This document shows positions 1 through 47,501 of a stretch of 47,501 bases of DNA, in pieces. The stretch is taken from NCBI GenBank assembly GCA_947598825.1, contig CANQFM010000021.1, forward strand, positions 1-47,501, in the 5' to 3' direction. The position numbers and the translations under genes were made by a program. Numbering within the stretch: the first letter of the stretch is position 1; each line of letters opens with the position of its first letter. The notes below the pieces were generated by a model. That model saw nothing but the letters and a program-made list of their open reading frames with translations. It did no database searches and was not told where the DNA came from. This stretch comes from an uncultured Eisenbergiella sp. GTDB taxonomy: Bacteria > Bacillota > Clostridia > Lachnospirales > Lachnospiraceae.

Positions 1-2
1 CC

Positions 3-159
3 AAGGAAGCCATACTGAAAGAATTGAATGCCCTTTATAACAAAAGCGGTGTGCAATAGTTACAACACGCCGGTCATTATCAAGTATCCCTTCTGGCGTA
101 TGACTGCGCAGAATAAGGCGGCGACCTATGCCTGTATCAATGCCCCCATCCCGCCTTAA
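3..159 (+). pseudogene. frameshifted C-terminal gene remnant, possibly Sir2-like
   Basis: The window opens inside a plus-strand reading frame that stops at 57-59 (TAG). The next frame, open from 28 to the TAA at 157-159, continues with protein-like sequence (NTPVIIKYPFWRMTAQN then ATYACIN). The frames join smoothly at the A-run at 42-45, reading LYNK then AVCNSYNTP, so one extra A would explain the break. From memory the IKYPFW..T..N...YAC.N pattern resembles the C-terminus of clostridial Sir2-family NAD-dependent deacylases, but I cannot verify this. The expected residues after YACIN are replaced by APIPP and a stop, so the 3' end also looks truncated where it meets the converging protease gene. 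The upstream part is outside the window. Sequencing error or programmed frameshift is possible. Confidence 0.45.
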
Positions 160-833
160 AAGAACAGGAATAACACGATAATCGCTGCCGTGTTTGCAAT
201 AATATGTGAAATTGTGCTGATCACGCAGTTGCCGGATTTACGGTAAACCACCGAGAAGATCAAGCTGTCGATGAATACGCCGGCAAAATCAAAACGTACA
301 ATCCCTGCGTTTCCTGCGGCAATATGTCCCGCCGCAAAGGTAAGCGAGGAAACGACCGCGCAGAGCCAAAACGGACATATCTTCATGCCTTTTCCGAGGA
401 AAAACCCCCGATATGCGATTTCCTCGCCGAATGCCGCAATGATAACCTGCCCTATCAGAAGTAATGTTTTATCAAAAGACAGGATTGCGCCCGTCCGTCC
501 CAATACATGGGCCTCAAATTCTCCGTGGAACATCAGATTTCCGACAATATTCGTTACGATGCCGCTCACGGTCGGCAGCAAAATCCAAACTATCACGCCC
601 GGCTTTTTTAGATCCTCCAAAACAGTAAGAAAACGCAAGCCCGATTCTGGGCCTTTTTCTTTGCCGACGGCTTCCGCAATAAAGAAAAACGCGATCCCCA
701 CAAATACGGAATACCCTGCTATGTTTGAGGATGGCATAACCTTTGTTACCGCCAATGCGATCATGATCGCCACACCTGTGATCGTGAGGGCAACGCTTTT
801 TTTGTTATTCTCCATAATTCGTTGTTTTTTCAT
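156..833 (-). CDS. CPBP-family (CAAX-like) intramembrane metalloprotease
   Basis: A 225-residue, mostly hydrophobic protein with about six membrane segments. It carries the family motifs: EEIAYRGFF (the EExxxR glutamate pair) at about 137-145, a conserved histidine in FAAGHIAAG, and SHIIANTAA near the end. These residues form the metal site of Rce1/CPBP (Abi) proteases, which cleave inside or next to the membrane; many bacterial members give bacteriocin immunity or process signalling peptides. The ATG at 831-833 has GGAGG 8 bases upstream and overlaps the TGA of the TetR gene as ATGA, so translation is probably coupled and the regulator likely controls it. The substrate is unknown. Confidence 0.85.
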   Translation of the reverse strand: MKKQRIMENNKKSVALTITGVAIMIALAVTKVMPSSNIAGYSVFVGIAFFFIAEAVGKEKGPESGLRFLTVLEDLKKPGVIVWILLPTVSGIVTNIVGNLMFHGEFEAHVLGRTGAILSFDKTLLLIGQVIIAAFGEEIAYRGFFLGKGMKICPFWLCAVVSSLTFAAGHIAAGNAGIVRFDFAGVFIDSLIFSVVYRKSGNCVISTISHIIANTAAIIVLFLFF

Positions 834-1402
834 TTCGTTTCCTCCCGTACTGCCAATATTGAGCCCCTATAGGCCCGCTCCAAATGGGACTTTATAAGCT
901 CCTCGTCGTATTCCAGGGAATTGTTGGCGATGATGCTCGCATATCCGTGGGCAAATAAAAAAATCGTTATAAAGATCTCTTTTACCTGATCGATACTCCC
1001 TCCAACCGCTCCCTGCATCGCCAAAAGAACAGGGGCAAGTTCTTCGGCATCTATCATTTCAAGCAAAGTCGTTCCGGTAAAAAAGTTTGACTGAAAAAGG
1101 AAACGGAACAAATGCGGTTCCTCGATTGCAAAGCGGATATAATTCAACCCGATTCCGAGCATAACGCCTTCGCAGGGGCTTTCAATGTTCATCAGGTATT
1201 CTGAATGATAGAGGTCTGCTTTCGCATAAGCGGCTTGTTTCAATTCCTCGATCGTTGCAAAGTGGTACATAACAGGCTGCGTGGAGCATTTCAGCTTTTT
1301 TGCGACTGTCCTTGCGTTAATATTTTCCGCGCCTGTTTTGCGGGCAACCTCAAAGGCAGCGTCAACGATCATTTCTTTTGTGATCTTCGGTTTTGGCGGC
1401 AT
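830..1402 (-). CDS. TetR/AcrR-family transcriptional regulator
   Basis: A 190-residue regulator. The N-terminal helix-turn-helix spans about residues 8-52 (TKEMIVDAAFEVARKTG, then ARTVAKKLKCSTQPVMYHF, the usual tyrosine-phenylalanine end). The ligand-binding C-terminal domain is divergent. An ATG further upstream (1430-1432) would add 10 residues, but it lies in the promoter -10/operator region, whereas the ATG at 1400-1402 is preceded by AAGGGGA; I chose the latter. It is the first gene of a two-gene operon with the CPBP protease (ATGA overlap). A dyad over the transcription start suggests that it represses its own operon. The inducer is unknown. Confidence 0.85.
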   Translation of the reverse strand: MPPKPKITKEMIVDAAFEVARKTGAENINARTVAKKLKCSTQPVMYHFATIEELKQAAYAKADLYHSEYLMNIESPCEGVMLGIGLNYIRFAIEEPHLFRFLFQSNFFTGTTLLEMIDAEELAPVLLAMQGAVGGSIDQVKEIFITIFLFAHGYASIIANNSLEYDEELIKSHLERAYRGSILAVREETK

Positions 1403-1430
1403 GGTTTCCCCTTTTTTAATAATTCTTGTC

Positions 1431-1448
1431 ATATAACAGCAGTTATAT
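1431..1448. promoter_or_regulatory. probable TetR operator (autoregulatory dyad)
   Basis: Inverted repeat ATATAAC-AGCA-GTTATAT with 7-bp perfect arms and a 4-bp spacer. It overlaps the -10 box and the predicted start of the TetR/CPBP transcript. Position and symmetry fit a TetR-family self-repression site. Binding is inferred. Confidence 0.6.
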
Positions 1449-1475
1449 TATAGACCGCAATCCTGATTTTGTCAA
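1447..1475 (-). promoter_or_regulatory. sigma-A promoter of tetR-CPBP operon
   Basis: On the minus strand a perfect TTGACA (1475-1470), a 17-bp spacer and a perfect TATAAT (1452-1447). The predicted start is near 1440, giving a leader of about 38 nt to the ATG at 1402. So strong a promoter implies tight repression through the overlapping dyad. Confidence 0.8.
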
Positions 1476-1507
1476 GGAACTGCCTTGCATACAGCACAAA
1501 TTATGCT

Positions 1508-1535
1508 TTGCAATCAGGCGGCGATATGATAAGAT
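1508..1535 (+). promoter_or_regulatory. possible promoter of hybrid sensor kinase
   Basis: TTGCAA (1508-1513), a 16-bp spacer and TAAGAT (1530-1535) lie about 150 bases upstream of the kinase ATG. The -10 match and spacing are imperfect, so this is tentative. Confidence 0.3.
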
Positions 1536-1537
1536 AA

Positions 1538-1633
1538 ATGCATCGAAGCCGCGATCTGATCGAGGCGGACGCTATGCGGTATGCGGTGGATCAAACGATG
1601 AGCCGGTATCCGTATTTCTACATGGAAAGAATA
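1538..1633 (+). pseudogene. short relic resembling an acyltransferase/condensation-domain N-terminus
   Basis: About 32 in-frame codons read IEADAMRYAVDQTMSRYPYF, which resembles the N-terminal helix of condensation/alcohol-acetyltransferase-like proteins (pattern: acidic-A-L-..AV..T..RYPYF). The frame then continues into sequence with no protein character and across the kinase start. No ribosome binding site was seen. I read it as the remnant of a deleted gene; it could be chance. Confidence 0.3.
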
Positions 1634-1685
1634 AGCAAAAAAGAAGAACCCGAAAAATTTTCCCGCACAAAGGAGAAACCCTTCG

Positions 1686-4600
1686 ATGAAAAAAACACGG
1701 CTGCTATCCCTGCTGTTGACCGCATTTTTGTTCATGTCGCCCTGTCTTACCGTATATGCGGCAAACCTTTCTGCAAACCATCCAGAAGTCCTTCGAGTCG
1801 GCTTTTTTGCCTTCCCGGGTTACCATATAATAGAGGATGACGGGCACCGCAGCGGTTATGGGTATGAGTTTTTACAGCGTCTGGCCATACACGGCGGATG
1901 GACTTACGAATATCTGGGATATGACGGTTCCTATGCGGATGCCCTGGATATGCTCAGAAACGGCGAAGTGGACATCGTCACCTCCGTCTCCAGGACTCCG
2001 GAAAGGGAGGCGGAATTTCTTTTCTCCGACCAGTCCATCGGCGTCAACTCCACCATTTTTACGGTAAAATCAGGCAACCAGGACATCGTGGAGGGAGACT
2101 ACGCCACCTACGACGGGATCAGCGTCGGTATGCTGGAGGGCAACTCCAAAAACAGCAACTTTGAAAACTTCGCCAAACAGCACGATTTTACCTTCCGCCC
2201 GGTTTATTTTGTCGATCAGAGCGCACTCACCGCCGCTCTTCAAAGCGGCGCCGTTGACGCCGCCGTGACCGGCAGCCTGCGGCTTTTGGAAAATGAATGG
2301 CTGTTGGAGTCCTTTGACGCCAGCCCTTTTTATATCTGCACCCGAAAGGATCGCGCAGATCTGATGGGCCGGATCAATGCGGCTATCAACGAAATGGATC
2401 TTCACGATCCCAACTGGAGGGATCAGCTCCATGAGACCTATTATGCCACCGATCAGGAAGGTTCCATCATCACCAACGCCGGCGAGCGGGCCTTTCTGGA
2501 GGAACACCGCGCTTCCGGCGTCCCTCTGAGACTGCTCATCAACCCTGACTGGGCTCCCTATTGCTACTTCCGTGACGGACAGGCCGACGGCATCATCCCT
2601 GCCCTCTTTGAGCTTCTGGCACAGCGTCTGGGGCTTAACTACGAATACATCCCTGTGAAGGACCGGAATGATTACTACGCCCTGCGGGCGCAGGGCGCAG
2701 CCGATCTGGTGCTGGATTATGCCGGCGATTACTATCTGGCGGAGGAAGAGGGCTATAAGATTACCGTGCCTTATTTTCAGACGAATTTTGCCAGGCTGTC
2801 CCTGGACAGCTTTACCGGGGACGTAACGCATCTGGCGGCGCCGGAACGGGCCGACGCGCTCCAGCACCTGATCGACAGCCGTTATTCTGAGGATGAGGTC
2901 CTCCGATATCCCGGCGTGCAGGACTGCGTTCAGGCAGTCCTTAAGAAGGATGCCGACGCCACGATTCTCTATTCCTATACTGCCGAATGGTACGTCCGGC
3001 AGGACGTCCGCAACCGGCTGTCCTCCGTCGTTTTCGGCGAAGCCTCTATGGCCTATGCGGTAGGAAACAGCGTTCCGGGCGGCAATTATCTGCTCTCCCT
3101 GTTGGATAAAGGGTCCGACAGCTTCAGCGACGCGCAGATAGACGCTATCATTTCTGCGGAGCTGGACGCCGGAACAACAGAAAATGACAGTCTGATCGCC
3201 TTTCTATACAAAAATCCGATCTACAGCGTCCTGGGCGTCATGCTGCTCCTTCTGCTGCTCTTTACGCTGGCCATGCTGGCCGTGCGGACCCGCAACCAGC
3301 GGCGGCTGAAAGAAAGGATCGCGCAGGCCACCGGTGAGCTTGAACAAAAAACCCGCGAACTGACGGAAGCGCTCCAGGCGGCGGACGCCGCCAACCGTGC
3401 CAAGACGACCTTTTTAAACAGCATGTCCCACGATATCCGCACGCCCATGAACGCTATCATAGGCTATACCGCTCTGACTACCACCCATCTGGACAACAGG
3501 GAACGGGCGCAGGATTACCTGGCCAAGATCGCCCAGGCCTCCAACCATCTGCTCTCCCTGATCAACGATGTGCTGGATATGAGCCGCATCGAATCCGGCA
3601 AGGTCACGATCAACGAAAGGCCGGAAAATCTTGCGCAAATTCTGCAGGATCTGCGCAATATCATTCAGTCCGACATCCATGCCAAACGGCTGGAACTGTT
3701 CATCGACACCGTGGATGTCACAGACGAAGAGGTCTACTGCGACAGGCTGCGGCTGAACCAGATCCTGCTGAACCTGACCTCCAATGCCATCAAATTCACT
3801 CCTGTCGGAGGGACGGTGTCCGTCCGGGTCACGCAGAAGCCTTCCCGTTCTCCCCAACGGGGTCTCTATGAGATCCAGGTCAGCGATACCGGTATCGGCA
3901 TGAGCGCGGAGTTCGCCAAAACCGTGTTTGATCCCTTCACACGGGAACAGACCTCTACCGTCAGCGGGATCCAGGGAACCGGTCTGGGAATGGCCATCAC
4001 CAAGAATATCGTAGACATGATGGGCGGCTCCATCAGCGTGGAAAGCGAACTGGACAGGGGCACTACCTTTACCGTCAGTCTGGAACTGCGCTTTTCTGCT
4101 ACTCATAAAGAAATGAGCCCCATCGCAGAGCTGAACGGCTTCCGCGGTCTTGTGGTGGACGATGATATGGTTTGCTGCCAGAGCGTATCCAAAATGCTCC
4201 GGCAGATCGGAATGCGTGCGGAGTGGGCCCTGTCCGGCAGGGAAGCCATCGCGCGCACCGGGGAGGCCGTGGAACTGGCCGATCCCTTTGAAGTCTATAT
4301 CGTGGACTGGTCCATGCCCGAGTTGAGCGGCATAGAAACCGTCCGGGAGATCCGCCGAATCGTAGGCGCAGATTCTCCTATCATCCTCATGTCCGCCTAT
4401 GACTGGTCGGACATCGAACAGGAAGCCCGCAAGGCAGGCGTTACCGGTTTTATCAGCAAGCCGCTCTTTGCCTCCGATCTTCACAACACGCTGGAACGCA
4501 GCTTGGGAAAGGCAACGGAAAAGCTGCCCTCCGAAGAGCAGAAGCTTCCTTCGGACGAAAGCTTTAAAGGGAAACGCATCCTCCTGGCCGAGGACAATGA

Positions 4601-4955
4601 ACTCAATCGGGAAATTGCCGCCGAGATCCTCAAAGAGGCCGGTTTTCTGGTCGAGTGCGCCGAAGACGGTAAGCAGGCCTGCGATATGCTCTCTCAGGCC
4701 AAAGCCGGCTATTATCACCTGATCCTGATGGATATTCAAATGCCCGTTATGGATGGCTATACCGCCACCCGCGCCATCCGTTCCATGGCAGATCCGGCCC
4801 TGGCCAATATCCCTATCATTGCCATGACCGCCAACGCGTTCGAGGAAGACAGGGAGCAGGCCATGGCCGCAGGGATGAACGGCCATCTGCCCAAACCCAT
4901 CGATCTGGAAAAGATGATGGCCCTCCTGCGGGATCTGTTCCGTCAAAGGCCCTGA
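1686..4955 (+). CDS. hybrid sensor histidine kinase with two periplasmic-type binding domains and two receiver domains
   Basis: A 1089-residue membrane kinase. A signal peptide ends near VYAAN (about residue 26). Two SBP_bac_3 (amino-acid-binding-like) domains follow, about 33-255 and 275-495, then one membrane segment (about 512-535), a coiled linker and a HisKA domain with SHDIRTP (H582). The HATPase domain has N-box NAIKFT, G1 DTGIGMS and G2 GTGLGMAIT. Two receivers carry phospho-acceptors D874 (VDWSMPE) and D1016 (MDIQMPVMDG). There is no DNA-binding or other output domain, so it presumably passes phosphate to a partner outside the window or acts through REC contacts. AAAGGAG precedes the ATG by 9 bases. 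The small-molecule ligand is unknown. The gene stands alone and converges on the glycosyltransferase gene. Confidence 0.93.
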   Translation: MKKTRLLSLLLTAFLFMSPCLTVYAANLSANHPEVLRVGFFAFPGYHIIEDDGHRSGYGYEFLQRLAIHGGWTYEYLGYDGSYADALDMLRNGEVDIVTSVSRTPEREAEFLFSDQSIGVNSTIFTVKSGNQDIVEGDYATYDGISVGMLEGNSKNSNFENFAKQHDFTFRPVYFVDQSALTAALQSGAVDAAVTGSLRLLENEWLLESFDASPFYICTRKDRADLMGRINAAINEMDLHDPNWRDQLHETYYATDQEGSIITNAGERAFLEEHRASGVPLRLLINPDWAPYCYFRDGQADGIIPALFELLAQRLGLNYEYIPVKDRNDYYALRAQGAADLVLDYAGDYYLAEEEGYKITVPYFQTNFARLSLDSFTGDVTHLAAPERADALQHLIDSRYSEDEVLRYPGVQDCVQAVLKKDADATILYSYTAEWYVRQDVRNRLSSVVFGEASMAYAVGNSVPGGNYLLSLLDKGSDSFSDAQIDAIISAELDAGTTENDSLIAFLYKNPIYSVLGVMLLLLLLFTLAMLAVRTRNQRRLKERIAQATGELEQKTRELTEALQAADAANRAKTTFLNSMSHDIRTPMNAIIGYTALTTTHLDNRERAQDYLAKIAQASNHLLSLINDVLDMSRIESGKVTINERPENLAQILQDLRNIIQSDIHAKRLELFIDTVDVTDEEVYCDRLRLNQILLNLTSNAIKFTPVGGTVSVRVTQKPSRSPQRGLYEIQVSDTGIGMSAEFAKTVFDPFTREQTSTVSGIQGTGLGMAITKNIVDMMGGSISVESELDRGTTFTVSLELRFSATHKEMSPIAELNGFRGLVVDDDMVCCQSVSKMLRQIGMRAEWALSGREAIARTGEAVELADPFEVYIVDWSMPELSGIETVREIRRIVGADSPIILMSAYDWSDIEQEARKAGVTGFISKPLFASDLHNTLERSLGKATEKLPSEEQKLPSDESFKGKRILLAEDNELNREIAAEILKEAGFLVECAEDGKQACDMLSQAKAGYYHLILMDIQMPVMDGYTATRAIRSMADPALANIPIIAMTANAFEEDREQAMAAGMNGHLPKPIDLEKMMALLRDLFRQRP

Positions 4956-4970
4956 GCATACAGGGCCTTT
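4945..4970. terminator. shared bidirectional hairpin between convergent genes
   Basis: Perfect 10-bp stem AAAGGCCCTG / CAGGGCCTTT with a 6-base loop. The stop codon of the sensor kinase (4953-4955) and that of the glycosyltransferase (4969-4971) both fall in or at the hairpin. The A and T ends of the stem supply short U-tracts in both directions. Confidence 0.7.
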
Positions 4971-6336
4971 ATGCCCGAAGCGCTTCCTGGATATTGCGCT
5001 TTCGCTTTTCGTTCAGCTTTTCATATATCGCGATCTCTTCCTGTGAAAAATCTTCATATTGGATCTGCTCAAAATCGCAGAGGACAAACAACATCTCCGA
5101 CAGGACGTTTTCCGCTTCCTGGGTCACCAGATATTCCTTTACATTCGATTTCTGCCTGTCCTCCTGCCGTTTTTCTTTCGGCGCAGCTTTTGCCTTTGCC
5201 CTGTCTTTCTCCGGCGCAGCGATCATTTCCTTTGCCAGCAGCCTCTGGATCGACGCGGACAGCCCCCGTTTGGAAATGTTCAAAACATCCGCCATCTCCT
5301 GAAACGTACAGTTTTCATGGGGCTGGTTCAAAAAATACAAAAGCTTCACATCGGCTGTCGTCAGGTCGTTTCTCAGCGCCACGATATCGAACAGTTTTTC
5401 CTGCAGCTTTCTTTCCCGGTAAATATCGAAGAAGATCCCCTCCCCCTCCTGCACGCCTTCGCTTACCCTCGTCCTCTCATTCCCAAGCCGGTAAGTCCCC
5501 GAAGTCCCCGGTATATGCAGCGGGGATACGCTCCCGTCGTTGGCGGCGTCGAACAGGAAACGGTAAACCTTTCCTTTCCTTTTTTCATAATCCATATCGT
5601 CGAAAACGTCTTTGTAAAAATCGTTGTAACACGCAAAAACCGTGCGCTTCATCTGGATCGTCTTTTTCATGCTGAGCCCCTGGGAAACCAGCGATCCCTT
5701 TGTCTTTACATAATAATACACGGGAATCTTCATCGCGTAAATCCTGCGGGTGTGGCGGACGTATTCCAGGTTAAACATAAAATCCTCGCACCAACTGACG
5801 GAGTTGTCCATCTTTAGCCGGTATTTTTCTATGATGGAACGTTTGAACAGTTTATTCCACAGGACGCCGTAATAAAAATCCGCCGGTTTCTGCATCATCT
5901 TGACCGCATAGTCCTCCCGCGTCAAAACCCCTTCTTCTTCAATACTCCCCTTCTGGGAAACACGTTCTCCGACCACCCTGTAAAAATCGGCAATGACCAT
6001 ATCGCACTGGTTCTCTGCGGCCGCCCGCACGAAAAACCTGGTGGCCTCCGGAGAGATCCAGTCGTCGCTGTCTATAAACTGCAGATACTCCCCCTTCGCC
6101 ATGGAGATCCCCCGATTACGGGTGTCGGAAACGCCTGTGTTTTCTTTGTGCAGCACCCGTATCCGCGTATCCTTTTTCCCATAGGCGTCGCAGATTTCGC
6201 CGGAAGCGTCCGTGCTTCCATCGTCCAGCAACAGCAATTCAAACTCCCTGTATTCCTGGTTTAGGACGCTGTTTATACATCTTTCGATCGTTTTCTCCGC
6301 ATTATGAACCGGAACGATAATGCTTACCAACGGCAT
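4969..6336 (-). CDS. family 2 glycosyltransferase fused to a MarR-type winged-helix domain
   Basis: A 455-residue protein. Residues 1 to about 265 form a GT-A glycosyltransferase family 2 domain: VSIIVPVHNAE at the N-terminus, LLLLDDGSTDAS at 34-45 and the metal-binding FIDSDDW at 87-93. Residues about 310-455 look like a MarR regulator: recognition region TFQEMADVLNISKRGLSASIQRLL (344-367) and a long C-terminal helix after YLVT (402-405). A lysine/glutamate/alanine-rich insertion (about 373-398) sits where the wing loop should be. The ATG at 6334-6336 has AAAGGAGA 9 bases upstream; upstream in-frame codons lack a site and a GT2 match. A sugar-transfer role is supported by family only, and donor and acceptor are unknown. 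It follows rsgA on the same strand. The joining of an enzyme to a regulator is unusual. Confidence 0.85.
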   Translation of the reverse strand: MPLVSIIVPVHNAEKTIERCINSVLNQEYREFELLLLDDGSTDASGEICDAYGKKDTRIRVLHKENTGVSDTRNRGISMAKGEYLQFIDSDDWISPEATRFFVRAAAENQCDMVIADFYRVVGERVSQKGSIEEEGVLTREDYAVKMMQKPADFYYGVLWNKLFKRSIIEKYRLKMDNSVSWCEDFMFNLEYVRHTRRIYAMKIPVYYYVKTKGSLVSQGLSMKKTIQMKRTVFACYNDFYKDVFDDMDYEKRKGKVYRFLFDAANDGSVSPLHIPGTSGTYRLGNERTRVSEGVQEGEGIFFDIYRERKLQEKLFDIVALRNDLTTADVKLLYFLNQPHENCTFQEMADVLNISKRGLSASIQRLLAKEMIAAPEKDRAKAKAAPKEKRQEDRQKSNVKEYLVTQEAENVLSEMLFVLCDFEQIQYEDFSQEEIAIYEKLNEKRKRNIQEALRA

Positions 6337-6488
6337 CTTTCCATTCTCCTTTGCTGATATGCTTCCAATTCTCCTGTGTATCCTAAAAGGGCCGCCGTCC
6401 GCCTCTATCATAGAAAAAGGATATACTGCCCCGATAAACAGCATATCCCCGGCTGCCACACATTAATCTGACGCCCTGCCCTATAGAT

Positions 6489-7364
6489 TCAATATTTCTT
6501 TTTCCCCTTGATCTCCTCATAAAAGAGCCTGTAGTTTTCATACCGTCCCCGGCTGATCTCTCCATCCGAAAGCGCCTGCGCCACCCGGCAGTCCGGCTCG
6601 CTCAGATGGGAACAGCCCGCAAAACGGCAGCCGTCCTTCCTGCTTCTGATCTCCGGGAAACAATCTCCCAGTTCTTCTTTGTCCATACCGGAAATGTCGA
6701 TGGTGGAAAACCCCGGCGTATCCAGAATATAAGTGTCCTCCTCCACAAAAAGCAGCTCCGTGTGCCGGGTGGTATGCCGTCCGCGAGAGATCTTGCGGCT
6801 GATATCCCCGGTATCCATGCGGACTTGGTCCTGCAAAAGATTGATCAAAGAAGATTTCCCCACGCCGGAGGGTCCGGCCACCGCAGAGGTTTTCCCCCGA
6901 AGCAGGCTGCGCAGTTTTTCTACCCCTTCGCCGCTCTGTGCGCTGACAAAGGACAACGGATATCCGCTGCCCGCGCAGTGCCCCGTTATCTCCCACAGCC
7001 TCTCCTGCGTTGCCAGATCCTTTTTGTTGAATACCAGGGCGCAGTTCAATTGCTGCCGCTCCATCGTGACCAGGAAACGGTCCAGGAGATTGAAATTAGG
7101 CTTGGGCCTGTCGGCGGCAAAGATCACCAGCATCTGATCGACATTCGCCACCGCCGGGCGGATGAGGGCGTTTTTCCGGGGCCTGATCCGTTCGATGCTG
7201 CCTTCCTTCGCCACTTCGTCCAACACCTCTATTTGAACCAGATCGCCGGGCAGAGGCCGGATGTTCTCCTTTCGGAAGATCCCTCTGGCCTTACAGGCAT
7301 AGACGCCGTTTCCCGTATGCACATAGTAGAAACCGCCGATCCCCCTGATTATCTTTCCGTCCAT
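6489..7364 (-). CDS. rsgA: ribosome small-subunit-dependent GTPase A
   Basis: A 291-residue circularly permuted GTPase that checks late 30S subunit assembly. An N-terminal OB-fold is followed by the permuted G motifs: NKKD (G4, about 114), SAQ (G5), GPSGVGKSS (P-loop, about 164-172), the G2/switch region RHTTRH, and DTPG (G3). The C-terminal zinc knuckle reads CRFAGCSHLSEPDC. Length is normal. It starts 4 bases after the prkC stop with GGAAGGA inside the prkC end, so it is cotranscribed with prpC-prkC, as in Bacillus (also called cpgA/yloQ). The rpe and thiN genes that often follow it are absent here. Confidence 0.97.
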   Translation of the reverse strand: MDGKIIRGIGGFYYVHTGNGVYACKARGIFRKENIRPLPGDLVQIEVLDEVAKEGSIERIRPRKNALIRPAVANVDQMLVIFAADRPKPNFNLLDRFLVTMERQQLNCALVFNKKDLATQERLWEITGHCAGSGYPLSFVSAQSGEGVEKLRSLLRGKTSAVAGPSGVGKSSLINLLQDQVRMDTGDISRKISRGRHTTRHTELLFVEEDTYILDTPGFSTIDISGMDKEELGDCFPEIRSRKDGCRFAGCSHLSEPDCRVAQALSDGEISRGRYENYRLFYEEIKGKKKY

Positions 7365-7368
7365 CCGA

Positions 7369-9450
7369 TCATCCTTCCGCCGTGAAAAATACCGTGCGCT
7401 GCACCACCTGCGGCACTTTTCCGCCGGGTACCGTCACCGTCTCCCCGTTTTCATTGACTTCCGTATGGGCCGGTTCCTCCACATAATATTCATAAGTGAT
7501 CAACGCCGCCGGATCGGTCAGGCCGTGCAGGTTGACCGTCGTGATCGGGAATGACCGCACCGTGGTTTTGTAATATTCCTTTTCAGACTGGCCTGTGATC
7601 GTCACGGTACACTCCGTCCCCTCCTTATATTCCGGATCCAGGTCCGCAGGGCTCATGATCGCCTCCTGATACATATAGGTGACTTCCTTGGGGCCAATGC
7701 TGATGCCGATATCGATCACCGTGCCGGGATCCACCGGCGCGCCCACCGTATAGCTGGCGTAGCATACCTTCCCGATGAGTTCCGGGTTGTCGTCGTTCAT
7801 ATCCGTCTGTTCTCCCACCAGCAGGCCGGATTCCGTCAGGATGCTGATGGCGTCCATGGGATCCAGACCGATCACCGCCGGCATGAGTACCTTATTGTCG
7901 GTATTGGGGCCCTGGCTGATGGAAATGGAAACCTGCGTCCCCGATGTGGCGGAGGATCCTCCGGCGGGATTCTGGCTGATAACCTTGCCTTTGTCCACCG
8001 TATCCGAATAGCCCTCCGTCTTCACCACCTCGAAGCCGCTGCGCTCCAGCGTAGCGGTCGCGTCCGCTTCCAGCAGGCCCTCCACGGAAGGGACCGGTAT
8101 CTGATTGTCCGTATTCTTTCTGCTGACCGTCAATACCACGCGGCTCCCCTGGGAAAGGATCGTATCCTTTTGCACATTTGCGGAAATGACCCTCCCCTCC
8201 GGCACCGAATCCGACTGCTCATAGACCACGTCCACCCGCAGCCCGCTGTCCGACAGCGCTTTTACGGCCTCCTGCTCGTTCATGCCGTCCACGCTGACCA
8301 TCGTCACCGAACCCGAAGCAGGCTGCATATTAAAGATCCCGACGGCCCTGCCCACAAAAAAGATCACCGCGCAGCCGATCAGGATCGCGCCGATCACAGC
8401 CAGCGCCGTGGTAATGCGTTCCATCCGGATATCGTCATCGTCCTCGTCCTCCGGCTCTTCTTCCCGGACAGGCGCTTTCTTTTTCTTCGGCGGGTTCTTT
8501 TTTAAGCGCATTTCCTCCTGGACGGGTTCTTTCTTCTTCGTCTGCCTTTTGATCTCCGTCTGTTCCCTGGCTGCCGCCGCCCGGGTGGCCATGCTTTCGT
8601 CCGGATCGTCGATCTGCACGAAATCCTCGTCCGGAGACATCAGGGCTTTCTTTAAATCTTCGATCAGGGCGGCCATCGTCAGATAGCGCCTGTCGGGACT
8701 TTTCTGCGTGCATTTAAAGACGATCTGCTCCACGCAGACAGGGATCTCCGGCACAAATTCCCTGGGGGAGGGCATCTCCTCCTGGATATGTTTGATGGCG
8801 ATCGCCACCGTCGTTTCCCCGTTGAAAGGGACCCTTCCTGTCAGCATCTCAAACAGCGTGATCCCCATGGAATAGATATCGCTCTTCTCGTCGCTATATC
8901 CGCCTCTGGCCTGTTCCGGGGACGTATAGTGGACCGATCCCATGACGTTGGAAGTGATGGTATTGCTGGTGGCGGCCTTGGCGATGCCGAAATCCGTCAC
9001 CTTCACTTTCCCATCCTTTGAAATGATAATATTCTGGGGCTTGATATCCCGGTGGATGATATGGTTCTTATGCGCCGCCTCGATGCCCATACAGGCCTGT
9101 ATCGCGATGCTCACCGCTTCCTTGAAGGACAGCCGGGCTTTCTTTTCAATGTACTTTTTGAGGGTGATCCCCTCCACCAGCTCCATTACGATATAATAAA
9201 CGCCGTTGTCTTCTCCCACATCATATACGTTCACGATATTGGGATGCATCAGACTGGCGGCGGCCTGGGCCTCTACCCGGAACTTGGACACAAAATTCGT
9301 GTTCTCGGAAAATTCCTGTTTAAGGACCTTCACCGCTACATGACGGTTCAGCTTATGGTCTTTTGCTTTATATACATCGGACATGCCGCCGGTACCGATC
9401 CGCTCCAGGATCTCATAGCGGTCCCCGATCATCATTCCGATCCTGATCAT
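7369..9450 (-). CDS. prkC: PASTA-domain Ser/Thr protein kinase
   Basis: A 693-residue membrane kinase that senses muropeptides or lipid II and regulates cell-wall synthesis, division and dormancy exit. The Hanks kinase domain covers about 11-270: glycine loop IGTGGMSDVY, catalytic lysine K41, HRDIKPQN (D135), DFG (D153) and a Thr/Ser-rich activation loop. A charged juxtamembrane region precedes one transmembrane helix (about 345-370). Three extracellular PASTA repeats follow, then a C-terminal extension of about 110 residues without PASTA character. It overlaps the phosphatase gene as ATGA, so kinase and phosphatase are probably translated as a pair. GAGGTGA, formed by the prpC end, serves as its ribosome binding site. 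Confidence 0.96.
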   Translation of the reverse strand: MIRIGMMIGDRYEILERIGTGGMSDVYKAKDHKLNRHVAVKVLKQEFSENTNFVSKFRVEAQAAASLMHPNIVNVYDVGEDNGVYYIVMELVEGITLKKYIEKKARLSFKEAVSIAIQACMGIEAAHKNHIIHRDIKPQNIIISKDGKVKVTDFGIAKAATSNTITSNVMGSVHYTSPEQARGGYSDEKSDIYSMGITLFEMLTGRVPFNGETTVAIAIKHIQEEMPSPREFVPEIPVCVEQIVFKCTQKSPDRRYLTMAALIEDLKKALMSPDEDFVQIDDPDESMATRAAAAREQTEIKRQTKKKEPVQEEMRLKKNPPKKKKAPVREEEPEDEDDDDIRMERITTALAVIGAILIGCAVIFFVGRAVGIFNMQPASGSVTMVSVDGMNEQEAVKALSDSGLRVDVVYEQSDSVPEGRVISANVQKDTILSQGSRVVLTVSRKNTDNQIPVPSVEGLLEADATATLERSGFEVVKTEGYSDTVDKGKVISQNPAGGSSATSGTQVSISISQGPNTDNKVLMPAVIGLDPMDAISILTESGLLVGEQTDMNDDNPELIGKVCYASYTVGAPVDPGTVIDIGISIGPKEVTYMYQEAIMSPADLDPEYKEGTECTVTITGQSEKEYYKTTVRSFPITTVNLHGLTDPAALITYEYYVEEPAHTEVNENGETVTVPGGKVPQVVQRTVFFTAEG

Positions 9451-10190
9451 AGACTCACCTCATCCGAAAGTGGCTCCAAAATAACCACTGCAATATTATC
9501 CCGGCCCCCGTGTTCATTCGCGGTCCGCACCAGTTCCCTGGCCCTTTCCTCCACATCGGCATCCTCTGTCAGAATACGTCTGATCTCTTCGTCCTCCAGC
9601 ATATTGGTCAGCCCGTCGGAACACAGAAGCACCCTGTCGCCGGCCTTCACCTTCACAAAAAAGCAATCCACCTTCAGATCTTCTTCCACGCCAACGGCCC
9701 TGGTGATGATATTGCGGTCGGGGTGGTTTTTGGCCTGTTCCCGGCTCAGGCTTCCCGCGCGCACCATCTCTTCCACCAGGGAATGATCCTGGGTGATCTG
9801 CCGGATCTGTCCTTCATCGGCGACATACAACCGGCTGTCGCCCACATTGGCCACCACCAGTTGGTCGCCGCAGCAGGTAGCCGCCACCACGGTAGTCCCC
9901 ATGCCTGTCAGCCGTTCGTCCTCCTGCGCCGTCTGCAGGATATCCTCATTCGCCCTGCGGATCGCATCCACCAGGATCTGCTGCGGACTGTCTGCGGTTC
10001 CTCCAACGACCCCTGCGAGGATCGATTCCACGGCAAGCCGGGAAGCAAAACCGCCTCCCCTGTGGCCCCCCATGCCATCCGCCACGATGAAGAGATTATC
10101 CAGTCCGCCGATCTTTTCCATGGACAGATATGCATAATCCTGATTCATCATGCGCTTTCTTCCGATATCGGTAATCGCATATGCCTTCAT
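9447..10190 (-). CDS. prpC: PP2C-type protein phosphatase, partner of PrkC
   Basis: A 247-residue PPM/PP2C phosphatase. The metal-binding motifs are in order: RKRMMNQDY near the N-terminus, VADGMGGHRGG (about 37-47), CSDGLTNML (about 191) and GGRDNIAVVI near the end. It removes phosphate from PrkC and PrkC substrates in the cytosol (Stp/PrpC family). Length is typical. It lies 9 bases after rlmN; AGGGGTGA spans the rlmN stop and supplies the ribosome binding site. The prpC-prkC pairing is conserved throughout Firmicutes. Confidence 0.96.
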   Translation of the reverse strand: MKAYAITDIGRKRMMNQDYAYLSMEKIGGLDNLFIVADGMGGHRGGGFASRLAVESILAGVVGGTADSPQQILVDAIRRANEDILQTAQEDERLTGMGTTVVAATCCGDQLVVANVGDSRLYVADEGQIRQITQDHSLVEEMVRAGSLSREQAKNHPDRNIITRAVGVEEDLKVDCFFVKVKAGDRVLLCSDGLTNMLEDEEIRRILTEDADVEERARELVRTANEHGGRDNIAVVILEPLSDEVSL

Positions 10191-10199
10191 CCGTTGCGT

Positions 10200-11240
10200 T
10201 CACCCCTCTGTATCCCGTTCCATATGCCGGTGCCGCAGTTGCCCGCAGGCGCCGTCAATATCCCGTCCCATTTCTCTTCTTATAGTAACATTTATTCCGT
10301 TTTTTTCAAGTTTATTTTTAAATGCCTCTGCCGCAGCCCGATCAGACTGGCGGTAGCTGCGCTCCCGGATGGGATTGACCATAATGAGGTTGACATGGCA
10401 CCCCAGGGGCGCGGCCAGGGCCGCCAGGGCGGCGGCGTCCTGAGGGCTGTCGTTGATACCGCCGATCAGGCTGTATTCAAAGGTGATGCGCCTGCCCGTC
10501 TTTTCCGAGTACGTCTGGCAGGCCGCCATCAGCTCCCGGATCGAGTAACGGTTGGCTATCGGCATCAGTTGCCGCCGTTTTTCATCCGTTGCCGCATGCA
10601 GGGAAAGGGCCAGGGTGATCTGCAGCTTTTCCTCCGCCAGCGCGTAAATGCCCGGCAGGATCCCGCAGGTGGACACGGTCACGTTGCGCTGGCTGATATG
10701 CAGCCCGTTTTCATCCGTGAGCATCCGCAGAAAGGACAGCAGGTTCTCATAATTGTCCAGCGGCTCTCCTGTCCCCATCACCACCACGTTGCTCACCCGT
10801 TCGCCGGTAAGCTCTGTGATCCGGTAGACCTGCTCTAGCATTTCCGAAGGCAGCAGATTGCGCTTCCAGCCATCCAGCGCAGAGGCGCAGAAGGAACAGC
10901 CCATCCGGCAGCCCACCTGGGAGGAGATGCAGACGGAATTGCCGTGCCGGTAGCGCATCCACACGCTTTCCACCAGTTCCCCGTCCGGCAGCAAAAACAG
11001 GAATTTTTTCGTGCCGTCCAGTCCGGATTTTTGTATCCGGCAGGCCTTTAAAACGGTCAGCGGGTATTCCTCCTCCAGCCGTTTTCGCAAACTCTGGGGC
11101 AGATCTGTCATCTGTTCGTAACTATTGACCAGCCGCTTGTGCATCCAGGCATAAAGCTGCCGGGCCCTGAACTCCTTTTCCGACAGCCCGGCCATCAGTC
11201 CTTTTAGTTGCTCAAGCTCCATCGACCTGATATCCGCCAT
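10200..11240 (-). CDS. rlmN: dual-specificity 23S rRNA A2503 / tRNA A37 C2-methyltransferase
   Basis: A 346-residue radical-SAM enzyme. The 4Fe-4S cysteines are C111, C115 and C118 (CRMGCSFC), preceded by the RlmN signature CISSQVG. The C-terminal methyl-carrying cysteine is probably C332 in DIDGACGQLR, and GTGEPLDNY gives the SAM-binding GEP motif. It methylates adenine 2503 of 23S rRNA and adenine 37 of some tRNAs. It belongs to the rsmB-rlmN-prpC-prkC-rsgA run and starts 4 bases after the rsmB stop. Cfr is a relative, but this context and the full N-terminal domain favour RlmN. Confidence 0.95.
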   Translation of the reverse strand: MADIRSMELEQLKGLMAGLSEKEFRARQLYAWMHKRLVNSYEQMTDLPQSLRKRLEEEYPLTVLKACRIQKSGLDGTKKFLFLLPDGELVESVWMRYRHGNSVCISSQVGCRMGCSFCASALDGWKRNLLPSEMLEQVYRITELTGERVSNVVVMGTGEPLDNYENLLSFLRMLTDENGLHISQRNVTVSTCGILPGIYALAEEKLQITLALSLHAATDEKRRQLMPIANRYSIRELMAACQTYSEKTGRRITFEYSLIGGINDSPQDAAALAALAAPLGCHVNLIMVNPIRERSYRQSDRAAAEAFKNKLEKNGINVTIRREMGRDIDGACGQLRHRHMERDTEG

Positions 11241-11244
11241 CTCT

Positions 11245-12600
11245 TCACCCTATCCTGCGCAGGCGCGCCATAAAAAATCCGTCCGTGTGCCATTCTCCCG
11301 GCAAAAGCTGCAGCATACCGGACCTGGCCGCCTGGCCGCGCAGGCACGCGGGCAGAAACTCTTCCAGGCTTTCCAGGACAAAGGGGGCGTCCTGTAGGAA
11401 ACGAAGCACGATTTCTTCATTCTCCTGCCGGTTGACGGTGCAGGTGGAATAGAGCAGGATCCCTCCCTTTTTCACATAACGCCAGGAAGCGGACAGGATC
11501 CTGTGCTGCAAAACGGACAGCGCCGTCAGATCCTCCATCTTCAGCCTGTAGCGGATATCCTTCTTGCGCCCCAGGACGCCCAGGCCGGAACAGGGGACGT
11601 CAGCCAGCATCACATCGGCCCACTCCCTTTGCTCCTCCCGGTATACGCAGGCATCCCATCTGTCGATCTCCAGATTGAGAACGCCCATACGGGATGCGTT
11701 TTCCCTGAGCCGTTCCAGCCGCTTTTCCGAAAGATCCCCGGCGCGCACCACGCCGTCCTTTCCTGCGTATTCAGCGGCCAGAATGGCCTTTCCCCCAGGC
11801 GCGCTGCACAGATCCAGCACCCGCATCCCGGGCCGGATCCCGGCGGCCGCCACCGCCAGCATACTGCTCACATCCTGGGCATAAAAGAGCCCTTCCCGAT
11901 ACCCCGGCAGGCCGGCAACGCCCTCAAAATCTCCCAGTTCCCAGGCGCCGGGCCAGAGAGGATGCTCCGTCATGCCGACGCCCGACCTGCGGATCGCCTC
12001 CGCCGCCTCTGCAGCCTGCCTGCCCCCATCCTGCCAGGCGTTTTGAAACCGTATGGTGACGGGCCTTCTCTCCGAAAGCCCCGAGAGGATCCTGCGCGCC
12101 GTTTCCGGCCCATATTGCTCCTCCCACAGCTCGACCAGCCATCGGGGCATATTATAACGGACGCTGAGAAAAAGCGCCGGTTCCGTATGCTCGTCGGGCA
12201 GCCGGATCTGCCCCTTCTGCCTGGACAGCGTTCGCAGCACGCCGTTGACAAAGCCGGAAAGGGAAGAAAAGCCGCGTTTTTTTGCCAGCTTCACCGCCTC
12301 ATTGCAGACGGCGCTGTCCGGCACGCCATCCATATATAGGATCTGACAGGCGGACAGGCGCAGCAGGGCGCGGATCAGCGGCTTCATTTTGGAAACCGGC
12401 GTTTTGGAATACTGGTCCAGTGCCCAGTCGATGGCGATGCGTTCTTCCAGCGTCTGCTCGCAGAGCCGCTTGAAAAAGGCTTTTTCCCGGGGATCCTCAT
12501 AATCGTATTTCTCCAGCGTATCCCCGATCAAGCGGACCGGGGACGCTGCGTTTTTCTCCATCTCCAGAAAGACATCCAGAGCCAGTTCTCTTGCGTTCAT
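11245..12600 (-). CDS. rsmB: 16S rRNA m5C967 methyltransferase
   Basis: A 451-residue protein with a NusB-like RNA-binding domain (about 1-135) followed by a Rossmann methyltransferase. SAM motif I reads VLDLCSAPGGKA. The cysteines are DVPCSGLG (motif IV) and STCTVNRQENE (motif VI, the attacking cysteine). This is the Sun/Fmu family, which methylates C967 of 16S rRNA. Length is normal. The ATG has GGAGGG 5-6 bases upstream, placed 14 bases after the peptidase stop, so it is part of the same operon. Confidence 0.95.
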   Translation of the reverse strand: MNARELALDVFLEMEKNAASPVRLIGDTLEKYDYEDPREKAFFKRLCEQTLEERIAIDWALDQYSKTPVSKMKPLIRALLRLSACQILYMDGVPDSAVCNEAVKLAKKRGFSSLSGFVNGVLRTLSRQKGQIRLPDEHTEPALFLSVRYNMPRWLVELWEEQYGPETARRILSGLSERRPVTIRFQNAWQDGGRQAAEAAEAIRRSGVGMTEHPLWPGAWELGDFEGVAGLPGYREGLFYAQDVSSMLAVAAAGIRPGMRVLDLCSAPGGKAILAAEYAGKDGVVRAGDLSEKRLERLRENASRMGVLNLEIDRWDACVYREEQREWADVMLADVPCSGLGVLGRKKDIRYRLKMEDLTALSVLQHRILSASWRYVKKGGILLYSTCTVNRQENEEIVLRFLQDAPFVLESLEEFLPACLRGQAARSGMLQLLPGEWHTDGFFMARLRRIG

Positions 12601-12614
12601 GGGCCCTCCAGGCT

Positions 12615-13316
12615 TTAGTCCCTCCTGCGCTGGTTGGAAAGCAGGACCAGCCGCAGCAGATTCAGCAGGGCGGCCGCAGCGGCGGCCACATAGGTCAGGG
12701 CCGCGGCGCTCAGCACCTTCCGGCTCCCCTGCACTTCCTGTTCGCTTAAAATGCCGTAATCCGTCAGCATGGCCAAAGCCCGGCGGCTGGCGTTAAACTC
12801 CACCGGCAGCGTCACGATCTGAAACAGCACCGATAACAAAAAAACCCAGATCCCGATCTGCATCAGCAGTTCGTTGGCTCCGAAAAGAAGTCCCAACAGG
12901 AAGATAGGAAGCCCGAAGCGGGAACCGAAATTCGCCGCTGGCACCAGTTTTGAACGGATCTTTAAAGGTTCATAGCCTTCCGCATCCTGCACCGCGTGCC
13001 CGCATTCATGGGCGGCCACGCCGACAGCCGCCACGCTGACGGCGCCATAGGTGGCGTCGGACAGCCGCAGCACCTTGCTCTTGGGATCGTAATGGTCCGT
13101 CAGATTGCCGTTGATATGCTCCACCGTTACGTCGTAAAGCCCGTTTTGATCCAGGATCCTCCTGGCAGTCTGGGCGCCGGTCATGCCCGTCATGCTCCTC
13201 GTTTGGCTATAGCGGCGAAACGTCCCGTTGACCCTGGCGCTGGCGATCATGGACAGCACCGCGCCGATCAGCACCAGAATATAAGTGGGATCATAATAAT
13301 ATCCAGGATACATCAT
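12615..13316 (-). CDS. membrane zinc metallopeptidase, YugP family
   Basis: A 233-residue membrane protein of the neutral zinc metallopeptidase_2 (YugP) family. It has an N-terminal membrane helix, the zinc site HECGH (about 103-107) followed by AVQDAEGYEPL, two further hydrophobic helices, and VEFNASRRAL, where the glutamate and asparagine are conserved. The substrate is unknown. It overlaps fmt as ATGA and precedes rsmB by 14 bases. In clostridia this peptidase is often inserted between fmt and rsmB, unlike in Bacillus. Confidence 0.9.
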   Translation of the reverse strand: MMYPGYYYDPTYILVLIGAVLSMIASARVNGTFRRYSQTRSMTGMTGAQTARRILDQNGLYDVTVEHINGNLTDHYDPKSKVLRLSDATYGAVSVAAVGVAAHECGHAVQDAEGYEPLKIRSKLVPAANFGSRFGLPIFLLGLLFGANELLMQIGIWVFLLSVLFQIVTLPVEFNASRRALAMLTDYGILSEQEVQGSRKVLSAAALTYVAAAAAALLNLLRLVLLSNQRRRD

Positions 13317-14239
13317 TCCAGTTTCTCCCCTTTCCCGATCCGGCAGCCGTTTAAGAAATCCCGGACCGCCATCCTCTTTTTTCCTTCCATCTGCACCTCC
13401 CGCACCGCAAGGCTGCCCCGTCCCGTCCCCACGATAAAAGCGTCCTTTTCCACGCTCTCCACGACGCCCGGAGCGCCCTCCTGCCCTGTGCAGACTTGGG
13501 CGGACAGGATCTTTAGAAGCTTCCCCCGATAATAACAGTAGGCCCCCGGCCAGGAATACAGCCCTCGCACCTTCCGCTCGATCACGACCGCATCCGCCGT
13601 CCAGTCAATCCGGCCCATTTCCTTTGTCAAAAGCTTCGTATGGCTGCAATGCGCCTCGTCCTGTTTCTGCGGTACGAGTTCTCCTGCCGCCAGCTTCGGC
13701 AGCGTCTCCAAAATCAGCCTGCTCCCGGCCCTGCACAGCTTGGCGCTCAGGCTCTCATCCGTTTCCTGCGGATCGATGGGGACTATGGCCTGCGTTAAGA
13801 TATCTCCCGTATCCACCCCTGCGTCCATCCGCATGACGGTGACGCCGGCCCTCTCTTCTCCGTTCAGGATCGCCTGCTGGATGGGCGACGCCCCGCGATA
13901 GGCAGGCAGAAGGGAGGCATGGATGCACAGACAGCCCAGGTGGGGCATATCCAGGATCTCCTGGGAAAGGATCTGGCCAAAAGCCGCCACGACGAACACG
14001 TCTGCGGGAATAGAGCGCAACTGTTCCACTGCCTGGGGCGCCTTGATCCGCTGGGGCTGCAACACCGGGATGCCCCGGGAAAGCGCGCAGGCCTTTACCG
14101 GCGAGATCTGCGCCTTGCCGCTGCGCCCTTTGGGCCGGTCCGGCTGGGTCACCACCGCCGTGATCTCATAACCTTCCCCGATCAGGGCCTCCAGCGGCCC
14201 CACCGCAAAATCGGGCGTCCCCATATAGATGATTTTCAT
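13313..14239 (-). CDS. fmt: methionyl-tRNA formyltransferase
   Basis: A 308-residue enzyme that formylates initiator Met-tRNA from 10-formyl-tetrahydrofolate. The N-terminus MKIIYMGTPDFAV, the catalytic stretch CLCIHASLLPAYRGASPIQ (His and downstream Asp) and the C-terminal OB domain are present. I start it at the conserved ATG (14237-14239). A TTG at 14263 with a GAGGAAG site would add eight residues (EAELEHT region) and cannot be excluded. It is 27 bases downstream of def, the enzyme that later removes the formyl group, and overlaps the next gene as ATGA. Confidence 0.95.
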   Translation of the reverse strand: MKIIYMGTPDFAVGPLEALIGEGYEITAVVTQPDRPKGRSGKAQISPVKACALSRGIPVLQPQRIKAPQAVEQLRSIPADVFVVAAFGQILSQEILDMPHLGCLCIHASLLPAYRGASPIQQAILNGEERAGVTVMRMDAGVDTGDILTQAIVPIDPQETDESLSAKLCRAGSRLILETLPKLAAGELVPQKQDEAHCSHTKLLTKEMGRIDWTADAVVIERKVRGLYSWPGAYCYYRGKLLKILSAQVCTGQEGAPGVVESVEKDAFIVGTGRGSLAVREVQMEGKKRMAVRDFLNGCRIGKGEKLE

Positions 14240-14266
14240 AGTATGTTCCAATTCTGCCTCCAATAC

Positions 14267-14764
14267 TTATTGTTCTTCCTCTTCCTGATCGGCGTAATAA
14301 GCGTCCGTATCCATCAGGGTGCCGTACTCTACCATGTCCACATAGAGTTTGCCTTCCAGATGATCCAGCTCATGGCAGATCGCCCGGGCCAGAAGTTCCG
14401 TGGCCTCGATCTCATACGGCTGCATATTCGCGTCGTACGCGGCCGCCCGCACATAATTGGGCCTGGTGACGGTACCGGTCTTGCCGGGCACCGACAGACA
14501 GCCTTCCCCGCCTGTCTGCTGGCCGTCCGTTTCCAGGATCCGGGGATTGACCATGACCAGGGGATCTTCACCGGTGGTATCGATGACCACGATCCGTTTT
14601 AGGATCCCCACCTGGGGCGCCGCCAGGCCGACGCCGTTGGCCTCATACATGGTATCGAACATATCCTCCACCAACTGCCGCAGACGGGGCGTCATCTCCT
14701 TTACTTCCTTGCAGGTTTTTTTCAGAATGGGATCCCCCATCGTTCTGATATTGCGGATTGCCAT
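14267..14764 (-). CDS. def: peptide deformylase
   Basis: A 165-residue metal hydrolase that removes the N-formyl group from new proteins. All three motifs are intact: GVGLAAPQVG (about 43-52), EGCLSVP (metal cysteine, about 90) and HELDH (about 130-134, two metal histidines and the catalytic glutamate). Type 1-like length with an acidic tail (EEEEQ). AAAGGAGAAGG precedes the ATG. It sits between priA and fmt in the usual order. Confidence 0.97.
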   Translation of the reverse strand: MAIRNIRTMGDPILKKTCKEVKEMTPRLRQLVEDMFDTMYEANGVGLAAPQVGILKRIVVIDTTGEDPLVMVNPRILETDGQQTGGEGCLSVPGKTGTVTRPNYVRAAAYDANMQPYEIEATELLARAICHELDHLEGKLYVDMVEYGTLMDTDAYYADQEEEEQ

Positions 14765-14815
14765 TTTCCTTCTCCTTTCGCCGTACAGGCAGCGAACCTT
14801 TCTCTTTTTCCCGTT

Positions 14816-17104
14816 TCAATATGCGCTTACCGGATCGAAATCGAACTGGCAGTTGGCCTTTGGCCTCTCCTGTCCGGCCCGCTCCTTTTCCACCGCGTTC
14901 TTGACGGCCACCAGTTTTCGGTAATCTCTATTTTTGATATATACGCCATAGCGGTACACGTCGTTGATCTTTTCGATGAGGGCCGGCGCCGGGCCGATGA
15001 CCACCGTCTGCGGCAGCGGGCCTGTTGGCGTTTCCTGCGCGGCCAGCTCCCTCGCGGTCCGCGCCACATCCCCGGCGGCCTCCATCGCCTCCTGCTCCTT
15101 TTCTGCGGAAAGCTGCACCGCCAGGATATGGGACGCAGGCGGATAGGACAACAGTCTGCGGTATGTCATCTCCTCCTCAAAAAAGCCTTCGTAATCCTGG
15201 GCCGCCGCATACCGGATGCTGTAATGCTCCGGCTGATAGGTCTGGATCACCACTTCTCCCGGCCGTTCTCCCCGGCCGGCCCTTCCCGCCGCCTGGGTCA
15301 GAAGCTGGAAGGTGCGTTCTGCGGCTCTGTAATCCCCCAGGGAAAGGGAAAGATCCGCCGCCAAAATCCCCACCAGCGTCACATTGGGGAAATCGTGGCC
15401 CTTGACGATCATCTGTGTGCCCACCAGCACATCCGCCTCCCGGTTGGCAAAGGCGGACAGGATCTTTTCATAGCTGTCCTTGGTGCGGGTCGTATCCGCA
15501 TCCATGCGCAGCACCCTGGCCGCAGGGAACAGCCGCCCGATCTGCTCTGCGATCTGCTGCGTCCCCGCCCGAAATCCGAGAATATACCGGGAGCCGCAAT
15601 GCGGACAGACCTGCGGAAGCGGCTGCGTATATCCGCAGTAATGGCAGACCAAAAGCCCATTCTCCTGATATTTTGCGCCGGGTGCGCGCATTTTCCTATG
15701 CTCCGATAAAGAAACGCTGCAGTGGGGGCATTTGCACACATAGCCGCAAAAGCGGCAGGAAACGAACCCCGCATAGCCCCGGCGGTTCAAAAACAGCATG
15801 GCCTGTTCGCCCCTCTCCAGCCGTTCCCCCAGCTTTTCCTGGAGGCGTTTGGAAAAGATCGTCCGGTTTCCCCCCCGCAGCTCCCGGCGAAGGTCCTCCA
15901 CATACACCTGGGGAAGCTGTCCCCCGGCCAGCCTCTCCCGCAGCGTATAAAGGGAAAATTCCCCCTTTTTCGCCCGGTCATAGCTCTCCAGGGAGGGCGT
16001 CGCGGATCCCATCACCACCACGGCCCCACAAAGCCGGGCCAACTCCAGGGCGGTTTCCCTGGCGTGATATTTGGGCATCGTCTCGCTCTTATAGCTATTC
16101 TCATGTTCTTCGTCGATAATGATCATCCCAAGATCCGGAAAGGGCGTAAACAGAGCGGACCTGGGGCCGATGATCACGTCGATCTCCCCCTTGTATGCCC
16201 GTTCCCGCTGGTCCTGCTTTTCGCCCTGGCTCAGCGTGGAATTGATCACGGAGACCCGGTCTTTAAAATGACGGTAAAACCGCAGCAGCGTCTGATAGGT
16301 AAGGGCGATCTCCGGGATCAGGACGATGGCCTGTTTCCCACGCTTTATCATGCCCTCGATCAGCGCCAGATAAACCTCTGTCTTGCCGCTGCCCGTGATT
16401 CCATGGATCAGGCAGGGCTTACGCCTGCCCTCGTCAAAATCCTCCAGGATGCGGTCCGCTATGAACTGCTGGGCAGCGCTCAGTTCTTTGCGATACCCTC
16501 CGCCTTCCGTCGGCTTTACGGGGTTGCGGTACAACCGTTCGCTATTGAGGCAGATCACGCCGTCCTTCTGCATTCCCCTGATCGTTTGGGCCGTCACATG
16601 CAGTTTATGTACCACCAGCTCCCAGGGCAGCTCGCCTTCCTGCAGCAGTTCCCGCAGCAGCCTGGCCCTGGCCGTCTGATGCTTTTTTTCATAAAAAAGC
16701 AGCCGTTCTTCGGCCTCCTGTCCGCAGAGCCCAAGGGCGATCCGCCGTTTTTCCTTATGGGCTACCCTCTGCCGCGCCGGAAGCACCGTCCTGAGCGCGG
16801 CGATCATGGTGGAGCCATACTGTTCCTTCATCCAGGCCGCCAGGGCGATGAGCCTCTGCTGGGGCTGGCTGACATCCGTCAGCGCGGAAGCGATCTCTTT
16901 CATCCTCTCTTCCGGAAACGGCGCCACCTCCAGCAGTTCGATCACATAACCCGTGCGCAGACGGTCGCCTTTGCCGAAGGGGATCTGCACCCGCATACCG
17001 GGCTGCAGCACCCCCTGCAGGGCAGGCGGTATCTTATAGCCGAAGGGCCGGTCCACCTTTTCATGGGAAATGTCCACGATCACATTTGCAAATCTGTTCA
17101 TCAA
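14816..17104 (-). CDS. priA: primosomal replication restart helicase
   Basis: A 762-residue 3'-5' helicase that reloads the replisome at stalled forks. The N-terminal 3'-DNA-binding domain (about 1-105) is followed by a winged helix, Walker A GITGSGKT (235-242) and Walker B DEEH (331-334). The zinc-binding cysteines are C450, C453, C459, C462, C487, C490, C500 and C503. The C-terminal helicase half has GTQMIVKGHDF and QAAGRAGR. Full length. Its start overlaps the murE stop (ATGA), and 51 bases separate it from def. Confidence 0.97.
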   Translation of the reverse strand: MMNRFANVIVDISHEKVDRPFGYKIPPALQGVLQPGMRVQIPFGKGDRLRTGYVIELLEVAPFPEERMKEIASALTDVSQPQQRLIALAAWMKEQYGSTMIAALRTVLPARQRVAHKEKRRIALGLCGQEAEERLLFYEKKHQTARARLLRELLQEGELPWELVVHKLHVTAQTIRGMQKDGVICLNSERLYRNPVKPTEGGGYRKELSAAQQFIADRILEDFDEGRRKPCLIHGITGSGKTEVYLALIEGMIKRGKQAIVLIPEIALTYQTLLRFYRHFKDRVSVINSTLSQGEKQDQRERAYKGEIDVIIGPRSALFTPFPDLGMIIIDEEHENSYKSETMPKYHARETALELARLCGAVVVMGSATPSLESYDRAKKGEFSLYTLRERLAGGQLPQVYVEDLRRELRGGNRTIFSKRLQEKLGERLERGEQAMLFLNRRGYAGFVSCRFCGYVCKCPHCSVSLSEHRKMRAPGAKYQENGLLVCHYCGYTQPLPQVCPHCGSRYILGFRAGTQQIAEQIGRLFPAARVLRMDADTTRTKDSYEKILSAFANREADVLVGTQMIVKGHDFPNVTLVGILAADLSLSLGDYRAAERTFQLLTQAAGRAGRGERPGEVVIQTYQPEHYSIRYAAAQDYEGFFEEEMTYRRLLSYPPASHILAVQLSAEKEQEAMEAAGDVARTARELAAQETPTGPLPQTVVIGPAPALIEKINDVYRYGVYIKNRDYRKLVAVKNAVEKERAGQERPKANCQFDFDPVSAY

Positions 17105-18588
17105 AAGGAGATTCCTCTTTCCTCCATTACCGATTCTACCAGTTCCCTGTCGTCCATATGGTATTTGACGCCCCGGATCTCCTGATAATCCTCATGCCCC
17201 TTGCCCGCCAGCACGATGATATCGCCCGGCTGTGCATGGTCGATGGCATAGGCGATCGCTTCTTTTCTGTCAATAACCGTCACATAGGCGCCCTGCGTCC
17301 TTTGGATGCCGGTGACGATGTCTGCGACGATCGCTTCCGGCTCCTCAAACCGCGGATTGTCCGAGGTGATGATCGTAAAATCCGCCAGTCTCCCGGACAC
17401 CTCCCCCATCTCAAAGCGCCGGTCCCGGGAACGGTTGCCGCCGCACCCGAACACGCACACCAGCCTCCCATGCTCATACTCTTTCAGCGTCGAGAGCAGG
17501 CTTTCCAGCGCCATGGCGTTGTGGGCATAGTCGATCAGAAGCGTATACTCGTCGGAGACCTTCACCATTTCGATGCGTCCCCGGACCTTTGCACCAAGCA
17601 GCGCCCCTTTGACCGCCTCTTTCGGGACTCCAAAATGCCTGCAGATCGCGATGGCAGTCAGGGCGTTATAGACGGAAAACCGCCCCGGCATATCGATATA
17701 AGCCTCCATCGTCTCCCCTGTGGACGCCTCCAGGACGTTAAACTGCACGCCGAGCTGTCCCTGCCGGTTGGTGAACACGAGATCTTTCGCCACCAGATCT
17801 GCGCCTTCCATAAACCCATAGGTTTCCAGGGCGCAGGTATGCCCCTGGACGACCTGCTGCCAGTGGGGATCGTCCCGGTTGACGATGCCTACCCGGCACT
17901 GTTTGAACAAAAGGCCCTTGCAATGCAGATAATCTTCAAAGCTGCTGTGTTCATGGGGGCCGATGTGATCCGCCTCCAGATTCGTGAAGATGCCGAAATC
18001 AAAGATAAAGCCCTGGGTGCGGTGCAGCATCAGCGCCTGGGAAGAAACCTCCATGACCACGGTATCCAGCCCTGCCTCCACCATCCGATGGAAATACTCC
18101 TGCAAAACATAGGACTCCGGCGTGGTATTCGCCGCGTGGATATGTTCCTCCCCGATGATCTCTTCGATGGTGCCCACCAGCCCTACCTTTCTTCCCGCGT
18201 TTTCCAGGATGGATTTCACCAGATAGGTCGTGGTGGTCTTTCCCTTGGTCCCGGTGATCCCGATGGTGGTCAGCTTCCGGGCCGGATGGTCAAACCAGGC
18301 CGCCGCGATAAACGCCATGGCATATCTCGTATCCGCCACGCGGATCACGGTCACGCCGGTCTCTTTGGGCAGCGCGATCTCCTTATACACCACCAGCACC
18401 CCCGCGCCTTTTTCCACCGCTTCTGCGGCGGCCGTATGTCCGTCAAAATTCGCCCCTTCGATACAGAGAAAAAGACAGCCCTCACCGACCTTCCGGGAAT
18501 CGTACACCACGGCGGATACCTGTCGGTCAAGGCTCCCTTGCTCGCACACATAATCCAACTGATCCAGCAACGTCTTCAGAGATTTCAT
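17101..18588 (-). CDS. murE: UDP-MurNAc-tripeptide synthetase, meso-diaminopimelate type
   Basis: A 495-residue Mur ligase that adds the third amino acid of the peptidoglycan stem. It has the ATP-binding motif GITGTKGKTTT (about 109-119), NTTPES for UDP-MurNAc binding, the family EVSSQAL and the substrate motif SDNPRFEEP. DNPR is the meso-diaminopimelate signature, whereas lysine-adding enzymes have a different tetrapeptide, so the organism probably makes A1gamma-type wall. AAGGAG precedes the ATG by 9 bases. It heads the long minus-strand operon from its own promoter. Confidence 0.95.
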   Translation of the reverse strand: MKSLKTLLDQLDYVCEQGSLDRQVSAVVYDSRKVGEGCLFLCIEGANFDGHTAAAEAVEKGAGVLVVYKEIALPKETGVTVIRVADTRYAMAFIAAAWFDHPARKLTTIGITGTKGKTTTTYLVKSILENAGRKVGLVGTIEEIIGEEHIHAANTTPESYVLQEYFHRMVEAGLDTVVMEVSSQALMLHRTQGFIFDFGIFTNLEADHIGPHEHSSFEDYLHCKGLLFKQCRVGIVNRDDPHWQQVVQGHTCALETYGFMEGADLVAKDLVFTNRQGQLGVQFNVLEASTGETMEAYIDMPGRFSVYNALTAIAICRHFGVPKEAVKGALLGAKVRGRIEMVKVSDEYTLLIDYAHNAMALESLLSTLKEYEHGRLVCVFGCGGNRSRDRRFEMGEVSGRLADFTIITSDNPRFEEPEAIVADIVTGIQRTQGAYVTVIDRKEAIAYAIDHAQPGDIIVLAGKGHEDYQEIRGVKYHMDDRELVESVMEERGISF

Positions 18589-18620
18589 TCAGCAATGCTC
18601 CTTGCGTCATATTTCATTTC

Positions 18621-18649
18621 ATCATACCACAAAACGAAAGGTTTTTCAA
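18621..18649 (-). promoter_or_regulatory. sigma-A promoter of murE operon
   Basis: TTGAAA (18649-18644), a 17-bp spacer and TATGAT (18626-18621) on the minus strand, about 33 bases upstream of the murE ATG. No clear promoter was seen further down before the GT2 gene, so it may drive everything from murE to rsgA. Confidence 0.75.
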
Positions 18650-18696
18650 TGCCGGGCCGCCCTGCGCCCTGGGGCCCCGCCGCAGATAACGCCTTC

Positions 18697-19164
18697 TCAC
18701 TGCAGGTTTTTGACCTTAAACTCCTTTTCCACTTCCCGGCGCTGGTCGCGTTTGGCAATATCCTGCCGTTTGTCGTAGAGCTTTTTGCCGCGGCACAGAC
18801 CGATCTCCATTTTCGCCCTGCCGTCCTTAAAATAGACCTGGATCGGCATGATCGTATACCCCTTTTCCCGGCATCGGCCCGCCAGCTTATTGATCTGCGC
18901 CTTATGCAGCAAAAGCTTCCTCGTCCTAAGCGGGTCCCGGTTGAACAGATTCCCCTTTTCATAGGGGCTGATGTGCATCCCGTAGACGTACATCTCCCCC
19001 TGGTCGATCTGGATGAATGCCTCCTTGATGCTGCATTTGCCCATGCGCAGGCTTTTTACCTCCGTGCCGTGCAGCACCAGCCCTGCTTCCAACTGTTCTT
19101 CCACAAAGTAATCGTGAAAGACCTTTTTATTATTCGCCACAAGTTTCTGACTTTCCTTCGCCAT
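18697..19164 (-). CDS. smpB: tmRNA-binding protein SmpB
   Basis: A 155-residue trans-translation factor that brings tmRNA to stalled ribosomes. Family signatures: N-terminal [17 protein letters not shown], the GTEVKSLR stretch, and a basic C-terminal tail ([15 protein letters not shown]) that reaches the decoding centre. The ATG at 19162-19164 with GGAGGG five bases upstream is preferred over the ATG four codons earlier. It follows rnr by 44 bases. The tmRNA gene is not next to it; its 3' end lies near the right edge of the window. Confidence 0.96.
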
Positions 19165-19208
19165 TTTTCCCTCCATGCCCCGGCATATGCAAGAAAGCGC
19201 ATCGAATT

Positions 19209-21371
19209 TCAGATCCGGCGCTGCGTTTGCGCTGCTTCTGCTTCTTCTTCACAGGCCGGTACGAAGTCGATGGTCCGCGCAAGGCGGTCTGCCCTCGCTG
19301 CCCTGACCAAAAGCTTTTGTCCCAGCCGGTAGCTCTGTCCTGTCCTCTCCCCAACCAGTTCGTATCTATCCTCGTGGAAAACGTAATAATCGCCTTCCAG
19401 GCTGCTGATATGGACCAGGCCCTCCACGGTATTGGGCAGTTCCACATAAAGGCCCCAGCCCGTCACGCCGGAGATCACGCCCTCATATACCTCGCCGATA
19501 TGGCCTTCCATAAACTGTACCTTTTTGAGCTTCTCCACTTCCCGTTCCGCTTCATCGGCCCGCCGCTCCGCTGCCGAGGACAGCCTGGCCGCTTCCGGCA
19601 GGATCTCCCGGTAATGGGCGATGCGCTCCTCCGAAAGCCTGCCGTGCAAAAACTCCTTGATGATCCGATGGATCTGCAGATCCGGATACCGCCGGATGGG
19701 CGAAGTGAAATGGCAGTAATACCGGGCCGCCAGCCCAAAATGCCCCGTACATTCGGTGGTATAAAAAGCGCGCTTCATACTGCGCAGCGTCAGGCGGGAA
19801 ACCATGTTCTCTTCCGGCGTCCCCTGGATTTTGTCCAATAGCTTCTGGATCTCCTTGGCATGCTCCCGCCCGGCCCGCAGGCGATACCCGAAATTATAAA
19901 GGAAAAGGGCCAGCTTATCCATTTTTTCGGGATCCGGCTTCTCATGGACGCGATAGAGAAACGGCATATCCAGCCAGTAAAAATGTTCCGCCACCGTCTC
20001 GTTGGCCGCCAGCATGAAATCCTCGATCAGCTTCATGGCTGCATTGCGCTCATAGGGGCCGATCTCCTGCACGTTTCCGTCGCTGTCCAGTTCGATCCTG
20101 CATTCGGGAAGGTCAAAATCCACCGCGCCCCTCTCCCGGCGTTTCCTGCGCAGGATCTCGGATAGCCGGGCCATCTGTTCCAGCATGGGGACCAGGGGGG
20201 CGCAGTCCTCCAAAAGCCCTTCGTCCTGTCCCTCCAGGATCCGCGTCACCTGCGTATAGCTCATCCGCCTGTCCACCCGGATCACGGATTCTACGATCTC
20301 ATGGCTGCGGACGTTCCCCCTGTCGTCGATCTCCATCAGGCAGGAAAGCGCCAGCCTGTCTTCCCCGGCGTTTAAGGAACAGATCCCGTTGGAAAGCGCC
20401 TGGGGCAGCATGGGGATCACCCGGTCGGCCAGATAAACGCTGGTCCCCCTCGCCTTCGCCTCCCAGTCCAGGGCGGAATTTTCCTGCACATAATTGGCCA
20501 CATCCGCGATGTGTACGCCCAGATGATACAGACCGCCTTCCACCGTCAGGCTCACCGCGTCGTCCAGATCCTTTGCGTCCTCGCCGTCTATGGTCACCAT
20601 CTGCACGGCGCGCAGATCCCGCCGGAAGGCGCAGTCCTGCGCCGTCACCTCTGACGCAACCCTCTCTGCCTGGTGCAAAACCTTCTCCGGAAAGGACTCC
20701 GGCAGGCCGAAGGCGCGCACGATGGAAAGGATGTCTACGCCCGGATCCTCCGGGCGGCCCAGGATCTCCACGACCCTGCCCTCCAGGCTGCCTCCCTTTT
20801 CCCCGTAATCGGCGATCTGCGCCACCACCTTCGTTCCGTCCTCTGCATCCTTGCCACTCCCGGCAGGGATGAAAACGTCCCTGCTGATCCGGCTGTCGTC
20901 CGGCACCACGAACCCAAAGGACCGATGCTTCTGATAGGTGCCCACCACCCGGGCAAAAGCCCGCTCTGTTACCCCGACGATCCTGGCCTCCGCCCGCTGC
21001 CCGCGCTGTCCGGGAAGGATACTGATCTTTACCGTATCCCCATGAAAAGCGTTTCCTGTATACGCTTCGGGAATATAAAACTCTCCCTGCCCTTCCTGCG
21101 CCGTTACAAAGCCAAAGCCCCTGGCATTGCTTCTAAAAACGCCCGTGATCTCCCGCTCCTTTGCCAGAATATATCTCCCCCGCTTCGTGCGCAATATCCT
21201 GCCTTCTTCCAGAAGGCTCTCCAGCGCCCGGGTCAGCTCCGGCCTCTCCTCAGGCTTTACCTGCAAAATGACCGCCAGTTCCTTTTCCTTCATCGGCACA
21301 TAGGCCGGATCCTCCAACAGCGCGCATATACGATTCTTCCGTCTGATAAACTGATCTTCCATTTCCCTCAT
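19209..21371 (-). CDS. rnr: ribonuclease R
   Basis: A 720-residue 3'-5' exoribonuclease of the RNase II/R family. It has an N-terminal winged helix, two cold-shock OB domains ([17 protein letters not shown] and SFGFVVPDD), an RNB catalytic domain with metal-binding aspartates in [16 protein letters not shown], and a C-terminal S1 domain ending in a basic tail. It degrades structured RNA and works with SmpB/tmRNA in quality control, which matches the rnr-smpB gene order. I chose the ATG at 21369-21371 (GGAG 10 bases upstream); a TTG at 21380 and an ATG at 21362 are alternatives. Confidence 0.95.
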
Positions 21372-21404
21372 CCGCCGCAAGCTCCGGCGCCCGTACTGCA
21401 GAAC

Positions 21405-21434
21405 AAAAAAACACCCCGCTAACGGAGTGCTTTT
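21405..21434 (-). terminator. intrinsic terminator between secG and rnr
   Basis: On the minus strand a 7-bp stem CACTCCG / CGGGGTG (one G-U pair) with a 4-base loop, flanked by AAAAG upstream and seven Ts downstream. It lies 15 bases after secG and about 34 bases before the rnr start, so rnr depends on read-through or antitermination unless a hidden promoter exists. Confidence 0.75.
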
Positions 21435-21449
21435 GTGTTCAGATCCTTA

Positions 21450-21695
21450 TCATCCCCAAATCCTGGAAATATTCAGCAGAACCGCAAGAAGAAGAAACGC
21501 AACAGCCAGATACTTCGTGATCCTGACCAGCCGCCCCTCCATGGAACGGCCCTTGTTCTTTCCCCAGTAGGTCTCCGCCGCGCCGCTGATGGCGCCCAGC
21601 CCCGCCTGCTTGCCTTCCTGCATCAAAACCAAAACCGTCAAAGCGATACTTACCAATATGAAGATGATAGTCAGAATGATCCGCAATACTTCCAT
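21450..21695 (-). CDS. secG: preprotein translocase subunit SecG
   Basis: An 81-residue membrane protein with two hydrophobic helices (about 4-24 and 58-77) joined by the conserved loop LMQEGKQAGLGAISGAAETYWGK (positions 25-47), a standard SecG signature. It stabilises the SecYE channel. The ATG at 21693-21695 lies 7 bases after AGGAGG; a GTG three codons earlier overlaps that site and is rejected. Confidence 0.95.
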   Translation of the reverse strand: MEVLRIILTIIFILVSIALTVLVLMQEGKQAGLGAISGAAETYWGKNKGRSMEGRLVRITKYLAVAFLLLAVLLNISRIWG

Positions 21696-21726
21696 ATCAA
21701 ACACCTCCTAACATCAAGCAAAATTG

Positions 21727-21755
21727 ATTCTATCATACTTTTCCCGGCATTTCAA
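21727..21755 (-). promoter_or_regulatory. sigma-A promoter of secG
   Basis: TTGAAA (21755-21750), a 17-bp spacer and TAGAAT (21732-21727) on the minus strand, about 32 bases before the secG start. Confidence 0.7.
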
Positions 21756-21802
21756 GGAAAAAAACTGGGAAAACACACCAAAATGCATCGGTTGTGCATC
21801 GG

Positions 21803-22000
21803 TCAGAGCAGGCCCAGCACCCCCAGCGCAATGGCGCAGAGCGCCACGATAACGAGGATGGCGGGAAGCATCAGCACCACATAGGCGGACACGATCATGG
21901 CGAACTTATCTTTCCAGCCCACCTTTTCGCTGGACAGCTCTTCCCGCTTCTCTTCCTCCTGCTCCGGCGTCAACGTCTTTAGCCGTTTACGAAAAAACAT
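21803..22000 (-). CDS. small single-pass membrane protein, unknown function
   Basis: A 65-residue protein: a basic N-terminus (FFRKRLKTL), a charged EQEEEKREEL stretch, then one long hydrophobic segment (about 34-63). The ATG has GGAG 8 bases upstream. It lies 45 bases after the OppF-like ATPase on the same strand with no obvious terminator between, so it may be the last gene of the importer operon. I do not recognise a family. It could assist the transporter or be unrelated. Confidence 0.65.
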   Translation of the reverse strand: MFFRKRLKTLTPEQEEEKREELSSEKVGWKDKFAMIVSAYVVLMLPAILVIVALCAIALGVLGLL

Positions 22001-23624
22001 AAAACCACTCCATTTATCGTTTGGCCGCGTCCCTTTAAACGGCCTTTACGCGCGGTCCGCCTGCTCCTCCTGCCCGGCGTTTCTCTGGGCCTTCATGGTC
22101 TTTGGCATCTCAAAGAGATAATTGCCCTGTTCGTCCAGCTTTTTCTGCGGGAAGTGGCAGGCCAGAAAATGACCCGGTTCCACCTCGGTCAGCTCCGGCG
22201 GCACGTTCTTACACTTGTCGCAGGCCATGTAGCAGCGGGTATGGAACTTGCATCCCGTAGGCGGCTTGATAGGGCTGGGGATATTGCCTTCCAGCAGAAT
22301 ACGGTCTTTCTTTAAACTCTCCGGATCCGTGGTCGGGATGGAGGATAAGAGGGCCACCGTATAGGGATGGCGGGGATCGGTGAAGATCGTCTCGCTGTCT
22401 CCCAGCTCCACTACGTTCCCCAGATACATCACGCAGATACGGTCGGAAATATACCGCACCACGGACAGGTCGTGGGAAATGAACATGTAGGTCAGATTCT
22501 GCTTCTTTTTCAGTTCCTGAAGCAGATTGATGATCTGCGACTGGATGGAAACGTCCAGGGCGGACACGCACTCGTCGCAGACGATGAACTTCGGCTGCAC
22601 GGCCAGCGCCCTGGCGATGGCCACGCGCTGCCTCTGGCCGCCGGAGAACTGATGGGGATAACGGTGCAGCATATACTCCTGCAGGCCGCATTCTTCCATG
22701 GTCTTGACGATATGGGCGCGCATCTTCTCCGTCCCGTGCCTATAGAAATTGTGGGTCAGCAGCCCCTCTTCGATGATCTGGCCGATGGTCATACGGGGAT
22801 TTAAGCTGGAATAGGGATCCTGGAAAATGATCTGCAGATCCTTCCGAAACACCCGCATTTCGTTGTATTTTAAGCGGGACAAATCGATTCCCTCGTCCCG
22901 CATGGCCTCATATTTGTCAAACTCCGGCTCCCCGGCGTGTCTGCTGCGCAGATCCTTAAGCTGGGCCTCGATCCCGTCGCAGTCGGACTGGCAGGCGTCC
23001 AACGCCTGTTTGGCCGCGTCCATTTTTCCTTTCAACTGATCGCTGTTTTTGCCCTTCGCCTCCGGTTCCAGGCTCTGCTCATAATCCAGCTTCGCCGCGA
23101 CATATTTTTCTCTGGCCTTCCGGCGTTTCCCGTTCGCCTCGTATTCCTTCAGAAGCAGTTCCGTCCCCCGGGCCTCGTCGGCGGCAAAAAAACCGCCCAT
23201 AATCTTGACGATATTGTTCAGACAGGTCTGCGCCTCGCAGTGGGCCAGGTTCTGCTCCTGCAGCAGATAGAAATCGGCTTTTTCCTTGCCTCCCGCCTGC
23301 TCGACTTTGTTATCAAGCTCCTGCGCCTTCGCCTGCGCTTTCTGCAGCAGGGTCTTGTACTTTCCCAGGTTTTTCAGCGTATGCTCCACATAGGCGGGCG
23401 CCGCGTCCGCCAGGGTGGAACCGTAATACATGGTCGTGCCTGCGGTCTGGGGATAGAGCTGTAAGATCACGCGGCCCAGAGTGGACTTCCCGCAGCCGGA
23501 CTCTCCCACTACGCCCAGCGTCTCGCCCTCGTAGATATCCAGGGTAATGTCCTCGTTGGCCCTGACATATAGCTGTTCCTTCTGAAACAGGGAGGTCTTC
23601 GCAACGGGGAAGTATTTTTTCAGA

Positions 23625-24638
<1,014 letters not shown>

Positions 24639-24653
24639 CTTCTCTGTCCCTCC

Positions 24654-26618
24654 TTACTTTTCTACGCTGGCCTTCGGATCCAGCACATCACGCAGGGCGT
24701 CGCCCACGATATTGATGCAGATGGTGGTGACGGCCAGGAAAATGGACGTAAACACCCACTGCCACCAATACGCGTTGATGATCGTCTCGTTGTTGGCGCC
24801 GTTTAACATGTTGCCCCAGGTCGGCCTGGGATAAGCCACGCCGAAGCCCAGGTAGCTTAAGGAGGACTCAGTCAGCATACAGGTGCCGAAATCCAGCATC
24901 AGCGTGACCAGGATCACGGACATGACATTCGGAAGGATGTGTTTGAAAGCGATCACATTCTCCTTCACGCCCATGGACTTGGCCGCCGTCACATACTCGC
25001 TCTCACGGGCCAGAAGCACCTGCCCGCGCACCAGCCTGGCAAGCCCGGGCCAGGTCAGCACGCCCAAGATGCACATGATGATAAAGATCCGCATCGTCTC
25101 GGAAAGCACCATATGGCTCATGACCGCCGAAAGGATCATGGCAAAGGGCAAAAACGGGATGGCGGAGAAGATCTCGGCTACGCGCATCAGAAAGACGTCC
25201 ACTTTGCCGCCGAAATATCCGGAAATACAGCCGACCAGGATCCCGATGATGGAGGAAATGATGACCGCCACCGCGCCGACGGTCATGGTCATCTTACCGC
25301 CGTTGATGATGCGCTGGAAAATATCCGCGCCCCGGTTATCCGTGCCGAACAGATATCCCTTTAAGCCCCATTTGTCTAAAAGCGCGTCGTTGGCATCCAC
25401 CGCATAGGTCTGGAAGGAACCGGTATAAAGCTTTTCGGCCCCTGTCACATCGTCGGGCACCTCCGTCTGATCCAGGGCGTTGCTGCCCCAGGAGTAAACG
25501 TTGCCCTTGTTGGTCAGGCCGGAATAATGATAGGAGCCGCCCACGATCTGCACATAATCCTCATCCGCCGCAAGCTCCGGCGCCTTGGTAGCGTCCAGCG
25601 GGAAATCGCCGGAAAAGCAGATGGAGCCGTCGTCCAGCAACAGGCAGACGCTGGAATTGGTGGCCGTGATGGCGTCGATCTTCCTGCCGTTTAAGTACTC
25701 GGATATCTTCTTGCCCGCGCTTCCCACGTTTTCGCGCACGGTATTGTACAGGTCGCGGGAACCGGTATAGATCGAAGTCCGTTTGTTGTTCAGGCCGACG
25801 ATATAGTTCAGGGTAAAGTCGATATCATAGACCTTGCCCGCCGCCAGGAACAGATCCATGTTGGCGTAGGTCAGCTTGTTGCCCCACAGATACAGGGTGC
25901 CGTCGTTCATCAGGATCGCCGAGGCCTGATAGCCGCAGGTCAGCTTCTTGACGTTTGCCACGTCCACCCCGTTATCCGCCAGCTCCTGCGGGAAATAGGC
26001 GATATTAGGGTTGGGGGCTTTCCCCGCCGCCTCCGCTTCGGCCTGCGTGCCGTACTGCCCCAGGGTATTGGCGCCCCAGCAGTACACTTTCCCGTCCTCG
26101 CCGATGGCCACGATATGATCGATACCGGCCGCCACCATGGCGATCTTTGCGTTCTGCACTTCCTCCGGGATCACCCCGATGTCCACGCCGGTGGTGCCGA
26201 TCTGGGTGGAGCCCCAGACATAGACCTTGCCTGCGTTGGACAGCCCCACGGAAAAGGAGCCGTAGCCGTCGATCATCTTGATATCGCCCTGCAGCTCTTT
26301 GGGCACCGACATGAGCCTCATGTTGGGCGCCATGCTCTGCTGGGTCACTTCCGTATAGGAATCCTTATATTTCGGCATGAAAAGAGGGCCGATGAACATG
26401 ATCAGGAACATCACGATCAGCAGCGCAAAAGCGCCTACCGCCAGCTTACGTTCCATGAAATTATTGAATACCTGCCGCATGGGGCTGACGATGACTTCCA
26501 CATCCGCCGCCGTCGCGTCCTTTCCCAGCATATCGTCCGCCAACTGGTTGCCGCCTCCATGGACAAAGCGGGCGAACCAACCGCTCTTTTTTGAGGAAGC
26601 CTGCTTATTCTTCGCCAT
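24654..26618 (-). CDS. OppC-like ABC permease with an inserted seven-repeat RCC1 beta-propeller
   Basis: A 654-residue permease, about twice the usual size. Residues about 59-81 form TM1. Residues about 112-415 contain seven RCC1-like repeats; the clearest blades carry the core G-hydrophobic-DG-K-VY-WG (SNAGKVYVWGS 127-137, GEDGKVYCWGANTLGQYG 173-190, NDGTLYLWGN 238-247, TNKGNVYSWGSN 369-380). The OppC motif FGTDNRGADIF follows at 424-434, then the remaining helices and the EAA loop AAKSMGVKENVIAFKHILPN (545-564). The propeller therefore sits in the extracytoplasmic TM1-TM2 loop. The gene is second of the two permease genes in the importer operon. Function of the propeller is inferred only: docking of the lipoprotein, wall contact or peptide selection. 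Confidence 0.93.
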   Translation of the reverse strand: MAKNKQASSKKSGWFARFVHGGGNQLADDMLGKDATAADVEVIVSPMRQVFNNFMERKLAVGAFALLIVMFLIMFIGPLFMPKYKDSYTEVTQQSMAPNMRLMSVPKELQGDIKMIDGYGSFSVGLSNAGKVYVWGSTQIGTTGVDIGVIPEEVQNAKIAMVAAGIDHIVAIGEDGKVYCWGANTLGQYGTQAEAEAAGKAPNPNIAYFPQELADNGVDVANVKKLTCGYQASAILMNDGTLYLWGNKLTYANMDLFLAAGKVYDIDFTLNYIVGLNNKRTSIYTGSRDLYNTVRENVGSAGKKISEYLNGRKIDAITATNSSVCLLLDDGSICFSGDFPLDATKAPELAADEDYVQIVGGSYHYSGLTNKGNVYSWGSNALDQTEVPDDVTGAEKLYTGSFQTYAVDANDALLDKWGLKGYLFGTDNRGADIFQRIINGGKMTMTVGAVAVIISSIIGILVGCISGYFGGKVDVFLMRVAEIFSAIPFLPFAMILSAVMSHMVLSETMRIFIIMCILGVLTWPGLARLVRGQVLLARESEYVTAAKSMGVKENVIAFKHILPNVMSVILVTLMLDFGTCMLTESSLSYLGFGVAYPRPTWGNMLNGANNETIINAYWWQWVFTSIFLAVTTICINIVGDALRDVLDPKASVEK

Positions 26619-26636
26619 TGCGTTCGTCCTCCCTTC

Positions 26637-27680
26637 CTATTTGTTCACGCGGACCCTTGGATCCACGAGACCGTACACAATATCGATCACCAGCGTTCCC
26701 AGCAGGGACATGCCCACATAGAACATCTGCATCAGCAGCACCACGTCGTAATCCGCGCTCCGCAGCGCCGTGATCATGACCCTGCCCATGCCGTTCCAGG
26801 CAAAAATGCTTTCAAACACCAGGGAACCGGAAAAGATCCCCAGAAACCACCCTACCACCAGCGTCACGATGGGGATCAGGGCGTTGCGCCAGGCATGGGA
26901 GTAAATGACCACCTTTTCCCGCAGGCCCTTGGCCCTGGCGGTGCGGATGCAGTCCATGGACAACGCTTCGATCATGGAAGCGCGCACATAACGGGTCATG
27001 CCGCCCAGGGAGCAGAACGTCATAGCAATCAGCGGCAGCGCCATGTAGTACATTTCATCCTTGAACCTGCGCCACCCGGTAAAATTGGAACCCGGCGTCT
27101 TCATGCCGCTGGGCGGGAAAATATGCAGCTTGGAGCAGAAGATCCAGATGAACAGAATGGCGATCAGGAAGGTGGGCAGGCTGTATCCGATGATGGTCAA
27201 CACCTGGATCGCCTGATCGAACCGGCTGCCCCGCTTCACCGCGCAGTGGATGCCCAAAGGGATCGTGATCCCCAGCGCCAGGATCGTGGCGAAAATATTG
27301 ATCTTGATGGTGTTCTTCATCGGCTGGGCCACCACCTGCACCACAGGTTTTTTATAATCGTAGGAATAGCCCAGATTCCCCTGCAGCAGCCCGTCGTAGG
27401 TCCCGTCGTAGAGCGGATAGAGCCCCACCCAGCGCAGATAACGGACCACCTTGTTGTTGGTATCCGTCCCGTACATCCGCTGGTATTTCAGATAGATCTC
27501 ATTGAAATACTCGTCCGCCTTCCCCTTCGGGATGGCGTTCTTCAAAGCGGTATACTCCGCCTTGGCATCGGTATAGGCCCGGTTCGCAGGCACCAGGCTG
27601 TAAATCATGAACATGATGAAGGAAAGGATCACCAGCACCACGCACATATACCCGATTCTCTTGATCACATATTTTCCCAT
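26637..27680 (-). CDS. OppB-like ABC permease
   Basis: A 347-residue permease with about six membrane helices. The N-terminus MGKYVIKRIGYM leads into TM1; a longer-than-usual charged loop (about 38-95) precedes the conserved GNLGYSYDYKKPV. The EAA loop reads RTARAKGLREKVVIYSHAWRN (21 residues, positions about 245-265) and the end is DPRVRVNK. The ATG at 27678-27680 has GAGGGAAG upstream; an open frame runs 66 codons further but through hairpins and without protein character. It forms the channel with the RCC1-bearing OppC-like subunit. Confidence 0.93.
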   Translation of the reverse strand: MGKYVIKRIGYMCVVLVILSFIMFMIYSLVPANRAYTDAKAEYTALKNAIPKGKADEYFNEIYLKYQRMYGTDTNNKVVRYLRWVGLYPLYDGTYDGLLQGNLGYSYDYKKPVVQVVAQPMKNTIKINIFATILALGITIPLGIHCAVKRGSRFDQAIQVLTIIGYSLPTFLIAILFIWIFCSKLHIFPPSGMKTPGSNFTGWRRFKDEMYYMALPLIAMTFCSLGGMTRYVRASMIEALSMDCIRTARAKGLREKVVIYSHAWRNALIPIVTLVVGWFLGIFSGSLVFESIFAWNGMGRVMITALRSADYDVVLLMQMFYVGMSLLGTLVIDIVYGLVDPRVRVNK

Positions 27681-27741
27681 AATCTTCCCTCGCTTTTTGA
27701 TAGAAACCAAGGTTCCGCCGATCTGTATCCCATTGGGAGCC

Positions 27742-27758
27742 GGCGCATCCGATGCGCC
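27742..27758. repeat. short hairpin in the SBP-oppB spacer
   Basis: GGCGCAT-CCG-ATGCGCC, 7-bp perfect arms. An alternative stem, CCGGCG with CGCCGG, spans the same area, so two exclusive structures are possible. It lies 60-80 bases upstream of the oppB-like start. Role unknown. Confidence 0.4.
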
Positions 27759-27902
27759 CCGATCCGCCGGTTCACAATGGCATACCGGTTTCGGCCCTCC
27801 TGCCGTCCGTGCCGCAGGGCAAAAAACACTTGTCTTTGCACGGCGCACAGACAGAGGATAAAACAAGGACTGACACACTCAGGCCAGCCTTCCGTAAAAC
27901 CG

Positions 27903-27935
27903 CCAAAGGACAGGGGAAAATCCCCTGTCCTTTGG
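27903..27935 (-). terminator. strong intercistronic hairpin after the binding-protein gene
   Basis: A perfect 14-bp stem CCAAAGGACAGGGG / CCCCTGTCCTTTGG with a 5-base loop, about 40 bases after the lipoprotein stop. Only TTTT follows after CGG on the minus strand, so it is more likely a partial terminator or mRNA 3'-end protector, keeping binding-protein levels above permease levels, than a full stop. The 294-base spacer holds no gene I can support. Confidence 0.7.
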
Positions 27936-27974
27936 GGTCATACCGCTTGATCAAGTTTCTGACTTCAGCCGTCT

Positions 27975-30284
27975 TTAGTTCAGCCAGTAAACGTCCGCAG
28001 CGTCCTTGATATAGTAGGAGCTGTAGTCGTCATACATGGAAGGATCGATGGTCATGTTCCAACTGTAGTCATAAGCAGCGGAGGTAAATCCGGTGGCGAA
28101 GTTGAAGCAGTTGTAGGTCGGGGTGCCGCTGTAGCTTACGCCGTAGCCGCCCTGGGTCAACTCATCCAGCATCGGATTGAAGTCGCCAACAGTCTGCTGC
28201 ACCTCAAAGCCCGCCGCCTTGATGTTGTCGTTGTTCATGAAGCCGGTCACCAGAAGGTCGGTGAACTCGTTGTCGGAGGTACCATACCAGTTGAGTACCA
28301 GAGGCATATAATAGTTATCGCCCACCTGGGTCACCTTGTAAGCGCCGTCCACGGAAGCGTAGGTCTTGTCGCTGTCGTACATCTGATCCGCAGGGATCTG
28401 CTTGTAACGCACGCCGCTCTCATAAGGATTGCCTTCCGCGTCGTATACCCAGCCGTCGGCCTCCAACACTTCGATGGCCTTATCCACGGAGGTATCGTAA
28501 GCGTTTAAGAGCATGCCGTCCGCAACCGCCGCCTGGTACATCCAGGAACCGGTGTAGTAAGGGCCGTCCGTCACGCCGCCGTAGCCGCCGGTGAAGTCCT
28601 TGGCAAAGGTCGCGCGGTCCATGCAGTAGGCAATAGCCTCACGGACAGAAGCGAACTGCGTAGGGCCAAGATCCGCACGGAAGCCCAGCTTGCCGTAGCC
28701 GGCGCGGCTGTAATGGGTCGCCACATATTTGTCGGGCTGATCCTCCACCAGCGCGATGACTTCATCGGTGGCGTCGCCGCCGGTGATGCCGCTCAACACG
28801 TCCACGCCGCCGGAGGTGAAGTCCGCCAACTGGGTCTCGGAGATGATCCTCTTATAAACGACCTTTTCGATCTGGGGCTTGGTGCCCTCATAGTTGCCCT
28901 TGAAGTTCTCGTTCACAGTCAGGACAACGGAATGATCCGCCTCGTCCCAAGACTCGATCATGTAAGGGCCGGAATAAGGATAATCCTGGGTGTGATCCCA
29001 TACCGCGTTCGTGATCTGCTCGGCGGCCACATAGCTGTCGCCGTCCTTGGCATAGAAATCGTCGGTGAAGTACACGCCCTGGCCGTCGTCCTTAATGTCC
29101 GCGTCGCCTACCCACAGAGCCATAGGCTGCGGGGAGAAGCCCGCATAGGTGATGGCGTAGAAGTAGTTCGCGTAATCCTCGCCTACCGTCACGGAGAAGG
29201 TGTAGTCGTCGATCAGACGGATCCCGGAGAATACCTTGCTGGCGGTCACGCCGTCCACATCCGCGCCGTCGTTGGTGCCGTCATAGGCATGGAACGCGTC
29301 GTAGCCCACATAGGTCAGGCCGGAATTGCCGGTGCCGCCCGCCTGCATGCCCACAGGGCCTGCGTTGAGCAGCGTATAGACCAGATAGTTCTTCGCGGTC
29401 ACAGGGCTGCCGTCGGAGAAGACCAGGTCATCCTTCAGGGTAACGGTAAAGGTGCGGGTGCCGTCGTCGTTGACCACGTCGTCATGGCTGGCAACTACGG
29501 TATCGTTGTACTCATAGCCGCCTTCCTTGGTGGTGGACACGGTCTCCAGGCCTGTGATCAGGTTTTCCACATCCAGATCGCCGGCGCCGGGAGAGGATAC
29601 GCCGAAGCTGGAGGCACGAAGGCGTCCGGACAGTTCAGTGGTGTTGCCCAGGATGATGCTGTTGTCCTCCTTGTCGCTGGTCCAGTCGATCAGCGCGGAC
29701 GCAGGGCCCCAGTAAGGGTTGGTGGGATGCTCTTCCACGCCCTTGATCTGCGCGTTGTAAACGTCATAGTACTCGTTGGAGTACAGCGGGATCTCAGGGA
29801 GCAGGATGTTCCAGCGCTGTATGTAAAGCTTCCACCAAGTCGCATACACATCGTCCTCGGTCTCCCAGTAGCCGTCCTCGGGAACGGCGGTGTTGTACAC
29901 CATAGCCATGGTCAAAAAATCCAGACCCAGCTCATAGCGCACGCCGTCGCGGTCGATGTAGGCAAGGCCCGTCTCTTCATCCTCGATGACGTCGGCAATG
30001 CTCACATCCTTGCCGAACTGGTCATACAGGGAGGTATAATCGGTGCCGTACTCGGCGCCGACCAGAGGCTTCTGCTCCGCATAAACGATATCGGAAGCCT
30101 CGGGAGCCGCCTCGGTGCTTTCCGCTGCAGCGCTCTCCTCGGCAGGTGCTTCTGTCGCGGGCGCCTCGCTCTCTACCGCAGGCGCTTCGGTCTGCGCGGG
30201 AGCTGAAGACTGGCCGCCGCAGGCTGCCAGGCCAAAGGTCATGGCCGCCGCCAGAAGAACTGCCAACACTTTCTTCAGTTTCAT
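27975..30284 (-). CDS. peptide-binding lipoprotein (SBP_bac_5 type), enlarged and apparently circularly permuted
   Basis: A 769-residue surface lipoprotein. The signal peptide ends in lipobox LAAC (C22). An Ala/Glu/Pro/Thr-rich linker follows (about 24-66), then about 120-202 with LGLDFLTMAMVY, YIQRWNILLPEIPLYS and EYYDVYNAQIKG, a pattern that in ordinary SBP_bac_5 proteins lies at the C-terminus. The normal N-terminal strand starts only at about 208 (NSIILGNTTELSG) and the core runs to the end (YDDYSSYYIKDAADVYWLN). This suggests a circular permutation. The ATG at 30282-30284 has AAGGAG about 8 bases upstream; 27 upstream in-frame codons are leader. First gene of the importer operon; it captures peptides or similar ligands. 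Confidence 0.9.
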   Translation of the reverse strand: MKLKKVLAVLLAAAMTFGLAACGGQSSAPAQTEAPAVESEAPATEAPAEESAAAESTEAAPEASDIVYAEQKPLVGAEYGTDYTSLYDQFGKDVSIADVIEDEETGLAYIDRDGVRYELGLDFLTMAMVYNTAVPEDGYWETEDDVYATWWKLYIQRWNILLPEIPLYSNEYYDVYNAQIKGVEEHPTNPYWGPASALIDWTSDKEDNSIILGNTTELSGRLRASSFGVSSPGAGDLDVENLITGLETVSTTKEGGYEYNDTVVASHDDVVNDDGTRTFTVTLKDDLVFSDGSPVTAKNYLVYTLLNAGPVGMQAGGTGNSGLTYVGYDAFHAYDGTNDGADVDGVTASKVFSGIRLIDDYTFSVTVGEDYANYFYAITYAGFSPQPMALWVGDADIKDDGQGVYFTDDFYAKDGDSYVAAEQITNAVWDHTQDYPYSGPYMIESWDEADHSVVLTVNENFKGNYEGTKPQIEKVVYKRIISETQLADFTSGGVDVLSGITGGDATDEVIALVEDQPDKYVATHYSRAGYGKLGFRADLGPTQFASVREAIAYCMDRATFAKDFTGGYGGVTDGPYYTGSWMYQAAVADGMLLNAYDTSVDKAIEVLEADGWVYDAEGNPYESGVRYKQIPADQMYDSDKTYASVDGAYKVTQVGDNYYMPLVLNWYGTSDNEFTDLLVTGFMNNDNIKAAGFEVQQTVGDFNPMLDELTQGGYGVSYSGTPTYNCFNFATGFTSAAYDYSWNMTIDPSMYDDYSSYYIKDAADVYWLN

Positions 30285-30310
30285 AATAATCTCCTTCCTT
30301 TCTTTTTCCA

Positions 30311-30327
30311 TGCCGGTCTCTCCGGCA
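30311..30327. repeat. hairpin in the 5' leader of the importer operon
   Basis: TGCCGG-N5-CCGGCA, 6-bp arms, 27 bases upstream of the lipoprotein ATG and inside the transcribed leader. It may stabilise the message. No known riboswitch pattern was recognised in this roughly 85-base leader. Confidence 0.4.
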
Positions 30328-30369
30328 CGGGCCTCTCCAGGCGCCTCTGTTTGTACATACCGCACCTAG

Positions 30370-30399
30370 ATTGTAGACAATTCTATCACTTTTTCTCAA
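30370..30399 (-). promoter_or_regulatory. promoter of the ABC importer operon
   Basis: TTGAGA (30399-30394), an 18-bp spacer and TACAAT (30375-30370) on the minus strand. An overlapping alternative, TTTACT-N17-TAGAAT, ends about 11 bases upstream. It lies just downstream of the terminator of the HD-GYP gene. Confidence 0.6.
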
Positions 30400-30460
30400 T
30401 AAAGTAAATATGAAATTTCTGCCGCCTGCCCTTTTTTTCCAATTTTATCTGATTTTTTGC

Positions 30461-30498
30461 AAAAAAAAAGCCGCGGCATACAAAACCGCAGCCTTTTT
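30461..30498 (-). terminator. intrinsic terminator of the HD-GYP/GGDEF gene
   Basis: Minus-strand hairpin GCTGCGG / CCGCGGC (one G-U pair) with a 9-base loop, flanked by AAAAAG upstream and nine Ts downstream. It separates the signalling gene from the importer promoter. Confidence 0.85.
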
Positions 30499-30525
30499 CT
30501 TCCTTATTAAATGGCCGGACTTTAG

Positions 30526-33081
30526 TCAGGACGTGGCTTTCTCCCTGTCCACGACCTCGTAGCTCACTTCGATCCGCCTGCCGTGGTAATGCTTGAGGTA
30601 GCTTCGGACAATGCGCTTCATGACGGCATGGATCCTTTCCTCGTCCGCCTGTCCCAAAACGACCAAAAACTGCACGCCACCATACCGGATACACAGATCG
30701 TCCGCGCCCAGGTGCAGGCGCGCCGCCCTCTCCATACTGCGCATGGCCTGTTCCTGTTCGTCCGCCGTCACGTCCTCCCTGATATCCAACGTCACGAGGG
30801 CCGCTCCGGCAAGGCCGGAAGTGTGGGTTTTGGAACCGCCCAGATAACGGGAAAGCTGACCGGACAACGGGCCGGCATCTGCCTGTCCGCCGTCCAGCGC
30901 CTTTAGAAGCTGTTCCAGATCCGCCCCGTTTTCCCCCGGGGCTGCCTCTGCCTCTTTCCGATAAATGTGATAGCCGCCTTTTTGGCTCTGTTTCACATGA
31001 TAAAGGGCCTTTTCCGCTTTCGCCAGGACGCTTTCGTAATCCTCCCGGCTCCTGCAGAGGGCCATGCCAAGGGAGAGGGTGGCCGCAGCCATCAGTCCGT
31101 TTATTTTCTTCTTTTCCCCGAACTTTCGTAAAATGTCCTGGGCGGTCTTTTTCGCGCCTTCTTCGTCTGCGCCGGAAAGGAACAGGATAAATTCGTCCCC
31201 TCCGAAACGGCACAGGAGATTGCCGCCTTCATATTCCCTGAGGATCCCGGCGACCTCCAGCAAAAACCGGTCCCCCTCCAGATGTCCCCGGGAATCGTTG
31301 ACGTGCCTCAACCCGTCCACATCCGCCAGGCACAGACAGCCCGCCTGCTCCTGGAGCCTTTCCTTTATGGCCCGTTCCCCGTCGTAGCGCAGGCATAGCC
31401 CGGTCAGAAAATCCTTCCCTGCGGCAAAATTCCGCTCCGGCGGCGTTTCCCGCCTGGGCATAAGCTCCGGCCGGACGCGGCCGGAAACGTCCGCCTCCAA
31501 AACGGCCGCCGCGATCTTCCCCTCCTGCAGCAGCCGCAGGAAAACCTCCGTCATCTCCGGGTCGAACTGAGTCCCCTTCCCCTGTTCCAACTGGCTGCGG
31601 ATCCCTTCGTCCGGCAGACGGTCGCGGTAAACGCGGCGGGAACTCATGGCGTCATAGGCGTCGGCGATACAGATGATGCGGGCCACCTCCGGGATCTCTT
31701 TACCAGCCAGCCCGTCCGGATACCCCTGGCCGTCATATCTTTCATGATGGTATCTGGCCCCGTCCCTAACGCCCGGCAGCGTATCGATATGCTGCAGGAT
31801 ATCCCCGCCCAGCGCGGCATGGGATTTGACCACCTCGTATTCGATCTGCGTCAGTTTATCCGGCTTGTTGAGTACGGAATCCGGCACGCCGATCTTGCCG
31901 ATATCGTGCAGCAGGGCCACATGGCGCAGGTTGCTGAGTTGCTCCTCGGAATATCCCAGTTCCCTGGCCAGGCACACCGCGTATTCCGCCACGCGGTAGG
32001 AATGGCCCTTGGTATATTTATCCTTGGCGTCGATGGTATCCGCCAGCGCATGGACGACCTGCAGCGACATCTGTTCCATTTTCTGCCGCCGCTCTTCGGC
32101 CCTTTTGGTCTGCAGCGCCACCTCCCGCTCCAGTTGTTCCTCGTAGTGGTAGCTGTCCGTGACGTCCTTGAGCAGATACAAAAAGAGCTGTTTGCCCTGC
32201 TTGGGCCGGATCTCCTGCCTTTCCACCTGATAGACCCTGCCCTCTACGGAAAAGTACTGCTGGGAAAGGGAGCCTTCGGACGCCTGGGCGATGATCCGGC
32301 CTGCGACCTGATTGTTGTACAAAATATGGGATTCCCCGTCCAGGACGATGATCCCCTCGGCCAGTTGGTTTAAGGCATACTCCTTGGCCTCCACGACGAA
32401 ATCCAGAAAATCGTATCTGCGGATCCCCAGATAGAGCATGACCGACGCGACGGCGTAAGCCAGCGCCGTGGTATCGTACCCTCCGGTACATCTGAGCGCC
32501 ACCAGCAAAAGGCCGACGACGGCCACCATCATCGTCGCGAGCATGCCGACGATCTGCCGCCTTTTGTTGGCGTTTTCCTCCTTTTGGTACTGCCGGATCA
32601 GCAGCACGGCGGAAATGCAAAAATAAACTCCCGCGGACGCAAGGAACAGATAGTACATGGGGCCGTGCCCCAGGACGAGGTGCGGGAATGCGCCGCTGTC
32701 CTGAAATTCAATGGAAGTATAAAACAGATCGTTCTGCTCGCAGTAAATGACCAGCGCGCAGATCCCGGCGTGGAAAAAAGCGAGTACGGTCCGGATCGCG
32801 TTCGGGATCCTGGCGTTGCAGTAATCGAGTGCCAGCATCAGGATCATAAACGGGATAAATGACTTGCCCAGATAGGAGATCCGCGTCCCGATCAGCGCCG
32901 CTTCCTTGGTGGAAGCGAGGATCTCCACAAAATAACCGGCATTGTTGATCCACGCGGCCTGGGTCAATATCATGAGGATCGTCCGGCGGTGTGAATTGCC
33001 CTGTGTATACAAATATAGAAATTCCAAAAAGACGACCAGCGTCGTCACGCCCTGTAGGCCGAGTAAAAAATAATACAACAT
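30526..33081 (-). CDS. membrane cyclic-di-GMP enzyme: 7TM, PAS-like, HD-GYP, GGDEF, and degenerate GGDEF
   Basis: An 851-residue protein. An N-terminal 7TM sensor like HisKA_7TM (about 1-225) is followed by a PAS-like segment (about 235-310), a coiled linker, and HD-GYP with HDIGK (H392, D393), HHERYDGQGYP (GYP at 453-455) and IADAYDAM. The GGDEF domain has RFGGDEF (627-631) and DVDGLRHVND. A second GGDEF-like domain at the C-terminus has GGVQF (801-805) in place of the active site, so it is probably non-catalytic. It may both make and break cyclic-di-GMP. The ATG at 33079-33081 has GGGGGGA upstream; the earlier ATG overlaps the -10 box. Single-gene transcript. Confidence 0.92.
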   Translation of the reverse strand: MLYYFLLGLQGVTTLVVFLEFLYLYTQGNSHRRTILMILTQAAWINNAGYFVEILASTKEAALIGTRISYLGKSFIPFMILMLALDYCNARIPNAIRTVLAFFHAGICALVIYCEQNDLFYTSIEFQDSGAFPHLVLGHGPMYYLFLASAGVYFCISAVLLIRQYQKEENANKRRQIVGMLATMMVAVVGLLLVALRCTGGYDTTALAYAVASVMLYLGIRRYDFLDFVVEAKEYALNQLAEGIIVLDGESHILYNNQVAGRIIAQASEGSLSQQYFSVEGRVYQVERQEIRPKQGKQLFLYLLKDVTDSYHYEEQLEREVALQTKRAEERRQKMEQMSLQVVHALADTIDAKDKYTKGHSYRVAEYAVCLARELGYSEEQLSNLRHVALLHDIGKIGVPDSVLNKPDKLTQIEYEVVKSHAALGGDILQHIDTLPGVRDGARYHHERYDGQGYPDGLAGKEIPEVARIICIADAYDAMSSRRVYRDRLPDEGIRSQLEQGKGTQFDPEMTEVFLRLLQEGKIAAAVLEADVSGRVRPELMPRRETPPERNFAAGKDFLTGLCLRYDGERAIKERLQEQAGCLCLADVDGLRHVNDSRGHLEGDRFLLEVAGILREYEGGNLLCRFGGDEFILFLSGADEEGAKKTAQDILRKFGEKKKINGLMAAATLSLGMALCRSREDYESVLAKAEKALYHVKQSQKGGYHIYRKEAEAAPGENGADLEQLLKALDGGQADAGPLSGQLSRYLGGSKTHTSGLAGAALVTLDIREDVTADEQEQAMRSMERAARLHLGADDLCIRYGGVQFLVVLGQADEERIHAVMKRIVRSYLKHYHGRRIEVSYEVVDREKATS

Positions 33082-33112
33082 TCCGTCGATCCCCCCTACT
33101 TTCCACAAGATC

Positions 33113-33141
33113 ATTATATCTGATTTTGCCAGTCAGGACAA
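33113..33141 (-). promoter_or_regulatory. promoter of the HD-GYP/GGDEF gene
   Basis: TTGTCC (33141-33136), a 17-bp spacer and a perfect TATAAT (33118-33113). The -10 box overlaps the upstream ATG, which excludes that start. Confidence 0.65.
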
Positions 33142-33162
33142 GGTGGTTTTGTCGGAAAAACG

Positions 33163-33207
33163 AAAAAAAAACGCCGCCATCCCGGTATCCTGGGAGCAGG
33201 CGGCGTT
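33163..33207 (-). terminator. intrinsic terminator of the oligoendopeptidase gene
   Basis: A long hairpin with outer arms ACGCCGCC / GGCGGCGT and an inner TCCC/GGGA stem, followed on the minus strand by nine Ts. It ends the EAL-peptidase transcript. Confidence 0.9.
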
Positions 33208-33248
33208 CCTTTATGCTGTTTTGTCTCGTCTATGCAGATATCCTGCCG

Positions 33249-34934
33249 TTATATGGGCCAACGCTGCAGCTTTTCTTCCAGCTTCGCCACGATCTGCTCG
33301 AAGTACCCGTCCTCAAAAGGCACCTTCAAGCCCACCGCTTTGAGCATATTGCCGTAAAAATCGCTGGCGGACAGCCTGCAGAGCGCAAGATAACTGTCCC
33401 AGGCCTCCCGGTAGTCCTCGTCCATCCGGATCTTGTACTGGAACGCGCAGGTCTGGGCCAGCACATAATCGATATAATAGAAAGGACTGTTGTAAATATG
33501 CTGCTGCCGCTGCCAGTAACCGCCCTGGCCGAAGAAAGGATCGTCCTCATAATCCAGATGCGGCATATATACCTTTTCCAGTTCCCGCCACGTCTGCCTG
33601 CGCTGGAGGGGCGTAAGCCCCGGTTCCGCGTAGACGATGTGCTGAAATTCATCCACCATCGTACCGTAAGGGACGAAACGGATCGCATCCTCCAACTGCA
33701 TCAGGAGGAAATCCTCCGCCCTCCCCCCAAAGAAATCCTTCATCCAGGGATCGGTGAAAAACTCCATGGACATGGAGTGGATCTCCGCCGTCTCCATCGT
33801 GAGATCGCTATGCTCCAGGATCGGATCTTTGCCGGACAAAAATCCCTGGAACGCATGGCCGCACTCATGGGTGATCACGTCCACATCCCCCGCCGTGCCG
33901 TTGAAGTTGGCAAAGATAAACGGGGCATGATAATTGTACAGATAGGTCATATAGCCGCCCTGCCTCTTGGTCTTGCGGCCGAACACGTCCAAAAGCTCGT
34001 TCTCCATCATGAAATCGAAGAACTCCTTCGTCTCGCCGGAAAGGGCAGCGTACATCTTCTGGCCGGTCCGCAGGATCTGCTCCGGCGTCCCGACGGGCGC
34101 AGGATTGCCGTTTTTAAAATATACTTCATTGTCGATGTAGGACAGCCTGGACAGGCCCAGCCGCCTGCGCCTGCGGTCGTGTACCTTCTCCGCGAAGGGC
34201 ACGAACACTTCCTTCACCTGCCTGCGGAAATTCTCCACGTCCTGTCTGCCGTAGCTGTTGCGGTTCATACGGCGGTAGCCCAGCTCGATGAAGTCCTTAC
34301 AGCCCATGGCCCTGGCCTGGGCCGTGCGGCATTTCACCAGCTTATCGTAAATATCGTCCAGTTGTTCCTGTATGGTGAGGAAATAATCGCTGAAAGCCTT
34401 CCAGGCTTTTTTCCTCACGCTGCGGTCGGCGTTGGTCAGATAGGGCCGCATCAGGGACAGGTTGAGTATTTGTCCGTCGAAAGGGATCTGGGCGGTGGCG
34501 ATGAGCTTGTTATAGGAGGTGCGCAGGGCGTTCTCTTCCTGCATCAGCCCGATAATGCCCTCCTCCATGCTCTTTAATTCATTCTCCATGGAAACAAAGG
34601 CCACTTTCCCGATCTTTTCTTCCAGGAAGCTGCGGTAAGGGGATTCATAAATGGCCCGCTTATACTGGTTTTGCAGGTTGGCGATCCGGGGCCGCACTTC
34701 ATCATAATAGTCCTGCTCCGCGCTGTAAAAGGCGTCCGTCGTATCGCCGTCATAGCGGATATGGGCGATGGTCATCTTATCCGACACATCTTTGCTGACC
34801 TGATAAAACTCCTGATGGATCTGCCAGAGTTCTTCCCCGCTGGAAGCGCTTCTTGCCCTCCCGGTCAGCTCCTGCATCGTTTTTTTAGTCTTTTCGTAAT
34901 CCACCCGTTCATAGGGCATCTCTTTAAACTTCAT
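33249..34934 (-). CDS. M3-family oligoendopeptidase (PepF-like)
   Basis: A 561-residue zinc peptidase of family M3. The active site is HECGHAFQG (His-Glu-x-x-His), followed by the third ligand glutamate in METAEIHSMSMEFF. The C-terminal stretch PFYYIDYVLAQTCAFQY matches the clostridial M3 oligoendopeptidase type. No signal peptide, so it is cytosolic and cuts short peptides. The conserved start MKFKEMPYERVDYEK is at 34932-34934; 62 upstream in-frame codons lie within the EAL gene. Its first 11 bases overlap the end of the GGDEF-EAL gene, so the two are translationally linked. It is a plausible consumer of peptides brought in by the nearby importer. Confidence 0.93.
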   Translation of the reverse strand: MKFKEMPYERVDYEKTKKTMQELTGRARSASSGEELWQIHQEFYQVSKDVSDKMTIAHIRYDGDTTDAFYSAEQDYYDEVRPRIANLQNQYKRAIYESPYRSFLEEKIGKVAFVSMENELKSMEEGIIGLMQEENALRTSYNKLIATAQIPFDGQILNLSLMRPYLTNADRSVRKKAWKAFSDYFLTIQEQLDDIYDKLVKCRTAQARAMGCKDFIELGYRRMNRNSYGRQDVENFRRQVKEVFVPFAEKVHDRRRRRLGLSRLSYIDNEVYFKNGNPAPVGTPEQILRTGQKMYAALSGETKEFFDFMMENELLDVFGRKTKRQGGYMTYLYNYHAPFIFANFNGTAGDVDVITHECGHAFQGFLSGKDPILEHSDLTMETAEIHSMSMEFFTDPWMKDFFGGRAEDFLLMQLEDAIRFVPYGTMVDEFQHIVYAEPGLTPLQRRQTWRELEKVYMPHLDYEDDPFFGQGGYWQRQQHIYNSPFYYIDYVLAQTCAFQYKIRMDEDYREAWDSYLALCRLSASDFYGNMLKAVGLKVPFEDGYFEQIVAKLEEKLQRWPI

Positions 34935-36603
34935 CTTCCGGACTGTCTCCTTTGCAAAGGCTGATAAATTTCTCCCGGTCCATGGGTTTTCCAAAATAAA
35001 ACCCCTGGTACAATTCAAGTTCCTTATCTTTAAGCTCTTCTTCCTGTTCCCTGCTCTCGATGCCCTCCTGGCAGACCGAAATGCCCATGGCATGGCAGAG
35101 CTTGACGATAAACTCCACAAAGGTCACGTCAAACACGCTCTCCTGCATGTTCACGATAAAGGAACGGTCGATCTTGACGATATTGACCGGCACGCTCTTT
35201 AACAGCCCCAGGGAAGAATACCCGGTGCCGAAATCGTCCATGGCCACCTTAAAGCCAAGTTCATGCAGCGCGTGCAGCACGTCCTTGATCTGGCTGTAAT
35301 TGGAAGAAATGCTGCTCTCCGTCAGTTCCAGGACGATGTTGCAGTCCTCCCAGAAGCCCTCGCGCTTCTTCTGGACCAGATAGGACAAAAAATCGTATCT
35401 TTCAAACTGGAGCCAGGACACATTGATATGCATGGTAAAGCCCGGGACAAGTTGCGCCATCTCCCTGGCCATATTCACGGACGTCTCGAAGACCCACTCC
35501 CCTGCACGCCCGATCATCCCGTCCTCTTCCAAAAGCGGTATGAACTCCACCGGCGCCACCCTGCCGAAGCGTTCGCAGGAAAAGCGCATCAGCGCCTCCG
35601 CGCCCACGATCTTTTCCTCTACAGCGCTGCGCAGCGGCTGATAATACACCTCAAAGCCCGCAAAGCCGTCCTCGATATGCTCCCGCAGTTCTTCGGTCAG
35701 CTCCAGCTTGCGCTCCTTGATCTCCATCACTTTGTTGGAGAACAGCACGATCCGGTTCTTGCCCTCCGCCTTGGCAAACTCCAGGCAGTAGACCGCCCGC
35801 TTCACCAGCTCCTGGAACCCCTTCCCATCCCTGGGATACTGGGCGTAACCGCCGGACAAGGTCACTTCGTAGCGGTTCCCGTCGATCTCCTGGGGCATCG
35901 TATAAAGCTCCTGCAGATCATGATAAAGGCTGTACACCTGGCCGGTGCTGCAGTCTTTAAAAATGATCAGAAACTCGTCCCCGTCGAAACGGTACAAAAG
36001 GGCGCTTTGGGGCAGCAGATTCTGGATCTGCCTGGCGGCGCGCCGGATCACCTTGTCCCCGAAGGCCCGGTTGTAAAAATCGTTGACCCTGCGGAAATTA
36101 TCAAAGCCCAGCACAAGAACGCCCAGGGACGGCGTTTCTTCCGTCCCCAGCATCTGCTCCACCCTATGCTCCGCTTCAAACCGGTTCCGCAGCCCGGTGA
36201 CCTGATCCGTCCTGTCATAGTGGGACATGTTGGTGATCGTCCCCGTATAGATGTTGCGTTCGCCGTTCTCGTCTTCCATCATGCTGCCGCGGCAGCGCAG
36301 CCAGACCCATTCGCCGCTGACGTTCTGCGCGCGGTACTGGATGTCCCGGTAAGAAGTCTTGCCTGACAGCAGATCCTCCATGGACTGGCGGAAGAGATTG
36401 CGGTCCTTTTCGTGGATCTTGGCGCACCACATCTCCATGGCGTCTTCCACGATCTCGCCGGGCAGGCCGAACTCCTCTACCATCTGGCTCGGATAGCGGA
36501 AGGTGCCAAGACGCATGTCTCCGATGAACACATATTCTTCCGTGGTCTGAGAGATCACATTGTAAATTTTATCAATCGCCTTTTTGGCTTCGCTGTCTCC
36601 CAT
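34924..36603 (-). CDS. PAS-GGDEF-EAL cyclic-di-GMP phosphodiesterase
   Basis: A 559-residue soluble protein. A PAS domain (about 20-125; YRAQNVSGEWVWLRCRG is the PAC end) is followed by a GGDEF domain (about 130-290) whose motif is DGDEF (207-211), probably reduced in activity. The EAL domain (about 300-550) is intact: EAL 336-338, INVS, ELTES, MDDFGTGYSS, KIDRSF, QEGIE and the QGFYFGKP glutamine. It is therefore likely to hydrolyse cyclic-di-GMP, with the altered GGDEF acting as a GTP sensor. GGGGAAAGG precedes the ATG. It is cotranscribed with the oligoendopeptidase. Confidence 0.93.
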   Translation of the reverse strand: MGDSEAKKAIDKIYNVISQTTEEYVFIGDMRLGTFRYPSQMVEEFGLPGEIVEDAMEMWCAKIHEKDRNLFRQSMEDLLSGKTSYRDIQYRAQNVSGEWVWLRCRGSMMEDENGERNIYTGTITNMSHYDRTDQVTGLRNRFEAEHRVEQMLGTEETPSLGVLVLGFDNFRRVNDFYNRAFGDKVIRRAARQIQNLLPQSALLYRFDGDEFLIIFKDCSTGQVYSLYHDLQELYTMPQEIDGNRYEVTLSGGYAQYPRDGKGFQELVKRAVYCLEFAKAEGKNRIVLFSNKVMEIKERKLELTEELREHIEDGFAGFEVYYQPLRSAVEEKIVGAEALMRFSCERFGRVAPVEFIPLLEEDGMIGRAGEWVFETSVNMAREMAQLVPGFTMHINVSWLQFERYDFLSYLVQKKREGFWEDCNIVLELTESSISSNYSQIKDVLHALHELGFKVAMDDFGTGYSSLGLLKSVPVNIVKIDRSFIVNMQESVFDVTFVEFIVKLCHAMGISVCQEGIESREQEEELKDKELELYQGFYFGKPMDREKFISLCKGDSPEDEV

Positions 36604-36617
36604 ACTGCCTTTCCCCT

Positions 36618-36640
36618 AAAGCGACTTGAAAATTCGCTTT
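36618..36640 (-). repeat. leader hairpin next to the ribosome binding site of the EAL gene
   Basis: AAAGCGA-N9-TCGCTTT, 7-bp perfect arms, ends one base before AGGGGAAAGG. Its position suggests an effect on translation initiation or message stability; it matches no cyclic-di-GMP riboswitch I know. Confidence 0.45.
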
Positions 36641-36651
36641 CCTCACAAGAC

Positions 36652-36680
36652 AGTATACACATTTTTTTTCAATATTGCAA
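36652..36680 (-). promoter_or_regulatory. promoter of the EAL-oligoendopeptidase operon
   Basis: TTGCAA (36680-36675), a 17-bp spacer and TATACT (36657-36652) on the minus strand, about 50 bases before the EAL gene. Confidence 0.6.
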
Positions 36681-36755
36681 TCTCTCTTTATCGCTTTTTC
36701 TTCTTTTTTCCGTCCTTTTCGCGCCCTTTCCAACGTCCGTCAAAAGGAAAGGACG

Positions 36756-38045
36756 TCAGACGCCAAACAGCTCCTCCTCGATCCGCAAAAGACGGTTGTA
36801 CTTGGCCACCCGTTCCATCCGGCAGGGGGCGCCGGTTTTGATCTGTCCGGCGTTTGCAGCCACCGCGATATCCGCGATGATGGCGTCGTCCGTTTCCCCG
36901 CTGCGATGGGAGATCACGGTGCGATAGCCGTTTTCCTTTGCCAGTCGGATGGCGGCAAAGGCTTCCGTCAGCGTGCCGATCTGATTGACCTTCACCAAAA
37001 CCGCGTTGGCCGCGTGCATCCCGATGCCCGCCGACAGCCGCCTGACGTTGGTCACGAACAGGTCGTCCCCGACGAGTTGCAGCCGGTCCCCCAGCCGCTG
37101 TGTCATCTGCTGCCAGCCGTCCCAGTCGTCCTCATCCAGTCCGTCCTCCAGCGAAAAGATCGGAAACTGCCGGATAAGGTCCTCATAAAAGGCGATCATA
37201 TCCTCTTTGGATCGCACGACCTGCTGCCCCTTCATGCGGCTTTCCCCCGGAAAAACGTACCCGCCCGCCTGGTGGTCGTACAGTTCGCTGGCCGCTGCGT
37301 CGATGGCGATGCGGATCTCCTTTCCCGGCTCATGGCCGCTCTTTTGCACCGCCTCCACGATCAGGGAAAGGACGGCACAGGTATCCGGCAGATCCGGCGC
37401 GAAGCCTCCTTCGTCCCCAACTCCTGTAGAAAGCCCCCGCTCCCTGCAGATCCCTTTCAGATTGTGGTACACCTCCGCGCATATCCTGAGCCCCTCCGCA
37501 AAGCTTTCCGCCTGCATGGGCGCGATCATAAATTCCTGCAGGTCCACGGTGTTGTCCGCATGTTTTCCCCCATTTAAAATATTCATCATGGGAATGGGCA
37601 TCTCCACCGTGTGGATACCGCCCAGGTATTGGTACAGGGGCATATGAAAGGCTCTGGCCGCCGCTCTGGCTGCCGCCATGGAGACGCCCAGACAGGCGTT
37701 GGCCCCCAGGTTCTCCTTATTTTGCGTGCCGTCGCAGCCGATGATCATCTCGTCGATCCTGCGCTGGCAGGAGGCATCCCTGCCAAGCAGGGCGTCCCTA
37801 AGCTTCGTGTTCACATTGTTCACCGCCCGGCGCACGCCCAGTCCAAAATAGCGCACCTCCCCGTCCCTTAGTTCCACCGCCTCGAACTTTCCCGTGGAAG
37901 CGCCGGAGGGAACGCCGGCTCTGGCGCGGACCATTTCTCCGGTAATGGAATTTTCCACCACCACTTCCGCTTCCAGCGTCGGGTTCCCTCTGGAATCCAG
38001 GATCTCCCTTGCGTGTATTTCTCTGATGGGCAAAACAGCTTTCAT
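36756..38045 (-). CDS. eno: enolase
   Basis: A 429-residue glycolytic enzyme that converts 2-phosphoglycerate to phosphoenolpyruvate. Motifs: [17 protein letters not shown] at the N-terminus, [20 protein letters not shown] (catalytic glutamate), metal ligands in [11 protein letters not shown] and GDDLFVTN, the catalytic lysine in LVKVNQIGT, and SHRSGETDD. Length is normal. GAGAGG lies 9 bases before the ATG. It follows the ABC-2-type membrane protein by 69 bases with no clear terminator or promoter between. The other glycolytic gene here, gpmI, is about 4 kb away. Confidence 0.97.
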
Positions 38046-38114
38046 ATACGGATACCTCTCTTTTCGTTTCAGTTATCCAAAGTATGCGCCCTTTCGCCCT
38101 TTTTCATTCCTGCT

Positions 38115-40388
38115 TTATCCCTGCAAAAGGGAATTTTTCAGCGCCTCGATCACAAAATCAGGCACCTTTCCCCGGATCAGATATACGCCGCCGAGATCAT
38201 ACCGCTTCCCGGCCGTCTCTTCGCTCAGGCTGATCTGCACATCAAATCCGGAATCCATCTGGCTGTCCACCGTCAGCCCGTCCTCCTGCAGCCTGCACAG
38301 TTGTACCGGATACACCGCTTTTAATATCTGTCCGATCTGTTCCGGATCCTGGAACGAGGCCGTCAGGGTACGGTATTCCTCCGAATCCTCCAGGCTGTCC
38401 AATTCCTGATCGCTGAGAGGAAAGACCGGATCCGGGCTTTCCTCCCAGTCCCTTTTGTGAAAGACTGTACTGATCCGGATCCCGGACACGTCCCGGACCT
38501 GTAAAAAACCGTTCTCCATACCGCTTTCGATGCCGTTTTGGGCCAGCAGGCCGCGGGTGTTTTCAAAGCTGTCGTAGACCGGATATTCCCAGGTCATCTC
38601 CGCCTGATTGGCGGCCGCATCCTCCGGCAGCCTGAAGATCAATTCCCCGCAGGGCAGGCTGTTCTGCAGCAGAGAAAGCCCATAGGATGCAAAATCCTCC
38701 AGATAAGCGCGATAGAGCGCCTCCTGGTCCGCCGTATAGATCGTCAGGGTCTTACCGTCCTGATAACTGATCTTCATGGAGGCCACGTTTTGGGCAAACT
38801 GGGAATCGTTGATCTGATAGCGGTTCTTCCAGAACGCTTCATCCTGCATCACCTGTTCGATGGCCTCCGGCGTCGTTTGGGGGCTTGCCAGGAAACGGCG
38901 GTAAACGCTGCGGCCGTCGGCCAGTTCATAGCGCGCGACCCACCAGTCCACCGCATCCTCTGCCCTGTCCTTTCCCATAGCACGGTTCCATTCGAGATTG
39001 TCCCCGGGCCGTCCGGCCTCCTGCCAGGCCTGCGCCATGGCGATCACCGCTTCGATCGTGGCAGGATCCTCCGAGCGCATATTGTTTAACAGGTAGCTTT
39101 CCAGAAGGACGTTTCCACCGCTGCCGTCCCATTGCAGCCTGCGGAACGGTCCGTAATCCATCTCCATGGAAACGGAAACGCGCTTTACTTCCTCCGCCTT
39201 TGGCACATACCGGTCATAGCCGGCCAGGTCGAAGTGGAATATCGCAACGATCAGGCAGGATACGGCCATTCCAATAAAAAGCGCTGCCTTGCCCTTACAT
39301 ACGGCCTTTAAGTCCCGCTCATAGATCAAACGGATGATGCCGTGGCCCAGAAGGGCCGCCAGCACCAGGCCCACAAAGACCATGAACGTATTAGCCCCGG
39401 AAAGCTCTCTCGCCACAAGCCCTGCCAGCAGGGCAAAGGGGACCAGCAGAAAGAACTCCAGAACCGGTTTGCATAACGGAAAAGCGAGGGAATGCCCGTA
39501 GGATTCCGTCCTGCGGACCCGGTAGAGGAAATAACATAGAAGTACGAGCAGCACGTTGCAAACGGCCAGATACAAAAACTCTCCTCCCAGCTTTTCCACG
39601 AAACTTTCCTCGGAGTAAAGCGCGATCAGCCCGGTCCGAGTCAGGTCGATCCTGATATCGGAAAGCAGCTCCAGCACGGAGCAAAAGGGCGTGATCCAGG
39701 GCCGTCCGGACAAAATCCTGGCGGAAGTATTGCTATAGCTTTGAAAGAAATTCAGATACTCCTGCAGCAAAAACCGGCAGATCGCCTCATAGGAAAACAA
39801 TACCGCGCTGCCCAGAAGCGCCGTCAGCACATTGCCCGTCAGCAGGGCCGCCAGAAGGGAAAACTGATACATGGCGGCAAAAGCGAGTACGATCAAAAGG
39901 CTGGACAGGCAGGACTGGGCCGCCAGGGCCGGGGTCAGCAGGCCGAAGCCGAGGCCGATCCCCCAGCAAAGAAGCTGCTTGACCAGATAAAAGAACCCAA
40001 AGACCCCGATCCCGTTGCCCCAGAGCAGCCAGAAGCGCTTCGGCGCCGAAACCGGCACGCTCAGATACAGGTCCGTCCTGCGGCGGCTATAGAGCCAGGA
40101 AAAGCCCTGGATGGCGAACAATACCGCAAATGCCGCCGCGATCGCCAGATCCGATACGGGATACAGGATCTGCCCCGCATAGCTGCGCTGCATACTCAAC
40201 AGCCGCAGGGAAAGGATCTGCTCTGTCAGGCCCGTCCCGTTTTCTATAGCGCTGTGCAGATTGGTCATATACATCAGACAAAGCACCGGATACACAACGG
40301 CCAGGGTGACGCCGCACAGCAGAAAGGTCCATCCCCTGCGCCGGACATTTTCTTTCCATTTAGCCAAATATGAGCTTCTTGATGTCAT
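38115..40388 (-). CDS. ABC-2-like membrane protein with a large C-terminal extracytoplasmic domain
   Basis: A 757-residue protein. About 10 hydrophobic segments occupy roughly residues 15-430 (for example GWTFLLCGVTLAVVYPVLCL and AALFIGMAVSCLIVAIF). A soluble region of about 330 residues follows without a recognised fold. The ATG at 40386-40388 has GGAGG 9 bases upstream and overlaps the ATPase gene by 29 bases. The GntR-ATPase-membrane protein layout is that of ytr/bcr-like export or sensing systems induced by wall-active drugs in Firmicutes, but the substrate is unknown. Domain naming for the soluble part would need a profile search. Confidence 0.8.
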   Translation of the reverse strand: MTSRSSYLAKWKENVRRRGWTFLLCGVTLAVVYPVLCLMYMTNLHSAIENGTGLTEQILSLRLLSMQRSYAGQILYPVSDLAIAAAFAVLFAIQGFSWLYSRRRTDLYLSVPVSAPKRFWLLWGNGIGVFGFFYLVKQLLCWGIGLGFGLLTPALAAQSCLSSLLIVLAFAAMYQFSLLAALLTGNVLTALLGSAVLFSYEAICRFLLQEYLNFFQSYSNTSARILSGRPWITPFCSVLELLSDIRIDLTRTGLIALYSEESFVEKLGGEFLYLAVCNVLLVLLCYFLYRVRRTESYGHSLAFPLCKPVLEFFLLVPFALLAGLVARELSGANTFMVFVGLVLAALLGHGIIRLIYERDLKAVCKGKAALFIGMAVSCLIVAIFHFDLAGYDRYVPKAEEVKRVSVSMEMDYGPFRRLQWDGSGGNVLLESYLLNNMRSEDPATIEAVIAMAQAWQEAGRPGDNLEWNRAMGKDRAEDAVDWWVARYELADGRSVYRRFLASPQTTPEAIEQVMQDEAFWKNRYQINDSQFAQNVASMKISYQDGKTLTIYTADQEALYRAYLEDFASYGLSLLQNSLPCGELIFRLPEDAAANQAEMTWEYPVYDSFENTRGLLAQNGIESGMENGFLQVRDVSGIRISTVFHKRDWEESPDPVFPLSDQELDSLEDSEEYRTLTASFQDPEQIGQILKAVYPVQLCRLQEDGLTVDSQMDSGFDVQISLSEETAGKRYDLGGVYLIRGKVPDFVIEALKNSLLQG

Positions 40389-41265
40389 AGCCAAACACCT
40401 CCGTTTCACTGATAAAGATTTCTTCCAAAGACAGCGGCAGGACTTCGTAAAACAGCGTATCCGCCGCGGCAAAGACTGCGATCAGTTCTTCCCTGGACCC
40501 CCGCGCCGTCAGTGTCAGAAGGGAACCGCGCCGTTCGGACTTTACGATCGTAATCTGATTCAGCACCCGTTGTTCCTCCTCTGCGGAAGCAAAGACGCAC
40601 TGGATCTTCTGGATATTGCATTTCATCTCTTCCAGGTCCCGGGAGAGCAGGACGCCGCCCTCGTGCAAAAGTCCCACATGATCGCAGATATCCTCCAGTT
40701 CCCGCAGGTTGTGGGAGGCGATGACAGGCGTAAAATCCCGTTCTTCCATTTCTCTGGCGAAAATGCTCTTGACGCCCTGGCGCATCACCGGATCCAGCCC
40801 GTCGAAAGTCTCGTCGCAGAGCAGATACCGGGTCCGGGCGCACAGTCCCGCGATGATCGAAAGCTGCTTCTTCATGCCTTTGGAAAAAGTGGAGATCCTG
40901 CGCCGGCTGTCCAGACGGAACCGGTTTAAATACAGATCGTAGCGCTCCAGATCAAATCCCCGGTATACGCTGCTGTAGTAGCGCCCCATGTCCCGGGGCG
41001 ACGCGTTGGGAAAAAAGTACGGATCGTCCGCGATGAAAAACAGCCGGGCCTTGGCGTGTACATTGTCATAGACCGGCATATTGTCCACCAGGGCGACGCC
41101 CTCGTCCGGCTTTAAGACGCCTGCCATCATACGCAGCACCGTACTCTTCCCCGCTCCGTTGGTGCCCACCAGGCCGAACACCGTATTTTCCTTTATGGTC
41201 ACGCTGACCGATTTCACGGCCCTGATCCCGTCAAAAGATTTCGTCAGATTTTTACATTCAATCAT
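40360..41265 (-). CDS. ABC transporter ATPase, YtrB/ABC-2-export type
   Basis: A 301-residue ATPase: Walker A GTNGAGKST (about 36-44), a divergent signature FSKGMKKQL, Walker B YLLCDETFDGLDP and the H-loop ASHNLREL. The C-terminal part after about 215 is the usual small domain of drug- or bacitracin-export ATPases. The ATG at 41263-41265 has GAGGAGG upstream and overlaps the gntR end by 8 bases. It works with the overlapping membrane protein gene. Confidence 0.92.
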   Translation of the reverse strand: MIECKNLTKSFDGIRAVKSVSVTIKENTVFGLVGTNGAGKSTVLRMMAGVLKPDEGVALVDNMPVYDNVHAKARLFFIADDPYFFPNASPRDMGRYYSSVYRGFDLERYDLYLNRFRLDSRRRISTFSKGMKKQLSIIAGLCARTRYLLCDETFDGLDPVMRQGVKSIFAREMEERDFTPVIASHNLRELEDICDHVGLLHEGGVLLSRDLEEMKCNIQKIQCVFASAEEEQRVLNQITIVKSERRGSLLTLTARGSREELIAVFAAADTLFYEVLPLSLEEIFISETEVFGYDIKKLIFG

Positions 41266-41641
41266 GCCGTTCCTCCTCTCCGGCCGCATAAGCTGCGGCC
41301 AGCCTCTGTGTCGCTTCTTCTCTGGAAACGCCAAACTCCCTGGCTTCCTGCGCCAGCGCGTCCAGCTTTGCCAGGATCTCTTCCCTGCGCACCTTACGCA
41401 GCGATTCGTCATAGGCCACGAAATTGCCCCGGCCCTTTACCGTATAGAGAAACCCCATCCGTTCCAGCTCGCTGTAGGCCCGCTGGATGGTGTTGGGATT
41501 GATGGACAGCTCCACCGCCAGGCTCCTGACCGAAGGCATCCGGCTGTTGGGCTCCAGCACGCCCTTTAGGATCAGCGTCTGGAATTTGTCCACGATCTGC
41601 TCATACAGCGGCCTTGTATCCCGATAATCCAGTATGATCAT
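41258..41641 (-). CDS. GntR-family regulator, YtrA subfamily
   Basis: A 127-residue regulator with the GntR winged helix at the N-terminus (PLYEQIVDKFQTLILKGVL, then MPSVRSLAVELSINPNTIQRAYSELERMGF, residues about 35-64, and the wing GRGNFVA). The short C-terminal helix pair without a ligand domain is typical of YtrA. It heads the ABC operon, and its promoter overlaps a matching operator, so it most likely represses its own operon. Confidence 0.93.
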   Translation of the reverse strand: MIILDYRDTRPLYEQIVDKFQTLILKGVLEPNSRMPSVRSLAVELSINPNTIQRAYSELERMGFLYTVKGRGNFVAYDESLRKVRREEILAKLDALAQEAREFGVSREEATQRLAAAYAAGEEERHD

Positions 41642-41686
41642 AACGTCCGCTTTCGCCCCTTTCTCACGCGTCCATTCTGCGCCACA

Positions 41687-41716
41687 TGTATTAAGTGTAT
41701 TAAGTGATTTAATACA
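41687..41716. promoter_or_regulatory. YtrA-type operator plus an extra half-site
   Basis: TGTATTAA-GTGAT-TTAATACA (41696-41716), perfect 8-bp arms; it reads AGTGTA-N13-TACA on the plus strand, close to the published YtrA consensus AGTGTA-N13-TACACT. A third TGTATTAA copy lies at 41687-41694. The site abuts the -10 box and covers the transcription start. Confidence 0.75.
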
Positions 41717-41745
41717 ATTATACTATAAAAATTCCCGCCTGTCAA
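41717..41745 (-). promoter_or_regulatory. consensus promoter of the GntR-ABC operon
   Basis: Perfect TTGACA (41745-41740), a 17-bp spacer and perfect TATAAT (41722-41717). The -35 box lies inside the gpmI terminator hairpin. Confidence 0.85.
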
Positions 41746-41765
41746 GGACAAACGGGAATTTTTTT
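41727..41765 (-). terminator. gpmI terminator overlapping the next promoter
   Basis: Outer stem AAAAATTCCCG / CGGGAATTTTT with an inner TGTC/GACA stem. Transcripts leaving gpmI end in five Us. The inner arm contains the TTGACA of the GntR operon. Confidence 0.8.
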
Positions 41766-41786
41766 CTGTATTTTCTTCGTATTTTC

Positions 41787-43328
41787 TTATGAAATCAGCA
41801 GGGATTTGCCGGTCATCTCGGCGGGCTGGGTCATTCCCATGATCTCGATCAGCGTGGGCACGATATCCGCCAGGCATCCGCCCTCCCGCAGCTTTACGTC
41901 CTTCGGGTAATTGACCAGGATAAAAGGCACCGGATTGGTGGTGTGGGCCGTAAAGGGAGCGCCCGTCTCATAATCCACCAGTTGCTCCGCGTTGCCGTGA
42001 TCCGCGCAGACGAACATCACGCCGCCTGCCTCCCGGATGGCCTTTACCGCCCTGCCGACGCATTCGTCCACCGCTTCCACGGCCTTGATTGCCGCAGCCT
42101 CCACGCCGGTATGGCCTACCATGTCGGGATTGGCAAAATTGATGATGATCACATCGTAAATGCCGGAGCCGATGGCCTCCACCAGCCTGTCGCAGACCTC
42201 ATAGGCGCTCATCTGGGGCTTTAAGTCATAGGTGGGCACGTCCTTGGGAGAATTGACCAGGATGCGGGTCTCCCCTTCGTTGGGCGTCTCCACGCCTCCG
42301 TTAAAGAAGAAGGTCACATGGGCGTATTTCTCCGTCTCCATGATCCGCGCCTGCTTCATGCCGTTTGCCGCCAGCCACTCGCCGAAAGTATTGGTCACCG
42401 AGATCTTGTGGAAGGCCACTTCCTTGTTGGGGATCTTGGGGTCATAGTCGGAAAAGCAGACATACACGATGTCCAGCTTCTTCTCCCGTTCAAACCCGGT
42501 AAAGGTATCGTCGCAGAAAGCGTGGGTGATTTCTCTGGCCCTGTCCGGACGGAAATTGAAAAAGATCACCGAATCCTTATCCCGGATCGTCGCCACCGGC
42601 GCGCCGTTCTCCATCACCACGGTGGGCTTTACGAACTCGTCGGTCTCCTGTCTGTCATAGGAAGCCTGGATGCCGGCGGGGCCGCTTTCTGCCGTCAGCC
42701 CTTCCCCTTTGGTCAGCGCCTTATAAGCGTATTCTACCCTGTCGTAGTTATTGTCCCGGTCCATGGCATAGTAACGGCCCATGACGGAAGCCACCTTGCC
42801 GACGCCGATCTCTTTCATCTTCGCTTCCAGCTCTTCCACATACCCTTTGCCGCTGGCAGGAGGGGTATCCCGCCCGTCCAAAAAGCAGTGGACATAGACT
42901 TTGGAAAGCCCGTTTCTCTTCGCCAGCTCCAGGAGCCCGTAGATGTGGGTATTGTGGCTGTGTACGCCGCCGTCGGAGACCAGACCGTACAGATGCAGCG
43001 AGGAATCGTTCTTCTTACAGTTGTTCACCGCGTCCAAAAGCGCCGGATTTTCAAAAAAAGTGCCGTCCTGGATCTCCTTGGTGATACGGGTCAGCTCCTG
43101 GTATACGATGCGCCCCGCGCCCATGTTCAGATGTCCGACCTCGGAATTGCCCATCTGCCCTTCCGGCAGGCCCACCGCCATGCCGCTGGCATTTCCTTTG
43201 ACAAAAGGACAGGTGCGCATCAGCTCGTCCATCACAGGGGTATTCGCCTCCGCCACCGCATTGTGATCCTTGCGTTCATTTAAGCCGTAGCCGTCCAGGA
43301 TCATTAACACAACAGGTTTTTTATTCAT
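41787..43328 (-). CDS. gpmI: 2,3-bisphosphoglycerate-independent phosphoglycerate mutase
   Basis: A 513-residue manganese-dependent enzyme that interconverts 3- and 2-phosphoglycerate. The alkaline-phosphatase-like fold is shown by MILDGYGLN, the catalytic serine in GNSEVGHLNMGAGR, LFLDGRDTPP-type residues (CFLDGRDTPP), and metal ligands in NFANPDMVGHTG and ADHGNAEQ. Length is typical. AAGGAG lies 9 bases before the ATG at 43326-43328; the longer open frame upstream passes the transcription start and is rejected. Confidence 0.97.
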   Translation of the reverse strand: MNKKPVVLMILDGYGLNERKDHNAVAEANTPVMDELMRTCPFVKGNASGMAVGLPEGQMGNSEVGHLNMGAGRIVYQELTRITKEIQDGTFFENPALLDAVNNCKKNDSSLHLYGLVSDGGVHSHNTHIYGLLELAKRNGLSKVYVHCFLDGRDTPPASGKGYVEELEAKMKEIGVGKVASVMGRYYAMDRDNNYDRVEYAYKALTKGEGLTAESGPAGIQASYDRQETDEFVKPTVVMENGAPVATIRDKDSVIFFNFRPDRAREITHAFCDDTFTGFEREKKLDIVYVCFSDYDPKIPNKEVAFHKISVTNTFGEWLAANGMKQARIMETEKYAHVTFFFNGGVETPNEGETRILVNSPKDVPTYDLKPQMSAYEVCDRLVEAIGSGIYDVIIINFANPDMVGHTGVEAAAIKAVEAVDECVGRAVKAIREAGGVMFVCADHGNAEQLVDYETGAPFTAHTTNPVPFILVNYPKDVKLREGGCLADIVPTLIEIMGMTQPAEMTGKSLLIS

Positions 43329-43402
43329 GTTCGTTCTCCTTGTTCCGGGATCTGGGTCCCGCATTTTACCGGTAAATGACGTCTTTTTCTTTGCCATGGA
43401 AA

Positions 43403-43431
43403 ATTATACACAATTTCCCCCTCCGGCGCAA
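43403..43431 (-). promoter_or_regulatory. promoter of gpmI
   Basis: TTGCGC (43431-43426), a 17-bp spacer and perfect TATAAT (43408-43403) on the minus strand, about 70 bases before the gpmI start. Confidence 0.65.
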
Positions 43432-43440
43432 GAATTTCGG

Positions 43441-43468
43441 TTGATTTTTTGGCAAAACCTGCTACAAT
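43441..43468 (+). promoter_or_regulatory. promoter of the cation efflux gene
   Basis: TTGATT (43441-43446), a 16-bp spacer and TACAAT (43463-43468) on the plus strand. It is divergent from, and 10 bases from, the gpmI promoter. Confidence 0.55.
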
Positions 43469-43540
43469 CATAAGAAACCCTTTTTCCGGCTGCCGCCCGT
43501 AAAGGCGCCGGCGCATTTCTGATACGGGGGATGACGGATT

Positions 43541-44701
43541 ATGATTACGCTGCTCTCCAGATTTTTTATTCCTGACCGGGAAAATAAAAAGGATCCCAAA
43601 GTCCGGAAGGCCTACGGCGTGCTGTGCAGCGCGCTGGGGATCGCCCTCAACCTGCTTTTATTTGCCGTCAAAGCGTTGACCGGACTGGTCAGCGGTTCCA
43701 TCGCCATCCTGGCGGACGCTTTCAACAACTTATCCGACGCCGGATCTTCCATCATTACCCTGATCGGGTTTTGCTTCGGCGCTCTGGCGCCCGACCGGGG
43801 CCATCCCTTCGGCCACGGCCGCGCGGAATATTTGTCCGGCCTGGCCGTGGCGGGCATCATCCTGCTGATGGGCGCCGAACTGATCCGCACTTCCCTCTCC
43901 CGGATCCTGCACCCGGCCGCCCTCGCCTGCCATCCGGCTACGATCGCGCTTCTGGCCGTATCGATTCTGGTGAAACTGTATATGTATTTTTATAACAGGA
44001 AAACGGCGGATCAGATCCAAAGCGCCGCCATGAGGGCCGCCGCCACCGACAGCCTGGGCGACGTGCTGGCCACCGGCGCAGTGCTGGCAGCGACCCTGGC
44101 GGAATATTTCGCGCACATCCACGCGGACGGCTGGTGCGGCCTTCTCGTCGGCGCCTTCATCTTCTATGCGGGGCTTCGCGCCGCCCGGGACACGATCAAC
44201 CCTCTGCTGGGGCAGGCGCCCGATCCGGATTTTGTAAAAAAAGTGGAGCAGATCGTCCGTTCCGAACCGCTCATCCTGGACCTTCACGATCTGATCGTCC
44301 ATAACTACGGCCCGGGACGCACCATGATCTCCCTGCATGCGGAAGTATCCGCCGATGGGGATCTGCTCCAGCTTCACGACGCCATAGACGCCGTGGAACG
44401 AAGACTCCAACAGGAGCTTTCCTGCAGCGCGGTGATCCACATGGATCCGCTGGCCACCCACGATGAGGAAACCCTGCGCTTAAAACAGCGCATGACAGAC
44501 GCCGTTCATGAGATCGACCCGGCGCTGAAGCTCCACGATTTCCGCATCGTCAAGGGCCGGACCCATACCCGGATCATTTTTGACGTCCTGGTGCCCTACC
44601 AATTTCCCTTCACCGACAGCCAGATCATAAGCATCCTGGATGCAAAGGCCAAGCAAATGGACCCTTCTTATGAGACGGCCATCGATGTGGATAAAGCCTG
44701 A
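43541..44701 (+). CDS. cation diffusion facilitator (CDF) efflux protein
   Basis: A 386-residue transporter of the CDF family, which exports divalent metals (zinc, iron, manganese and others) in exchange for protons. It has six membrane helices (about 25-215) with metal-site residues in ADAFNNLSDAGSS (about 58-70) and ATDSLGDVLAT, plus the HPFGHGRAEYLS motif. The cytosolic C-terminal domain is about 170 residues, longer than the usual 90, and may hold a repeated fold. Metal specificity cannot be called. It is one of two plus-strand genes in the window. Confidence 0.93.
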   Translation: MITLLSRFFIPDRENKKDPKVRKAYGVLCSALGIALNLLLFAVKALTGLVSGSIAILADAFNNLSDAGSSIITLIGFCFGALAPDRGHPFGHGRAEYLSGLAVAGIILLMGAELIRTSLSRILHPAALACHPATIALLAVSILVKLYMYFYNRKTADQIQSAAMRAAATDSLGDVLATGAVLAATLAEYFAHIHADGWCGLLVGAFIFYAGLRAARDTINPLLGQAPDPDFVKKVEQIVRSEPLILDLHDLIVHNYGPGRTMISLHAEVSADGDLLQLHDAIDAVERRLQQELSCSAVIHMDPLATHDEETLRLKQRMTDAVHEIDPALKLHDFRIVKGRTHTRIIFDVLVPYQFPFTDSQIISILDAKAKQMDPSYETAIDVDKA

Positions 44702-44715
44702 CAACAAGGGGCTTT
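44693..44715. terminator. weak hairpin between convergent CDF and MATE genes
   Basis: AAAGCC-N11-GGCTTT, 6-bp arms, overlapping the CDF stop. Short U-tracts in both directions. Tentative. Confidence 0.35.
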
Positions 44716-44726
44716 GAAACCGGGAA

Positions 44727-46055
44727 CTAGCGAATCAGCTTCTTTTCGCTCCATTTTCCCGTCAGATACCGGCCAAAGGAGATCAGATAGTTGACCGCCC
44801 ATCCCATGGGAACCGCATACCAGACCGCCGCGACGCCCCACAGGGGCGCGCACAGATTCGCCACTGCCACCCGGATCGAAAGATTCGCCAGGTTGGCCGC
44901 GGTAAATACCGCCACATCCCCGCTTCCCCGCAAAACGCCGTCGGTAATGGCTTTCAGCCCGATCCACACAAAGAAAAACGCAAGAAACGATACATAGGAA
45001 ACGCCGGTCGTATAGGCCAGGGAACTGTCCCTTTCCAAAAAGGCGCCGATGATCCGATACCTTCCTGCAAGCAGTACCGCACAGATCAAAACCGCAAAGG
45101 CGGCGACGATCCCATAGGCGGCCCGGTATCCGGCGCGCACCCGCTCCGGCTGCCCGGCCCCCATATTCTGCGCGGTAAAAGTGGACACCGCGTTTCCCAT
45201 GGCGATCATAGGCACGATGCAGATGGACTCGATCCGCATTCCCGCCGTATAGCCCGCCAGGACAGAAGAGCCAAAGCCGTTGACCACAGACTGCACCAGG
45301 AGCATACCGATCGAGACGATGGACTGCTGCAGCATGGTAGGGATCGCCACCCGTACCATTTTTAGAAGCATTCCGCCGTCAAAAGCCCGGCTGTCCCGCG
45401 TTTCTTCCCGGTAGACGGAAAGCTTTTTGCGCAGGAGGAAAAAGGAGATCACGGCGGAGATTCCCTGCGCCAGCACCGTGGCCACCGCCACGCCTGCCAC
45501 GCCCAGGCCAAAGCAGGTCACCAGCAAAAGATCCAGGGCCACGTTTAACAGGGAAGAAAAGATCAGCAGATACAACGGCGTGCCGGAATCCCCCATGGCG
45601 TTGAACATGGCCGCCAGCACGTTATACATGAACAAAAAAGGCAGGCCTGCAAAATAGATCCTCAGATACACCCCCGCCTGCTGCCGGACATTTTCCGGCG
45701 TCTTTAACGCCTGGAGGATAAAACCGGAACAAAGCAGCCCGAAAAGGGCCAGCGCGAAGCTGACCGCCAAAAAGGCGAGCAGCGCCGTGGACACGGAGGT
45801 GCGCATTTCCCTGTGCCGCCCCGCCCCCAAATACTGGGAAGTGACGACCGCGCAGCCGGTCCCGCCCCCAATGGCCAGCATAACAAAAACGGTCGTCAGC
45901 GCATACGATGCGCCCACGGCCGCCAATGCCTCTTCTCCCACAAAGCGTCCCACGATAACGGAATCCGCCATATTGTAAAACTGCTGAAAAAGGTTGCCCA
46001 GGATCATGGGCAGCGCGAAGAGAAACAGCGTCCTCCCCGGCGTTCCTTTGAGCAT
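44727..46055 (-). CDS. MATE-family efflux transporter
   Basis: A 442-residue, twelve-helix transporter of the MATE/NorM (DinF/MepA-like) type: LFLFALPMILGNLFQQFYNMADSV (24 residues, about 12-35) and the family GRFVGEEALAAVGAS region in the first half, with a second matching half starting near VRVAIPTMLQQSIVSIGMLL. These proteins expel cationic drugs or dyes by sodium or proton exchange. The ATG at 46053-46055 has AAAGGAG 10 bases upstream, overlapping the stop of the preceding gene, so it is coupled to it; earlier ATG codons lack a site. Confidence 0.92.
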   Translation of the reverse strand: MLKGTPGRTLFLFALPMILGNLFQQFYNMADSVIVGRFVGEEALAAVGASYALTTVFVMLAIGGGTGCAVVTSQYLGAGRHREMRTSVSTALLAFLAVSFALALFGLLCSGFILQALKTPENVRQQAGVYLRIYFAGLPFLFMYNVLAAMFNAMGDSGTPLYLLIFSSLLNVALDLLLVTCFGLGVAGVAVATVLAQGISAVISFFLLRKKLSVYREETRDSRAFDGGMLLKMVRVAIPTMLQQSIVSIGMLLVQSVVNGFGSSVLAGYTAGMRIESICIVPMIAMGNAVSTFTAQNMGAGQPERVRAGYRAAYGIVAAFAVLICAVLLAGRYRIIGAFLERDSSLAYTTGVSYVSFLAFFFVWIGLKAITDGVLRGSGDVAVFTAANLANLSIRVAVANLCAPLWGVAAVWYAVPMGWAVNYLISFGRYLTGKWSEKKLIR

Positions 46056-46062
46056 ATCCCGG

Positions 46063-47340
46063 TCACTCCTTTTGCCTCTTTTCATTGGCCCCGCCCCAGT
46101 CATAGATCATATTCGCTTCCATACCCTCTGCGGTATAGATCTTCTCCGCAAAACGGTAATTCATACGGGAGACCACGTTGGTATTGTCCGTGGCGATCCC
46201 ACTTACCATTGTATTCCAATAGACGATCTCATATTCCGTATGGGGATAATATTTCCCGACTTCATACCGGGGCACATACTCGATACAGCTTCGCTGCACG
46301 CCCAGATCCAGCATCGTCTGCCCCAGGATACGGATCGTACCCGTAGGCAGGGCAAGCCCGTCATTTTCCACATAGGAAAACATCCAGCCCTTTTCCGTGG
46401 GCTGAAACATAATGGCCTCCCTGGTCACCGGGATATAGGAATGTCCGTACCAGTAGTCCATCGTCTCGTTGATAAAGCTGTCCCGGATCGCGGTATAGTC
46501 CGCCGTCGTAATGAAGCCCTTGGCCGCCTCAAAATTCCCCGCTTCAAATTCATCAAACATGGGAGCAAAATACGCGCTCACCTCCGCCTGCTTATCCAGG
46601 CAGGCCAGAAGCTCCTCCGTCCCCGCCGCGCCCAGGGCCTTTGCCTGTTCCAGAAGAAAACGGTAGTCGTCCGCATGGGAAAGGCTTAAGTATACTTCCG
46701 GCGCCTGTATCACGCAGACCGATTCCACCGCCGGAAGATAAGCGGCCGGATCCGCCTTGGCAAGATCCAGCAGGCGCTGTGCAAACGACTGATATTGGGA
46801 AAAGGTCTCGCTGCCATCCAACCCGTCCAGCATGATGCGCGACTGTCCGCCGGGAGCCAGGACGCGGGATGCGCTGGCAGTCAGAAGCTCCAGCGCAGAA
46901 GGGTCTGCCGACGATCTGTCCAGCACTTCCAGGCACCGCTGCAGATCGGACAGCCCTGCCTGTTCTGCGTTCACCTTCTCCACCACTTCATTGAGGACCG
47001 TAGCGGTATAATTCTGCAAAAGGATCTGGGAACCGGTCGTCTCATAGCCGCGCAGCAATACGTCCTCCGCTTCCTGCACCTGCCCCTGAGCCATGAGATC
47101 GTCCGCCAGGCCGCGGTACGCCAGCTCGCTGGTCTCGTCTATGGTCAGCGCTTCCTCATAGGCCCCCCTGGCCTGCACATAATCCATCTCCGTCATATAG
47201 GAAGCGGCGCTGTCCAATATCCTTCCCAGCTTCGTCTGGGGAAGATTCCAATAAATCAGCGTACTGCCGATGCCGATCAGAATGACTGCGGCCGCAGCAC
47301 CGATTATCATACGTCTTCTCCTCGCTCTTCGTCTCCGCAT
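46063..47340 (-). CDS. TPR-like membrane-anchored protein, unknown function
   Basis: A 425-residue protein. A polybasic start (MRRRRARRRR) leads to one membrane helix (about 11-30), then an extracytoplasmic region with at least two tetratricopeptide-like helices (about 45-110: YVQARGAYEEALTIDETSELAYRGLADDLMAQG reads as a TPR, positions about 54-86). The rest is unlabelled, with a probable beta-rich end. The ATG at 47338-47340 has AAAGGGAG 9 bases upstream; an in-frame GTG 13 codons earlier has only a weak site. It is followed after 7 bases by the MATE gene. Function unknown; an adaptor role is only a guess. Confidence 0.75.
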   Translation of the reverse strand: MRRRRARRRRMIIGAAAAVILIGIGSTLIYWNLPQTKLGRILDSAASYMTEMDYVQARGAYEEALTIDETSELAYRGLADDLMAQGQVQEAEDVLLRGYETTGSQILLQNYTATVLNEVVEKVNAEQAGLSDLQRCLEVLDRSSADPSALELLTASASRVLAPGGQSRIMLDGLDGSETFSQYQSFAQRLLDLAKADPAAYLPAVESVCVIQAPEVYLSLSHADDYRFLLEQAKALGAAGTEELLACLDKQAEVSAYFAPMFDEFEAGNFEAAKGFITTADYTAIRDSFINETMDYWYGHSYIPVTREAIMFQPTEKGWMFSYVENDGLALPTGTIRILGQTMLDLGVQRSCIEYVPRYEVGKYYPHTEYEIVYWNTMVSGIATDNTNVVSRMNYRFAEKIYTAEGMEANMIYDWGGANEKRQKE

Positions 47341-47425
47341 CCCCTGCTGCTCCCTTTCCGTTTCAAAACAACAACCCACATCCGCGCAAAAAAGGAGCAG
47401 GCCTGCTGCCCCCTTTGCAAAAAAA

Positions 47426-47501
47426 TGGACTAGACGGGAGTCGAACCCGTGTCCAAAAGCCTATTCCCTGTCCTTCTACTATCATAGTCTGTTCATTCCG
47501 G
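47426..47501 (-). ncRNA. ssrA: tmRNA, 3' end (partial)
   Basis: On the minus strand the sequence reads ACTATGATAGTAGAAGGACA then GGGAATAGGCTTTTGGACAC, then a T-arm with stem ACGGG / CCCGT around TTCGACT, acceptor strand CTAGTCC and discriminator A; CCA is not encoded. This is the typical 3' half of clostridial tmRNA. Seven Ts follow directly (47425-47419) and serve as the terminator with the T-arm/acceptor stem. The 5' half and tag reading frame lie beyond the window. No tRNA with a proper anticodon arm fits the upstream part. Confidence 0.85.

Follow-up and report, generated by a model that had tools for sequence, protein, structure and literature searches.

An RCC1 propeller inserted in the OppC permease of a peptide-type ABC importer from Clostridia

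In the E. coli Dpp transporter, the TM1-TM2 regions of both permeases, DppB and DppC, are periplasmic, that of DppB is a scoop motif which enters the cleft of DppA, and DppC is paired with DppF (PMC12136057, in excerpt). A large folded domain in a permease loop is known from MalFGK2, in which MalF-P2 directly contacts the substrate-binding protein (SBP) MalE (PMC3150292, in excerpt). A natural circular permutation of a tethered ABC binding protein was described for TpMglB-2 (Tp0684), a sugar-binding protein of 'Type I/Cluster B' whose permuted part is poorly conserved in sequence relative to MglB (PMC4990184, in excerpt). For RCC1 repeats in an ABC permease, we found no describing paper among the open-access articles searched, and domain databases may carry the architecture unremarked. 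RCC1 and the BPD permease domain are named together in a figure legend for a glutamate-receptor domain network, and the excerpted text of that paper does not describe a fusion (PMC2950845).

We analysed a 47,501-nucleotide stretch of DNA from an uncultured Eisenbergiella sp. (hereafter, the window) and identified a type I ABC importer of Opp/Dpp type with five components, in which the OppC permease is interrupted by RCC1 repeats (Table 1). The operon encodes an SBP_bac_5 protein, two permeases and two ATPases with oligo_HPY C-termini (oligo_HPY was scored in the window alone). Since each subunit passes its Pfam family test, the system falls within Opp/Dpp importers and requires no new category. 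Two ordinary Opp operons in the same genome (OppC of 334 and 263 aa, OppF of 343 and 269 aa) served as internal controls.

Table 1. Positions of the importer genes, their parts and a neighbouring peptidase gene in the window
Feature	Positions	Strand	Evidence or remark
oppF ATPase, 537 aa, GTG start	22046..23659	-	ABC_tran + oligo_HPY
OppF charged insert, ~170 aa, aa ~86-255, between Walker A and Q-loop	22895..23404	-	
oppD ATPase, 337 aa, no insert	23625..24638	-	ABC_tran + oligo_HPY; Walker A to signature 114
oppC-RCC1, OppC permease with inserted RCC1 propeller, 654 aa	24654..26618	-	
OppC transmembrane core, aa 421-650	24669..25358	-	Onset just ahead of GTD motif
OppC seven-bladed RCC1 propeller, aa 100-420, predicted extracytoplasmic TM1-TM2 loop	25359..26321	-	
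OppC TM1, aa 59-81	26376..26444	-	OppC_N match aa 45-88; model helix 58-80
oppB, 348 aa, ATG start	26637..27683	-	BPD_transp_1 6.9e-38
oppA-type lipoprotein SBP, 769 aa, circularly permuted	27975..30284	-	SBP_bac_5; PDB profile match; lipobox LAAC (sequence)
SBP permuted segment, aa ~81-203, homologous to C-terminus of other SBPs	29676..30044	-	Match aa 117-199; outer boundaries approximate
M3-family peptidase near operon, outside transporter	33249..34952	-	PF01432 3.8e-31

The RCC1 insert of OppC and its distribution

The window OppC scored above the Pfam cut-offs for OppC_N and BPD_transp_1, and also for RCC1_2 (86.8 bits, cut-off 22) and RCC1 (45 bits, cut-off 21.7); its score against WD40_RLD (104.4 bits) was below the Pfam cut-off of 150. 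It fell short of the cut-off in all 24 NCBIfam families listed for it, and the Opp4 scores in the window were under the curated NCBIfam values (Opp4C, 287.5 bits versus 350; Opp4B, 219.6 versus 450). In the predicted structure model, the insert adopts a closed seven-bladed fold whose closest bacterial fold match is BLIP-II. In a set of 61 relatives, OppC_N matched 60/61 and BPD_transp_1 61/61 at E<=0.001; a count of 61/61 is by construction here, as the set was picked by RCC1 content. A clear conserved face of the propeller was looked for and rejected: conservation of AB over BC loops was weak in the near family (p 0.025) and not significant in the wide family (p 0.28).

When the model was aligned to OppC, the propeller fell in the TM1-TM2 region. 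Averaged over the 61 members, net charge was +3.9 for the N-terminal 55 aa and -10.6 for the propeller insert, a bias that by the positive-inside rule fits an extracytoplasmic insert. By homology and charge, the propeller is thus predicted to sit in the extracytoplasmic TM1-TM2 loop; a cytoplasmic-side insert is ruled out by the TM1 alignment, the published Dpp topology and the charge bias. An initial sequence-only reading of the window had already proposed this placement, as well as seven RCC1 repeats between TM1 and the GTD motif that make a complete propeller. The repeats were confirmed, and the complete propeller and its placement are supported: RCC1, RCC1_2 and BPD_transp_1 were above their Pfam cut-offs in the profile search that it had suggested, and the predicted model closed with seven blades.

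A second OppC lineage carried another, non-RCC1 insert at the same TM1-GTD position, in frames of 510-591 aa (L219:2077, L220:6420, L221:5591 and L222:6098). The L222 protein, the sole one of this lineage scanned, had only OppC_N and BPD_transp_1 above Pfam cut-offs. The TM1-GTD loop of OppC looks like a hot spot for domain insertion.

In a profile search at E<=1e-20, matches were found in 11/299 genomes sampled from the family, 21/295 from the order, 18/341 from the class and 16/348 from the phylum, with some genomes shared between these samples. About eight of the matches (1 in the order, 3 in the class and 4 in the phylum) resemble other RCC1 proteins, a status called solely from frame length or partial match. 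Within the genus, 6/13 genomes matched at E<=1e-3, which indicates a patchy distribution. A scan of named genomes yielded 211 relatives, 80 of which were kept, including sequences from Acetatifactor muris, Butyrivibrio and a MAG labelled Eisenbergiella. A less biased test used the permease core without the propeller as query against 146 genomes of the order. Every one of the top 12 matches (>=353 bits) lay in a frame of 601-894 aa. Those listed with lower scores (<=309 bits) lay in frames of 291-431 aa, bar four of 510-591 aa that carry the different insert. Within these 146 genomes, one core lineage thus constantly has the propeller.

We also detected, in a genome of the same class, a 20,000-base sequence (L228) that is part of a reported open frame of 29,380 aa and is open throughout its 20 kb. 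With serial RCC1-type repeats in the part inspected, it is a candidate giant multi-propeller protein.

In a tree of 77 operons built on the OppC core and OppD (77/139 rows, none >=88% identical), all RCC1 rows formed one clade with support 100/99, and RCC1 required one change, a single gain. RCC1-OppCs are one clade across Clostridia. The same architecture in many genomes and the single clade rule out a chance match or an assembly chimera. Inter-blade loops vary in length and sequence, as they would in a spacer or stabilizing module that has no specific partner; we regard such a role as very unlikely, since RCC1 shows one change on the tree and no loss was seen, the 12 strongest core-only matches in the 146 genomes all being long frames.

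The usual order of RCC1 operons is SBP-OppB-OppC-OppD-OppF. Where the contig left room, OppB was present in 124/124, the SBP in 118/118 and OppF in 120/120, and oppB was upstream of oppC in 124/124; these counts rest on 126 RCC1 rows, each required to have OppD beside OppC, so that the OppD count of 125/125 is by construction. The named and other genome sets overlap in some species (for example L099 and L178, both 169,395-base contigs), and the operon counts are therefore not fully independent. Fourteen OppC rows were dropped, among them rows cut off by contig ends or with broken or overlapping frames (e.g. L132, L140 and L203), and OppF frames were broken in a few rows (L192, L210). Among the 14 was an exception, L188, which has the SBP and OppB and in which OppD and OppF are absent in the ~5.3 kb downstream of OppC (from 5359 downwards). 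Its genome also encodes a full operon (L187), which makes L188 the second RCC1-OppC copy there, and it may borrow ATPases from the first.

A survey for the same fusion, as proposed in the sequence-only reading, thus found it across Clostridia in a near-constant SBP-OppB-OppC-OppD-OppF operon, L188 excepted. One clade, one gain and this operon agree with the proposal that the propeller is a permanent part of a peptide-type importer. The accompanying statement that OppC subunits lack RCC1 holds for the ordinary OppCs here but not for the RCC1-OppC clade, which is widespread in Clostridia.

The OppF insert and the permuted substrate-binding protein

Three observations went beyond the sequence-only reading: an insert in OppF, a circular permutation of the SBP and an M3 peptidase neighbour. 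In the window OppF, the distance from Walker A to the signature is 286. It exceeded 200 in 113/116 measurable RCC1 operons and was 92-111 in 13/13 non-RCC1 operons (ordinary or other-insert); a large OppF insert was thus present in 113/116 RCC1 operons versus 0/13 others. It was missing in three RCC1 operons (L163, L165 and L176), and so is not essential. One further RCC1 row outside the tree (L164) had a distance of 114. On the tree, the insert required two changes, which we interpret as a single gain and a single loss. Its length, by the cut used in 53 operons, was 136-201 aa (median 187). The insert is rich in K, E, A and L, a composition suggesting that it is probably helical. A known fold for it was sought without a convincing match: comparison with PDB by phmmer gave one (E 0.21), and Pfam gave one at 0.013, below the cut-off. 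As the OppF counterpart pairs with the C subunit in Dpp, the propeller and the OppF insert would, by homology, belong to the same half of the transporter.

Against PDB 9p48, an OppA, a profile made from 50 SBPs aligned in three pieces. Profile positions 206-284 corresponded weakly to chain positions 12-86 (i-E 3.3) and positions 417-564 to 176-313 (i-E 2.8e-23), and positions 127-184, ahead of both, corresponded to the C-terminal 503-557 (i-E 7e-6). A PLYSNEYY-like segment is located ahead of the core in 44/50 SBPs and is C-terminal in the other six (L148, L149, L150, L152, L153 and L156). An HMM of the six unpermuted C-termini matched the N-terminal part of 44/44 permuted SBPs, and an HMM of the permuted segments matched the C-terminus of 6/6 unpermuted SBPs (best domain i-E about 1e-21 to 1e-28, with small sets). 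In a Foldseek/VIA structure comparison of the window SBP, all 50 VIA rows listed start no earlier than model residue 178 and none extends past 767, as expected of a sequential aligner on a permuted fold; this is supporting evidence, not proof of permutation.

Permuted SBPs, including that of the window, formed one clade inside the RCC1 clade and required one change; the support of 89/99 falls below the star of the program. The nesting indicates that the permutation is most likely later than the propeller. Among the tree and operon rows, no C-segment was detectable in 12 SBPs, and 6 operons lacked an assigned SBP. The two forms, found in one operon family of the same gene content, amount to a natural experiment in fold topology, tethering and transport, which engineered permutants only imitate.

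Candidate partners of the propeller

We compared part-by-part distances between operons for 53 of 64 RCC1 rows, with the OppC core and OppD controlled. Dropped rows had a missing part (5), no OppF motifs (2), no insert (2) or a short SBP match (2), and L140 was left out beforehand. The partial correlation of propeller and SBP was 0.58 with log distances and 0.52-0.74 with raw distances or ranks; when permuted and non-permuted operons were taken separately, it was 0.31-0.45. Controlling for all five remaining parts gave 0.70 overall and 0.31 and 0.25 in the two subgroups. The positive control, OppB-SBP, for which contact is established in Dpp, gave 0.19 with log distances (0.25-0.52 with raw distances or ranks), and the cytoplasmic control, OppF insert-SBP, gave 0.07 (-0.02 to 0.29). 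For propeller-OppB the values were 0.10 (0.12-0.31), and in the permuted group with rank distances it equalled propeller-SBP (both 0.31). Propeller-OppF insert gave 0.08 with log distances, -0.14 to 0.35 over raw distances and ranks together and -0.11 to 0.07 with ranks. The upper values for the insert came from non-permuted operons with linear controls (0.35 with the propeller, 0.29 with the SBP), where ranks gave 0.07 and -0.01. The propeller-SBP correlation is about as strong as OppB-SBP, and those of the OppF insert are weaker or null. The propeller-SBP value could stem from extracytoplasmic selection or rates that both parts share instead of contact, and the taxon shuffling used in the test leaves shared ancestry in place.

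From this correlation, the SBP is most likely the partner of the propeller. Lipoprotein docking was one of the roles suggested in the sequence-only reading. The choice of the SBP as likeliest partner speaks for it; docking itself, which we infer and take as the best explanation, is about an even chance (probability roughly 0.5). The propeller would then be a docking or retention platform that holds the SBP above the translocation gate, opposite the OppB scoop, as MalF-P2 holds MalE.

The propeller might instead bind substrate, as a second capture site or a filter at the channel mouth. By homology it is beside the translocation path, and residues in or next to the AB loops, such as D167, H168, Q231 and Q403, do not vary among 47 near relatives. 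However, H168 occupies a position of the RCC1 G-x-x-H pattern and may be structural, and in the wide set H168 drops to 0.90 and Q403 to 0.74; we consider a substrate site quite unlikely.

M3-family peptidase genes, of two distant subfamilies, were found in 30/140 loci, window included, a count that is not dereplicated and covers many contigs without room. Their recurrence favours oligopeptides, which are most likely the substrate of the transporter, and the peptidase is a possible functional partner of the importer. In the window, a 7TM-HD-GGDEF gene (30526-33114) separates the M3 peptidase gene from the operon; at another locus (L077:2022-3737), an M3 peptidase gene is directly upstream of the SBP gene. 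Flanking ORFs were also clustered in search of a recurring extra operon gene, and this candidate was rejected, as no cluster occurred in more than 8/65 loci, although M3 peptidases do recur. Beside one RCC1-Opp operon we observed an RCC1-repeat protein (L193:3-1203) and a protein without a Pfam match (L193:1207-2673); relatives of the latter occurred in 7/65 loci.

These neighbours bear on a further reading, that the propeller docks a third party of the envelope (peptidoglycan, S-layer, a secreted peptidase or another protein) and so brings the importer to sites of peptide release. Propellers of the RCC1 type serve as general scaffolds for protein binding, the closest bacterial fold match, BLIP-II, is an inhibitor, and both the M3 peptidase genes and the cluster without a Pfam match recur nearby. 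Yet the two largest neighbour clusters reach only 8/65 (M3 peptidase) and 7/65 loci, the usual location of M3 peptidases is the cytoplasm, and the correlation found is with the SBP. We therefore think a third-party partner unlikely.

Returning to docking of the SBP, the other two altered parts could be accommodated more tentatively. The OppF insert, on the OppC-OppF half, might add a cytoplasmic contact or brake. The SBP permutation, which brings the anchor beside the former C-terminal segment, might have changed the seating of the tethered SBP against the propeller. Taken together, the parts could mark these type I importers as a separate class, where the OppC propeller keeps the SBP docked between cycles, an OppF arm senses or gates that state from the cytoplasmic side, and a later permutation of the SBP re-sited the tether. 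We hold this wider proposal to be doubtful; if true, three parts were rebuilt together and the permutation re-sited the membrane tether to suit permanent docking.

Comparison with known transporters

Peptide importers are a main route of amino-nitrogen uptake in gut Clostridia. To our knowledge, how lipoprotein SBPs stay with their transporter when the cell has no outer membrane is largely an open question. With a protein-binding fold at the position equivalent to the scoop, SBP docking becomes testable by simple deletions.

Compared with OppBCDF and DppABCDF of E. coli and OppABCD and DppABCD of Mtb, the system described here has a ~320-aa propeller in OppC and a ~170-aa insert in OppF, and the window SBP is permuted and longer. 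A long OppF is also represented by the Mycoplasma OppF profile (NCBIfam NF043078, 649 positions), in which the C-terminal ATPase half is displaced. Proteins with comparable propellers, such as BLIP-II, UVR8, HERC2, RPGR and RCC1, are soluble or eukaryotic, whereas here the propeller interrupts a membrane subunit.

Like the RCC1 insert, MalF-P2 is a large folded domain carried by a type I importer permease in an extracytoplasmic loop. The two differ in fold and in permease family; in addition, the RCC1 insert is in the TM1-TM2 loop, and its contact with the SBP is a proposal drawn from the distance correlation. TpMglB-2 is likewise a circularly permuted, tethered ABC binding protein. In contrast to that protein, the permuted SBPs described here belong to SBP_bac_5, both forms occur in one operon family, and the moved segment is clearly homologous between them.
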